Origin: Flavobacteriales bacterium
GTDB lineage: Bacteria > Bacteroidota > Bacteroidia > DT-38
Assembly: GCA_013214205.1 (NCBI GenBank)
Contig: JABSPQ010000228.1
Location: 1-49,138 of the forward strand
Direction: 5' to 3'
DNA: 49,138 nt
Positions within the stretch are counted from its first letter, which is position 1. Every line of letters begins with the position of its first letter. Below the pieces are notes generated by a model. It saw only the letters and a list, made by a program, of their open reading frames with translations. It searched no databases and was not told where the DNA came from. Positions 1 to 49,138 of the stretch are shown in pieces. The translations under genes were made by a program, and so were the position numbers.

Positions 1-1
1 A

Positions 2-211
2 GGAGGTTTATTTAAAGATTTGAAGCAAGATTACATCGAGAACAAGCTAAATGTCAGGATATTAGCAGTTATCAATCTAATAGTATCTCTTTTGGAAAAA
101 ATAATTGAATACATTGATATTGAATATATTACACGCCAAACAATAGCAAATGTCGAAGATTTTGGATTTTTAGTGAAAACTAATAGCTTTGAATATCAGG
201 ACCTTAATTAA
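2..211 (+). CDS. C-terminal end of an unidentified protein (partial)
   Basis: An open frame runs from the window edge to a TAA at 209-211. The residues before the first possible start (GGLFKDLKQD at 2-31) read on smoothly, so the gene most likely begins upstream of the window. The visible 69 residues are hydrophobic and charged (Ile/Leu-rich, then NVEDFGFL near the end) with no motif I recognise. It could equally be a spurious open stretch in a decayed region; only neighbouring sequence would settle this. Confidence 0.3.
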   Translation, partial: GGLFKDLKQDYIENKLNVRILAVINLIVSLLEKIIEYIDIEYITRQTIANVEDFGFLVKTNSFEYQDLN

Positions 212-294
212 ATCGATCTAGGTGCGAAACTTGAGTTAATAATGCAATTGACCTAGAAATAAGAAATCAAATTGAAGCCATTGATAAAGAATTA

Positions 295-1143
295 ATGGAA
301 GCCATAGCCACCAAAAATGCTGATGGGTTTAAAAAAATCATGTCTAGTGCGCTATTAGAAAAAAGCGGACAAGATGTAGATCAAATTATAGAACAATTGA
401 GTTCTAATGTTAAGAACAAGGCATTTGATTATCTAGATAAATATTACACTTCTAATTCTAAGAAAGGCATGAATTTCACATTGTTTTCGAGCATTTCAGA
501 AGAAAACGATTATAACTTCTCATATTCTTCCTTTTCTGATGAAAACTTTATTTCCATTATTATTCCTAAGGAGCAGAACGATGATATTTTCTTCGCTCTT
601 TTTTATGGAAAAGTTAAATCGGAATGGAAGTTATTCTCCTTTCAAGTTGGTCAATATAAAATTGATAAAAAGACAGCTCCAGAACATTACAAAATCGCCA
701 AAGAGCAATTCAAAAACCAATACTACATAGACGCTTTTCTGAGCACGCGTTTGGCGAAACAATGTTTAAACCCCATCAAAAGTTGGGAGTACTACAAACA
801 GGAAGATATAATGACATTTGGAAAAGAAGTCCAAAGCAAAGTTATGGAAGAGTATACCATGCCTATAAAGCTCTCATCCATAGATACAGAACCTCAAATT
901 TTTGACATTCTATCTATTGGGACCAAAGAAGGTTACTTCCCTATGGTTAAATATATTTCAAGTATAGAACTCAGTGATACAATTGCTTTAAAGGAAGAAA
1001 ACGACTTAGTGCAAGAAAGGATTGGAGAAGTTTTTACGGGCATCGATAAAAACAAAAAATATATATTTTATAAAGCCTTAAATGAAATGCCCAACAATGA
1101 AACGCCTGTTTCCAATTATGGATTTGAGCAAAAGCTAAACTAA
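295..1143 (+). CDS. Hypothetical protein, start uncertain (possibly 5'-degraded)
   Basis: I do not recognise this protein of about 282 residues. It is mixed alpha/beta in composition, with a helical N-terminus (KNADGFKKIMSS, DVDQIIEQL) and an aromatic strand-rich middle, vaguely like NTF2-type or DUF3887-type lipoprotein domains, which is inference only. The first ATG is at 295, but the same frame stays open back to a stop at 232-234 and reads as plausible coding sequence (LEIRNQIEAIDKELMEAIA) without any ATG, GTG or TTG start. No signal peptide or lipobox can be found in that extension. Either the protein starts internally at 295 or the original 5' end has been lost. The gene abuts the decayed stretch at 1312-2467, which makes degradation believable. 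Confidence 0.55.
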   Translation: MEAIATKNADGFKKIMSSALLEKSGQDVDQIIEQLSSNVKNKAFDYLDKYYTSNSKKGMNFTLFSSISEENDYNFSYSSFSDENFISIIIPKEQNDDIFFALFYGKVKSEWKLFSFQVGQYKIDKKTAPEHYKIAKEQFKNQYYIDAFLSTRLAKQCLNPIKSWEYYKQEDIMTFGKEVQSKVMEEYTMPIKLSSIDTEPQIFDILSIGTKEGYFPMVKYISSIELSDTIALKEENDLVQERIGEVFTGIDKNKKYIFYKALNEMPNNETPVSNYGFEQKLN

Positions 1144-1156
1144 CCCCCTTCTACCG

Positions 1157-1170
1157 CAAGCGTCCGCTTG
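1157..1170. repeat. Short perfect inverted repeat, REP-like
   Basis: CAAGCG (1157-1162) and CGCTTG (1165-1170) form a six-base perfect stem around TC, with partial extension outward. It lies 14 bases after the stop of the preceding gene and contains CGTCCG, whose complement recurs as CGGACG beside the hairpin at 2541-2575. It is compatible with a dispersed REP-like palindrome; no nearby T-run supports a plain terminator. Confidence 0.4.
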
Positions 1171-1311
1171 TGAGTATTCAACCAATCTCATCCACCCTCA
1201 CAGCACTACACCCTTCCAACAAATAACAATTATCATCCCCACCTCATAAAAAACGATATCAATAGCACCCCCATTTCAGCCACAACATTAAACCCTTAGC
1301 ACTTTAAAGCT

Positions 1312-1994
1312 CTACTCAAACAATTCCACCTCATCAATCCGCATCGCTCCAGTGCCTTGCCTCAAATACTCAACACCTTCAACAATATTAAAAAAAGATA
1401 TACTAATACAACAAACCAATAGCGAATCAGATCCATTAAAACCGCTCTCAGCCTCCAAATCTGCCGTTAAAACAATATCCTTTTTCAACGGTGTATCAAG
1501 CGGCAAAAGCTCACACTCCGCCGACCCATAATGATCTATCCCATACCATTAAAAGGCAAATACATAGCGGCGCGCTCCTCATACATAAAATCACTCAACA
1601 AACATACTACCAAACCAATAGAGAAATGTGTAGTTCCCATAGTGGCAACAATAAAATCCTTCGGATCAAATGCAGGAAATCCCAATACACACTTTGTACG
1701 ATCAGCATTAATAGTTGGCGCAACATAAGGAGCTTTACAAGCCCAATAAAAATACATATTAGGGTTAAACTCGAACCCCTCCAACAAATGCCGAAATCGT
1801 CTAAAATCTATTAATCGATTTTCCTCCACCACTTCATCTTCTAAACACACCTTCCCAACCAATTCAGGGAGTCCCATTACAGCTTCATCTCCCATATAAT
1901 CCCTCATCAACGAAACACAATCTTTCAACTCCTTCGCCACCTGTAAAACCCCTGCTGCTTCTTTTCTATTCAACTTCGTTTTTTGTCCTTCCAT
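1312..1994 (-). pseudogene. Frameshifted hypothetical protein, THF/LLSD family copy A
   Basis: Two minus-strand open frames (1536-1994 and 1312-1506) are the halves of one protein of about 225 residues. The first half ends at a stop at 1536-1538 just after YLPFNGMG. In the other frame, coding sequence continues as WYGIDHYGSAECELLPLDTP and on to the second half. The joint is consistent with loss of one base between about 1539 and 1556. The order of conserved segments (PAFDP, GTTHF, LLSDF, then KKDIVL and AMRIDE) matches the divergent copy at 2060-2467, which supports the join. From memory the layout resembles a multi-copy hypothetical family of Bacteroidota whose function is unknown. A sequencing error is the alternative to true inactivation. 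Confidence 0.6.
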
Positions 1995-2059
1995 ACACCT
2001 ATCTACAATTTACAACCCTCCAAAGCATAGCAAATAACCCCTAGCAGAGAATCCAATGA

Positions 2060-2467
2060 AACAATCCAATAACAATAAACAACAATCGAAACAAAGTAAA
2101 ATGGGTCATTCCTGCATTCAACCCCGCCCAAATGCTCACAGCACCCAAAGGCGCTACCCACTTCAAACTAATACTCTCCGCGTCCCTCCTCAGCGATTAC
2201 GCCTACAACACAACCATTAAAAAACACCAACCAATAAACTACATCGATAACGGATCATACAAAGCAGTTGCCAGCACCCCCTACCCGCTAAACGCACTCA
2301 CTCCCAAAAAAATCACACTAATAGCAAAAGCAACCCAAACCAAAGGCCCCATACCCGAAACCATGAGCCTAATAACAGCCATAGGCATCATCTTCTACCA
2401 ACAAATAAACAATCAACTCTTCGAACTATCCAGTTCAAACGCACTTCGATTAGAACAAATAGCCTAA
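2060..2467 (+). pseudogene. N-terminally truncated hypothetical protein, THF/LLSD family copy B
   Basis: The frame is open from 2060 (after a TGA at 2057-2059) to the stop at 2465-2467. The first ATG (2132) falls after the conserved PAFNP segment, so no start fits the family layout. The aligned segments shared with copy A are PAFNP, GATHF, LLSDY, PLN, KKITLIAK and ALRLEQ. Relative to copy A, roughly 110 N-terminal residues are missing, and only 65 bases separate it from the start of copy A. It is therefore best read as a relic of an inverted duplication or recombination. It could still be expressed from 2132 as a 111-residue protein. Confidence 0.5.
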
Positions 2468-2540
2468 ATGATAAACCAGAAAGAAGCGCAAAAGATTGGC
2501 ATTTCGTTTAAACAAAAATCCAATAACTACAACAGTCCTA

Positions 2541-2575
2541 TCCGTAAATCCAAGTTGCAAACTTGAATTTGCGGA
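2541..2575. repeat. 35-base imperfect palindrome, REP-like hairpin
   Basis: The arms 2541-2556 and 2560-2575 pair over 16 positions with 14 Watson-Crick matches; the other two can be wobble pairs. They flank a GCA loop. The right arm ends in TTTGCGGA and is followed by CG, giving the GCGGACG heptamer also found (as complement) in the palindrome at 1157-1170. It lies in the 328-base non-coding gap 2468-2795, where I see no gene. The shape fits a REP-like element or folded transcript end. Confidence 0.5.
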
Positions 2576-2712
2576 CGATCGAAATTCAAACTTTATAGTT
2601 TCCCCTCACACCTGTCGTTTAGGGCAAGCCGCAATGCAAACAAACGACTATATGTAATCCATAATAACTCCATTCTAAAAGCCAATTGCGAAGCAAAAAC
2701 GAAATATCTTTT

Positions 2713-2734
2713 GCCCTGTCCTTCAGGTCAGGGC
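2713..2734. repeat. Inverted repeat GCCCTG...CAGGGC
   Basis: GCCCTG (2713-2718) pairs with CAGGGC (2729-2734), and the inner CC/GG extends the stem after one mismatch, leaving a small TTCA-type loop. It is directly adjacent to the terminator at 2739-2770. No T-run follows on the plus strand, so it may be a dispersed repeat rather than a second terminator. Confidence 0.4.
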
Positions 2735-2738
2735 ACAA

Positions 2739-2770
2739 AAAAAGCCCTTTGCTTACGCAAAGAGCTTTTT
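2739..2770 (-). terminator. Intrinsic terminator of the aldehyde dehydrogenase gene
   Basis: Arms 2739-2752 and 2757-2770 pair at 13 of 14 positions around a TTAC loop. Read on the minus strand the stem GCAAAGGGC is followed by an uninterrupted run of seven T. It begins 26 bases after the aldehyde dehydrogenase stop codon, as expected for a Rho-independent terminator. The A-run on the other arm would also allow use from the plus strand. Confidence 0.8.
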
Positions 2771-2795
2771 CTTAAAATTTACTAGCTATATCAGC

Positions 2796-4214
2796 TTAAA
2801 ACTGCATCGCTTTAATTTCGCAATACTCGTGTAAACCAGCATCACCAAACTCTCTACCATTTCCTGATTCTTTGTAACCACCAAATGGAGCTTCATGATT
2901 TGGCTCACCGCCATTAATCGCACACTGACCTGCTTTAATTCTTTTAGCAATAGTTTTTGCCTTGTCCTTATCGCCAGCCCAAACCGCAGACGCCAATCCA
3001 AATGGAGTGTCATTTGCAATCTCAACCGCTTCATCAATACCAGAATACTTAATCATACAAAGTACTGGTCCAAAAATTTCCTCTTGCGCAATCGCCATGT
3101 CATTAGTAACATCAGCAAAAATTGTTGGAGCCACATAATTACCAGTAGTCATACCAGCTGGCATTTCAGTTCCACCAGTTACCAATCTTGCACCTTCCGC
3201 AATACCTTTATTGATGTACTCTAACACAGTAGCCTTTTGACCTTCAGAAGCCATTGGTCCGATAAAAATACTTGGATCATTAGGATCGCCAACCGTTAAA
3301 GCTTCAGTTTTTGCAACAGCAAGTTCAACAGCTTTATCATAAACAGACTCATGAATCACCATTCTAGTAAGTGCGTTACAAGTTTGGCCAGTATTCACCA
3401 TAATATCATTAATACCGAAATCGATAGCAGCATCTAGGTCCGCTTCTTCTGTAATAATGTATGGAGACTTACCACCCAATTCTAAACAAACTCTTTTTAC
3501 TGTTGGCGCAGCAGCATTGGTAACCTGCACACCAGCACCTGTGGAGCCAGTAAAAGTCACCAAATCAACATCTGGATGAGAGCTAAGTGCATTACCAATT
3601 ACTCTACCACTTCCGTGAACGATATTGAAAACACCTGCTGGTAAACCAACAGCCTCACACATTTCGGCAAAAATAAATAAGTGACTTGGTGTTTGGCTTG
3701 CAGCCTTTACAATCATAGTACAACCAGCAGCAATTGCAGGAGCAACCTTGCCAATTAATTGCCAAATTGGGTAATTCCAAGGATTAATCATTGCACAAAC
3801 GCCAATAGCCTCAACAGTAATTATAGAGTTACCAACTTCCTTTTCTTCTTCCATGTGCTTTGCTTTATCAGCAAACGACTCACATATAATTCCTAATGGA
3901 TCTACTTGATAAGCAGCAGCATTCTGAATAGGCATGCCCAACTCGTCAACTACAGTTTGAGTTAAGTCCGCATTTCTTTTTTCCGCTTCAACCGCTAATT
4001 TTCGAAGAAAATCTTCTCTTGTAGCAGCACTAGTAACCGACCAAGTTTTAAATGCTTCCTTTGCAGCAGCAACTGCAGCATCAACATCAGCCTCATTACC
4101 TAAAGGTACACTAGCAGAAATCTCTCCAGTAGCAGGATTGATCACTTCATCCGTTCCAGTTCCATTGGGCGTAACCCATTGTCCGTTAATATAAAACTTA
4201 TCGTACGTTCTCAT
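2796..4214 (-). CDS. NAD(P)-dependent aldehyde dehydrogenase family protein
   Basis: This 472-residue cytosolic enzyme oxidises an aldehyde to the carboxylate with NAD(P)+. The complete ALDH core is visible: NPWNYP at about 144-149, the cofactor-binding Lys170, the Rossmann loop GSTGAG at 223-228, the general-base Glu245 in LELGGKSP, and the catalytic Cys279 in NTGQTCNA. The N-terminus (YDKFYINGQWV) resembles the broad CddD-type group of ALDHs, but this does not fix the substrate. Length is normal. It is transcribed alone, divergently from lpd, with its own terminator. In the absence of an alcohol dehydrogenase or catabolic neighbour, no pathway can be assigned. Confidence 0.92.
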   Translation of the reverse strand: MRTYDKFYINGQWVTPNGTGTDEVINPATGEISASVPLGNEADVDAAVAAAKEAFKTWSVTSAATREDFLRKLAVEAEKRNADLTQTVVDELGMPIQNAAAYQVDPLGIICESFADKAKHMEEEKEVGNSIITVEAIGVCAMINPWNYPIWQLIGKVAPAIAAGCTMIVKAASQTPSHLFIFAEMCEAVGLPAGVFNIVHGSGRVIGNALSSHPDVDLVTFTGSTGAGVQVTNAAAPTVKRVCLELGGKSPYIITEEADLDAAIDFGINDIMVNTGQTCNALTRMVIHESVYDKAVELAVAKTEALTVGDPNDPSIFIGPMASEGQKATVLEYINKGIAEGARLVTGGTEMPAGMTTGNYVAPTIFADVTNDMAIAQEEIFGPVLCMIKYSGIDEAVEIANDTPFGLASAVWAGDKDKAKTIAKRIKAGQCAINGGEPNHEAPFGGYKESGNGREFGDAGLHEYCEIKAMQF

Positions 4215-4288
4215 TCTAAATATACTTTATCAATTATTATTAATTCCATTCAGTCGTAACTGGTAATCAATTAACCCTCCGACCAATC

Positions 4289-4317
4289 CAAATTTAGTAT
4301 TTATCTTGAATTTACAA
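4289..4317 (-). promoter_or_regulatory. Bacteroidota-type promoter for the aldehyde dehydrogenase gene
   Basis: On the minus strand TTG (4315-4317) is followed after 18 bases by TAAATTTG (4289-4296). This matches the TTTG/TTG -33 and TAnnTTTG -7 pattern used by the Bacteroidota housekeeping sigma factor. It predicts a leader of about 65-70 nt. The opposite lpd promoter is less clear; TAAATTCG at 4356-4363 is a one-mismatch candidate. Confidence 0.45.
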
Positions 4318-4396
4318 CTCTTTAAAAGCTTCTTTTTTATTCAACTATTTCCTCCTAAATTCGTTACTGATTAAAGAAATTAAAAAGAATATATCG

Positions 4397-5782
4397 ATGG
4401 ATTTTGATGTTATAGTATTAGGTAGCGGCCCGGGTGGATATGTAGCAGCGATTCGAGCGTCGCAATTAGGCTTAAAAACCGCCATTGTAGAAAAGGAAAA
4501 CCTAGGAGGTATTTGTCTCAACTGGGGCTGTATACCTACAAAAGCACTGCTAAAAAGCGCACAAGTTTTCGAATATTTAAATCACGCTTCGGATTACGGA
4601 ATTAACGCCAAAGGCGTATCTGCCGATTTTTCTGCCATCGTAAAAAGAAGCAGAAATGTGGCCGATGGAATGAGTAAAGGCATTCAGTTTTTAATGAAAA
4701 AAAACGACATCGAAGTTATTACTGGCACAGGAACCATCACTGGAAACAATCAATTGCTGGTAGAAACCAAAGGAAATAAAGTTGAAGTAACTGCTAGTAA
4801 CATTATTGTTGCCACGGGAGCAAGGTCTCGAGAATTGCCAAATATTCCTCAAGATGGCAAATTAGTAATAGGATATCGCGAAGCCCTCACCTTAAAAAAG
4901 CAACCTAAATCGATGGTCGTTATTGGCTCTGGCGCTATTGGATCTGAGTTTGCTTACTTCTATCAAACACTAGGAACAGACGTTACTTTAATAGAATACA
5001 TGCCAAACATTGTTCCGGTAGAAGACAAAGATGTTTCTAGTCAACTTCAAAAATCATTCAAAAAATCGGGCATGACAGTAATGACCGGTGCCAGTGTAGA
5101 ATCTGTTGAAGTAGCTGGCAACAGAGCTAGAGTAACTGTTAAAACCGATAAAGGCGAAGAAACTATTGAAACAGATTTAGTTTTATCGGCTGTAGGAATT
5201 GCTGCAAACATCGAAAACATCGGCTTAGAAAACGTTGGCGTAATAGTAGATGGCGGTAAAATTTTAACCGATGAATATTATCAAACCAACATCCCAAGCA
5301 TCCATGCCATTGGCGATTGTGTTGGCGGGCAAGCTCTAGCACATGTTGCTTCGGCAGAAGGAATTATTTGCGTAGAAAAAATTGCAGGTAAAAGCCCAGA
5401 GGCATTAGATTATGGTAATATCCCAGGATGTACTTATTGTCAGCCCGAAATTGCGTCTGTTGGCTTAACAGAAGAAGCCGCTAAAAAAGAAGGACACGAA
5501 TTAAAAATTGGAAAATTCCCATTTGCAGCTTCAGGAAAAGCCTCTGCATCGGGACATAAAGATGGTTTTGTAAAATTAATTTTCGATGCTAAATATGGCG
5601 AGCTACTAGGTGCTCATATGATTGGAAGCAACGTAACGGAAATGATTGCAGAAATTGTTGCCATCAGAAAATTAGAAACAACAGGGCACGAATTAATTAA
5701 AACAGTTCACCCCCATCCAACCATGAGCGAGGCAATTATGGAAGCAGCCGCAGCAGCATATGGCGAGGTAATACATCTATAA
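4397..5782 (+). CDS. lpd: Dihydrolipoyl dehydrogenase (E3)
   Basis: This is the FAD-dependent E3 component that reoxidises the dihydrolipoyl groups of 2-oxoacid dehydrogenase complexes and the glycine cleavage system with NAD+. The 461-residue length is standard. Visible are the FAD dinucleotide fold GSGPGG at 9-14, the redox disulfide Cys40/Cys45 in GGICLNWGCIPTK, the NAD-binding GSGAIGSEF, the second FAD motif near AIGDC, and the C-terminal His440/Glu445 pair in HPHPTMSEA. The ATG at 4397 gives the usual N-terminus directly before the FAD fold. It is not linked to E1 or E2 genes here; a fused E1 lies about 24 kb downstream at 29880 and may share this subunit. Confidence 0.96.
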   Translation: MDFDVIVLGSGPGGYVAAIRASQLGLKTAIVEKENLGGICLNWGCIPTKALLKSAQVFEYLNHASDYGINAKGVSADFSAIVKRSRNVADGMSKGIQFLMKKNDIEVITGTGTITGNNQLLVETKGNKVEVTASNIIVATGARSRELPNIPQDGKLVIGYREALTLKKQPKSMVVIGSGAIGSEFAYFYQTLGTDVTLIEYMPNIVPVEDKDVSSQLQKSFKKSGMTVMTGASVESVEVAGNRARVTVKTDKGEETIETDLVLSAVGIAANIENIGLENVGVIVDGGKILTDEYYQTNIPSIHAIGDCVGGQALAHVASAEGIICVEKIAGKSPEALDYGNIPGCTYCQPEIASVGLTEEAAKKEGHELKIGKFPFAASGKASASGHKDGFVKLIFDAKYGELLGAHMIGSNVTEMIAEIVAIRKLETTGHELIKTVHPHPTMSEAIMEAAAAAYGEVIHL

Positions 5783-5819
5783 ACCATCTCATTTTCGGTT
5801 AAACAAGTAACTTTATACC

Positions 5820-7703
5820 ATGTGCGGCATAACAGGTATTGTATCATTTACAGATACTGGCGAATCATTTCATGCTAAAATCAACGATTCTGTCAGCAGT
5901 TTAAATCAGCGTGGGCCCGACTCATCTGGCACATTTAATTATGCCTTTACATCTTTGGGCCATGCTCGCCTTTCTATATTAGATACGTCGGATGCAGCAG
6001 CACAGCCTTTTTCAGATTCTACAGAAAGATACACGCTAGTTTACAACGGCGAATTTTACAACTACAAGGAACTCCGACAAGAGCTAGAGCGAGATGGAAT
6101 CAGTTTTAAATCGAGTGGAGATACCGAAGTACTGCTTCAACTTTACATTAAATACAAAGAAAAAGCGCTCGATAAAATCAATGGTTTTTTCGCCTTTGCC
6201 ATTTACGATAAAAAAGAAAAATCAACTTTTATTGCTAGAGATCGATTTGGAATTAAGCCTCTATTAATTTTTAAAGACGAGGACAAATTAATTTTCGCGT
6301 CGGAAATGAAGGCTTTAATGGCCTATGGAATTGAAAAGGATATTGACCACGAGGCATTGTACACCTATTTACAATTGAATTACATTCCGGCCCCGCACTC
6401 CATTTTTAAAGGCGTAAAAAAACTCACGCCGGGCAATTACATCATAATAAAAGACGAGGTTGAAGAACATAGTTTCTACAAAATATCAGATCACAGTTCA
6501 AATTATTCATCAGATTCCTACGAACAAGCTCAAAAAAAAACGATGCAATTGCTGGATGATTCTGTCCAAAAACGTTTGATTTCGGATGTGCCATTAGGTG
6601 GTTTTTTGAGCGGCGGGATAGATTCTAGTGTAATTACTGCCTTGGCCTCCAAGCACGATAATAATTTCAGCACTTTTTCCATTGGCTTTAAAGACAATCA
6701 AATGTTCGACGAAACGCATTACGCTCGTTTGGTTGCTCAAAAGTTCAAAACAAATCACACCGAATTTATTTTAACCAACGACGAACTGTACGAAAGTTTG
6801 CAATCAACATTAGATTACATCGACGAGCCGTTTGCCGATTCATCTGCTTTGGCTGTAAATTTATTAAGCAAATACACCCGCCAACATGCTAAGGTTGCTC
6901 TTTCTGGCGATGGTGCCGACGAATTATTTTCGGGCTATAACAAACACAAAGCAGAGTTTGAAGCACGAAATTTAAATTTGAGAGGTCAGTTTATTAAGCA
7001 ATCTGGTTTTATTTGGGACAAAATACCACAGAGTCGTGGCAGTAAAATTGGCAATTTAGCAAGGCAACTAAGTAGGTTTAGCGAAGGTTTAAAATTGAGT
7101 TCGAAAGACCGATATTGGAAATGGGCCAGTTTTAACGACCAAAGCACAGCCGACGATTTGCTTTTAGAACCTGTAGACAAAGAGCTTTGGGAAGAACGAA
7201 AATCTAATCACTTAGAAACAATTAAATCCAATGGCGATTTTAACGATGTGCTTAGAACCGACATGCAGTTAGTTTTAACAAACGACATGCTGCACAAAGT
7301 AGATATGATGTCGATGGCAAACAGTTTAGAAGTGCGTACACCATTTTTAGATCACGAATTGGTCAACTATATTTTCACGCTGTCTCCAGATTTCAAAATC
7401 AATAGAGAAATGCGTAAGGTACTACTGCAGGATACTTTTAGATCTATTTTACCATCCGAATTATACAACAGACCCAAGAAGGGTTTTGAGGTTCCGTTAC
7501 TCAATTGGTTCCAAAACGATTTAAAAGACAAAATAAATAACGAACTTCTGGAAGATTCCTTCGTTAAAGATCAAAACGTATTTAACCCAACCAAAGTACA
7601 GCAATTAAAAGCCCAACTATTTTCCAATAATCCAGGTGCAATCGAATCTCAAATATGGGGACTCATTGTATTTCAATCTTGGTGGAAAAAATGGATGGAA
7701 TAA
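5820..7703 (+). CDS. asnB: Asparagine synthase (glutamine-hydrolysing)
   Basis: The 627-residue protein has an N-terminal class II glutamine amidotransferase domain with catalytic Cys2 (MCGITGI) and the RGPDSSG segment. It is followed by the ATP pyrophosphatase domain with the PP-loop SGGIDSS at 264-270 and SGDGADELFSGY further on. It converts aspartate plus glutamine to asparagine, or amidates a sugar-carboxylate in polysaccharide pathways. Genes of this type are common at the edge of capsule and O-antigen clusters, which is the context here: a glycosyltransferase starts 30 bases downstream. The start is fixed because Cys2 must be exposed. TAACTTTA at 5808-5815 is a weak promoter-like element very near the start. 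Confidence 0.93.
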   Translation: MCGITGIVSFTDTGESFHAKINDSVSSLNQRGPDSSGTFNYAFTSLGHARLSILDTSDAAAQPFSDSTERYTLVYNGEFYNYKELRQELERDGISFKSSGDTEVLLQLYIKYKEKALDKINGFFAFAIYDKKEKSTFIARDRFGIKPLLIFKDEDKLIFASEMKALMAYGIEKDIDHEALYTYLQLNYIPAPHSIFKGVKKLTPGNYIIIKDEVEEHSFYKISDHSSNYSSDSYEQAQKKTMQLLDDSVQKRLISDVPLGGFLSGGIDSSVITALASKHDNNFSTFSIGFKDNQMFDETHYARLVAQKFKTNHTEFILTNDELYESLQSTLDYIDEPFADSSALAVNLLSKYTRQHAKVALSGDGADELFSGYNKHKAEFEARNLNLRGQFIKQSGFIWDKIPQSRGSKIGNLARQLSRFSEGLKLSSKDRYWKWASFNDQSTADDLLLEPVDKELWEERKSNHLETIKSNGDFNDVLRTDMQLVLTNDMLHKVDMMSMANSLEVRTPFLDHELVNYIFTLSPDFKINREMRKVLLQDTFRSILPSELYNRPKKGFEVPLLNWFQNDLKDKINNELLEDSFVKDQNVFNPTKVQQLKAQLFSNNPGAIESQIWGLIVFQSWWKKWME

Positions 7704-7733
7704 CAAAACAACAAGCAAACTAAACACATCTTT

Positions 7734-8915
7734 ATGCCTCGCGTATTAAGAATTATTAATCGGTTTAATCTAGGTGGCCCTACTTTCAATGTCACTTATC
7801 TTTCTAAGTATATGTCGGACGAGTACGAGACGATGCTTATAGGAGGTGAGAAAGAAGACTCAGAAGACAGTTCTATTTTTATTTTAGAAAACCTAGGTCT
7901 TAAGCCTGTACTCATTCCAGAAATGAAGCGAAGCATCAACCCGATTAACGACCTGAAAGCATATTACAAAATCAAGAAAATAATTAAAGATTTTAAACCT
8001 GACATTGTCCACACCCATGCCGCAAAATCGGGTGCACTAGGCCGCTTGGCTGCGTACAATTGTAATGTACCCGTAATAGTTCACACCTTCCACGGACATG
8101 TTTTTCATTCTTATTTTTCTAACGTCGTTACCAATCTATTCAAAATACTAGAACGGTATTTGGCATCAAAAAGCACATGTATTGTGGCCATTTCAGAAAT
8201 TCAGAAAGAAGAAATATCTGGGATCCATAAAATTTGTCCACCCGAAAAAATGAGAGTAGTTCCTTTGGGCTTCGACTTAAAAAAGTTTCGAACCAATATG
8301 GACCAAAAGCGAACCGATTTTAGAAACAAATACAACATAAAGCCCGATGAAATTGTAATTTCCATTATTGGCCGTCTTGTTCCTATTAAAAATCACCCAC
8401 TCTTTATCGAATCAATTGCAGCAATCGCTAAAAAAACCAATAAAAAAATCAAAGCACTCATCGTTGGAGATGGTCAAGAAAAAGAAAACCTACAAACTTT
8501 GTGCGCCGGTTTAAATGTTTCGTTTGTAAATGGAAGTTTCACAGATAAAAACGAAATAATAGGGTTCACATCCTGGATAAAAGAAGTAGATACCGTGTTA
8601 GCAGCTTCCGATATTATCGCGCTCACTTCTTTTAACGAGGGCACACCTGTAAGCCTTATAGAAGCTCAAGCTGCTGGCAAGCCAATTATTTCTACAAGAG
8701 TTGGAGGAATTGAGAATATAGTAGACAAAAACAGTACTGCGTTGCTTTCTTCAAGTGATAATTTGATTGAATTTGAGAAGAATTTGTCAACATTGATAGA
8801 GAATGAAAATAAAAGAACAAAAATGACTGAGGCATCGACTAACAAATCAACCGAACCCTACGAATACCGTACGTTGTGTAACAACATGGAAACACTGTAC
8901 AAAGATTTATTATAG
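7734..8915 (+). CDS. GT4-family glycosyltransferase
   Basis: This 393-residue GT-B fold enzyme transfers a sugar from an activated donor to a growing surface glycan on the cytoplasmic face. The N-terminal GT-B half begins with VLRIINRFNLGG (the donor/acceptor cleft loop). The C-terminal half carries GRLVPIKNHPLFIE and the retaining-enzyme EX7E motif in FNEGTPVSLIEA, followed by GGI. It has no membrane segment. It lies 30 bases after the asparagine synthase gene in the same direction and ahead of Wza- and Wzc-like genes, so a role in exopolysaccharide or capsule assembly is likely. The sugar and acceptor cannot be read from the sequence. Confidence 0.9.
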   Translation: MPRVLRIINRFNLGGPTFNVTYLSKYMSDEYETMLIGGEKEDSEDSSIFILENLGLKPVLIPEMKRSINPINDLKAYYKIKKIIKDFKPDIVHTHAAKSGALGRLAAYNCNVPVIVHTFHGHVFHSYFSNVVTNLFKILERYLASKSTCIVAISEIQKEEISGIHKICPPEKMRVVPLGFDLKKFRTNMDQKRTDFRNKYNIKPDEIVISIIGRLVPIKNHPLFIESIAAIAKKTNKKIKALIVGDGQEKENLQTLCAGLNVSFVNGSFTDKNEIIGFTSWIKEVDTVLAASDIIALTSFNEGTPVSLIEAQAAGKPIISTRVGGIENIVDKNSTALLSSSDNLIEFEKNLSTLIENENKRTKMTEASTNKSTEPYEYRTLCNNMETLYKDLL

Positions 8916-8955
8916 ACATATACCAGATTCAAAGTTCCATTTGTGTTCTATTTAA

Positions 8956-8963
8956 TACTTTTG
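8956..8963 (+). promoter_or_regulatory. -7 promoter element upstream of the wza-like gene
   Basis: TACTTTTG matches the TAnnTTTG consensus and sits 20 bases before the wza-like ATG, which implies a very short leader. A TTTG at 8940-8943 is closer than the usual -33 spacing, so the upstream element is unclear. It suggests that the export genes can be transcribed separately from asnB and the glycosyltransferase. Confidence 0.5.
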
Positions 8964-8983
8964 TTTAAAATTTCACCCCAAGC

Positions 8984-9760
8984 ATGAAAAGAATATATCA
9001 ATATACTGGTTTAGCAATTTTGATGAGCATCTTGCTATCGTCTTGCTATATCAACCAAAGTGTGATGCTGAAAACCGATCGAGATTACACGTTTTCGGCC
9101 TTTCCGGATACAAGTAAAGAGGAATATATTATTTCGCCAAACGATGTATTTACTTTTAGACTGCTCTATAACGATGGGTTTAAAATGATCGATTTAACCA
9201 CAGATGGACAAGGTCAGAGAAATAACTTACGAAATCAAGGCATTACATATTTGGTTGAATTTGACGGCATGGTAAAATTTCCTTTGCTCCGAAGAATTAA
9301 CTTGGCAGGTAAAACAATTAGACAGGCAGAGTTAATGCTCGAAGAAATGTACTCGGCCTATTACGTTAAACCATACGTTGTACTTAAAGTAACGAATAGA
9401 CGGGTAATGGTATTTCCTGGAAGCAGTGGAGACGCCCAAATTATAAACCTTACGTACGAAAACACGACACTAATGGAAGCGCTTGCCTTAGCTGGCGGAA
9501 TTCCTTCTTCTGGTAAGGCAAAAAAAATTAAAGTAATTAGACAAAACCCCGGCAGCAAAAAAGGGCGTGATATATACCTGATAGATCTTTCAAAAATAGA
9601 AGGCATTCAACAGGGAGAATTAATTCTTCAGGCAAACGATATCATATATGTCGATCCAATACCAAACGTAGCATCACAAGCCTATCAAAACATTGCACCT
9701 TTTGTATCGTTACTAACAACATTTATATTGGTATGGTCAATCGTCGTACCAAATAATTAA
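8984..9760 (+). CDS. Wza-like polysaccharide export lipoprotein
   Basis: This 258-residue protein starts with a lipoprotein signal (MKRIYQYTGLAILMSILLSSC; lipobox Cys near residue 21). It continues with a polysaccharide biosynthesis/export (Poly_export) domain containing YIISPNDVF, and a SLBB-type domain around NLTYENTTLMEALALAGG. A hydrophobic C-terminal segment (VSLLTTFILVWSIVV) acts as the membrane-spanning tail, as in outer-membrane Wza-type channels. It would form the outer-membrane exit for a capsule or exopolysaccharide. The gene for its usual partner, a Wzc-like kinase, follows after 16 bases. The protein is shorter than Wza of E. coli but typical of Bacteroidota. Confidence 0.9.
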   Translation: MKRIYQYTGLAILMSILLSSCYINQSVMLKTDRDYTFSAFPDTSKEEYIISPNDVFTFRLLYNDGFKMIDLTTDGQGQRNNLRNQGITYLVEFDGMVKFPLLRRINLAGKTIRQAELMLEEMYSAYYVKPYVVLKVTNRRVMVFPGSSGDAQIINLTYENTTLMEALALAGGIPSSGKAKKIKVIRQNPGSKKGRDIYLIDLSKIEGIQQGELILQANDIIYVDPIPNVASQAYQNIAPFVSLLTTFILVWSIVVPNN

Positions 9761-9776
9761 TGTTTGAAATCAAATT

Positions 9777-12167
9777 ATGATTCAAAAAAGCTTTTCCAAT
9801 CTAAACGATGAGTTTGATGAAGGATTATTTCTCAATATTCTAAAGAGAAGTTTACCTTGGATCTTCCTGTTTCTTTTTACGGGAATGTTTATTGCATTTT
9901 TGATAGTCAGGTATTCGCAGGAAATTTATAGTTCCGATTCTATTATTCAATTAAGCGAGAACAATCAAGCGAAGCGAATCCTTAACGTTGAAAGCATAAT
10001 TGAACCAACTGGCCTATCGGGACAAATTGAACTCTTAAAATCGAATGTATTCATAAAGCGAGTACTGGAGCAACTTCCGCTCGAAATGTCATACTTTGTA
10101 AAGGGTACCTTTAAAGACAACGAACTCTATAAAAGATCGCCCTTTAATGTAAAGGCAAAAATAAAATCGGCCGAAATTTTCCATACAGATATTTCCATCC
10201 TTTTCACTAGCGAATATAACGCTAAGATTGCCTACGATCATGGAGGAACCTCGTTCAAAGGTAACTGCGACATCAGAGAATGGCTAAGCTTTCCACATTT
10301 CGATATGCAATTTTCGATACTAGATATTGAAAACATTTTGATTCAAAAAGAGAGTGATGAAAATGGTCATTATTATTTCAGAATCAACAACATAGACAAC
10401 CTAACAACAGAATACACGAGCCAACTTACGGTTGATATTGCGAATCCTAGAGCACGAACTATTAAGGTAGCTTTTGTAGATAACAATGCTAAAAAGAGCG
10501 CCGACGTTGTAAGTAAAATCGCCCAGGAGTTTATACTATACGACATTGAAAAAAAGGCAGAAAGTGCGAGTAATGTTATCAATTTTATCGATGATCAGCT
10601 AAACAGTGTTTTACAAACACTTAAATCGTCGGAAACATCTATGCATGAATTTAAACGAGAAAATAAATTTCGTTCTTCCGATCAAATCAGCATGAATTTC
10701 ATCAACATAATTGAAACTGCAAACACCGATTTAATTAATACCCATTTCGAACGAGAGTTAATAATAAAGATCGAAGAGGAAATTAACGATCAAAACGATA
10801 AAAGTGTTTACGATTTACTTTTACTCCTTAGTGGCGCACACTACGACGGTACAATTTCGACATTGGTTAACAACTTACACGTTTTATTAATAAAACGAGA
10901 GGAACTTTATTATTACGCCATGCCTGATAATAATAAGGTAGAATTAATTAATCATCAAATCAATGTTCAGAAAAAGCTACTTCTTCAAAGCATCAAAGGC
11001 ACAATTAGGCAGTTAGAATTAGAGGAGATTGCCTTAAAAGAAAAAATAAAAAATTACGAAGACAAAATCTATAGTAAACCAACCCAAGAATTAGAATATT
11101 CTCGACTTCAAAGAATCTTCACCATCCATGAGTCCTTCTTTACAATGCTCCAAGAAAAGAAAACAGAGTATGCCATTTCTAGAGCAGGATTTGTATCAAA
11201 CAACGTAATATTAAAAGAAGCCAAGGAACCAACCACACCTATTTTCCCAATTAAAACAAACATTCTCCTACTTAGCCTTGTAATCAGTTCTATTTTGGGA
11301 TTCCTCTTAGTTATCGTTCGATACTTTTTACACAGCACAGTATCTAGCATACACGACATTAAAAAGCATACAAATGCAACTGTTTTAGGTGTTATCCCAG
11401 TTTATACAGAGGATATTCCTGTATCACAATTATTGGTTGACAAAAAGCCCAAATCGATGATTTCTGAGGCTTTTAGATCCATCCGAACCAACTTACATTT
11501 TATTGATAATAAGAAAGGACCAAAAGTAATTGCCATTACCTCTACTGTTTCGGGTGAGGGAAAAACATTTATTGCCATAAATCTTGCAGGCATCATAGCC
11601 TTTACCGACTTAAAGGTAATTGTGCTCGATTTAGATATGAGAAAACCTAAGATCCATGTTGGATTTGGCGTAGAAAATATAAATGGGATGAGTACTTTGC
11701 TTATTGGTAAAGACAAACTGGAAGATTGCATCAATCACAGCACCTTAGATAATCTCCATTTCATTACAGCTGGCCCTATCCCTCCTAATCCTTCCGAGCT
11801 AATCCTTAATAACAAAATGGATGAATTACTCGAAAAATTAAAAACAAAATACGATATCATAATTATGGACAACCCTCCTGTTGGCATTGTAACCGATGGA
11901 TTGAGCAACATACAGAAAGCCGATTATCCTATTTATGTTTTCAGAGCCAATTACTCTAAGAGAAATTTCTCGCAAATTGTAAACCGACTTATTCACGAGC
12001 ACAACATCGATAACTTATCCATTATCCTTAACAGTGTTGGTTTCCAAAAATCCGATTACAACTATGGTTACGGATATGGATACGGATACGGATATGGTTA
12101 TGGATACGGATATGGCTACTACGAGGATATAGGTAAAGAAGAAAAGAAAAAAAGTTTTTTTAAGTGA
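9777..12167 (+). CDS. Wzc-like polysaccharide co-polymerase and tyrosine autokinase
   Basis: This 796-residue inner-membrane protein has a Wzz-type chain-length domain between two membrane segments (about residues 30-50, FLFLFTGMFIAFLIV, and about 500-520, LLLSLVISSILGFLLVI) with a long periplasmic coiled-coil part. A cytoplasmic BY-kinase domain follows: Walker A SGEGKT near 592-597, Walker A' VIVLDLDMRKP, and Walker B DIIIMDNPP. The C-terminus is the expected tyrosine cluster, here an unusual (Gly-Tyr)x9 run flanked by further Tyr, then a Lys-rich end. Autophosphorylation of this cluster normally controls oligomerisation and polymer export. The stop overlaps the next gene's GTG start by four bases, which indicates translational coupling. 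Confidence 0.93.
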   Translation: MIQKSFSNLNDEFDEGLFLNILKRSLPWIFLFLFTGMFIAFLIVRYSQEIYSSDSIIQLSENNQAKRILNVESIIEPTGLSGQIELLKSNVFIKRVLEQLPLEMSYFVKGTFKDNELYKRSPFNVKAKIKSAEIFHTDISILFTSEYNAKIAYDHGGTSFKGNCDIREWLSFPHFDMQFSILDIENILIQKESDENGHYYFRINNIDNLTTEYTSQLTVDIANPRARTIKVAFVDNNAKKSADVVSKIAQEFILYDIEKKAESASNVINFIDDQLNSVLQTLKSSETSMHEFKRENKFRSSDQISMNFINIIETANTDLINTHFERELIIKIEEEINDQNDKSVYDLLLLLSGAHYDGTISTLVNNLHVLLIKREELYYYAMPDNNKVELINHQINVQKKLLLQSIKGTIRQLELEEIALKEKIKNYEDKIYSKPTQELEYSRLQRIFTIHESFFTMLQEKKTEYAISRAGFVSNNVILKEAKEPTTPIFPIKTNILLLSLVISSILGFLLVIVRYFLHSTVSSIHDIKKHTNATVLGVIPVYTEDIPVSQLLVDKKPKSMISEAFRSIRTNLHFIDNKKGPKVIAITSTVSGEGKTFIAINLAGIIAFTDLKVIVLDLDMRKPKIHVGFGVENINGMSTLLIGKDKLEDCINHSTLDNLHFITAGPIPPNPSELILNNKMDELLEKLKTKYDIIIMDNPPVGIVTDGLSNIQKADYPIYVFRANYSKRNFSQIVNRLIHEHNIDNLSIILNSVGFQKSDYNYGYGYGYGYGYGYGYGYGYYEDIGKEEKKKSFFK
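12063..12122 (+). repeat. Imperfect hexanucleotide repeat coding (Gly-Tyr)x9
   Basis: Nine consecutive GGN-TAY codon pairs (12066-12119) are flanked by a Tyr codon on each side inside the tyrosine autokinase gene. Codons alternate between GGA, GGT and GGC and between TAT and TAC, so the DNA repeat is imperfect. It is still repetitive enough to expand or contract by units of six bases without breaking the frame. Confidence 0.85.
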
Positions 12168-12706
12168 AGTTTATAAATACACACATTCCCGATTTAATCG
12201 TGATTGAGCCGAGGATTTTTGCTGACGGGCGAGGCAGTTTTTTTGAATCATATAGTCAGCGTACTTTTGAAGCCAACGGAATAAACCTTGACTTTGTCCA
12301 AGACAATCAATCTAAATCGGATAAGAATGTTCTAAGAGGGCTACATTTTCAAAACGCTCCATACGATCAAGGTAAATTGGTTAGGGTTATTAAAGGAGCC
12401 GTAATAGATGTTGCCGTTGACTTAAGAAAAGACCAACCAACCTATGGACAGCATTTCAAAATTGAGCTTTCGGAAGACAACCAAAAAATGCTCATGATCC
12501 CTGCCGGTTTTGCACATGGTTTTTTAACATTGGAAGACAATACAATTTTCCATTACAAGTGTACCACGTTTTACAACAAAGAATCTGAAGACGGAATTAT
12601 ATGGAACGACAGCACTTTAAACATCGATTGGGGCATCGAGAACCCATCTTTATCGGATAAAGATGAAGAATTACAACATTTTGATCAATTAGTTAGCTTG
12701 TTTTAG
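12164..12706 (+). CDS. rfbC: dTDP-4-dehydrorhamnose 3,5-epimerase
   Basis: This 180-residue cupin-fold RmlC enzyme epimerises dTDP-4-keto-6-deoxyglucose at C3 and C5 on the way to dTDP-L-rhamnose. Signature segments are FADGRGSFFESY, the catalytic His61 in VLRGLHFQ, KLVRVIKGAVIDVAVDLR, and PAGFAHGFLTLED. The start is GTG at 12164, overlapping the kinase stop (GTGA). Length is typical. The usual partners rmlA, rmlB and rmlD are not in this window, so they must be encoded elsewhere, or this enzyme may serve a related dTDP- or CDP-sugar pathway. Confidence 0.92.
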   Translation: MKFINTHIPDLIVIEPRIFADGRGSFFESYSQRTFEANGINLDFVQDNQSKSDKNVLRGLHFQNAPYDQGKLVRVIKGAVIDVAVDLRKDQPTYGQHFKIELSEDNQKMLMIPAGFAHGFLTLEDNTIFHYKCTTFYNKESEDGIIWNDSTLNIDWGIENPSLSDKDEELQHFDQLVSLF

Positions 12707-12725
12707 ATGCATTAGCATAATTTTG
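12698..12725 (+). promoter_or_regulatory. Promoter upstream of the WecA-like transferase gene
   Basis: TTG (12698-12700) and TAATTTTG (12718-12725) are separated by 17 bases, a good match to the Bacteroidota -33/-7 pattern. The -33 part lies in the last codons of rfbC. Predicted transcription starts about 10 bases before the next ATG. Confidence 0.55.
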
Positions 12726-12742
12726 CTTTTTCGAAATTATCT

Positions 12743-13861
12743 ATGGGGGATTTATTTTACAATACAGATTTTCTTTTTCTAATTTACTTCTCCTTCTTTA
12801 TATGCACTGTTATTTTCTCAGCGCTTATCAATGGCATCTTTCTAAAATTCGCCAGAACACTTGGAATTAGAAACAACAACGACACCGTTGTTAGGTGGGA
12901 TCCAAATTTAAAACCTGCTTTGGGAGGCATTACATTTTTTATCTGCTTCCTATTTTCAATTGCGTGCTATTCAATTATTTTTCCTCAAGGAGGCACCTAC
13001 ATTAGAGACATTCAATTTATCGGCCTTTTACTAACTGCTGTTTTAGCTTTTTTAATGGGTTTGGCAGACGACGCATACAATACCAAGCCATTACTTAAAT
13101 TATTTGTACAGATTAGTTGTGGAATTATATTTATAATAACCAATACCAAAGTCCAGTTCTTTGAATCTTCCATGATAAATAACGCCATAACAATTTTTTG
13201 GGTAGTTGGCATTATGAACTCCATCAACATGCTCGACAACATGGATGCCATCACTTCTAGCGTAGGATCTATTATAATATTGGCGGCAATTGCATTCATT
13301 CTGCTTCAAAAAGATTACTCCATCGAATATCTACTTCAAAAAGATTTCTCCAGCCTTTACTTGTTAATGCTTGTTGGTGTGTTAGCCTCATTAATAGGGT
13401 TCCTGTTTTTCAACTGGCATCCATCTCGGTTATACATGGGCGATACCGGAAGTCAGTTTTTAGGAATAATTCTAGCGTTTGTAGGTATTACCTATTTCTG
13501 GAACGGATCGGATGTTGAAGGAAATAAAATCGTTTCCAAACAAATTATTTCTGGTTTGTTGATATTTATTATCCCTTTAACCGATACCGTTACCGTGATT
13601 ATTAACAGATTACTTAAAAGGCAATCTCCTTTTGTTGGTGGTAAAGATCACACAACACATCATTTACATTACTTGGGCATGACGGATAGACAAATTGCGT
13701 TATGTTTTACAGGAGTTACATTAGTTTCGCTAATGTTAACTGTCTTTTTCATAAATTACATCAAGACTTGGAACAACAATATTGTTATGCTTTTCTCCGC
13801 TTATATTGCGGCTATATTTGGACTATTATACTATGCTACAAAATACAAACTCAAAGATTAA
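12743..13861 (+). CDS. WecA/TagO-type undecaprenyl-phosphate sugar-1-phosphate transferase
   Basis: This 372-residue multi-pass membrane enzyme of the MraY/WecA superfamily attaches a sugar-1-phosphate, commonly GlcNAc-1-P, to undecaprenyl phosphate to start surface glycan synthesis. About ten hydrophobic segments are visible. Catalytic cytoplasmic loops are present: GLADDAY with Asp109/Asp110, NSINMLDNMDA with Asn162 and Asp165, MGDTGSQ around 232-237, and the His-rich KDHTTHHL near 301-308. It lacks the peptidoglycan-specific context of MraY. Its position after export and RmlC genes supports a role as initiating enzyme of the polysaccharide made here. Confidence 0.88.
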   Translation: MGDLFYNTDFLFLIYFSFFICTVIFSALINGIFLKFARTLGIRNNNDTVVRWDPNLKPALGGITFFICFLFSIACYSIIFPQGGTYIRDIQFIGLLLTAVLAFLMGLADDAYNTKPLLKLFVQISCGIIFIITNTKVQFFESSMINNAITIFWVVGIMNSINMLDNMDAITSSVGSIIILAAIAFILLQKDYSIEYLLQKDFSSLYLLMLVGVLASLIGFLFFNWHPSRLYMGDTGSQFLGIILAFVGITYFWNGSDVEGNKIVSKQIISGLLIFIIPLTDTVTVIINRLLKRQSPFVGGKDHTTHHLHYLGMTDRQIALCFTGVTLVSLMLTVFFINYIKTWNNNIVMLFSAYIAAIFGLLYYATKYKLKD

Positions 13862-13879
13862 ACTTTCGTAATACCAGCC

Positions 13880-14899
13880 ATGAATAAGAACCTTACATAT
13901 TTGGCTGCCCTCGCTATCGGGTCCATTTTAGTTTACAATCTATTTGTTTTTTCAATTGATAAATCGGCAGAAGACGCTAATTACGAACGTGATTTCATGT
14001 CGAGCTACAGAATATTTTCAATCAACACACCCGATACCATCAGGTTTGCTGGCGAAATTATACCCATTTTCAGAACCGATATAAAAGAAAAACTAGACAA
14101 AGAACTATTGGTTAACACCTATTGGCAATCTAATACGGTGTTGCTCTTAAAAAAAGCCAGACGTTATTTTCCAATTATCGAACCGATCCTTAAGAGAAAC
14201 GGCATTCCAGAAGATTTTAAATACCTCCCCATGATAGAAAGTGGATTTAAACATGTGGTTTCTCCTGCAAAAGCCTCTGGGTTTTGGCAAATTATGGAAG
14301 CCACTGGTAAAGGAGGTGGTTTAGAAATTAACAAAATGGTTGACGAACGTTACCATTTAGAGAAAGCTACACAACTAGCATGCGATTACTTAAACAGATC
14401 TTACAGAAAGTATAAAGATTGGACTTTGGCCGCTGCATCGTACAACATCGGAATGGGTAATTTGAATAGTAATTTAAGGAAACAGAAGGTTGACAGCTAT
14501 TACGATTTACTTTTAAATACAGAAACTGGTAGATACGTATATAGATTGGTTGCAATGAAAAGAATTGTGGAAAACCAAAACCAGCATGGATTCTATTTAA
14601 GAGACAAGGATCTGTACCATCAGCCAGAAACGTACGAGATAAAAGTAGATTCGAACATAGAGTTGGTAAGCTTTGCGTTCGCTAATGGAGTTAACTATAA
14701 AGTGATTAAATTATTTAACCCTTGGCTCAAAAAATCGTATTTAAATGTAGAGCAAGGTCAAAGCTACACCCTGAAACTCCCAGTACACACAGAAGATTAT
14801 TATGTGCACGAAGAAAATACTGTGTTTAACAAAGTTGAGGAAGTTGTGGTGCTAAAAGATAGCATTGCCATTGATTCTTTGGCACACGACACTAATTAG
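13880..14899 (+). CDS. Lytic transglycosylase (SLT/MltD-like) with degenerate LysM-like tail
   Basis: This 339-residue envelope protein has an N-terminal hydrophobic signal or anchor (LAALAIGSILVYNLFVF). It is followed by a family-1 SLT domain with catalytic Glu120 in LPMIESGF and the supporting segments ASGFWQIM, YLNRSYRKYKDWTLAAASYNIG and ETGRYVYR. It cleaves the MurNAc-GlcNAc bond of peptidoglycan, forming 1,6-anhydro ends. The C-terminal part (about 245-310, IELVSFAFANGVNYKVIKLFNPWL) resembles a LysM wall-binding unit but is divergent. It lies 18 bases after the WecA-like gene and could open the wall for export machinery, which is inference. Confidence 0.88.
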   Translation: MNKNLTYLAALAIGSILVYNLFVFSIDKSAEDANYERDFMSSYRIFSINTPDTIRFAGEIIPIFRTDIKEKLDKELLVNTYWQSNTVLLLKKARRYFPIIEPILKRNGIPEDFKYLPMIESGFKHVVSPAKASGFWQIMEATGKGGGLEINKMVDERYHLEKATQLACDYLNRSYRKYKDWTLAAASYNIGMGNLNSNLRKQKVDSYYDLLLNTETGRYVYRLVAMKRIVENQNQHGFYLRDKDLYHQPETYEIKVDSNIELVSFAFANGVNYKVIKLFNPWLKKSYLNVEQGQSYTLKLPVHTEDYYVHEENTVFNKVEEVVVLKDSIAIDSLAHDTN

Positions 14900-14946
14900 C
14901 AGTTAATCCAATACTGACTTAATACAATCTGTTATTTTATCAATTA

Positions 14947-17841
14947 ATGAAAGAATTTGAAGTAGCAAATGAGACCGAATATTTAGAGGTTATCGGAGCA
15001 AGAACCCACAACCTTAAAAATATCGACGTAAAAATCCCTAGAAATCAACTGGTTGTATTTACTGGTTTAAGTGGTAGCGGAAAATCATCGTTGGCCTTCG
15101 ACACAATTTATGCGGAAGGACAAAGAAGATACATTGAGACCTTTTCATCCTACGCACGTCAATTTTTAAACAAACTCGACCGGCCAGATGTAGATAAGAT
15201 TTCAGGATTATCTCCAGTTATTTCAATCGAGCAAAAATCAGTTAATAAAAACCCTAGATCTACAGTTGGTACCATTACCGAAATCTATGATTTTTTCCGA
15301 TTGTTGTACGCAAGAGCGGGAGAAGCCTATTCGTACGAAACAGGAGAAAAGATGCTGAGATACAGCGAAAGGCACATCCACGAATTAATCATTAAAAAAT
15401 ACGATTCTAAAGAAGTTTTAATACTTGCCGCAGTTGTTAAAGGCAGAAAAGGACATTACCGCGACCTTTTCGAAAAAATAATGAAACAAGGGTTTCTTAA
15501 AGTAAGGGTAGACGGAGAAGTAATAGAGCTAACGAGAAAAATGCAATTGGATCGATTTAAAATCCATGATATTGAAATTGTTGTAGATCGAATTATTGTA
15601 GAAAAAAGAGAGACCAAAAGAATTACGGATTCAATTCAACTGGCCCTCAACTTAGGAAATGGATTGGTAAACGTTTTAGACGTTGAATCTGGGGAAACTC
15701 AATTTTTCAGTAAATTCTTAATGTGCCCTACTACAGGTATTTCATACAAAGAACCGGCACCTAACCTTTTCTCATTCAACACCCCCTATGGAGCATGTCC
15801 TAAATGCAACGGATTGGGTGAAGTATCTGAAATAGACATCAAAAAAATAATTCCCGACGATAGTTTATCAATTAAAAAAGGTGCCGTTGCCCCAATTGGC
15901 AAATTTAAAAACAGTTGGATTTTCAAACAAATTGAAGCCGTTGCCGAAAAATACGAATTCACTTTAGATACCCCATTCTCGGAAATCCCAGAAAATGCCG
16001 TTTCTATTTTACTTTATGGAGCCGATGAAGTTTTTAAAGTAAAAGAAGACCTAAATACAGAAGGGCGAAATTACATGATGAGTTTTGAAGGCATCGTTAG
16101 TTTTATAGTTAGGCACAATGAAGAAGTAACATCCAATAGCATGAGAAAATGGATGGATGGCTTTATGAACAAAGTAACATGCTCGGATTGTGGAGGTGCC
16201 AGATTAAACAAAGAAGCGTTGCATTTTAAAATAGCCGACAAAAACATTGCGGAATTGGCCACAATGGATTTGAACGATTTATCTGATTGGTTAGAAAACC
16301 TTGAGGATAGGCTAACAGATAAGCAAAACAAAATTGCTACCGAAGTATTAAAAGAAATTAGAGCAAGAATCAAATTCATTTTAGATGTTGGATTAAATTA
16401 TTTGCAACTGAACCGAAGTTCTAAATCGCTTTCGGGTGGTGAGGCGCAGAGAATTCGACTAGCCACACAAATAGGATCGCTCCTTGTTAATGTATTGTAC
16501 ATTTTGGATGAGCCCAGTATTGGTTTACATCAGCGCGATAACAATCGACTAATCGATTCTTTAAAGAAATTAAGAGACATCGGAAACTCTGTAATTGTTG
16601 TTGAGCACGATAAAGACATGATTCTTGCAGCAGATTATATTGTAGACATTGGCCCAAGAGCTGGGAGGAATGGTGGAATGGTTGTAGCAGAAGGAGATCA
16701 AAAGACTTTTTTAGCGCAAGAATCACTTACCTCCGACTACATCAAAAATGTTAGAAGAATTGAGGTACCAAAGGAAAGAAGAGCCGGATCAGGAGAAGTA
16801 CTCTCTATAAAAGGAGCTTCCGGCAACAACCTTAAAAACATTGATGTAGATTTCCCTTTGGGAAAACTAATATGTGTAACAGGAGTTTCGGGAAGTGGGA
16901 AATCTACACTAGTAAACGAAACCCTCTACCCCATTCTTAACCAATTCTTTTATCGGTCGCACAAAAAGCCAATGCCCTACGATAAAGTAGCAGGAATAGA
17001 GCATGTAGACAAAGTAATTCAGATAGACCAATCGCCCATTGGACGTACCCCAAGGTCTAATCCGGCCACTTACACAGGTGTATTTTCCGAGATCCGCAAC
17101 CTGATGGCCAATTTACCCGAATCTAAAATTAGAGGATACAAACCAGGCAGATTTTCTTTTAATGTAAAAGACGGTAGGTGCGAAACATGCAGAGGTGCTG
17201 GGCTACGAACAATAGAAATGAACTTACTACCAGACGTTTACGTAAAGTGCGAAAACTGTAATGGCAATAGATACAATGAAGAAACGTTAGAGATTAAGTA
17301 TAAAGGAAAGTCGATTAGCGAAATACTCAACTTAAATATTGGCGATGCAACCGACTTTTTTGAAAACATACCGTATATAAAGACTAAGCTCAATGCCATG
17401 CGAGAAGTTGGATTAGAGTATATAACTCTTGGACAACAAAGCACCACCCTATCTGGTGGGGAGGCTCAAAGAGTAAAGTTAGCTACGGAACTAGCTAAAA
17501 GAGATACTGGCAATACCTTCTACATATTAGACGAGCCCACTACAGGGTTACATTTTGAAGATATAAGAATATTACTAGAAGTATTGACAAAATTAGCTAA
17601 CAGCGGTAACACTGTTTTAATTGTTGAACATAATTTAGACATAATAAAAATGGCAGATCACATAATAGATATAGGTCCAGAAGGAGGACGTTTCGGTGGA
17701 GAAGTTCTCTACCAAGGAGTTCCTGAAGGAATAGGAGAATCAGCCAACAGTCACACCGCTCGTTACTTGCTCGATGAATTAAAAATCACAAATAACAGCA
17801 CATATGAAAAAGAAAGACGAAAAGATAAAGAAGGCCTTTAG
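14947..17841 (+). CDS. uvrA: UvrABC excision nuclease subunit A
   Basis: This 964-residue damage-recognition ATPase of nucleotide excision repair has two ABC modules. Walker A motifs are GLSGSGKSS near residue 40 and GVSGSGKST in the second half; signatures are LSGGEAQRIRLA and LSGGEAQRVKLA. The second zinc module is intact (CETC ... CENC). The first zinc module keeps CPKC but its first pair reads CPTT, so one expected Cys is replaced by Thr. Length and order are otherwise normal. The next gene starts inside the last 38 bases of uvrA, which suggests co-expression. Confidence 0.97.
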   Translation: MKEFEVANETEYLEVIGARTHNLKNIDVKIPRNQLVVFTGLSGSGKSSLAFDTIYAEGQRRYIETFSSYARQFLNKLDRPDVDKISGLSPVISIEQKSVNKNPRSTVGTITEIYDFFRLLYARAGEAYSYETGEKMLRYSERHIHELIIKKYDSKEVLILAAVVKGRKGHYRDLFEKIMKQGFLKVRVDGEVIELTRKMQLDRFKIHDIEIVVDRIIVEKRETKRITDSIQLALNLGNGLVNVLDVESGETQFFSKFLMCPTTGISYKEPAPNLFSFNTPYGACPKCNGLGEVSEIDIKKIIPDDSLSIKKGAVAPIGKFKNSWIFKQIEAVAEKYEFTLDTPFSEIPENAVSILLYGADEVFKVKEDLNTEGRNYMMSFEGIVSFIVRHNEEVTSNSMRKWMDGFMNKVTCSDCGGARLNKEALHFKIADKNIAELATMDLNDLSDWLENLEDRLTDKQNKIATEVLKEIRARIKFILDVGLNYLQLNRSSKSLSGGEAQRIRLATQIGSLLVNVLYILDEPSIGLHQRDNNRLIDSLKKLRDIGNSVIVVEHDKDMILAADYIVDIGPRAGRNGGMVVAEGDQKTFLAQESLTSDYIKNVRRIEVPKERRAGSGEVLSIKGASGNNLKNIDVDFPLGKLICVTGVSGSGKSTLVNETLYPILNQFFYRSHKKPMPYDKVAGIEHVDKVIQIDQSPIGRTPRSNPATYTGVFSEIRNLMANLPESKIRGYKPGRFSFNVKDGRCETCRGAGLRTIEMNLLPDVYVKCENCNGNRYNEETLEIKYKGKSISEILNLNIGDATDFFENIPYIKTKLNAMREVGLEYITLGQQSTTLSGGEAQRVKLATELAKRDTGNTFYILDEPTTGLHFEDIRILLEVLTKLANSGNTVLIVEHNLDIIKMADHIIDIGPEGGRFGGEVLYQGVPEGIGESANSHTARYLLDELKITNNSTYEKERRKDKEGL

Positions 17842-18514
17842 AGCCAAAGATTGGAATGAAATAAAAACGGAGAACTCTTGGCAAGTATTCAAAATAATTG
17901 CTGAGTTCGTAGATGGTTTCGACACTTTATCTAAAATCGGACCTTGCGTTACCATATTTGGCAGCGCTAGAACCAAACCCGAAGAACCACAATATAAACT
18001 AGCTGAAGAAATTGCATATAAATTAACGCAAGACGGCTATGGGGTAATTACAGGTGGAGGCCCAGGAGTTATGGAAGCCGCTAATAAAGGTGCGAAAAAA
18101 GGAGGAGGGAAATCTGTAGGGCTAAATATTGAACTTCCATTCGAACAAAGTGCCAACGAATATATCGATCCAGACAAACTAATTAACTTTAATTACTTCT
18201 TTATTAGAAAATTAATGTTTGTAAAATACGCTCAAGGATTTATCGTTCTTCCAGGAGGTTTTGGAACTTTAGACGAATTATTTGAGGCATTAACACTAAT
18301 TCAAACCAAAAAAATAGGCAAATTTCCCATTATCTTGGTAGGAACAGACTATTGGGAAGGTATGGTTGACTGGATCAATAAAGTGCTTGTTGAGGAACAA
18401 GGCAAAGTAAGCCCCGAAGACCTCAATCTCTTCACATTGGTTGATACGGCTGATGAAGCGATGGCACAGATTAATGATTTCTATTCCAAATACCTCCTAA
18501 AACCCAATTTTTAG
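17804..18514 (+). CDS. LOG-family (TIGR00730-type) nucleotide hydrolase
   Basis: This 236-residue protein is of the 'lysine decarboxylase-like' LOG family; characterised members are cytokinin riboside 5'-monophosphate phosphoribohydrolases or nucleosidases. The two diagnostic motifs are GGGPGVMEAAN at 84-94 and PGGFGTLDE at 150-158, in a Rossmann-type fold beginning at CVTIFGSAR. True lysine decarboxylase activity is not expected, as there is no PLP site. The ATG at 17804 lies within the uvrA 3' end and gives a Lys-rich leader. A start further in would remove a helix but not the core, so the start is likely but not certain. Confidence 0.88.
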   Translation: MKKKDEKIKKAFRAKDWNEIKTENSWQVFKIIAEFVDGFDTLSKIGPCVTIFGSARTKPEEPQYKLAEEIAYKLTQDGYGVITGGGPGVMEAANKGAKKGGGKSVGLNIELPFEQSANEYIDPDKLINFNYFFIRKLMFVKYAQGFIVLPGGFGTLDELFEALTLIQTKKIGKFPIILVGTDYWEGMVDWINKVLVEEQGKVSPEDLNLFTLVDTADEAMAQINDFYSKYLLKPNF

Positions 18515-18580
18515 AATCCATTTTGGACGTTATCGATTCACTATTAGTGCAATAAAATTTTCTTAAATAAACTTTTTTAT

Positions 18581-18588
18581 TAAATTTG
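18581..18588 (+). promoter_or_regulatory. -7 promoter element before the SPOR/barrel protein gene
   Basis: TAAATTTG matches TAnnTTTG exactly and lies 57 bases before the ATG at 18646. The last three bases form a TTG that could be mistaken for a start codon of the same frame. The signal peptide starting at 18646 shows that this stretch is leader and not coding. Confidence 0.5.
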
Positions 18589-18645
18589 TTCAAGGATGAC
18601 CAACGTTTCATTGCATTAAGCATTGAAGAATATAGTCTAACGAAC

Positions 18646-20856
18646 ATGGTGCAAAAGCTATTAAGAACAAGCATAATAGTACTGTTAGCATGCATATATG
18701 CATCTAACATGTACGCTCAAGACGGAGGAGATACGTACCTTACTGTCTTTATCAAGAGTACTTCAACGGCAACTCCTGTTGAACTAGACCCCGATATATG
18801 GAGGGGACTGGAAGGGGTTAAAGAAATTGCCACAGATAACGAACTAACATATGTATACGGTAGCGCTTCAGATATGAAGTCTGCCAAAAAACTTATGAAA
18901 GACGTTTCTAAAGCAGGCTTTAAAGACGCTCAAGTTGTAGGTATAAGTAATGGTTCTCAAATTACTGCCGAGAAAGCGGAAGAAATAATTGCAGGCGGTG
19001 GAAGCGGAATAGAAAGCGCAGCTAAAGCAGAAGAAGTAAAAGAAGTTGTAGCGGATACCGATGCATTTGAAGAAAAAGAAGAAGAGCAACTTGAGGATAT
19101 TGCGAAAGAAATCAAAGAAGAAGAAATCAAAGAAGAAGAAGAAGAAGAAGAAGAGGCTGCAAAAGAGCCAGAACAGAAGGATGACCGTACAATAGAGGAA
19201 AAAGAGTCTGCACAATTATCAACCTCCATGACTTATGTGGATAAAGCTGCAATGGAAGACGCAGAAGATGAAAACAAAAGATCATCTGGAGAGAAAAACA
19301 GTGGTCTTTTTGACTTCCATGAGCAGAATATGCTAGCTGCAGAGCAAGAAAAAATGGATAAAGAAAAAATTGCAGCTGAAGAAAGAAAAGCAAGACAAGA
19401 CAAAATCGCTGAATTAACAGCAAATGCTGCGCAATCAGATCAAGGAGATATTGTTGACCAAGCTGGTTTTGAAACAGTAGGAGGCAAAGAAAACCCGAGA
19501 CAAATTCATCCAGTAGTAGGTGCAGGTGTTGGGTTCTTAATTTATTACGGAGATCTTACAAAATTAGCAAAGAGCTCAATTAATGGATTATCTAGAGCTG
19601 CTATAGGATACAACGTAGGTGTAAGCCAGAGATTAGGAGACATGTTTGGTGTAGGTGTTGATGTTACATTAGGTAATGTTTCTGGATCATTCAGAGAATT
19701 ATCTACATTGGCTATACTAGGCGATGATGGTTCTGATTCTATTCCTGCATATACTGGGATAAAACACAATTTCCAAAGTAACATAATGGCTTTTGATGCT
19801 CAACTTATCATACATGGCGACAATAATTTAAGCAGCAAACGTGAACAAACAAGAGCTACAGCTTATGCAATAGTGGGTGTAGGTTACGTTATAGCCAAAG
19901 TTAATTTAGACCTTAAAGACAAATACGGAGCAGAATATCATTATTGGAGAGACGGGCAAATTAGATCAATTGCTCAAGACAGTTCTGGCTATATGGACAG
20001 CGATACACTTAAGCGCGATTATATATATGAAACTAGTGCTGGCAAAACAGGTTCTGTTACATTCCCTCTTGGTATAGGTGCAAAGTTTAAAGTAACCAAC
20101 TCTTTAGATTGTAATATCTTCGGAAAGTATCACTTTATGTTAGGCGACGATATTGACGACTTTGTTGATGGTGGACCAGACAAGTTTTTATATGCAGGAA
20201 TTAGCATTAACTACAAAATAGGTAGAGGTACTGGTTCTAAACCTGAATACAAAGGAGATATCGACGACATTTTCTATACGATGGATTCTGATGGTGACGG
20301 AGTACAAGACAGTAAAGATGAATGTCCTGACACTTATTTGGGCGAAGCAGTAGATAAAAAGGGTTGTGCTGTAAACTCAGTAATAGAGGATGAATACTCA
20401 CACTCTACTAATGTAGCAAGCGACAACGATGATTTTGATGCAGATGCAAACGATAAAGAACATGCTGAGCACGAAGCTGAGTTAAAAGCGATAGCCGATG
20501 CAAAAGCAGCTAAAGAAACAGGTAAAACAAACCTTTTAGGTTCGGAAGGATCAGGTAATTCTGAAACTGCAAGCAGCGACGGCGGTAGTGATGAAATTGA
20601 ATTCAAAATTCAAATCAGAACAGATACTAAAGAGATTGAATTAACACCTGGCAACTTTAAAGGCTTAAAAAATGTTGAGCTTTATAAGCAATGGGAAACA
20701 TTCAAATATGTTGTAGGACACTGTAAATCTATTGAAGAAGCGCTTAAACTACAGTCGGAAGTTAGAAAACTGTATCCTAATGCATTCGCAATCGCCTTTA
20801 AAAACGGTCAGCGAACTACATTTACAGAAGCGAAACGAATACTTGGCGTAGAATAG
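18646..20856 (+). CDS. Outer-membrane beta-barrel protein with two SPOR-like domains and a TSP3 calcium motif
   Basis: I chose the ATG at 18646 because it opens a signal peptide (MVQKLLRTSIIVLLACIYASNMYAQ); an LLAC motif makes lipidation a lesser alternative. The 736-residue mature layout is as follows. A SPOR-like domain lies at about 30-115. A Glu-rich, probably coiled or disordered, linker follows at about 141-190, encoded partly by a GAA run. A beta-barrel-like region lies at about 285-535 with alternating aromatic strands. A thrombospondin type 3-like calcium motif (DSDGDGVQDSKDECPD) starts at about 546. A second SPOR-like domain lies at about 653-733. The N- and C-terminal domains align with each other (VELxP, GL.NV, A.KL...V, NG). 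This suggests an outer-membrane protein that touches peptidoglycan or septal glycans, which is inference from SPOR biology. Confidence 0.65.
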   Translation: MVQKLLRTSIIVLLACIYASNMYAQDGGDTYLTVFIKSTSTATPVELDPDIWRGLEGVKEIATDNELTYVYGSASDMKSAKKLMKDVSKAGFKDAQVVGISNGSQITAEKAEEIIAGGGSGIESAAKAEEVKEVVADTDAFEEKEEEQLEDIAKEIKEEEIKEEEEEEEEAAKEPEQKDDRTIEEKESAQLSTSMTYVDKAAMEDAEDENKRSSGEKNSGLFDFHEQNMLAAEQEKMDKEKIAAEERKARQDKIAELTANAAQSDQGDIVDQAGFETVGGKENPRQIHPVVGAGVGFLIYYGDLTKLAKSSINGLSRAAIGYNVGVSQRLGDMFGVGVDVTLGNVSGSFRELSTLAILGDDGSDSIPAYTGIKHNFQSNIMAFDAQLIIHGDNNLSSKREQTRATAYAIVGVGYVIAKVNLDLKDKYGAEYHYWRDGQIRSIAQDSSGYMDSDTLKRDYIYETSAGKTGSVTFPLGIGAKFKVTNSLDCNIFGKYHFMLGDDIDDFVDGGPDKFLYAGISINYKIGRGTGSKPEYKGDIDDIFYTMDSDGDGVQDSKDECPDTYLGEAVDKKGCAVNSVIEDEYSHSTNVASDNDDFDADANDKEHAEHEAELKAIADAKAAKETGKTNLLGSEGSGNSETASSDGGSDEIEFKIQIRTDTKEIELTPGNFKGLKNVELYKQWETFKYVVGHCKSIEEALKLQSEVRKLYPNAFAIAFKNGQRTTFTEAKRILGVE
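19132..19155 (+). repeat. In-frame GAA trinucleotide run
   Basis: Seven GAA codons and one GAG encode part of the Glu-rich linker of the SPOR/barrel protein, next to a duplicated AAAGAAGAAGAAATC-type unit just upstream. The run is in frame, so slippage would change linker length only. Confidence 0.8.
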
Positions 20857-20911
20857 TCAAATCCCCTTCTTTCCTATATGGAAAATTCTTTTATTTCTAA
20901 AATAAATATTG

Positions 20912-20919
20912 CATCTTTG
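20912..20919 (+). promoter_or_regulatory. -7-like promoter element before rpsP
   Basis: CATCTTTG differs from TAnnTTTG only at the first base and is followed by GCAC, a common context in Bacteroidota promoters. It lies 40 bases before the rpsP ATG in an otherwise A/T-rich 103-base gap. Confidence 0.4.
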
Positions 20920-20959
20920 CACGCCCGAATTGGGAATAGTATTAATTTAAAGCAACTTA

Positions 20960-21523
20960 ATGGCAACAAAGATTAGATTACAAAGACATGGCAAGAAAGG
21001 AAAGCCTTTTTATTATGTTGTAGTCGCAGATAGCAGAAGCCCACGAGATGGGAAGTTTATTGAACGTTTAGGATCATACAACCCAAACACATATCCTGTT
21101 ACAATCGTATTAGATACAGATCGTGCATTGCACTGGGTAAAAACAGGTGCAGAACCAACAGATACGTGTAAAACAATATTATCAATAGAAGGCGTTCTTT
21201 TAAGAAACCACTTAGATAAAGGAGTTGCTAAAGGCGCAATGACAGAGGATCAAGCAGCAGCAAAATTCGCAACATGGCTTACAGAAAAGCAAGCTAAAAA
21301 CGAAGCTTCAGCAAAAGCTGGTTCTACAAAAAAGAAAAACTTTACAAAGAAATTTGGTGAGCCAGAACCTGTAGCTGCTCCAGCTGCTGAAGTTCCAAAG
21401 AAAGAAGAAGCTCCTGTAGTTGAAGCAAAAGAAGAAGCTCCTGCTGCTGAAGCAAAAGAAGAAGCTCCTGCTAAAGAGGAAGCTCCTGCTGCTGAAGAGG
21501 CTGAGAAATCTGAAGAAAAATAA
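20960..21523 (+). CDS. rpsP: 30S ribosomal protein S16 with long acidic tail
   Basis: The first ~85 residues are a canonical S16 ([21 protein letters not shown] ... [13 protein letters not shown]), a small-subunit assembly protein that contacts 16S rRNA. The full length of 187 is about twice that of E. coli S16. The extra part is an additional helical segment ([17 protein letters not shown]) and an Ala/Glu/Pro/Lys repeat tail ([14 protein letters not shown]), as is common in Bacteroidota. rimM follows after 18 bases, which preserves the usual rpsP-rimM pair, but trmD and rplS do not follow. Confidence 0.96.
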
Positions 21524-21541
21524 TATTTCTTCTCTTAAAAC

Positions 21542-22063
21542 ATGAACCAAGGAGAATATACACTACTTGGTAAAGTTTTAAAACCGCATGGAATTAAAGG
21601 CGAGCTCATTCTCAAAAGAGAAGAACTCGCCTTTAATTATTTAATACCAGAATTTATCTTCATAGAAATTAACGGGCTATATGTCCCCTACTATGTAGTT
21701 TCATATAGCGATAACGGATCTGGCCACGACATCATTAATCTAGAAGACTTATTGAGTAAAGACGACGCCAACCTTGTTGCCGGAGCACAAGTTTTTATTC
21801 CTACTACCGAAGACATTCTTAAAAACCCCAACACTGCTTCCCCTCAAAATTTAATTTCGTTTGAAGTGGTTGACCTTAACGAAGGGTTTATTGGAACAGT
21901 TGTTTCAATTATAGAAACAAAAGGCCAAAACATTCTCCAGATAGAAAAGGATGATACAGAAGTTTTAATTCCTCACACCAGAGAAATTGTAACCAACATC
22001 AATTACGACACTAAGGTTATTAACATTGAAGCCCCCGAAGGGCTAATTGGATTGTATCTATAA
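21542..22063 (+). CDS. rimM: 16S rRNA processing factor RimM
   Basis: This 173-residue assembly factor binds S19 and matures the 30S head domain. The N-terminal RimM domain shows LLGKVLKPHGIKGEL. The C-terminal PRC-barrel-like domain shows LISFEVVDLNEGFIGTVV and a VLIPHTREIV segment. Length is typical. The gene sits directly behind rpsP, which confirms the assignment. The usual downstream trmD is replaced by a DUF423 gene. Confidence 0.94.
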   Translation: MNQGEYTLLGKVLKPHGIKGELILKREELAFNYLIPEFIFIEINGLYVPYYVVSYSDNGSGHDIINLEDLLSKDDANLVAGAQVFIPTTEDILKNPNTASPQNLISFEVVDLNEGFIGTVVSIIETKGQNILQIEKDDTEVLIPHTREIVTNINYDTKVINIEAPEGLIGLYL

Positions 22064-22129
22064 TCCCCTCCCTCTTTCTTACCACATAATTTTATTACCT
22101 TCCCAAAATCATCAAGCAATTCAATTAAT

Positions 22130-22543
22130 ATGAGAAAGAAGTTATTTCTTTTTGCAATACTCTCCTGTTTAGTTGCAGTAATTCTAGGAGCCTTAGGAGC
22201 TCATTATGTAAAAGTATTTCTTACAATAGATCAGTTAGCATCCTATCAAACCGCAAATCGTTATCAATGGTACCATTCTTTTGCAGTACTAATTGTGTGC
22301 ATAATGAATTCTGAAAATGAAAAAATACTTAATCGCATAGGCAGCATTTTCGCCGTTGGCATTGTCTTATTCTCAGGATCTATATATTTATTAGCCTTAA
22401 AAGATTACTTAAACATAGATCAGTTAAGGTTCTTAGGCCCTGTCACTCCCTTGGGAGGACTATTTTTTATTACTGGATGGGCACTACTTGCGTACACTGT
22501 TTACAAGACAATGTTTAAAACATCCGAAAGTACAGGACACTAA
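22130..22543 (+). CDS. DUF423 family membrane protein
   Basis: A 137-residue inner-membrane protein with about four hydrophobic helices. The DUF423 pattern is recognisable: an early LGALGAHYVK, then YQTANRYQWYHSFAVLIV, and a late FLGPVTPLGGLFFITGWALLAY. The function of this family (YwdK-like) is not established. It is separated from rimM by 66 bases and may be transcribed with it. Confidence 0.85.
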   Translation: MRKKLFLFAILSCLVAVILGALGAHYVKVFLTIDQLASYQTANRYQWYHSFAVLIVCIMNSENEKILNRIGSIFAVGIVLFSGSIYLLALKDYLNIDQLRFLGPVTPLGGLFFITGWALLAYTVYKTMFKTSESTGH

Positions 22544-22558
22544 GGATTGACAAATTAT

Positions 22559-22566
22559 TAATTTTG
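22559..22566 (+). promoter_or_regulatory. -7 promoter element before pckA
   Basis: TAATTTTG fits TAnnTTTG and lies 31 bases before the pckA ATG, just after the DUF423 stop. No -33 element at the usual distance is obvious. It supports separate transcription of pckA. Confidence 0.5.
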
Positions 22567-22597
22567 CTTCAAGTTTAACCGCTACAACCCCACACCA

Positions 22598-24205
22598 ATG
22601 GAAAAAGGTACTCTTTCACTAAAAACACCACTAAGTCAACTTAACCTAACCAATACAGAGAATGTTCATTGGAATTTATCTCCTGATGAACTAACAGAAA
22701 TATCTTTAAAACAAAATCTAGCTACCTTAACAAGTACAGATTGTTTGGCTGTAGATACTGGAGAATTCACTGGAAGATCGCCAAAAGATAGATTTGTAGT
22801 ATATGATGACATTACCAGAGATACTGTATGGTGGGAAGGACTTAATCACAAATTTGATGCGGAAAAGTTCGATGGACTTTATAAAAAAATCACAGAATAC
22901 CTGAGTAACAAAGAAATTTATGTTCGTGATGCTTACGCATGTTCACATGATGATTTCCGATTAAACATTAGGGTTGTAAACGAACTTCCGTGGATGAATT
23001 TATTTGCGGATAACATGTTTTTACGCCCCAACAAGGAAGAACTTGAAAATTTCGTTCCTGATTGGTCGGTAATTAGCGCTCCAAATTTTATAGCAGATCC
23101 TGAAGTAGATGGCACCAGACAACACAATTTTGCCATCATCAATTTCACAAAAAAAATAATTATAATAGGCGGAACAGCTTACACAGGCGAGATTAAAAAA
23201 GGAATATTCTCAATTCTTAATTACATTTTACCAATGGAACGAGATGTACTTTCGATGCACTGCTCGGCCAATATTGGAAAAGATAATGATACAGCCATTT
23301 TCTTTGGCTTATCAGGAACAGGTAAAACTACTTTGTCGGCAGACCCAGACAGACAGTTAATTGGAGATGACGAACACGGTTGGTCTCACGACAGCGTATT
23401 TAATTTTGAAGGAGGCTGTTATGCCAAGTGCATCAATTTAAGTGCAGAAGATGAACCTCAGATTTTCGGCGCAATCAAACGTGGTGCCTTATTGGAGAAC
23501 ATTGTAATGGACGAAAACAAATTGGTTGATTACTCTGATGTATCCAAAACTCAAAACACAAGAGTAAGTTACCCTATTGAATTCATCGACAACATTGCCG
23601 AAGGGTCTATTGGCGGTCCTCCAAAAAACATATTTTTCTTAACATGTGATGCATACGGAGTAATCCCAGCTGTTTCAAAACTCACAAAAGATCAAGCCAT
23701 GTATCACTTTATATCTGGCTATACTGCAAAAGTTGCGGGAACAGAATCTGGTATAACCGAACCGGTTACGGTTTTTTCATCTTGTTTTGGCGAACCATTT
23801 TTAACTGTTCACCCAAGTAAGTATGCAAGCATGCTGGGCGAAAAAATCGAAAAAAGCAATGTAAACGTGTGGCTTGTAAATACAGGTTGGCAAGGTGGTG
23901 CTTACGGAGTTGGCGAACGAATGAAGCTCAAGTACACAAGAGCAATGATAAAAGCAGCGCTGAAAGGAGAACTTGATGATGTAGAATATAAGCAGCAAGC
24001 AATATTCGGATTAAACATGCCATTATCATGCCCTGGAGTTCCATCAGAATTGTTAAATCCAAGGAGAGCTTGGCCTACCCCTGAAGAGTACGATGAAAAA
24101 GCATTCGAATTGGCTGCAGCATTCGTGGATCACTTTAAAACCTACGCAAACGAAGCATTGAGCCAGATTATGAAGAGCGCACCAAAAACTAAAATTGACG
24201 CATAA
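22598..24205 (+). CDS. pckA: Phosphoenolpyruvate carboxykinase (ATP)
   Basis: This 535-residue gluconeogenic enzyme converts oxaloacetate and ATP to phosphoenolpyruvate, CO2 and ADP. It carries the family motifs TGEFTGRSPKDRF near residue 50, the P-loop GLSGTGKTT at 237-245, the metal-binding DDEHGW just after it, and GGPPKNIFFLTCDA. The kinase-2 and P-loop layout is that of the ATP-dependent and not the GTP-dependent family. Length is normal. It is a single gene with its own promoter element. Confidence 0.97.
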   Translation: MEKGTLSLKTPLSQLNLTNTENVHWNLSPDELTEISLKQNLATLTSTDCLAVDTGEFTGRSPKDRFVVYDDITRDTVWWEGLNHKFDAEKFDGLYKKITEYLSNKEIYVRDAYACSHDDFRLNIRVVNELPWMNLFADNMFLRPNKEELENFVPDWSVISAPNFIADPEVDGTRQHNFAIINFTKKIIIIGGTAYTGEIKKGIFSILNYILPMERDVLSMHCSANIGKDNDTAIFFGLSGTGKTTLSADPDRQLIGDDEHGWSHDSVFNFEGGCYAKCINLSAEDEPQIFGAIKRGALLENIVMDENKLVDYSDVSKTQNTRVSYPIEFIDNIAEGSIGGPPKNIFFLTCDAYGVIPAVSKLTKDQAMYHFISGYTAKVAGTESGITEPVTVFSSCFGEPFLTVHPSKYASMLGEKIEKSNVNVWLVNTGWQGGAYGVGERMKLKYTRAMIKAALKGELDDVEYKQQAIFGLNMPLSCPGVPSELLNPRRAWPTPEEYDEKAFELAAAFVDHFKTYANEALSQIMKSAPKTKIDA

Positions 24206-24224
24206 ATTATTGCCTCGGTTCCTT

Positions 24225-24232
24225 TACTTTTG
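24225..24232 (+). promoter_or_regulatory. -7 promoter element before rsmE
   Basis: TACTTTTG matches TAnnTTTG and lies 32 bases before the rsmE ATG, 19 bases after the pckA stop. A TTG at 24210-24212 is only 12 bases upstream, shorter than the usual -33 spacing. Confidence 0.45.
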
Positions 24233-24264
24233 TTCCTTAATCAATTAGAGCTGGACAAAGTAAG

Positions 24265-24969
24265 ATGCATATTTTCTACACGCCTACCCTTTCTGCAAAT
24301 GCTACTACGCATGTTTTAGACAAAGATGAATCTCATCATTGCATTAAAGTACTTAGACTTGGGCAAGGAGATGTGATTAAAACCATTGATGGCAAAGGAG
24401 CTTTCTACACTGCAAAAATTATTGGAGCACACGCAAAGAATTGCGAAATTCAAATTACGGAGTCCATTCAGAATTATGGTAAAAGAGATTATCATCTTCA
24501 TATCGCCATTGCACCTACAAAAAACATGAGCCGTATTGAGTGGTTTGTTGAGAAAGCTACGGAATGTGGAATAGACGAAATATCCTTTATTCAGTGTAAT
24601 CATTCCGAAAGAAATCATTTCAACACCAAAAGGCTTCATAAAATCCTTCTATCGGCAGTTAAGCAGTCGCAGCAAGCCTATTTACCCAAAATCAATGAAA
24701 TAGTACCTGCAGAGCAGTTTTTACGCACAGAACGAAAAGGACAGCGTTTCATAGCGTCGTGCTTGTATATGAAAGACCTTAAACTGAGTAAAAAGTACAA
24801 AAATGGCGATGTTACCATTCTAATTGGTCCAGAAGGAGATTTCTCGCCTGAAGAACTTAAAATTGCTTCAGATCAAGGTTATGAGGCAATAAGTTTAGGA
24901 AAAACGAGGTTAAGAACGGAAACTGCTGCAATAGTTGCCAGCTATTCAATAAATTTACTTCATGAATAA
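24265..24969 (+). CDS. rsmE: 16S rRNA (uracil-1498-N3)-methyltransferase
   Basis: This 234-residue SPOUT methyltransferase methylates U1498 in helix 44 of 16S rRNA with S-adenosylmethionine. The N-terminal PUA-like part contains DESHHCIKVLRLGQGD. The C-terminal trefoil-knot shows LIGPEGDFSPEE and the hallmark SLGKTRLRTETAAI. Length is typical. Its last eight bases overlap the start of the DUF4159 gene, which suggests a two-gene unit. Confidence 0.95.
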   Translation: MHIFYTPTLSANATTHVLDKDESHHCIKVLRLGQGDVIKTIDGKGAFYTAKIIGAHAKNCEIQITESIQNYGKRDYHLHIAIAPTKNMSRIEWFVEKATECGIDEISFIQCNHSERNHFNTKRLHKILLSAVKQSQQAYLPKINEIVPAEQFLRTERKGQRFIASCLYMKDLKLSKKYKNGDVTILIGPEGDFSPEELKIASDQGYEAISLGKTRLRTETAAIVASYSINLLHE

Positions 24970-25627
24970 GATCAAGTTGTTATTTGTATTAATGTGTTCC
25001 GTAGTCATTTTAGCGATGGTTCCCGCTACGCCAACTATAGAAATTGGCCTTTTAAAATACAATGGTGGCGGCGATTGGTACTCCAACCCTACTTCTCTTC
25101 CCAACTTGATTAACTTTTGTAATAAAAACTTAAAGACAAATTTAAAAGCCGATTATGTAACTGTTGAAGCTGGAAGTTCTGAAATTTTCAATTTCCCTTT
25201 CATTCATATGACTGGTCATGGCAATGTCGTTTTCTCCAATCAAGAGACTGAGAACTTGCGTAATTATTTAATTAGTGGAGGTTTCCTTCATATAGACGAC
25301 AATTACGGAATGGACAAATTTGTTCGTCCACAAATGCAAAAGGTTTTTCCTGAATTAGATTTTGTTGAGCTTCCTCACTCCCACCCCGTATTTCATCAAC
25401 GCTATAATTTCCCAAAGGGACTTCCTAAAATTCACGAGCACGACAACAAACCAGCTCAGGCATTCGGACTAGTTTACAAGGGAAGACTGGTATGTTTTTA
25501 TTCTTTCGAATCGGACCTAGGTGATGGCTGGGAAGATCAAGAAGTACACAAAGACTCTAAAGAAACTAGGCTAAAAGCGTTGCAAATGGGCGCAAATCTG
25601 ATTCAGTACGCCTTCGGACCAAAATAA
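24962..25627 (+). CDS. DUF4159 family exported protein
   Basis: This 221-residue protein begins with a hydrophobic signal segment (LLFVLMCSVVILAMV), so it is probably exported or anchored. The DUF4159 layout is recognisable: LLKYNGGGDWYSNP, then FPFIHMTGHGNV, LRNYLISGGFLHIDDNYG, and a late GRLVCFYSFESDLGDGWED. The fold resembles class I glutamine amidotransferase/ThuA-like domains without an evident catalytic triad; biochemical function is unknown. Its start overlaps rsmE and it converges with hisS, with a single base between the two stops. Confidence 0.85.
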   Translation: MNKIKLLFVLMCSVVILAMVPATPTIEIGLLKYNGGGDWYSNPTSLPNLINFCNKNLKTNLKADYVTVEAGSSEIFNFPFIHMTGHGNVVFSNQETENLRNYLISGGFLHIDDNYGMDKFVRPQMQKVFPELDFVELPHSHPVFHQRYNFPKGLPKIHEHDNKPAQAFGLVYKGRLVCFYSFESDLGDGWEDQEVHKDSKETRLKALQMGANLIQYAFGPK

Positions 25628-25628
25628 T

Positions 25629-26987
25629 CTACTGTTTTAAATCAGAAATTAATTTTTTAAATGTTTGAGTTACCTGATCGCCAGTGGTCATGTTTTTCAC
25701 TTTGACCATTCTATTAATATGCCCCATCTCTGTCTCTCCTACTATTGCAACCAATTCAACATTTTTACCATCGGCGTATTTCATTTGCTTTTTCATCTTG
25801 GCGCTATCTGGGTATAGTTCGCAGCTAATGCCGTTTGCTCGTAATTCAGCAACTAATCCCAAACAATATTTGGCTTCTGCATCTCCCAAATTCACGAACA
25901 TAATTTGAGTTGAAACGCCCAGTTTCTCTGGAAACAAACCCTTATCCTCAAGTAAATTATAAATTCTATCTGCACCAAACGAAACACCAATTCCCGACAT
26001 ATCCTTGAGGCCAAAAACACCCGTTAAGTCATCGTATCTTCCTCCTCCACCTATACTCACAGGAAAATCCTCACCAACTACTTCGATAATTGTACCAGTG
26101 TAATAGTTTAATCCACGAGCCAAAGAAAAATCGAATTCAATTTTAGCCGATTTTAAACCTTGTTCATTACTTCCATCAATTACATAATTAACCTCCTCTA
26201 ATCCTTTTCTTCCTTCTTCAGATGATTCTACCAAACTTGTAATTCGCGCTAAATCATCCGAGTCAGTTGACAACAATTCGTCAACCTTTTTTAACTCATC
26301 CGCACTAAAACCTTTGCCCGAAAGCTCTTTCAACACGCCTTCCAGTCCAACCTTATCAATCTTATCAATCGCCACAACCAAATCGGTCATTCGATCTTCA
26401 ACACCAATGTATTGAGCCAGTCCTCTTAATATTTTTCTGTTGTTGATTTTGATAACCACATTCAGCTTTAAATCTCTAAATACCTCATCCAGAATCTGAA
26501 TAATTTCCAATTCAAGCAATAGCGAATCACTGCCGATTACATCTACATCACATTGATAAAACTCTCTGTATCTGTTTTTTTGAGGTCTATCTGCTCGCCA
26601 AACTGGTTGAATTTGGAATCGTTTAAAAGGGAAAATAATATCGTTCTGATTTTGCACTACATACCTTGCAAAAGGCACTGTTAAGTCATAGCGAAGCGCT
26701 CTTTTACTGATAGATGAAAGTAACTTTTTAGAATCTTTAGCCTCCAATGCTTCCACATTTGCTTTAGCTAAATAATCATCGGAGTTCAATATTTTAAAAA
26801 TTAATTGATCCCCTTCATCGCCATATTTACCTGTAAGCGTAGACAAATTCTCCATTGCAGGAGTTTGAATTTCAACATAACCATATTTCTGAATGACCGT
26901 TCTGATCGTATCAAAAATATAATTTCTTCTAGCCATCACTGCTGGCAAAAAATCTCGTGTTCCTTGTGGAGTACTTGGTTTGCTCAT
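25629..26987 (-). CDS. hisS: Histidine--tRNA ligase
   Basis: This 452-residue class II aminoacyl-tRNA synthetase charges tRNA-His. Visible are motif 1 around YGYVEIQTPAMEN, motif 2 with FQIQPVWRADRPQKNRYREFYQCDVD, the histidine-specific ARGLNYYTGTIIEV, and motif 3 in GIGVSFGADRI. The C-terminal anticodon-binding domain (STQIMFVNLGD onward) is complete. Start ATG at 26985-26987 gives MSKPSTPQGTRDFLP, the normal N-terminus. Its upstream region is shared with the divergent ubiA-like gene and contains three dyads. Confidence 0.97.
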   Translation of the reverse strand: MSKPSTPQGTRDFLPAVMARRNYIFDTIRTVIQKYGYVEIQTPAMENLSTLTGKYGDEGDQLIFKILNSDDYLAKANVEALEAKDSKKLLSSISKRALRYDLTVPFARYVVQNQNDIIFPFKRFQIQPVWRADRPQKNRYREFYQCDVDVIGSDSLLLELEIIQILDEVFRDLKLNVVIKINNRKILRGLAQYIGVEDRMTDLVVAIDKIDKVGLEGVLKELSGKGFSADELKKVDELLSTDSDDLARITSLVESSEEGRKGLEEVNYVIDGSNEQGLKSAKIEFDFSLARGLNYYTGTIIEVVGEDFPVSIGGGGRYDDLTGVFGLKDMSGIGVSFGADRIYNLLEDKGLFPEKLGVSTQIMFVNLGDAEAKYCLGLVAELRANGISCELYPDSAKMKKQMKYADGKNVELVAIVGETEMGHINRMVKVKNMTTGDQVTQTFKKLISDLKQ

Positions 26988-27047
26988 TCTAAATTATTCT
27001 TATTGCTTCTGGAAATACATCAAAAAAATGACTACGGTCATTCGAAG

Positions 27048-27100
27048 GTGATCATAATCACTACGGCGACAAATGTCGCTATTTAATGACAATTGTCATT
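27048..27100. promoter_or_regulatory. Cluster of three dyad symmetries, candidate operator
   Basis: Three palindromes follow one another between the divergent hisS and ubiA-like genes: GTGAT-CATA-ATCAC (27048-27061), GCGACA-AA-TGTCGC (27066-27079) and AATGACAATTGTCATT (27085-27100, perfect). The last two share the core GACAAWTGTC and their centres are 20 bases apart, about two helical turns. The first is 18 bases further up. This fits cooperative binding by a dimeric regulator. They lie about 67-120 bases upstream of the ubiA-like -7 element and 61-113 bases from hisS. A folded transcript element is the alternative. Confidence 0.5.
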
Positions 27101-27166
27101 ATTTAAAGCGGAAAATAGCCTTGAAAAATACACGAAATGGATAGGACAAGCCGCAGTAGAATTAAT

Positions 27167-27174
27167 TAACTTTG
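27167..27174 (+). promoter_or_regulatory. -7 promoter element before the ubiA-like gene
   Basis: TAACTTTG fits TAnnTTTG exactly, followed by CGCC, and lies 34 bases before the ATG at 27209. No clear -33 TTG is seen at the right distance, which would fit dependence on an activator bound at the dyads just upstream (inference). Confidence 0.5.
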
Positions 27175-27208
27175 CGCCATAATTCGATAATACAACTTGC
27201 AATAATAG

Positions 27209-28078
27209 ATGGGCGCGTTTAACAATTATTTATCCTTAGTAAAATTTAGTCACACCGTATTTGCTCTACCTTTTGCAATAATCGGCTTCCTTCTTGGCAT
27301 CTCATTAACCGATGCCAACATGGACTGGAAGCTTTTGGGATTAGTAATTCTCTGCATGGTGTTTGCCAGAAGTGCCGCTATGGGATTTAACAGATACATA
27401 GATAGAGCTATCGATAGTGCTAATCCTAGAACAACAAACAGAGAAATTCCTGCAGGAATAGTAAGTCCTAAATCGGCACTAGCCTTTGTAATTGCCAATT
27501 GCATACTGTTCATTGGCACCACTTACCTCATAAACATGGCTTGCTTTTACCTTTCGCCAGTTGCACTGCTTGTTATTTTAGGCTACAGCCTATCTAAACG
27601 ATACACATTTTTGTGCCATATTATTTTAGGAATTGGGTTATCTCTTTCTCCTATCGGCGCATATATTGCGGTTTCAGAAAAGTTTGCACTCATTCCAATT
27701 CTATTTTCTTTGATCGTATTATTTTGGGTAAGTGGATTCGATATTATTTATGCCTTGCAAGACAAAGGCTTTGATGAGGATCAAAAATTAAAATCGATTC
27801 CCGTTAAAATCGGATCAAAAGCGGCCTTGATTGTTTCCACATTGCTTCACGTTCTGGTGGCGGTTCTAATTATTACTGCTGGGTATTTTGCTGGTTTTGG
27901 ACTTTATTACTGGATTGGAAGCGCTATTTTTATTGGACTTCTAACTTATCAGCATTTGATTATTAAACCAGATGACTTGAGCAAGATAACAATGGCTTTC
28001 TTTACTACCAACGGAATTGCATCGGTTGTGTTCGCCTCTTTTTTAGCGCTCGATTTATATCTAAACGGAAACTTATAA
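27209..28078 (+). CDS. UbiA-family prenyltransferase (candidate MqnP-like)
   Basis: This 289-residue integral membrane enzyme with about nine helices transfers a polyprenyl chain to an aromatic acceptor in quinone synthesis. The first Asp-rich motif is present as GFNRYIDRAIDSANPRT (NxxxDxxxD), and the second as DIIYALQDKGFDEDQ. The sequence is closest in feel to the 'UbiA-other' group found in menaquinone-making bacteria, including futalosine-pathway MqnP. MenA is less likely by motif spacing, but I cannot exclude it. cstA follows after three bases, so the pair is probably one transcript. Confidence 0.85.
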   Translation: MGAFNNYLSLVKFSHTVFALPFAIIGFLLGISLTDANMDWKLLGLVILCMVFARSAAMGFNRYIDRAIDSANPRTTNREIPAGIVSPKSALAFVIANCILFIGTTYLINMACFYLSPVALLVILGYSLSKRYTFLCHIILGIGLSLSPIGAYIAVSEKFALIPILFSLIVLFWVSGFDIIYALQDKGFDEDQKLKSIPVKIGSKAALIVSTLLHVLVAVLIITAGYFAGFGLYYWIGSAIFIGLLTYQHLIIKPDDLSKITMAFFTTNGIASVVFASFLALDLYLNGNL

Positions 28079-28081
28079 GCT

Positions 28082-29782
28082 ATGAATGGAGCCCATGTAG
28101 CCATTGCTTGTTTAGCAACTTTATTTTTAGGCTACCGGTATTATTCGAAGTTTATCGCCAAAAAGATTTACCAAACAGAAGACGATTATTCTCTGGTTCC
28201 ATCAGAAGAATTCCGAGACGATGTAGACTTTGTTCCAACACCCAAATACGTTTTATTTGGACATCATTTCTCTTCCATAGCAGGAGCTGCACCCATTTTA
28301 GGACCTGCTATAGCAGTTATTTGGGGATGGTTACCAGCATTGTTGTGGATTGTTCTAGGCACTATTTTCATGGGTGCTGTACACGATTTTGGTGCTCTAG
28401 TAATTTCAGCCAAACACAAGGCAGAATCAATGGGCAGCGTGGCGAAATCGGTAATCAACCCGCGATCAAGATTGCTTTTTCTAATCATTATTTTTCTTCT
28501 TGTCTTTATTGTTATCGCCGTATTTGCCTTTATTATCGCCCACTTATTTGTTGAGTATCCAGGCTCTGTGATTCCCATTAATTTCCAGATCATAATCTCC
28601 ATCTTAATAGGTTGGTGGACCCATAAGAAAAAAGGTTCTTTACTGATTCCGTCCATCATTGCACTAGTCATGCTTTACGGGCTTATGTATGTAGGTTTAT
28701 TATATCCAGTAAGTCTACCAGAATGGATGTTCATCGGCGGGTCGGCAAAAATGACATGGATTGTTTTGTTAATGATCTATGGATTTATTGCAGCAACGTT
28801 GCCAGTATGGATGCTACTACAACCTCGGGATTTCATTAATTCTCATCAATTAATTGTTGGATTAGGATTAATTTATTTGGGGATTTTTGTTGCTCAACCA
28901 GAATTTGATGCCCCCATGTTTCAAGTTCCAACCGATTCGGACCCTTGGTTTCCATACTTATTTATTTTTATCGCATGTGGTGCCCTATCTGGTTTTCATG
29001 CCTTGGTATCAAGTGGAACTACTTCGAAACAACTAGGGAGCTATAAAGACGCCCGATTAATTGGTTATGGCAGTATGGTGGGAGAAGCAACGCTCGCGGT
29101 AGCCGCAACAATTGCAGTTGCAGCAGGTTTTGAAAGCTCCGAAGCATGGCACCATCATTACGAGAACGTGGCACAAGCAAAGAAGTTAGGGCCCAAACTA
29201 GAGGCATTTGTAAATGGTACATCATCTTTTATCGATAGCCTTGGCATCAATATGGTTATTGAATCGAATGGGCAAACAGCCTCTTTAGCAGCTGTTTTTA
29301 TTTCGGTATTGGTAATCAGCTTTGCTGCTACTTCATTAGATACAGCAGTTAGGATTCAGCGCTATATTATTGGAGAAATAGGTGGTGCATTAAAAATCCC
29401 TTCTATAAAGAACAACAGATTTGTGCAAGCAGCACTTGCTGTTTCATTTTCTTTTATTTTGATTATAACAGGAGGTTCTGCAGGAACGGGAGGATTAACA
29501 TTATGGCCGTTATTTGGTTCTACCAATCAACTTTTAGGCTCGCTTGCATTACTACTTATCTCTATCTGGTTATTTAAATTAAAGCGTAATTACTGGTTTA
29601 CATTGATCCCTATGATTTTCATTACCATAATCACCTTTATTGCAACAACACTTAACTTTATCAGTTACATGAATGCAGATGAACCCAAATGGTTGTTGGT
29701 TGCGATTGCATTCTTTATTGGCGTCTGTCAAGTTTGGATCATTATAGAAGGCATACTGGTATTCAAAAAAGGCGCAAAATGA
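28082..29782 (+). CDS. cstA: Carbon starvation protein A family transporter
   Basis: This 566-residue membrane protein of the CstA family, whose members import pyruvate or peptides during carbon limitation, has about 15 hydrophobic helices. Family segments are FGHHFSSIAGAAPILGPAIAV, WLPALLWIVLGTIFMGAVHDF, ISAKHKAESMG and FGSTNQLLGSLALL. It is the shorter type (E. coli CstA is about 700). The start lies three bases after the ubiA-like stop, implying co-transcription, though a shared function is not obvious. Confidence 0.92.
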   Translation: MNGAHVAIACLATLFLGYRYYSKFIAKKIYQTEDDYSLVPSEEFRDDVDFVPTPKYVLFGHHFSSIAGAAPILGPAIAVIWGWLPALLWIVLGTIFMGAVHDFGALVISAKHKAESMGSVAKSVINPRSRLLFLIIIFLLVFIVIAVFAFIIAHLFVEYPGSVIPINFQIIISILIGWWTHKKKGSLLIPSIIALVMLYGLMYVGLLYPVSLPEWMFIGGSAKMTWIVLLMIYGFIAATLPVWMLLQPRDFINSHQLIVGLGLIYLGIFVAQPEFDAPMFQVPTDSDPWFPYLFIFIACGALSGFHALVSSGTTSKQLGSYKDARLIGYGSMVGEATLAVAATIAVAAGFESSEAWHHHYENVAQAKKLGPKLEAFVNGTSSFIDSLGINMVIESNGQTASLAAVFISVLVISFAATSLDTAVRIQRYIIGEIGGALKIPSIKNNRFVQAALAVSFSFILIITGGSAGTGGLTLWPLFGSTNQLLGSLALLLISIWLFKLKRNYWFTLIPMIFITIITFIATTLNFISYMNADEPKWLLVAIAFFIGVCQVWIIIEGILVFKKGAK

Positions 29783-29840
29783 ATGAAACCGATCACATTT
29801 ATTTGCGTAGGAAAATAGCATAAAGTACTCTCTATTTACT

Positions 29841-29848
29841 TAAGTTTG
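29841..29848 (+). promoter_or_regulatory. -7 promoter element before the fused E1 gene
   Basis: TAAGTTTG fits TAnnTTTG and lies 31 bases before the ATG at 29880, in the 97-base gap after cstA. No -33 element at consensus spacing was found. Confidence 0.5.
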
Positions 29849-29879
29849 CCAAACATGCAAACGGGAGTTTATTTCATAT

Positions 29880-32309
29880 ATGGATAACAAAAAGGACATT
29901 TCATCAGACGATTCAAACGAAATTAGTTTCGAGGATTTTAAGCGTGATGTTCTAAATGATTTCAGAGTCGCGTGCGAAAGTCGGCACATTAGCATTTTAG
30001 GTAGAAAAGAAGTATTGAACGGCAAGGCTAAATTTGCTGTATCAAGTGATGGTAAAGAGATTGCGCAAATTGCCATGGCAAAATATTTCCAGCCAGGCGA
30101 CTTTAGATCTGGATATTACCGCGATCAAACTTTTATGCTCGCTACCGACACTTCTACTTTAGAGGAATATTTCGCTCAACTTTATGCGCATACAGATATA
30201 GACAATAACCCTTCGAGTGGTGGCAGATCTATGGTTGCGCACTATGCAACAAGAAACTTAAACGACGACGGTAGCTGGAAAGATCTTACAAAAATTAAAA
30301 GCTCATCATCAGATTTTTCATGTATAGCCGGCCAAATGCCTCGATTAATGGGACAAGCTTTGGCATCCAAACTATACAGAGAAAACAAAGACTTACATCA
30401 ATACACCCAATTTTCGAACACAGGAAACGAAGTAGCATTTGGCACAATTGGCGATGCAGGTACTTCCGAAGGTATGTTCTTCGAGATTATGAATGCTGCT
30501 GGCGTTAAGCAAGTGCCTATGGTAATGTCTGTTTGGGACGATGGATTTGGCATCTCGGTTCCTAAAAAATACCAGACCACCAAAGGAGATATCTCTGAAG
30601 CCATGGCTGGTTTTGAAAAAACAGACGATAGCAATGGGCTTATCATTTACAAATGCCAAGGTTGGGATTATCCTGAATTATGTAGAATTTACAAAGAAGC
30701 AGTAACGATTGCAAGACGCGACCACACCCCTATTTTAATTCATGTTGAAGAGTGTACACAACAATTAGGACATTCTAGTTCGGGTTCTCACGAGCGCTAT
30801 AAAACAACCGGCGAACTTGAATGGGCAAAGGAATGGGATTGCATAAAGAAGATGAGAGAATGGATGGTAAGCATGACCATCGCCACAGAGGAAGAACTTG
30901 ATGAAATTGATAAAAAGGCTAAGTCGATTGCAAGAATTGCAAGAGATTCGGCATGGAAAGCTTACACTTCTGGTATTCACAGCGAATTAGAAACGGTTTT
31001 AGGCATTTTCGGAAAACTTGAAATTCAAAGCGAACACCACGCAGAAATCAAGTCGATAAAGCAAGAAATTTCGAATCCCTTATTGGTAACAGAAAGAAAA
31101 GCTATTATAATTAGGGTTAAGAAAGTTTTAAGAATCACCCGATTAGAAGAAAGTACTGCAAGAAAAGAATTACTGGCCTGGCTCGACGAATCTAATATTG
31201 CCAATTACGACAGATTTAATTCTTATTTATATAGCAATTCAGCCGAATCGGCGTTAAATGTCAAAGCCGTTCCTCCTACTTACAATGAGGATTCAGTCAT
31301 TTTAGACGGGAGAGAGATTCTAAAGAACAACTTCGACGCTATCTTATCTCAAAATCCTAAAGTATTTATATTCGGACAAGATGTAGGTGTTTTAGGAGGG
31401 GTTAATTTGAGCATGGAAGGCCTGCAAGCCAAGCATGGAAAACTCAGAATAGACGACGCTGGAATTAGAGAAGCAAGTATTATGGGCAAGGCGATTGGCA
31501 CAGCTCAAAGAGGATTAAGACCAATTGCAGAGATACAGTATTTAGATTATTTAATCTACGGTTTACCTACTATGAGCGACGATATGGCATCGTTGCATTA
31601 CAGAACCAAAGGCGGACAAAAGGCCCCAGTAATTATTAGAACTAGAGGCCATCGTTTAGAAGGGATTTGGCATTCGGGCTCTCCAATGGGCATGATTATC
31701 AATTCGCTTAGAGGAATGTACATCCTCGTTCCGAGGAACATGGTGCAAGCAGCAGGGTTTTACAATACCATGCTAGAATCTGACGACCCATCATTGATAA
31801 TTGAGCCACTTAGTTCATACAGAATGAAGGAGAAGTTGCCTGCTAATCTTGGGCAATTTAGAATTCCATTGGGTGTACCCGAAATAATTAAGGAAGGAAG
31901 CGATATAACAGTAGTTACTTACGGTTTCTGTTGCAACATTGCTCTACAAGCTGTAAGCGAACTCGAAAAAATGGGTATTTCAATTGAAATTATCGATGTT
32001 CAAACTCTGCTTCCGTTCGATGTGTATCATTCTATCATCAACTCAATTGAAAAAACAAACAAGGTCTTATTCTTTGATGAAGATGTACCTGGAGGTGCAT
32101 CGGCCTTTATGATGCAGAAAGTTTTAGAAGAACAAGGTGCCTATAAATACTTGGATAGCGAACCGAGAACTTTGGCTGCCCAAGAGCACAGACCTTCTTA
32201 CGGAACGGATGGTGATTACTTCTCGAAACCAAATTCGGATAATGTTTTCGAAATTATTTATGAGATGATGCACGACGAAAACCCTGCTAAGTTTCCAATC
32301 ATTTATTGA
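29880..32309 (+). CDS. Fused alpha/beta 2-oxoacid dehydrogenase E1 (branched-chain type)
   Basis: This 809-residue protein joins both E1 subunits of a thiamine-diphosphate 2-oxoacid dehydrogenase in one chain. The alpha part holds the ThDP motif starting GDAGTSEGMFFEIMNAA with VWDDGFGISVP, plus the DHTPILIHVEE region. The beta part starts near residue 455 (SVILDGREILKNNF, FGQDVGVLGGVN, GLRPIAEIQYLDY) and ends with FDEDVPGGASAFM and HRPSYGTDGDYFSKP. Fused E1 proteins of this layout are usual in Bacteroidota and are generally annotated as branched-chain oxoacid dehydrogenase E1. No E2 gene lies nearby; E3 may be the lpd at 4397. Confidence 0.9.
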   Translation: MDNKKDISSDDSNEISFEDFKRDVLNDFRVACESRHISILGRKEVLNGKAKFAVSSDGKEIAQIAMAKYFQPGDFRSGYYRDQTFMLATDTSTLEEYFAQLYAHTDIDNNPSSGGRSMVAHYATRNLNDDGSWKDLTKIKSSSSDFSCIAGQMPRLMGQALASKLYRENKDLHQYTQFSNTGNEVAFGTIGDAGTSEGMFFEIMNAAGVKQVPMVMSVWDDGFGISVPKKYQTTKGDISEAMAGFEKTDDSNGLIIYKCQGWDYPELCRIYKEAVTIARRDHTPILIHVEECTQQLGHSSSGSHERYKTTGELEWAKEWDCIKKMREWMVSMTIATEEELDEIDKKAKSIARIARDSAWKAYTSGIHSELETVLGIFGKLEIQSEHHAEIKSIKQEISNPLLVTERKAIIIRVKKVLRITRLEESTARKELLAWLDESNIANYDRFNSYLYSNSAESALNVKAVPPTYNEDSVILDGREILKNNFDAILSQNPKVFIFGQDVGVLGGVNLSMEGLQAKHGKLRIDDAGIREASIMGKAIGTAQRGLRPIAEIQYLDYLIYGLPTMSDDMASLHYRTKGGQKAPVIIRTRGHRLEGIWHSGSPMGMIINSLRGMYILVPRNMVQAAGFYNTMLESDDPSLIIEPLSSYRMKEKLPANLGQFRIPLGVPEIIKEGSDITVVTYGFCCNIALQAVSELEKMGISIEIIDVQTLLPFDVYHSIINSIEKTNKVLFFDEDVPGGASAFMMQKVLEEQGAYKYLDSEPRTLAAQEHRPSYGTDGDYFSKPNSDNVFEIIYEMMHDENPAKFPIIY

Positions 32310-32380
32310 GACGTTAATAACTCTACCAGAAAACCTTTATAGGTCTCCAATCTATTTCAAGCTTTCCTTAAATTTATTGC

Positions 32381-33148
32381 ATGAATAAAATTCTCGCAAT
32401 CTTATTATTCGCATTAACCATTAGCGCCAATTGTAAAGCTGGAGAGGTATGGCAAATTACGCTGATGGTTTCTCCTTCTTTAGAAAGCATGACCGACAAG
32501 GTGGATAGGCAGTTGAACAGATTTAACAAAGCAGATATCAAGGCTGGTTTAATAAACAAGATTGATAAATACGACATGAAGTTGTCGTACAATTACGGCA
32601 TTGAGTACAAACACTTCTTTAGTGAATCCACCAGCTTTTCTACAGGAGTATTTTTTGTAAATAAAGGATATCAAGATATTCACGTTCAAACAACACCAGC
32701 AACTATTTACACATTAAAAAAAGTCAATGTTCAATATGTGGAAATTCCTTTGATCCTCAATTCTCATTTCGACATTAATAAAAGATCTAGATTAATATTT
32801 TCGGTTGGTTTACATACAGGTTATAAGCTAAGCAACAGGGAAGTTCATTACTCTCTGACGAGTGAAAACGCCAGAAAAAACAGCGAGGATAAGGAAGTCA
32901 TTAGAGATTTAGATTATTTCCGGCCAATGTACTTTGGTGCTAACATAGGTTTAGGAGTAAGTCTTTATCTAAAAACCAAGATGGTGTTGATTCTTCAACC
33001 TAACTACACCCATCAGTTTAACCAAGCTTTTAGAGAAGATGTAAATTTCTCTACCCTTACAAAAGCTAAATTTACATCACTATCATTCGATATGAAAATC
33101 GGTTATTATTTTAACCGAAAACTACGAAACGCTAAAAAGAAAATTTAA
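32381..33148 (+). CDS. Outer-membrane beta-barrel protein (PorT-like family)
   Basis: This 255-residue protein has a signal peptide (MNKILAILLFALTISANCKA). The remainder has alternating strands and turns typical of eight-stranded outer-membrane barrels in Bacteroidota: YNYGIEYKHFFSESTSFSTGVFF, YVEIPLILNSHFD, FGANIGLGVSLYL, and a late MKIGYYFNRKL. This matches the OMP_b-brl_2 / PorT-like layout by eye. Specific function is unknown. It sits between the fused E1 gene and murQ, ten bases before murQ. Confidence 0.7.
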   Translation: MNKILAILLFALTISANCKAGEVWQITLMVSPSLESMTDKVDRQLNRFNKADIKAGLINKIDKYDMKLSYNYGIEYKHFFSESTSFSTGVFFVNKGYQDIHVQTTPATIYTLKKVNVQYVEIPLILNSHFDINKRSRLIFSVGLHTGYKLSNREVHYSLTSENARKNSEDKEVIRDLDYFRPMYFGANIGLGVSLYLKTKMVLILQPNYTHQFNQAFREDVNFSTLTKAKFTSLSFDMKIGYYFNRKLRNAKKKI

Positions 33149-33157
33149 CATTCATTA

Positions 33158-33973
33158 ATGAATTCAAGAACCACCGAAGCATCCTCCAATTACGATCACT
33201 TAGATAAAATGAGTGTTTCGGAATTGTTGACGCACATTAACAACGAAGACAGAACAGTAGCAGAGAGCATCCAAAAAGCGATTCCTCAAATAGAGAATTT
33301 AGTAGAGCAAATTACTGTTAAAATGAGTGATGGAGGCCGTTTGTTTTACTTAGGCGCAGGCACATCTGGCAGATTAGGAATTGTAGATGCAAGTGAGTGT
33401 CCGCCTACGTTTGGAGTAAAACAGGGATTAGTAGTTGGCTTAATTGCAGGAGGTGATACCGCCATTAGAGAAGCAGTTGAATTTGCGGAAGATGATACGG
33501 AAGCCGGCTGGAAAGATTTGTCGGAATACGATATAAACGAAAACGATGTAGTAATTGGAATTGCCGCATCTGGCAGCACACCATACGTGATTGGAGCCTT
33601 AAAAAAATGCAATTCTAAAAATATTCTTACTGGCTGCATAACATGTAATGCAGGTTCGGCGTTAGCAGAAGTAGCAGCGTTTCCTATTGAAGTTGTAGTA
33701 GGTCCCGAATTCGTTACAGGAAGCACAAGAATGAAGGCCGGAACTGCTCAGAAGTTAATCCTCAATATGATTACGACTTCCGTAATGATTAAGCTTGGAA
33801 AAGTAAAAGGCAACAGAATGGTTGATATGCAATTGAGCAACGACAAACTTGTTGACCGAGGTACAAAGATGATTATGGAAACATTATCGATAGATTATAA
33901 AACAGCCAACAGCTTATTAATGGAATTTGGCAGTGTTAGAAAAGCTATTGATTCAAAAAAAAAAGAAGAATGA
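33158..33973 (+). CDS. murQ: N-acetylmuramic acid 6-phosphate etherase
   Basis: This 271-residue SIS-domain enzyme removes the lactyl ether from MurNAc-6-phosphate, giving GlcNAc-6-phosphate in cell-wall recycling. Signature segments are LFYLGAGTSGRLGIVDASE, CPPTFG, IAGGDTAIREAVE (active-site region), and VTGSTRMKAGTAQKLILN. It is slightly shorter than E. coli MurQ (298), mainly at the C-terminus. Its stop overlaps the start of the next gene by four bases (ATGA), which indicates translational coupling with lhgO. Confidence 0.95.
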   Translation: MNSRTTEASSNYDHLDKMSVSELLTHINNEDRTVAESIQKAIPQIENLVEQITVKMSDGGRLFYLGAGTSGRLGIVDASECPPTFGVKQGLVVGLIAGGDTAIREAVEFAEDDTEAGWKDLSEYDINENDVVIGIAASGSTPYVIGALKKCNSKNILTGCITCNAGSALAEVAAFPIEVVVGPEFVTGSTRMKAGTAQKLILNMITTSVMIKLGKVKGNRMVDMQLSNDKLVDRGTKMIMETLSIDYKTANSLLMEFGSVRKAIDSKKKEE

Positions 33974-35169
33974 GATACGATGTAGTAATAATTGGAGGTG
34001 GAATTGTGGGGTTGGCAACAGCACTTCAATTATTAGAGCAAAAGCCCACTATTAAGCTCTGCATTTTAGAAAAAGAAGACGGCATTGCAAGGCATCAAAC
34101 GGGCCACAATAGCGGTGTAATACACTCAGGAATTTATTACAAACCAGGAAGTCTTAAAGCCATTAATTGCATTAAGGGCTACGACATGATTCTGGATTTT
34201 TGTAAAAAGCACAACATCGATCACGACATGTGCGGCAAGGTGATTGTAGCTACTTCTGAGGCTGAGCTAACTCCCTTAGATAATATTTACAACAGAGGGA
34301 TTGAAAATGGTTTACAGGGCATTAAAAAGCTAAACAAAGGTGAATTAAAAGAGATCGAACCTCATGTAAATGGAATTAGCGGGCTTTTTGTTCCTCAAAC
34401 AGGTATTATCGACTACAAACAAGTTTCGGCTGTATATGCCAAACTAATTCAGGAATTAGGTGGAGAAATATTGTTGAATCACAAGGTATCTGACATCCAA
34501 GAGAAAGATGCTGAATTAAATGTGATTGCAAATGGAAACAATTTCAACACGAGACTAGTAATAAATTGTGCAGGTTTATATTCAGATAAAATGGCACGTA
34601 AAACTTTTCCCGATCTCGATATCAAAATAATTCCTTTTAGAGGAGAATACTATATGTTTAAGGACAGTGCGAAACATTTAGTGAAAAATCTAATCTACCC
34701 TGTTCCTAATCCTAACTTTCCGTTTTTAGGAGTTCATTTTACCCGAATGATAGGCGGTGAGATTGAAGCAGGCCCCAACGCCGTGTTGGCTTTTAAGAGA
34801 GAAGGCTACAACTTATCGGATGTTAATTTAGCAGAATTATTTGAATCACTAGCATGGCCTGGATTCCAGAAAGTAGCCATGAAGTATTGGAAAATTGGTT
34901 TTGGAGAAATGCACCGTTCTATTTCGAAAGCGGCATTTACCAAAGCTTTGCAAAAACTTTTACCTGAAATACAGGCGGATGATTTAACACCAGCACATGC
35001 AGGTGTAAGAGCACAAGCATGCGATAGAAATGGTAATTTGTTAGATGATTTTAGTATCTTAGAAAGAGATAAGATTATTAATGTGTGTAATGCGCCCTCT
35101 CCCGCTGCCACGTCATCGTTGGCTATTGGCGAAACTATTGCTGGCTTGGCGCTAAAACAACTGAACTAA
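33970..35169 (+). CDS. lhgO: L-2-hydroxyglutarate oxidase/dehydrogenase
   Basis: This 399-residue FAD-dependent DAO-family enzyme oxidises L-2-hydroxyglutarate to 2-oxoglutarate. The FAD fold is VVIIGGGIVGLATALQLL at the N-terminus, and the flavin-adjacent HQTGHNSGVIHSGIYYKPGS is typical of LhgO. Later segments are IIPFRGEYYMFK and the C-terminal APSPAATSSLAIGETIA. It overlaps murQ by four bases, and the next ATG follows its stop directly. The link to cell-wall recycling is not obvious and may be only positional. Confidence 0.92.
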   Translation: MRYDVVIIGGGIVGLATALQLLEQKPTIKLCILEKEDGIARHQTGHNSGVIHSGIYYKPGSLKAINCIKGYDMILDFCKKHNIDHDMCGKVIVATSEAELTPLDNIYNRGIENGLQGIKKLNKGELKEIEPHVNGISGLFVPQTGIIDYKQVSAVYAKLIQELGGEILLNHKVSDIQEKDAELNVIANGNNFNTRLVINCAGLYSDKMARKTFPDLDIKIIPFRGEYYMFKDSAKHLVKNLIYPVPNPNFPFLGVHFTRMIGGEIEAGPNAVLAFKREGYNLSDVNLAELFESLAWPGFQKVAMKYWKIGFGEMHRSISKAAFTKALQKLLPEIQADDLTPAHAGVRAQACDRNGNLLDDFSILERDKIINVCNAPSPAATSSLAIGETIAGLALKQLN

Positions 35170-35778
35170 ATGGTAAGTATTGAACCGTTTTATAATTGGC
35201 GAAACATCTACGTTGCTGCAGAGGACGAGAGGTCACCTTTTTATATGGCGAAGTACAGTGAATTCGAGTTAAAAAACAGAATTTACGATCATTTAATTCA
35301 TCCTCAATGGGACAACATTGGTTCGAATACACTTTACGCTAAAATTCTTTATGCAGATTATGATGACGGCTTTGCTTGCATTGAACTGATTGGTGAATGG
35401 AATGATTGCATCAACAATGACATCATGCATTTTAAAAGAAATCTGATTGATGACTTGCTTTATCAAGGAATAACAAAGTATGCGTTGATTGGTGAAAACG
35501 TATTAAATTTTCATCATTCAGATGATTGCTATTACGAAGAATGGAAGGATGAGATTGAAGATGGCTGGATTGCCTTACTTAATTTTCAAGATCATGTGTT
35601 GAACGAAATGGATTCCAATCAGATTTTAAACCACTTTGATTCCTTCGAAGAGTTTGATCATCTACCTTGGCGAACTTATCGCCCTCAACAACTTCACAAT
35701 TTATTGAGTGAGTTTTTTAAGGATCCCCAGTATGTAATTGAAGAACCTATTAAACGATTAACGATTAAGAGTGAATAG
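35170..35778 (+). CDS. Conserved-looking hypothetical acidic protein
   Basis: I do not recognise this 202-residue soluble protein. It is rich in Asp, Glu and aromatic residues (FYNWRNIYVAAEDERSPFY, DDGFACIELIGEWND, HHSDDCYYEEWKDEIEDGW), with no signal peptide, membrane segment or known motif. The regular alternation suggests a compact alpha/beta domain. The ATG abuts the lhgO stop with no gap, so it is almost certainly the last gene of a murQ-lhgO transcript. A 186-base gap with imperfect direct repeats follows before the convergent gene. Confidence 0.75.
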   Translation: MVSIEPFYNWRNIYVAAEDERSPFYMAKYSEFELKNRIYDHLIHPQWDNIGSNTLYAKILYADYDDGFACIELIGEWNDCINNDIMHFKRNLIDDLLYQGITKYALIGENVLNFHHSDDCYYEEWKDEIEDGWIALLNFQDHVLNEMDSNQILNHFDSFEEFDHLPWRTYRPQQLHNLLSEFFKDPQYVIEEPIKRLTIKSE

Positions 35779-35804
35779 TTTTAGCAGATCTGGGGTTCTC
35801 GACA

Positions 35805-35836
35805 ATCAACTCGTTGTTAAGAATCAACTTGTTCTC
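35805..35836. repeat. Two imperfect 14-base direct repeats, period 18
   Basis: ATCAACTCGTTGTT (35805-35818) and ATCAACTTGTTCTC (35823-35836) lie in the gap between convergent genes; TTCTCGA also occurs on both sides. The matches are partial and short, so this may be chance. I see no clear terminator or gene in the 35779-35964 gap. Confidence 0.3.
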
Positions 35837-35964
35837 GATAAAAATTTTTGAAGAAAAAAATCACTCGAACTGACATTGTTTTTTAATTCAAAAACTCATC
35901 GGATATTAATCAAACAGAGATTGATAATTCCGAAGAGGACGGGCATTAAGGTTAATGATAATTT

Positions 35965-37176
35965 TTAGTTGGCTATAATTTCGAACTCGATACGACGGTT
36001 GTCGTGGCGGCCTTCTTCGGTATCGTTGGTAGACATAGGCTGAACTTCGCCATAACCTGCGTACTCCAATCTGTCTTTTTTGATGCTGTTGCTAATTAGA
36101 TATTGCACTACAGTTCGTGCTCTATTTTCCGAAAGTTTTTGGTTGTAAGTATCGCTACCCTTGCTATCTGTGTGCCCTCCTATTCTGATTCTTAAAGAAG
36201 GCATATCATTTAACAGCTTAACCAATTTTTGAAGCTCAGCATTTGAATCTGGTGTTAAATCGTATTTGTCGAAAGGGAAGAAAATATTTCTCAATACAAT
36301 CTTCTGACCAACCGTAAAACGCTTTAAATCGATGTCTTTAATAATTTCCTTAAACCCAACATCGTTATTCGGGATATTCACATTTTCTGAGTGAAACAAA
36401 TAATCTTCTTTATTTACCGAAATCCCATAATTTCGTCCAGCGGGCAGCGAAACTAAATATTTTCCTGATGTTCCATTCGACCTAAAGGTTGCCACTCTTT
36501 CGTTTTTAGCATTATCTATAATTTCGATTGTCGCCTCTAGCGGCTCACCAGTAGCCTTATCAGAAATAACACCTTTTAAAATTGTAAGGTTACTGGTTCT
36601 AATTTTGATTTTCTTGGCAATTACTTTCTCCTTTACCGGACTAGCTAGACTGGCCAATAAATTATCTTCTCCGTTAAGTATAGGCTCTTTCTCTGGCCCT
36701 AAAAACGTGATAACATAAATATCCATCACTCCAAAGCCATCCTTTTTAATTGACGCATAGTAACCTGTTTTACCACTGCCACCAATTACAAAAAAGTTGT
36801 CGTCGTGTGCACTATTAATTGGATATCCAATATTCTCTGGCACGCCCCATTGTTTGTTTTTGTAAGTCAACTTAAAAATATCATAACCCCCCATTGTATT
36901 GTGCCCCTTAGAACTAAAGTACAATGTTCTTCCATCGGGATGCATGTATACACAGTCCTCATCGTACTCTGTATTTATATTTGGCCCCAAGTTTCTGGCA
37001 GGGCCCCATTTCTCCTTATCCTCGTCCCAAAAACTCATATAGATATCATGCATGCCGTATGAATCCTCTATTTTATCACTAACGAAATACAGTATTTTAG
37101 AATCGAATGAATAACAGGCAGACGTTTCGTGAAACTCCGTATTGATGTTCTTTCCCAATTTTTCGGTCGAGACCAC
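35965..37176 (-). CDS. PorE-like OmpA family protein, C-terminal part (frameshifted)
   Basis: This frame holds the rest of a PorE-like protein whose first part is in another frame (37068-38027). It contains PD40/WD40-like propeller repeats (INTEFHETSACYSFDSK, YDEDCVYMHPDGRTLYFSS, SAHDDNFFVIGG). A carboxypeptidase-regulatory-like domain follows (LKGVISDKATGEPLEATIEI). The C-terminal OmpA domain (RNIFFPFDKYDLTPDS, GGHTDSKGSDTYNQKLSENRA) has the Asp/Arg residues that bind peptidoglycan. The nominal ATG at 37176 is artificial, since family sequence continues upstream in the other frame. T9SS protein PorE has the same TPR-propeller-CRD-OmpA order, so a role in anchoring secretion or envelope machinery is plausible if the gene is functional. 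Confidence 0.75.
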   Translation of the reverse strand: MVSTEKLGKNINTEFHETSACYSFDSKILYFVSDKIEDSYGMHDIYMSFWDEDKEKWGPARNLGPNINTEYDEDCVYMHPDGRTLYFSSKGHNTMGGYDIFKLTYKNKQWGVPENIGYPINSAHDDNFFVIGGSGKTGYYASIKKDGFGVMDIYVITFLGPEKEPILNGEDNLLASLASPVKEKVIAKKIKIRTSNLTILKGVISDKATGEPLEATIEIIDNAKNERVATFRSNGTSGKYLVSLPAGRNYGISVNKEDYLFHSENVNIPNNDVGFKEIIKDIDLKRFTVGQKIVLRNIFFPFDKYDLTPDSNAELQKLVKLLNDMPSLRIRIGGHTDSKGSDTYNQKLSENRARTVVQYLISNSIKKDRLEYAGYGEVQPMSTNDTEEGRHDNRRIEFEIIAN

Positions 37177-38027
37177 TCAGTTCCTTTCAGCTTACATTCA
37201 TACAAATCGCCATGACCAACCTTGTCATCAATATAAATCATCATCCTTTGCCCGTCGGGGGATAAACCTACACTAGCATCGTGGCCAGTGGTGTTAATTG
37301 GTTTGCTAATATTCTCAAGCGCTGTCCACTCCCCATCCACGTGATGTGAGATATAAACATCCTCCATATAATCATTTATACCCTCGTCTTTTTTACCACC
37401 TGTTGTTGCCGGTCTTCGCGAGGTAATCATCATCACAGATTCGTCGGCAGTAATTACGGGTGCATATTCTTGAAACGACGTATTAATAGATGCTCCAATA
37501 TTATCGATAAACACCCTTACAGGATTTTTTATGAGCTCTATTCCCGTCTTACATTCTTCTATATTCTTAGTTACCTTGGCTCTTCTGTTATTCGAAACTT
37601 TATCGGTATAAGTTTCTTGGTATTTCTCGAAGTGCTTAATCGCATCATCCAATTGCAGATTACAATGGTATGCTTGGCCTAAGTAATAAAGTATGTCGGG
37701 ATGAATATTGGGGTTTAACTTATAAGCACTTTGCAAATAGCTTAAGCATCTCTTATCTCTTTTTAGCAGCACGTAAGTTCTACCAATCTTAAAATTAAGT
37801 TTCGCATTGCTAGGGTTAAACAAAAAGGCAATTAAATAATGCTTAATGGCATTTTTATAACCAGGAAAACCGTAGAGAAATTGCATATCGCCTTGCTTAA
37901 TTTCCTTAACTGCTTCCTTAAATCCAGCTTTATCATCGGGGAAATTATCCTTTAAAAAATTCACGTTTTGTGAGTAACACTGAAGTGCTAAACATAAGGT
38001 GACAAATATTAAAAGTAATTTCTTCAT
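37068..38027 (-). CDS. PorE-like OmpA family protein, N-terminal part (frameshifted)
   Basis: The frame starts with a signal peptide (MKKLLLIFVTLCLALQCYSQ), then TPR units (NPSNAKLNFKIGRTYVLL, HPDILYYLGQAYHCNLQLDDAIKHFEKY) and the first propeller blades (YAPVITADESVMMITSRR, GHDASVGLSPDGQRMMIYID). After KGTEWSRP it loses family character (KNWERTSIRSF...), while the other frame resumes with EKLGKNINTEF. A single missing base near 37159-37168, beside a run of five A, explains this. The gene starts three bases after the stop of the upstream TPR gene, so both are one transcript. True inactivation and sequencing error cannot be told apart here. Confidence 0.75.
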   Translation of the reverse strand: MKKLLLIFVTLCLALQCYSQNVNFLKDNFPDDKAGFKEAVKEIKQGDMQFLYGFPGYKNAIKHYLIAFLFNPSNAKLNFKIGRTYVLLKRDKRCLSYLQSAYKLNPNIHPDILYYLGQAYHCNLQLDDAIKHFEKYQETYTDKVSNNRRAKVTKNIEECKTGIELIKNPVRVFIDNIGASINTSFQEYAPVITADESVMMITSRRPATTGGKKDEGINDYMEDVYISHHVDGEWTALENISKPINTTGHDASVGLSPDGQRMMIYIDDKVGHGDLYECKLKGTEWSRPKNWERTSIRSFTKRLPVIHSILKYCISLVIK

Positions 38028-38030
38028 CTT

Positions 38031-39125
38031 TTATAGATCACAGCTTTGTTTGATGTAGGACTCACTGTTTTCAACTCCATATTCCCTTGCCTTCTCCCAA
38101 TCGTCGCATGCCCCCTGTGCATTCCTTAGCATTTCCTTAGCAATTCCTCTATTTAAATAAGCATAGCCGTAATCAGAATCTAATTGAAGCGCCTTGTTAC
38201 AATCTTGGATGGCACCTCGATAATCCTTCAACTTTAACTTGGCCGCTGCTCGGTTATTATATGCAAAGGCATATTTAGAATCGGCAGCAATAACCTTTGT
38301 AAAATCCTGAATTGCTCCTTCATAATCTTTGGCTTCAAACTTTGCACTTCCTCTATTATTGATAGCAATTTTGTAAGCAGGTTTCAATTTAATGGCCTTG
38401 GAATATGCGACTATTGCCTCATCAAATTTTTCTAATCTTTTTAAAGCACTACCCAGATTGTTATAAGTAAAAGCCATTTTACTATTAAAACCAACTGCCA
38501 TTTTATAATCCCGTACAGCGCCCTCAAAATCATCTTTCATTCGTTTGGCACTGCCCCTATCGTTATAGGCATGAGCGTACTTTTTTTTGTTTTCAATTGC
38601 TTTGGTGTAATCGGCAATTGCACCATCATAATCTTGTTTTCCAAACTTTAAAACAGCCCTGTAATAGTACGATTCTGAATGAGTCGCATCAATCCCAACA
38701 GACTTCCCAAAATCTTCAATAGCGCCGTCATCATCATCCAATTCAGATCTTACTCTTCCTCTTTGATAATAAGCCAAATGGTTTGAATCGGGATTGAGAT
38801 TTAATACGAAGTCAAAATCAGTTTTTGCCTTTTCAAAATTATGGAGTTCGTTGTTTGATAGACCCCTGTTATAGGCCGCGTTTACAAAAACTGAATCTGA
38901 ATCTAATGCTGCCGTAAAGCTAACAATGGCCGATTTGTAATCGCCTTCATTAAAACTTACAATACCATCGTTATAAAGTTTTTCCGCAGCCGAATTAATG
39001 GTATCACCAGCATATTTTACGGTGTCCATCGCTTCCTCAATTGCTTGCTGTGTTATAGTATCCTGCGAATAACCAAATAAGTAACACATTGAGAACAAGA
39101 CCACCAAGTAATACTTGTTTTTCAT
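38031..39125 (-). CDS. Exported tetratricopeptide repeat protein
   Basis: This 364-residue protein has a signal peptide (YYLVVLFSMCYLFGYSQ) and then about nine TPR units covering almost the whole chain. The recurring pattern is AYNNRGxAKxxLKDYxGAIQDxxKAIxLD, with DDDDGAIEDF and YAHAYNDRGSAK as examples. TPR arrays bind other proteins; in the periplasm of Bacteroidota they are often part of secretion or motility assemblies. The PorE-like gene follows after three bases, so a shared complex is likely but unproven. TATGTTTG on the minus strand at 39130-39137 resembles a -7 element but is only five bases from the ATG. Confidence 0.85.
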   Translation of the reverse strand: MKNKYYLVVLFSMCYLFGYSQDTITQQAIEEAMDTVKYAGDTINSAAEKLYNDGIVSFNEGDYKSAIVSFTAALDSDSVFVNAAYNRGLSNNELHNFEKAKTDFDFVLNLNPDSNHLAYYQRGRVRSELDDDDGAIEDFGKSVGIDATHSESYYYRAVLKFGKQDYDGAIADYTKAIENKKKYAHAYNDRGSAKRMKDDFEGAVRDYKMAVGFNSKMAFTYNNLGSALKRLEKFDEAIVAYSKAIKLKPAYKIAINNRGSAKFEAKDYEGAIQDFTKVIAADSKYAFAYNNRAAAKLKLKDYRGAIQDCNKALQLDSDYGYAYLNRGIAKEMLRNAQGACDDWEKAREYGVENSESYIKQSCDL

Positions 39126-39267
39126 AAAACAAACATATAAAATTTTACCACACCTTACTAACTTTCAATTTACTCAATCTTAACAATTTCATTTATCATG
39201 CCAAAACTTTTATGAATGAATTTCGTTTCCCTACCTTTAGTTCCAAACATAATTCAATTTATAAAAC

Positions 39268-40353
39268 ATGGCAAAAAAGTCTATCCTCAATACCAAATCA
39301 TTAGCATTTTTAGAAAAATACATCAATAATCCTTCTCCTACAGGCTTTGAAGCCGAAGGGCAGAAAATGTGGTTGAAATACATTACCCCGTATATCGACG
39401 AACACATGGTTGATAATTATGGTACGGTAGTAGGTGTGATTAATCCTAAGGAAAAATTCAAGGTTGTGATTGAAGCACATTCCGATGAAATTTCTTGGTA
39501 TGTCAATTACATTTCTGATGATGGATTTATTTACGTGTGCAGAAACGGTGGCTCTGATCATCAAATTGCACCCTCGAAAAGAGTAAACATCCACACGGAT
39601 AAAAGTATAGTAAAGGCTGTGTTTGGCTGGCCTGCTATCCATACAAGACATGGCGGTAAGGAAGAAACTCCAACGTTGACCAACATATTTTTAGACTGCG
39701 GCTGTACGACTAAAAAGGAAGTAGAAGCATTAGGTGTTTACGTTGGTTGCGTAATTACATATGAAGATGAATTTATGATTTTGAATAAAAATAAATTTGT
39801 TGGAAGGGCTTTAGATAACCGGGCTGGCGGTTTTATGATTGCAGAGGTTGCACGACTTTTAAAGGAAACGAAAACGAAACTACCTTTTGGGCTTTACATC
39901 GTTAATGCTGTTCAAGAAGAAGTTGGTTTACGAGGTGCCGAAATGATCGTTAATAAAATCAAGCCAGATGTAGCCATTATTACTGACGTAACGCACGACA
40001 CGAACACACCGATGATTAAAAAGATTGTTCAGGGTGATATTAAAATGGGAGCAGGCCCTTCTATTACAAGTGGCCCAGCTGTACAACGAAATTTAGAAAA
40101 GTTGATTAAGGATACTGCGGATAAACACAAGATTCCTTTTCAACGTTCAGCTGCCTCTAGAGCAACGGGAACAGATACAGATGCTTTCGCTTTTAACGGA
40201 GAAGGTGTTGTTTCTGCATTGATTTCTTTACCACTTAGATATATGCATACTACCGTAGAAACTGTGCATAGAGATGACGTTGAAAATGTAATAAAATTGA
40301 TATTTGAAACATTAAAGAATATCAAGAAAAACCACAATTTTAAGTACCTATAA
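39268..40353 (+). CDS. M42 family aminopeptidase
   Basis: This 361-residue cytosolic metallopeptidase of the TET/FrvX family trims N-terminal residues from peptides. Metal ligands and catalytic residues are in place: IEAHSDEIS (His and base Asp), GRALDNRAGG (bridging Asp), VNAVQEEVGLRGAEM (catalytic and metal Glu), ITDVTHDTN (Asp), and a late YMHTTVETVHRDD (His). Members form large dodecameric shells. The gene is divergent from the TPR gene; TACCTTTA at 39232-39239 is a one-mismatch -7 candidate 28 bases before the ATG. The ACP phosphodiesterase-like gene follows after 15 bases. Confidence 0.92.
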   Translation: MAKKSILNTKSLAFLEKYINNPSPTGFEAEGQKMWLKYITPYIDEHMVDNYGTVVGVINPKEKFKVVIEAHSDEISWYVNYISDDGFIYVCRNGGSDHQIAPSKRVNIHTDKSIVKAVFGWPAIHTRHGGKEETPTLTNIFLDCGCTTKKEVEALGVYVGCVITYEDEFMILNKNKFVGRALDNRAGGFMIAEVARLLKETKTKLPFGLYIVNAVQEEVGLRGAEMIVNKIKPDVAIITDVTHDTNTPMIKKIVQGDIKMGAGPSITSGPAVQRNLEKLIKDTADKHKIPFQRSAASRATGTDTDAFAFNGEGVVSALISLPLRYMHTTVETVHRDDVENVIKLIFETLKNIKKNHNFKYL

Positions 40354-40368
40354 TCTTATCATTTCTAT

Positions 40369-40965
40369 ATGAATTACTTAGCTCATCTTTATCTTTCTGG
40401 GGATGATGAAGGGCTGCTTATAGGAAATTATGTGGCCGATGCAATGAAAGGCATTAAGGTGTCGAGCTTTAGTGCCGACATTCAACAAGGGATTGCGCTT
40501 CATCGGCATATCGACAGTTTTACAGATCATAATGATCATGTGCGAGAAAGTAAGAAACGGCTTTTTGAGAAGTACAAGCATTATGCTGCTGTGATTGTTG
40601 ATGTGTATTACGATCATTTTCTTGCTAAAAATTGGACCAACTACTCTGATGAACCTTTGGTTGAATACGAGCAAAGGATGTATGATTTACTGACGTTTAA
40701 TAAGATGGTTTTGCCAAGGGATGCAATTTATTTTCTGAAGTATATGATGGATCAGAACCTGTTGTCTAATTATGCCAATTTAGAAACAATTGGAAATAGC
40801 TTATCTGGTTTATCGAGAAGAACAAAGTTTAAATCGAATATGGAATATGCTGTTACTGATTTGGAAGAGGGCTATGATTTATTTCAGGCTGATTTCGAAT
40901 TATTTTTTCCTGAATTGGAGGCAAGCGTAGCAGAGTTTATATTAAAATCTAAGTTTAAAGTTTAA
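40369..40965 (+). CDS. Acyl carrier protein phosphodiesterase-like protein (DUF479/AcpH)
   Basis: This 198-residue protein matches the AcpH/DUF479 layout: MNYLAHLYLS at the N-terminus, IGNYVADAMKG, GIALHRHIDSFTDHN, and VDVYYDHFLAKNW. The conserved His and Asp residues probably form the metal site of an HD-like helical domain. E. coli AcpH removes the 4'-phosphopantetheine arm of acyl carrier protein; whether that activity holds here is not shown. It is probably co-transcribed with the M42 peptidase gene. Its stop lies within the left arm of the hairpin at 40959-41005. Confidence 0.88.
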   Translation: MNYLAHLYLSGDDEGLLIGNYVADAMKGIKVSSFSADIQQGIALHRHIDSFTDHNDHVRESKKRLFEKYKHYAAVIVDVYYDHFLAKNWTNYSDEPLVEYEQRMYDLLTFNKMVLPRDAIYFLKYMMDQNLLSNYANLETIGNSLSGLSRRTKFKSNMEYAVTDLEEGYDLFQADFELFFPELEASVAEFILKSKFKV

Positions 40966-41005
40966 AGTATTAAGTGTAAAGCTTTCTTACTTAACATTTT
41001 AAACT
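40959..41005. terminator. Bidirectional hairpin between convergent genes
   Basis: Arms 40959-40975 and 40989-41005 pair at 15 of 17 positions around a 13-base loop. A second pairing, AAGTGTAAAG (40972-40981) with CTTTACACTT (41004-41013), is an alternative fold. The element sits exactly between the plus-strand ACP phosphodiesterase-like gene and the minus-strand barrel gene, as expected for a shared terminator, although GC content is very low. Tandem TTTAAAG units precede it. Confidence 0.55.
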
Positions 41006-41063
41006 TTACACTTCTCCTTAACCTTTCTTGAATAACGTTGACAATTACTAGTAAGGAAAACTT

Positions 41064-41789
41064 TTATTCGTATTCTCGAATTTCATCGGCATATTTTTCT
41101 ACAGGGAAGTAGTAACGAAAATCGGCTGTAAGGAAGCTCCCAAGGAGGCTAAACTTCTCTCTATTACCAACTGTTGTATGGGTAAGGTAGGCGTTGTAAT
41201 AATTTGAGAATGGCCTTTTATAGGTTGCTCCAAAATAGAATTTCCCTTTATTTCTGGTTCTGTAATCAAACCCTACATTTGCAACCACACCTGGTAGTAC
41301 CCACGATTTTCTTTGCGCATCTAACACAAAGTTTGTATCTGTTGTGGCAACACTAGATGGATACCATTCGACAGCAATGCCGAGCGAATTGTTCATGTAT
41401 ATATTTTCAAAGAGCCTGATATATACCAATGCTGTTAGCGGAATTTCGTAACTAACGATGCCGAAAATAGATTGATTGATAAAGTTTTCTCCTTCTAGTT
41501 TTACTTCGTATCGTCTTTTGATAAAGTTAATGCCCGATTCTACCGAAAATTTCTTGGTGTAATCTCTACGAAATACCATTCCTACAGAATGACCAAAGAG
41601 TCTTTCTATTGAATATTCTACGGCATCTACATGAATGCTTTTTATTGGATCGTCGAGTAAATTACCCGAGATAACTGGCTTAAATTGAATTCCAAATACA
41701 TTGGAAGGGTATTGTTGAGCAACCGCACTGTTTTGAAGAGCGATTAGGATAGAAATACATAATATGATAATGCTTGATTTGTTTACCAT
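41064..41789 (-). CDS. Exported hypothetical protein, probable outer-membrane barrel
   Basis: This 241-residue protein has a clear signal peptide (IIILCISILIALQNSAVAQ). The mature part has alternating hydrophobic and polar strands separated by turns (FGIQFKPVISGN, FSVESGINFIKRRYEV, SLGIAVEWYPSS, GKFYFGATYKRPFSNYY, LLGSFLTADFRYYFPVE), which fits a small outer-membrane beta-barrel. No specific family is recognised. It stands 61 bases downstream of the thioredoxin-like gene in the same direction and might share its transcript. Confidence 0.65.
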   Translation of the reverse strand: MVNKSSIIILCISILIALQNSAVAQQYPSNVFGIQFKPVISGNLLDDPIKSIHVDAVEYSIERLFGHSVGMVFRRDYTKKFSVESGINFIKRRYEVKLEGENFINQSIFGIVSYEIPLTALVYIRLFENIYMNNSLGIAVEWYPSSVATTDTNFVLDAQRKSWVLPGVVANVGFDYRTRNKGKFYFGATYKRPFSNYYNAYLTHTTVGNREKFSLLGSFLTADFRYYFPVEKYADEIREYE

Positions 41790-41849
41790 GAAGTAGTGAC
41801 TGCTTTTATGTATTACCCTTAAATTTTGATTAACCCTAGTTTCGATAAT

Positions 41850-42404
41850 CTATTTCCATTTAATGCTGCATCCTATACTCGGTTTTTGCAGATCGTTAAC
41901 TGGCTCTCCTGCTAAAACTGCATCAAACACAGCTCTAATTTCGGCACCAGTAACAGGCTCTCCGCTTCCAGGTCGAGAGCCATCTAATTGGCCTCGATAG
42001 ATACATTTTAAACCTCCATCAAAAACACTAAAATCGGGGGTACAAACTGCGTCGTAGGCTTTGGCAACATCTTGAGTTTCGTCGTATAAATATGGAAATG
42101 TAAAGCCATATTGTTGTGCAAATTCTTTCATTTTTTCAGGCGAATCTTGCGGATAGTTATCTACGTCGTTTGAACTTATGGCTATAACGGCAAACCCTTT
42201 GGATTCGAAATTGTTTGCCAATTGCACCAACTCCTCCATTATGTGAATAACGTAGGGACAGTGGTTGCAGATAAACATAACGAGTAATCCCTTGTCGACT
42301 TTTATATCTGAGAGGCTTAAGTTTTCGCCTGTAATTGTGTTCGGTAAATCGAATTGAGGTGCTTTAAAGCCTAGTGAAATCGGTGTAGTTTCTGCAGCTG
42401 CCAT
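41850..42404 (-). CDS. Thioredoxin-like/AhpC-TSA family protein
   Basis: This 184-residue thioredoxin-fold protein of the redoxin group has no signal peptide. The redox motif is CNHCPYV in LLVMFICNHCPYVIH, an unusual C-N-H-C active site shared with a known subgroup of redoxin-domain proteins. Other segments are GFKAPQFDLPN and AVCTPDFSVFD with the cis-proline-like region. It probably reduces disulfides or peroxides in the cytosol. TATCTTCG on the minus strand, about 25 bases before the start, is a one-mismatch -7 candidate. Confidence 0.85.
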   Translation of the reverse strand: MAAAETTPISLGFKAPQFDLPNTITGENLSLSDIKVDKGLLVMFICNHCPYVIHIMEELVQLANNFESKGFAVIAISSNDVDNYPQDSPEKMKEFAQQYGFTFPYLYDETQDVAKAYDAVCTPDFSVFDGGLKCIYRGQLDGSRPGSGEPVTGAEIRAVFDAVLAGEPVNDLQKPSIGCSIKWK

Positions 42405-42479
42405 GTATAAATGTTTATGCGAAGATATGTTTTTTCCTTATTCGCTACAGTTAGAGAGCAGGACGAAGAAATTATCTTA

Positions 42480-43352
42480 TTAGAGAAGTGCACCTTTGTT
42501 GCCTCTATATTCTGCTCCATCGCATCCAGTAGCGTCTATTATATAATAGTAAACACCAACAGCAGCCTCTTTACCGTTTTCTGTTATACCGTCCCAGCCT
42601 TCTTCTACTCCTGTCCATTCGTATGTTTTTTGACCTCTTGTATTGAAAATAGATCCTGTAAGTTCGCATATATTAACATGAGTCGTTACAAATTTGTCAT
42701 TGAAACCATCTCCATTTGGTGAGAACACATCTGGAATGGCGAAATATTCACGTGCTTCCACAACAATATGCTTAGATGCCTCATCTATACAAAAGCCATT
42801 GCGTGAAACTTCTAAAATAATCTCAAATTCAGTGTCGCGATAAACTTCACAAGGATGGTTTAATGTTTCCTGATCGGTTGCTATAGATTCTCCATCTATA
42901 AACCATGAGTTTTGATTGTAATCTCCATGGCTAGTATCAATAAATACTACATCAAAAGGTATTAATCCAAATGCATTTCCACCCTTTATTCGAATAAATG
43001 CTCTAATAGAATCTGGTCGAGGAACAAACTCGTAAATCATATATGACTTACAACCACTATCGTCTGTGGCGATTACCCAATAAGCGCTTGTGTTACTACC
43101 TGTTATTCCTGTTACTTGGTTCGAAGTTCCACTAAATGCATTCCATTCGAATGTGCACGAACCTGACCCTCCACTTATAGATGCATAAAGCACGCCATCG
43201 CTTGCTTCGTAGCAGGTAACGGTATCGTGAGTAAGCGTTGCAATAACAGGAGGACTACATTGGCCAAATACTATTGAGTTTGCCAATGTGAATACAATGG
43301 ATAATAAAATAATAATTTGATAAATCCTTTTGAATGGGCTAGGTACTAACAT
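42480..43352 (-). CDS. Mini-adhesin: signal peptide, one SprB-like repeat and CHU_C-type domain
   Basis: This 290-residue exported protein contains a signal peptide (YQIIILLSIVFTLANSIVFGQ), a single SprB-like repeat (DTVTCYEASDGVLYASISGG), a PKD-like middle part and a gliding-motility C-terminal (CHU_C) domain (AIPDVFSPNGDGFNDKF, GWDGITENGKEAAVGVYYYIID). From residue 35 to its end it is collinear with the last ~264 residues of the large adhesin encoded just upstream. Its C-terminus stops at NKGALL, whereas the large protein ends NKGHVTIIR, so the final T9SS sorting residues are absent. It would be exported to the periplasm by Sec; onward passage by T9SS is doubtful. Confidence 0.8.
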   Translation of the reverse strand: MLVPSPFKRIYQIIILLSIVFTLANSIVFGQCSPPVIATLTHDTVTCYEASDGVLYASISGGSGSCTFEWNAFSGTSNQVTGITGSNTSAYWVIATDDSGCKSYMIYEFVPRPDSIRAFIRIKGGNAFGLIPFDVVFIDTSHGDYNQNSWFIDGESIATDQETLNHPCEVYRDTEFEIILEVSRNGFCIDEASKHIVVEAREYFAIPDVFSPNGDGFNDKFVTTHVNICELTGSIFNTRGQKTYEWTGVEEGWDGITENGKEAAVGVYYYIIDATGCDGAEYRGNKGALL

Positions 43353-43389
43353 TTGGAGATGGATGAGCGTTTAGTCTAACGTAAATTAA

Positions 43390-43429
43390 AACATTGTGAC
43401 AACTAATTTACATTATCTGTCACAATGTT
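43390..43429 (-). terminator. Perfect 12-base inverted repeat after the large adhesin gene
   Basis: Arms 43390-43401 and 43418-43429 are perfectly complementary (AACATTGTGACA / TGTCACAATGTT) with a 16-base loop. The element starts 27 bases after the adhesin stop on the minus strand and is followed there by TTTAATTTAC, so a terminator is likely. Because it also lies 38 bases before the mini-adhesin start, an operator role is a real alternative. Confidence 0.55.
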
Positions 43430-43455
43430 CAATTACATTTTTCATAAAGTACTTA

Positions 43456-46400
43456 CTACCTAATTATTGTAACGTGACCTTTATTTCCGAGGTATTCTTT
43501 ACCCTCACAGCCTATTGCATCAATTAAGTAAAAGTAAACTCCATCAGGTACTTCTTCACCAGCAAACGTTCTACCGTCCCATCCTGTTTCTACTCCTTCC
43601 CATGCAGATAATTTTTCACCCCATCTATTAAAAATCTGTCCGGTTAACGAGCAAATGTTAATATAAGAAACCATGAATTTCTCGTTGAATTCATCGCCGT
43701 TTGGCGTAAATACATCCGGAATTGACAAAAATGAACCTGCTTCAACTAATACAATTAGTGTATCTGTACTGGTACAATAACCATTTCTAGATACTTCCAA
43801 AATATATTCGAATGAAATTGTTGTTTGAGTTACAAGCGTATTCGTTATAGTATCCTCACCAACCTCTTCAACCAAGCCGTCTAAATACCATATTATAGTA
43901 TTGTAGTAATCGAAATGGCTCGAATCTACAAGCTTAACATCAAAAGGTGTAGAACCAAATGGCTCGCCCACTAATCTAATATGTGCTCGGATAGAATCTG
44001 GTCGTAATATATATTCGAACAAAGTATCGATAACACATTCGTTGCCATCTCTAATTATTACCCAGTAAGCACTATCGTTTAAATTATCGCCACTTATGTT
44101 CGATACCGAATTATCTGAAGCGTATGTTGTGTCGCCAGTAAACCATTCGTATGAAAACGAACCAGCTCCGCCTGTTGCATAGGCATATAACACAGCATTC
44201 TCAGCTTCATAACAAGTAACTGTGTCGTGATCTAACGATGCTACAATAGGCGTTAATGGGTCTATATATGCAGAGCTTATATCCGTACAACCTTTTATAT
44301 CGGTTGCTGTAACGTTGTATGTATTTCCGCCTAAACCAGTAGCGGTATCCGTTACAGATGTGTTATCGTCATCCCAAGCATAGGTATAGGCACTTCCATT
44401 TCCTCCAACTGAAGACGCATATACTTGACCAGTTTCTCCTCCATAACAAAGGATGAAACCATCAACTGCAGAAGTAATCATTGTATCTGGTTCTGCAACT
44501 ATCGTATCATGTCCGTTATCGCATTTAAGAATATCTACAACGGTTATCGAAATATCATTTGCCGATAAGCCCGTAATAGTAAATATACCTTCATCATCCT
44601 GACTTTCAACAGTAGAGACTCCACCTGTTATCCATTCGTAAGAATAAGGTGTTGTGCCTCCAGTAATTTCTACTTCAACCTCTCCATCACTAAGACCATA
44701 ACATGAAACACTGTCCATTAAAATGAATCTAACTGTAGGTGATAATGGATTTGCTAGCGCCTCTTCTGCAGTTGCAGTACAACCATTATCGTCGGTAACA
44801 ACAACTTCGTGATTTTCATTTGTTAAGTTGGTTGGTGTAGCAACACTGTTGGTAATAGGCGACCATGCATAAATGTAATCTCCCGCAACAGTTCCGCCCA
44901 CAGGGTAAGCAGTTAATGTTCCGTTTTGCTCTCCACACTCTGAAGGCACGCCATCATCTAATGCAACTGATAACGCTGGAGGATCGGTAAGTGTAGTAGT
45001 ACACATTTCAACACAACCATTTGCATCGGTTACAGTTACTGTATAAGTACCAGATCCTAAACTATCAGCTGTTGCAGTTGTTTGCGAATCTGAATCGCTC
45101 CAAATGTAACTGTATCCTGCTGTTCCATCAGATGCAACAACGGATGCAGAACCATCTGTTGCTCCAAAACACTGTGGGTCAACAAAGTCACACTGAGCAT
45201 CTAAAGGTGCTGCAGGCTCTGTTATTATATATGAATCTGTAAACTCTTCACCCAAGAAATCTGAAATCGTTACTGAATAAGTTCCAGCAGGTAAATCAGT
45301 TAATATTGAATCGGCAAGACTAGGACTTGGTAAAGCAGGATCCCACGTAAAAATGTAAGGAGGACCATTACCTCTTATTACCATGGATAAATCTATCGAT
45401 CCTGCTTCATCTCCAAAACAAGGATTATGAACTAAGATTGGCTCCCATGTTTGAGCAGGGTAGCCCAATACTTCTACGCAATCGTTTGCTTTACAACCAT
45501 TGGCATCTGTAACAGTTGCGCAATAGATGTTATTATTTAAGCCAAAGATGGTATCATTTACAGAACTGCCATTATCCCATTCATAAGTGTAATCTGCTGG
45601 TAAAAGACCTGCACCACCTGAAGCAACTACTTTAACCTCTCCTTCAAAGCAAATGTCTTCGCAATTTGCATGAGTATTTACACTTGCATTGGCAAATACT
45701 TCTGCTGGATCAACTAAATTAATTGTACGCGTTATGGTACACAAATTAGCATCTGATATTATTACATCGTAAGTACCAGCGGTTAAACCTGTAAGGTTTT
45801 GATCAACTCCACTAGGTGTCCATAAATAGGTGTACGAACTACTATTACCACCTGTAGGGTTTGTTAAACTTGTTGTACCATCGGAAGCTTCAAAACAAAG
45901 TGGATCGGTACCGCTAATTTCAGTATCAATCTCTGTTGGCTCTACCAATTGAGTTGTTTGAGCGCCTGTACACATATTGTCATCTGTTACAGTAATTATA
46001 TAATCTACTGTACCTGTAACATCCACATTACTCTGACTTGCTCCCCAAAGCACATCATTCCAATTGTAAGTGAATCCTGTTGGATCTCCCGTTCCGCCTG
46101 TTGCAACGGCTAACAGCTCACCAAATGAATCTGGTCCAAAACAACTAGGGTTTGTTGGAGAAGTTACAACTGTAACAGCATCTGGTTCGGTAATTATTAA
46201 GATTTGAGTAGCCTGACAACCATCTACGTCCGTTATTGTAACTTCTAATGGTGAATCGATTATGCTAAGACCTGTTGCCGAATACAAACCAGTACCAAGA
46301 GCAGTAGTGCCTCCTACTGGTGTTCCGCCAGACCATGTAATCGCAAAATCAATATTGCCCGAAACAATCTCGATTTCTCCGAATGCATCACTTTCTCCAT

Positions 46401-49138
46401 TACATGAAACCATGCCATTGTCGTTCCAAACTATTTGCGGTGCACCTGGATCACTAATGCTAACAGGTACTTCTAAGAAACATAAGTTTGCATCAAATAC
46501 CGTTACAATATAGTTCCCTACTGCTAACCCTGTAGCCAAAGAGTTTGTTCCACTACCACCAGCTGCATCCCATAAATATGTGTATGGGGCTAATCCTCCA
46601 CTTACTTGGTCAACAGTAGATGTATCTATCCAAGCCGTACCATTTGCATCACCACAAGTGGCTGGTGTTGTTAACTCGGTAGCAGCAACAATCAAAGGAT
46701 CTGTTAGAGTTTCATCGTCAACAGCAGTACATCCTTGCGAATCAGTAACAGTAACATCAGTTAAACCTTCGTCTAAGCCAGAAATACTATCATCTGTTGT
46801 CAAAAGATCAGACCAGAGATAAGTATATATAGGTGTGCCACCTGAAACAGTAGTTTCCATTGTACCATCCATTGCACTATTACAAGTGGGATCTACTGGA
46901 TTTATTATTGTAATTACTAACAAAGAAGGATCGAATAATTCGAATTCATCGCTATCTGTACATCCCTTATCATCTGTAACAGTAACGGTATACAAACCAG
47001 ACGCAACAACACCTATATTGTTGCGTTCTGTACCAACGGTTCCACTCCACTCATAAGTATACCCCCCAGCAACAGTACCACCGCTACCAACAGCCGTTAA
47101 GTTTCCATCGCTAGATCCGAAACAAAGTGGATCAACACCATCTGCAATTACAACTACTACAGTTGGTTCTTCTAAATCAAAATCAGTTTCTGCAGTACAT
47201 CCGCGAACATCTTTAATGACAATACCATGCAAGCCTGCAGCCAAATCAGATTCTGTATATATTCCTGAATTTTGATTGGGTATTGTTCCGGAAGTCGCCG
47301 TTGTAATAGAATAATCGGGGGTTCCTCCACTGTACGTAAATGTTATAGAACCGTTTGCATCGCCATTACATAATGGCTCTATATGGCTTGCATAAACAAT
47401 ATCTAAAACCAATGGTTCGGTTAAGTTTACTGTACATGTACCTGTTAATGTAGGTGTGCCTTCGTCGGTAACTGTTACGGTATAATCAGGAGAAAACAAG
47501 TCGCATAAATTTGCTGTTGACTGATGTGTTCCTCCTAATCCTAGACCTCCTTGAAAATCATTGCTGCTATTATCCCATGCAACAGAAAAGGATGTTCCAC
47601 TGGCCAAATTACCAATAGTAACTGTAGCTTGTCCATCGCAAACGCCAGGACAAGACGGTTCCACATCTACAACTATAGAACACGTAGGTGCTACCGGACA
47701 CCAAATATCTACTGTTGCGGTTGCTGTACATGAATTATCGTCGGTTGCTGTAACAGTATATGTTACGAAACTATTAGAACCTGTTAAGCCCGATATTGCA
47801 GCGTCAGTTTCATCTGCATTGCTCCACACATAATCAGGTGGACCTGCGCCTGGTTGAAAATCAATAAGCCTAATAGACCAATCGTCTAAAACACCATCGT
47901 TCATTTCTCCATTAACCATCACTAATTGCCATATTCCATTCGGATCACAACCTGTTAATGGACCGCCAATTTCGTCAAGAGCTCCACCTTCTGGCACATA
48001 AGACCCATCGGTAAAATCTCCATTGGCACCAGTAATATCAGTTCCTGCTCCAATAGTAAAACATACATCGGTAAAAGTGTCTCCACCAGGATTATTAGCA
48101 GATTTCAATTCTAATGTTCCTCCACATGGAGAAATCAATGTCATTGATACTTTTTCTATTTTATCTTTAGGAACTGTAGACACATCAATACAGACCTGTG
48201 CCACGGTTGATTCATCCGTTAAAGCCAACGCCAAGTCTGATACAGTAATATCAAAAGTAGTAGTAGCTTTTCCTGTAATATCACCACCTACACCATCAAA
48301 ATCAGTAGGAGTTACCACGTCTAAATATGTTCCGCCACTAATCCATGCAACAGAAGCAGTTCCATCATTATCGCCACAAACTGTTTCGTTTATACTTGAT
48401 GTATTGATGATTATTTCCTCAGGATCGGTTAATACTGCTTCTGCGGTACTAGTACAATTATTAGCGTCCATAACAGTTACAGTGTAAGTTAGACCAGGAG
48501 CTTGGGCACCAGCAAGTGCTTTATCGCTACTATCTACTGAGGCACCACCGCCCCAATTCCATGTAAATGGCGCTAAACCACCAGTAACCGAACCATGAAC
48601 TTCCCCATCAAGAATACCAGGACAACTAGGATCTACAACATGATCTACAAGTGCAGTAACACCTCCAGGAGGAATTACAATGTATTCGCATGTGGATGTA
48701 ACATCAGCATTATCGGTTACAGTAACGGTATGCGTACCTATACATAAATTATAATCATCGGCTGTTCCTAAATCAGGAAGACCACCTGTAGCGTTAAACC
48801 CTGACGACCAAACAACAGACAGCGGTTCGGTAGTTGTACATGGAGGTAAAAACACTTGAACTTGTAGATCGGCACCAGCCTGACCAGCTGGCCCACCTGT
48901 ACCACAGGCGCCTCCACATATTAATGGTTTTATTTCAGTAATAATACAACTTAAACTAGGTGGAGGAGGAACTAATATAACTCCTTCATCTCCTTGTTCT
49001 GCACACCAATTAACACCGGCTGCTTGACTTCCATATTTTGAACCGCCTCCTTCGTCCCAATACATACCTGCAATACCACCAGTAACATCGGTAGTTGCTC
49101 CAGCGGGCGCCATAATTACACCACCACCACCACCACCA
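43456..49138 (-). CDS. Large SprB-repeat surface adhesin with CHU_C type B T9SS domain (5' partial)
   Basis: The frame is open to the window end, so the N-terminus is missing; at least 1,893 residues are visible. Numbering from the Met codon at 49111-49113, it starts Gly-rich, then carries about 17 SprB-like repeats of roughly 80-90 residues (pattern C.G..DG ... SGGTxxYxYxWS ... GxYTVTVTDANGC). Near 286-419 there is a proprotein-convertase P-domain-like module (CIDVSTVPKDKIEKVSMTLISP ... GIWQLVMVNGEMNDGVLDDWSI). A CHU_C domain lies at about 1797-1885 (SIPDVFTPNGDEFNEKF, GWDGRTFAGEEVPDGVYFYLID) and ends NKGHVTIIR, the type B T9SS sorting signal. SprB-type proteins are mobile surface adhesins used in gliding or attachment; gliding by this organism is inference. 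Confidence 0.9.
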   Translation of the reverse strand, partial: GGGGGGVIMAPAGATTDVTGGIAGMYWDEGGGSKYGSQAAGVNWCAEQGDEGVILVPPPPSLSCIITEIKPLICGGACGTGGPAGQAGADLQVQVFLPPCTTTEPLSVVWSSGFNATGGLPDLGTADDYNLCIGTHTVTVTDNADVTSTCEYIVIPPGGVTALVDHVVDPSCPGILDGEVHGSVTGGLAPFTWNWGGGASVDSSDKALAGAQAPGLTYTVTVMDANNCTSTAEAVLTDPEEIIINTSSINETVCGDNDGTASVAWISGGTYLDVVTPTDFDGVGGDITGKATTTFDITVSDLALALTDESTVAQVCIDVSTVPKDKIEKVSMTLISPCGGTLELKSANNPGGDTFTDVCFTIGAGTDITGANGDFTDGSYVPEGGALDEIGGPLTGCDPNGIWQLVMVNGEMNDGVLDDWSIRLIDFQPGAGPPDYVWSNADETDAAISGLTGSNSFVTYTVTATDDNSCTATATVDIWCPVAPTCSIVVDVEPSCPGVCDGQATVTIGNLASGTSFSVAWDNSSNDFQGGLGLGGTHQSTANLCDLFSPDYTVTVTDEGTPTLTGTCTVNLTEPLVLDIVYASHIEPLCNGDANGSITFTYSGGTPDYSITTATSGTIPNQNSGIYTESDLAAGLHGIVIKDVRGCTAETDFDLEEPTVVVVIADGVDPLCFGSSDGNLTAVGSGGTVAGGYTYEWSGTVGTERNNIGVVASGLYTVTVTDDKGCTDSDEFELFDPSLLVITIINPVDPTCNSAMDGTMETTVSGGTPIYTYLWSDLLTTDDSISGLDEGLTDVTVTDSQGCTAVDDETLTDPLIVAATELTTPATCGDANGTAWIDTSTVDQVSGGLAPYTYLWDAAGGSGTNSLATGLAVGNYIVTVFDANLCFLEVPVSISDPGAPQIVWNDNGMVSCNGESDAFGEIEIVSGNIDFAITWSGGTPVGGTTALGTGLYSATGLSIIDSPLEVTITDVDGCQATQILIITEPDAVTVVTSPTNPSCFGPDSFGELLAVATGGTGDPTGFTYNWNDVLWGASQSNVDVTGTVDYIITVTDDNMCTGAQTTQLVEPTEIDTEISGTDPLCFEASDGTTSLTNPTGGNSSSYTYLWTPSGVDQNLTGLTAGTYDVIISDANLCTITRTINLVDPAEVFANASVNTHANCEDICFEGEVKVVASGGAGLLPADYTYEWDNGSSVNDTIFGLNNNIYCATVTDANGCKANDCVEVLGYPAQTWEPILVHNPCFGDEAGSIDLSMVIRGNGPPYIFTWDPALPSPSLADSILTDLPAGTYSVTISDFLGEEFTDSYIITEPAAPLDAQCDFVDPQCFGATDGSASVVASDGTAGYSYIWSDSDSQTTATADSLGSGTYTVTVTDANGCVEMCTTTLTDPPALSVALDDGVPSECGEQNGTLTAYPVGGTVAGDYIYAWSPITNSVATPTNLTNENHEVVVTDDNGCTATAEEALANPLSPTVRFILMDSVSCYGLSDGEVEVEITGGTTPYSYEWITGGVSTVESQDDEGIFTITGLSANDISITVVDILKCDNGHDTIVAEPDTMITSAVDGFILCYGGETGQVYASSVGGNGSAYTYAWDDDNTSVTDTATGLGGNTYNVTATDIKGCTDISSAYIDPLTPIVASLDHDTVTCYEAENAVLYAYATGGAGSFSYEWFTGDTTYASDNSVSNISGDNLNDSAYWVIIRDGNECVIDTLFEYILRPDSIRAHIRLVGEPFGSTPFDVKLVDSSHFDYYNTIIWYLDGLVEEVGEDTITNTLVTQTTISFEYILEVSRNGYCTSTDTLIVLVEAGSFLSIPDVFTPNGDEFNEKFMVSYINICSLTGQIFNRWGEKLSAWEGVETGWDGRTFAGEEVPDGVYFYLIDAIGCEGKEYLGNKGHVTIIR
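47857..48258 (-). other. P-domain-like module inside the large adhesin
   Basis: Residues about 286-419 of the large adhesin (numbered from the Met codon at 49111-49113) read FDITVSDLALALTD ... CIDVSTV ... ISPCGGTLELKS ... GIWQLVMVNG ... DDWSIRLID. This is the jelly-roll layout of proprotein convertase P-domains. The flanks are the two halves of one SprB repeat: CGDNDGTASVAWISGGT before it and DYVWSNADE ... YTVTATDDNSC after it. The module therefore interrupts a repeat and does not lie between repeats. Confidence 0.65.

Follow-up and report, generated by a model that had tools for sequence, protein, structure and literature searches.

A 290-residue neighbor of a giant SprB-repeat adhesin, plausibly a shrunken orphan type B protein with a weakened sorting signal

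The window analyzed here, 49,138 nucleotides of a Flavobacteriales bacterium, is an entire contig (G000:C144). Near one end, a gene for a 290-residue protein follows the gene for a giant SprB-repeat adhesin on the same strand (Table 1). Because the window is the whole contig, the giant is open upstream and its N-terminus is cut off; the remainder carries 10 SprB stretches and a CHU_C domain according to Pfam. The gap between the two genes holds a hairpin followed by a T-rich stretch, which is absent from the listing of a simple terminator scan. This hairpin is probably the terminator of the giant, and its strength together with the T-rich tail suggests that the two genes are transcribed separately. 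Matches to a Bacteroidota-type promoter consensus ahead of the small gene scored no higher than those of random 150-mers. Downstream of the small gene lie an AhpC/TSA-like gene and a short OMP gene. Elsewhere in the window (35965-38027, reverse strand), a PorE/CHU_0125-like OmpA gene is split into two overlapping frames by a frameshift that is either real or from assembly.

Table 1. Coordinates of the small gene, its neighborhood, and the passenger-less type B proteins. Positions are those of the window unless a contig or locus is named.
Feature	Position	Strand	Basis or remark
Small gene, 290 aa	42480..43352	(-)	Signal peptide + SprB-like + PKD-like + degenerate type B sorting domain
Signal peptide, residues 1-30 (ending NSIVFGQ, next residue C)	43263..43352	(-)	Sec type, judged by eye
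SprB-like Ig domain, residues 34-112	43017..43253	(-)	Alignment; PF13573 below cut-off; model strands 37-108
PKD-like Ig domain, residues 113-203	42744..43016	(-)	Alignment; model strands 120-198
CHU_C / type B T9SS sorting domain, residues 204-290	42483..42743	(-)	Profile searches
Out-of-frame TSLIR-stop where siblings read VTIIR-stop	42472..42489	(-)	209 of 200,000 window 40-mers do as well
Hairpin then T-rich stretch in the gap between the genes	43378..43439	(-)	-24.7 kcal/mol, z -4.7, 0 of 200 shuffles
Giant SprB-repeat adhesin, 5'-truncated at contig end	43456..49113	(-)	ORF and profile matches
Homologous terminal module of the neighboring giant, 265 aa	43459..44253	(-)	Search, alignment, structure model
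Bare type B proteins	G000:C303 10651-10974 (-), L128 4649-4975; L136 1968-2339 (-); L137 1835-2206 (-)

The open reading frame of the small protein is real and bears the motifs quoted in an earlier note on this DNA, which had described a signal peptide fused directly to a paralog of the giant's terminal module with all but one repeat dropped. This description holds: reading frame and alignment together place the signal peptide directly against the terminal module with one repeat left, and residues 34-288 are truly paralogous to the C-terminus of the giant, matching far better than chance allows (255 residues, E 1.7e-77). We recognized the Sec signal peptide by eye and by comparison with the signal peptides of related giants in the genome (here, siblings), and the mature protein starts in the alignment where the last repeat of the giants starts. 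The Pfam profile for CHU_C (PF13585) matches the C-terminus with 58.3 bits, above its curated cut-off of 27. The SprB profile (PF13573) reaches 16.3 bits against a cut-off of 28, and the region aligns as homologous to SprB-bearing siblings; the label "PKD" for the domain that follows was given by eye, with no Pfam PKD match. An AlphaFold2 model (mean pLDDT 79) predicts three beta domains at residues 37-108, 120-198, and 203-286. Its top Foldseek match is GhpA, the grappling hook protein of Aureispira, likewise a surface protein with a chain of Ig-like domains, but at 11-14% identity and a low global TM the two have only the fold class in common.

The small protein and the C-terminus of its neighbor share 50% identity over 255 aligned residues, and the neighbor is far from the only relative. 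A genome search found the full module of about 260 residues, at 47-55% identity to the small protein, at 11 other places, all of them ends of large frames or contig-edge fragments, as well as partial copies. The module forms the end of at least 10 other large proteins, in a family of at least 12 members including the small one. When the modules are aligned, the small protein shares 47-54% identity with every sibling, compared to 56-84% between siblings. Its neighbor ranks only 8th among its module matches in the genome search and is the second least similar sibling by aligned identity (49.6%), so the claim that the small gene copies the module of its own neighbor finds no support. The best module match is instead C47, whose terminal module belongs to the same gene as the N-terminal part of a giant on C431: the two contigs overlap by exactly 122 nt, and a single gene has been split by assembly (L126, L094). 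The signal peptide also matches that of the C431 giant best, with a score of 49 compared to 43 for the next among 98 other signal-like starts. The small gene perhaps derives from a C431/C47-like giant, a weak suggestion drawn from these two best matches, the C431 part of which depends on a signal peptide of short length. C47 also encodes a 678-residue protein (L094 4335-6371) with the SprB and PKD-like domains of the family and a type A tail in place of type B (TIGR04183, 30.2 bits; cut-off, 23), an apparent swap of sorting domains.

Members of this family usually stand in tandem runs. C341 holds four giant genes within 17.6 kb; three carry the module, and the fourth runs off the contig. Two genes of the family stand on C76. 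The adjacency of the small gene and the giant therefore needs no special cause, and the best explanation is another tandem run of the family rather than a functional pair. One giant in the C341 run (L095 910-6492) has a single in-frame stop at 4558-4560. Several short frames considered as further small members were rejected: the 590-aa ORF of C341 is the C-terminal part of a giant that an in-frame stop interrupts, and the 417-aa frame of C47, the 125-aa frame of C341, and the 162-aa CHU_C frames of C321 and C431 are contig edges.

The earlier note had also asked whether relatives keep the same small-plus-large pair. We found none beside the AhpC/TSA-like orthologs of four class members, in which no type B gene lies upstream. 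In the only genome from the same genus, a close copy of the AhpC-like gene is missing, the locus is absent, and the modules lie at contig edges, which makes the pairing test negative but weak. Small type B proteins as such are ordinary in the class: G006, G007, and G016 encode proteins of 243-268 residues with a signal peptide, a type B domain, and between them one SprB repeat or two, a layout similar to that of the protein studied here. A PorP gene adjoins each of them, accompanied by a PorE-like gene in two of the three cases, and their sorting motifs are standard, whereas the small protein here has neither an adjoining PorP gene nor standard motifs. PG1035 of Porphyromonas gingivalis is likewise a type B CTD protein but is part of a PorE-PorP-PG1035 complex (PMC9143113). 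With small type B proteins this common, the small protein matters little by itself. It does provide a natural contrast, a free-standing orphan type B module that keeps its Ig part while its sorting signal drifts, next to at least 11 siblings that keep the signal.

The genome encodes the T9SS machinery, with SprA recognized at 2,470 bits, and holds 40 CHU_C domains and about 20 PorP/SprF loci. About ten PorP genes lie directly beside CHU_C genes, none of which belongs to the family of the small protein. There is no PorP match on contig C144, and the PorP gene nearest to any family member stands by the C220 giant, convergent and about 2.5 kb away. Two PorP/SprF genes without an adjoining type B gene, L132 4337-5299 (C40) and L133 4668-5585 (C375), are candidates for a shared orphan shuttle. 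A precedent comes from Flavobacterium johnsoniae, in which three orphan substrates with type B domains more than 44% identical use one unlinked shuttle (PMC12618676). By analogy with these orphans, the module of about 260 residues would serve all members for export and anchoring and be read by a single unlinked shuttle; PorP-like proteins are reported to anchor type B proteins as well (PMC9143113), and the minimal type B signal reaches beyond the conserved domain (PMC12618676). Like the present family, the F. johnsoniae orphans resemble one another in their type B domains, with no shuttle gene linked to them. The family here differs in its size (at least 12 members), in its longer shared module, and in having only candidates for the shuttle (the PorP genes of C40 and C375). 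It hints at how large orphan type B families can grow outside Flavobacterium. The gliding adhesin SprB of F. johnsoniae, which is served by the shuttle SprF, has the same order, with SprB repeats ahead of a type B sorting domain. The small protein departs from SprB in having one repeat, altered sorting residues, and no adjoining sprF-like gene, and its layout resembles the experimental fusions of a signal peptide, a reporter, and the SprB C-terminus.

The sorting domain of the small protein is the part that sets it apart from its siblings. The type B profile TIGR04131 (cut-off, 35 bits) scores 29.4 bits on the whole protein and 32.6 bits on the domain alone, while the siblings scored range from 43.5 to 50.4 bits, leaving the small protein as the only one below the cut-off. 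The usual R238/W239, R256, and P264/D265 are missing along with the last strand; T238/R239 stand in for the R and W of RWG, and A264/V265 for the P and D of PDG. R238 and W239 belong to the columns invariant in the other modules and reach at least 90% conservation when 28 sequences from across the class are aligned. Where a sorting-domain column is otherwise invariant, the small protein departs from it at 27% of positions, compared to 0-10% for siblings. Its protein distance to siblings in this domain is 0.48, about twice that among siblings (0.19-0.28), yet its distance of 0.75 in the Ig part falls within their range of 0.49-0.78. The ratio of the two distances exceeded the largest sibling ratio in 92% of bootstrap replicates. 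Gene conversion may have homogenized the siblings, and any unconverted copy would then look fast.

The small protein also stops four residues short, ending in NKGALL compared to NKG.VTIIR in siblings. VT(I/L)IR-stop closes every sibling module as well as three modules of the single genome from the same genus. The last strand covers residues 281-286 of the model and is followed by disorder, compared to a long strand at 253-263 in the model of the giant's module. A comparable tail is nevertheless present out of frame at the same place (Table 1). Most simply, the last codons probably carry a frameshift of one base, either recent or an assembly error. Because the VTIIR-like tail can still be read out of frame, its loss is not counted as evidence for adaptation or for long decay. 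The distances and rates of the small protein were recomputed without the tail codons after this finding.

With moderate confidence, we take the small protein for an old member of a lineage-specific family of orphan type B T9SS adhesins, reduced in size and left with a weakened sorting signal. A giant, possibly one like C431/C47, would have lost everything between its signal peptide and its last module, and the product would be sent through Sec to the periplasm. The loss of residues kept by siblings and the roughly twofold faster divergence of the sorting domain suggest that T9SS export is probably poor or nil. Any function it has would then probably be that of a small Ig-domain protein, either periplasmic or weakly exposed on the surface. 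The contrast with its siblings allows one to ask which residues the unlinked shuttle reads. The CHU_C match of 58 bits and a predicted fold that is intact except for the last strand speak against a worn signal, however, and export may survive.

The CHU_C match also favors a less likely alternative, that the gene product is a small but functional type B adhesin, which leaves the cell by T9SS through the shared orphan shuttle of the family and is displayed as a short surface protein, its altered sorting residues being tolerated. A low w overall (see below) and the commonness of 243-268-residue SprB and type B proteins in the class agree with it, and the TSLIR-stop found out of frame suggests either that the tail was lost only recently or that it is not truly lost. 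The lost RWG and PDG residues argue against it, and TIGR04131 stays below its cut-off even with the tail read through (33.1 bits). Each of five type B CTD motifs is moreover needed for SprB export in F. johnsoniae (PMC12618676), and we infer that the residues lost here map to those motifs.

The earlier note left room for a decaying copy and proposed dN/dS as the check, so that absent pairing together with neutral divergence would point to a mere decaying duplicate. In a codon model of our own, the branch of the small gene received its own w. For the whole module, w is 0.108 on that branch against a background of 0.109, with w=1 rejected (2dlnL 35). The SprB and PKD part alone also rejects w=1, with 2dlnL of 26 against one shared w and 32-35 against a free w. 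Pairing was thus absent in a weak test, but divergence is not neutral; w of about 0.11 contradicts neutral decay of the module as a whole, although the low value may reflect an earlier time, when the gene had not yet shrunk. Only the sorting domain looks relaxed, at w 0.14 compared to 0.02, a borderline result (2dlnL about 4.6) for which sibling branches deviate as much in the opposite direction because synonymous sites are saturated.

A duplicate on its way to becoming a pseudogene, with the 3' frameshift as an early lesion, is a doubtful account of the gene. It draws on the probable frameshift in the last codons, the faster sorting domain, and other broken genes, namely the split PorE-like gene nearby and the C341 giant with an in-frame stop within the family. 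Opposed to it are the rejection of w=1 for both the whole module and the Ig part, an intact signal peptide, and 290 codons without an internal stop at saturated synonymous divergence.

Least probable by far is the proposal that the small protein acts on the giant or the shuttle, whether as a cap or competitor, both named in the earlier note, or as a plug or decoy; we found no positive evidence for such a role. The small protein is almost nothing but the module that a shuttle should recognize, and PorA, a small CTD protein that relays a signal to PorXY-SigP, influences the expression of T9SS genes in P. gingivalis (PMC7712824). PorA is a mere analogy, however, with another N-terminal domain and binding to PorV, and the sorting domain that a decoy would need is the most worn part of the small protein. 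A dedicated partner is not borne out either: no co-conservation with the giant was found in the relatives searched, tandem runs are normal for the family, no PorP/SprF gene is adjacent, the neighbor is not the closest sibling, and a probable terminator separates the two genes.

The proposal can also draw on proteins that are reduced further. Bare type B proteins of 108-123 residues, consisting of a signal peptide and an intact type B domain without a passenger, are encoded in this genome (C303), in G013, and in G012 (Table 1). It is conceivable, if very improbable, that passenger-less type B proteins, these and the small protein alike, occupy or gauge PorP/SprF shuttles and so regulate the export or anchoring of giant adhesins. 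In G012, PorP and PorE-like genes of the same strand lie just ahead of the bare type B gene (L137), and all three bare proteins pass the TIGR04131 cut-off, with 52-56 bits.
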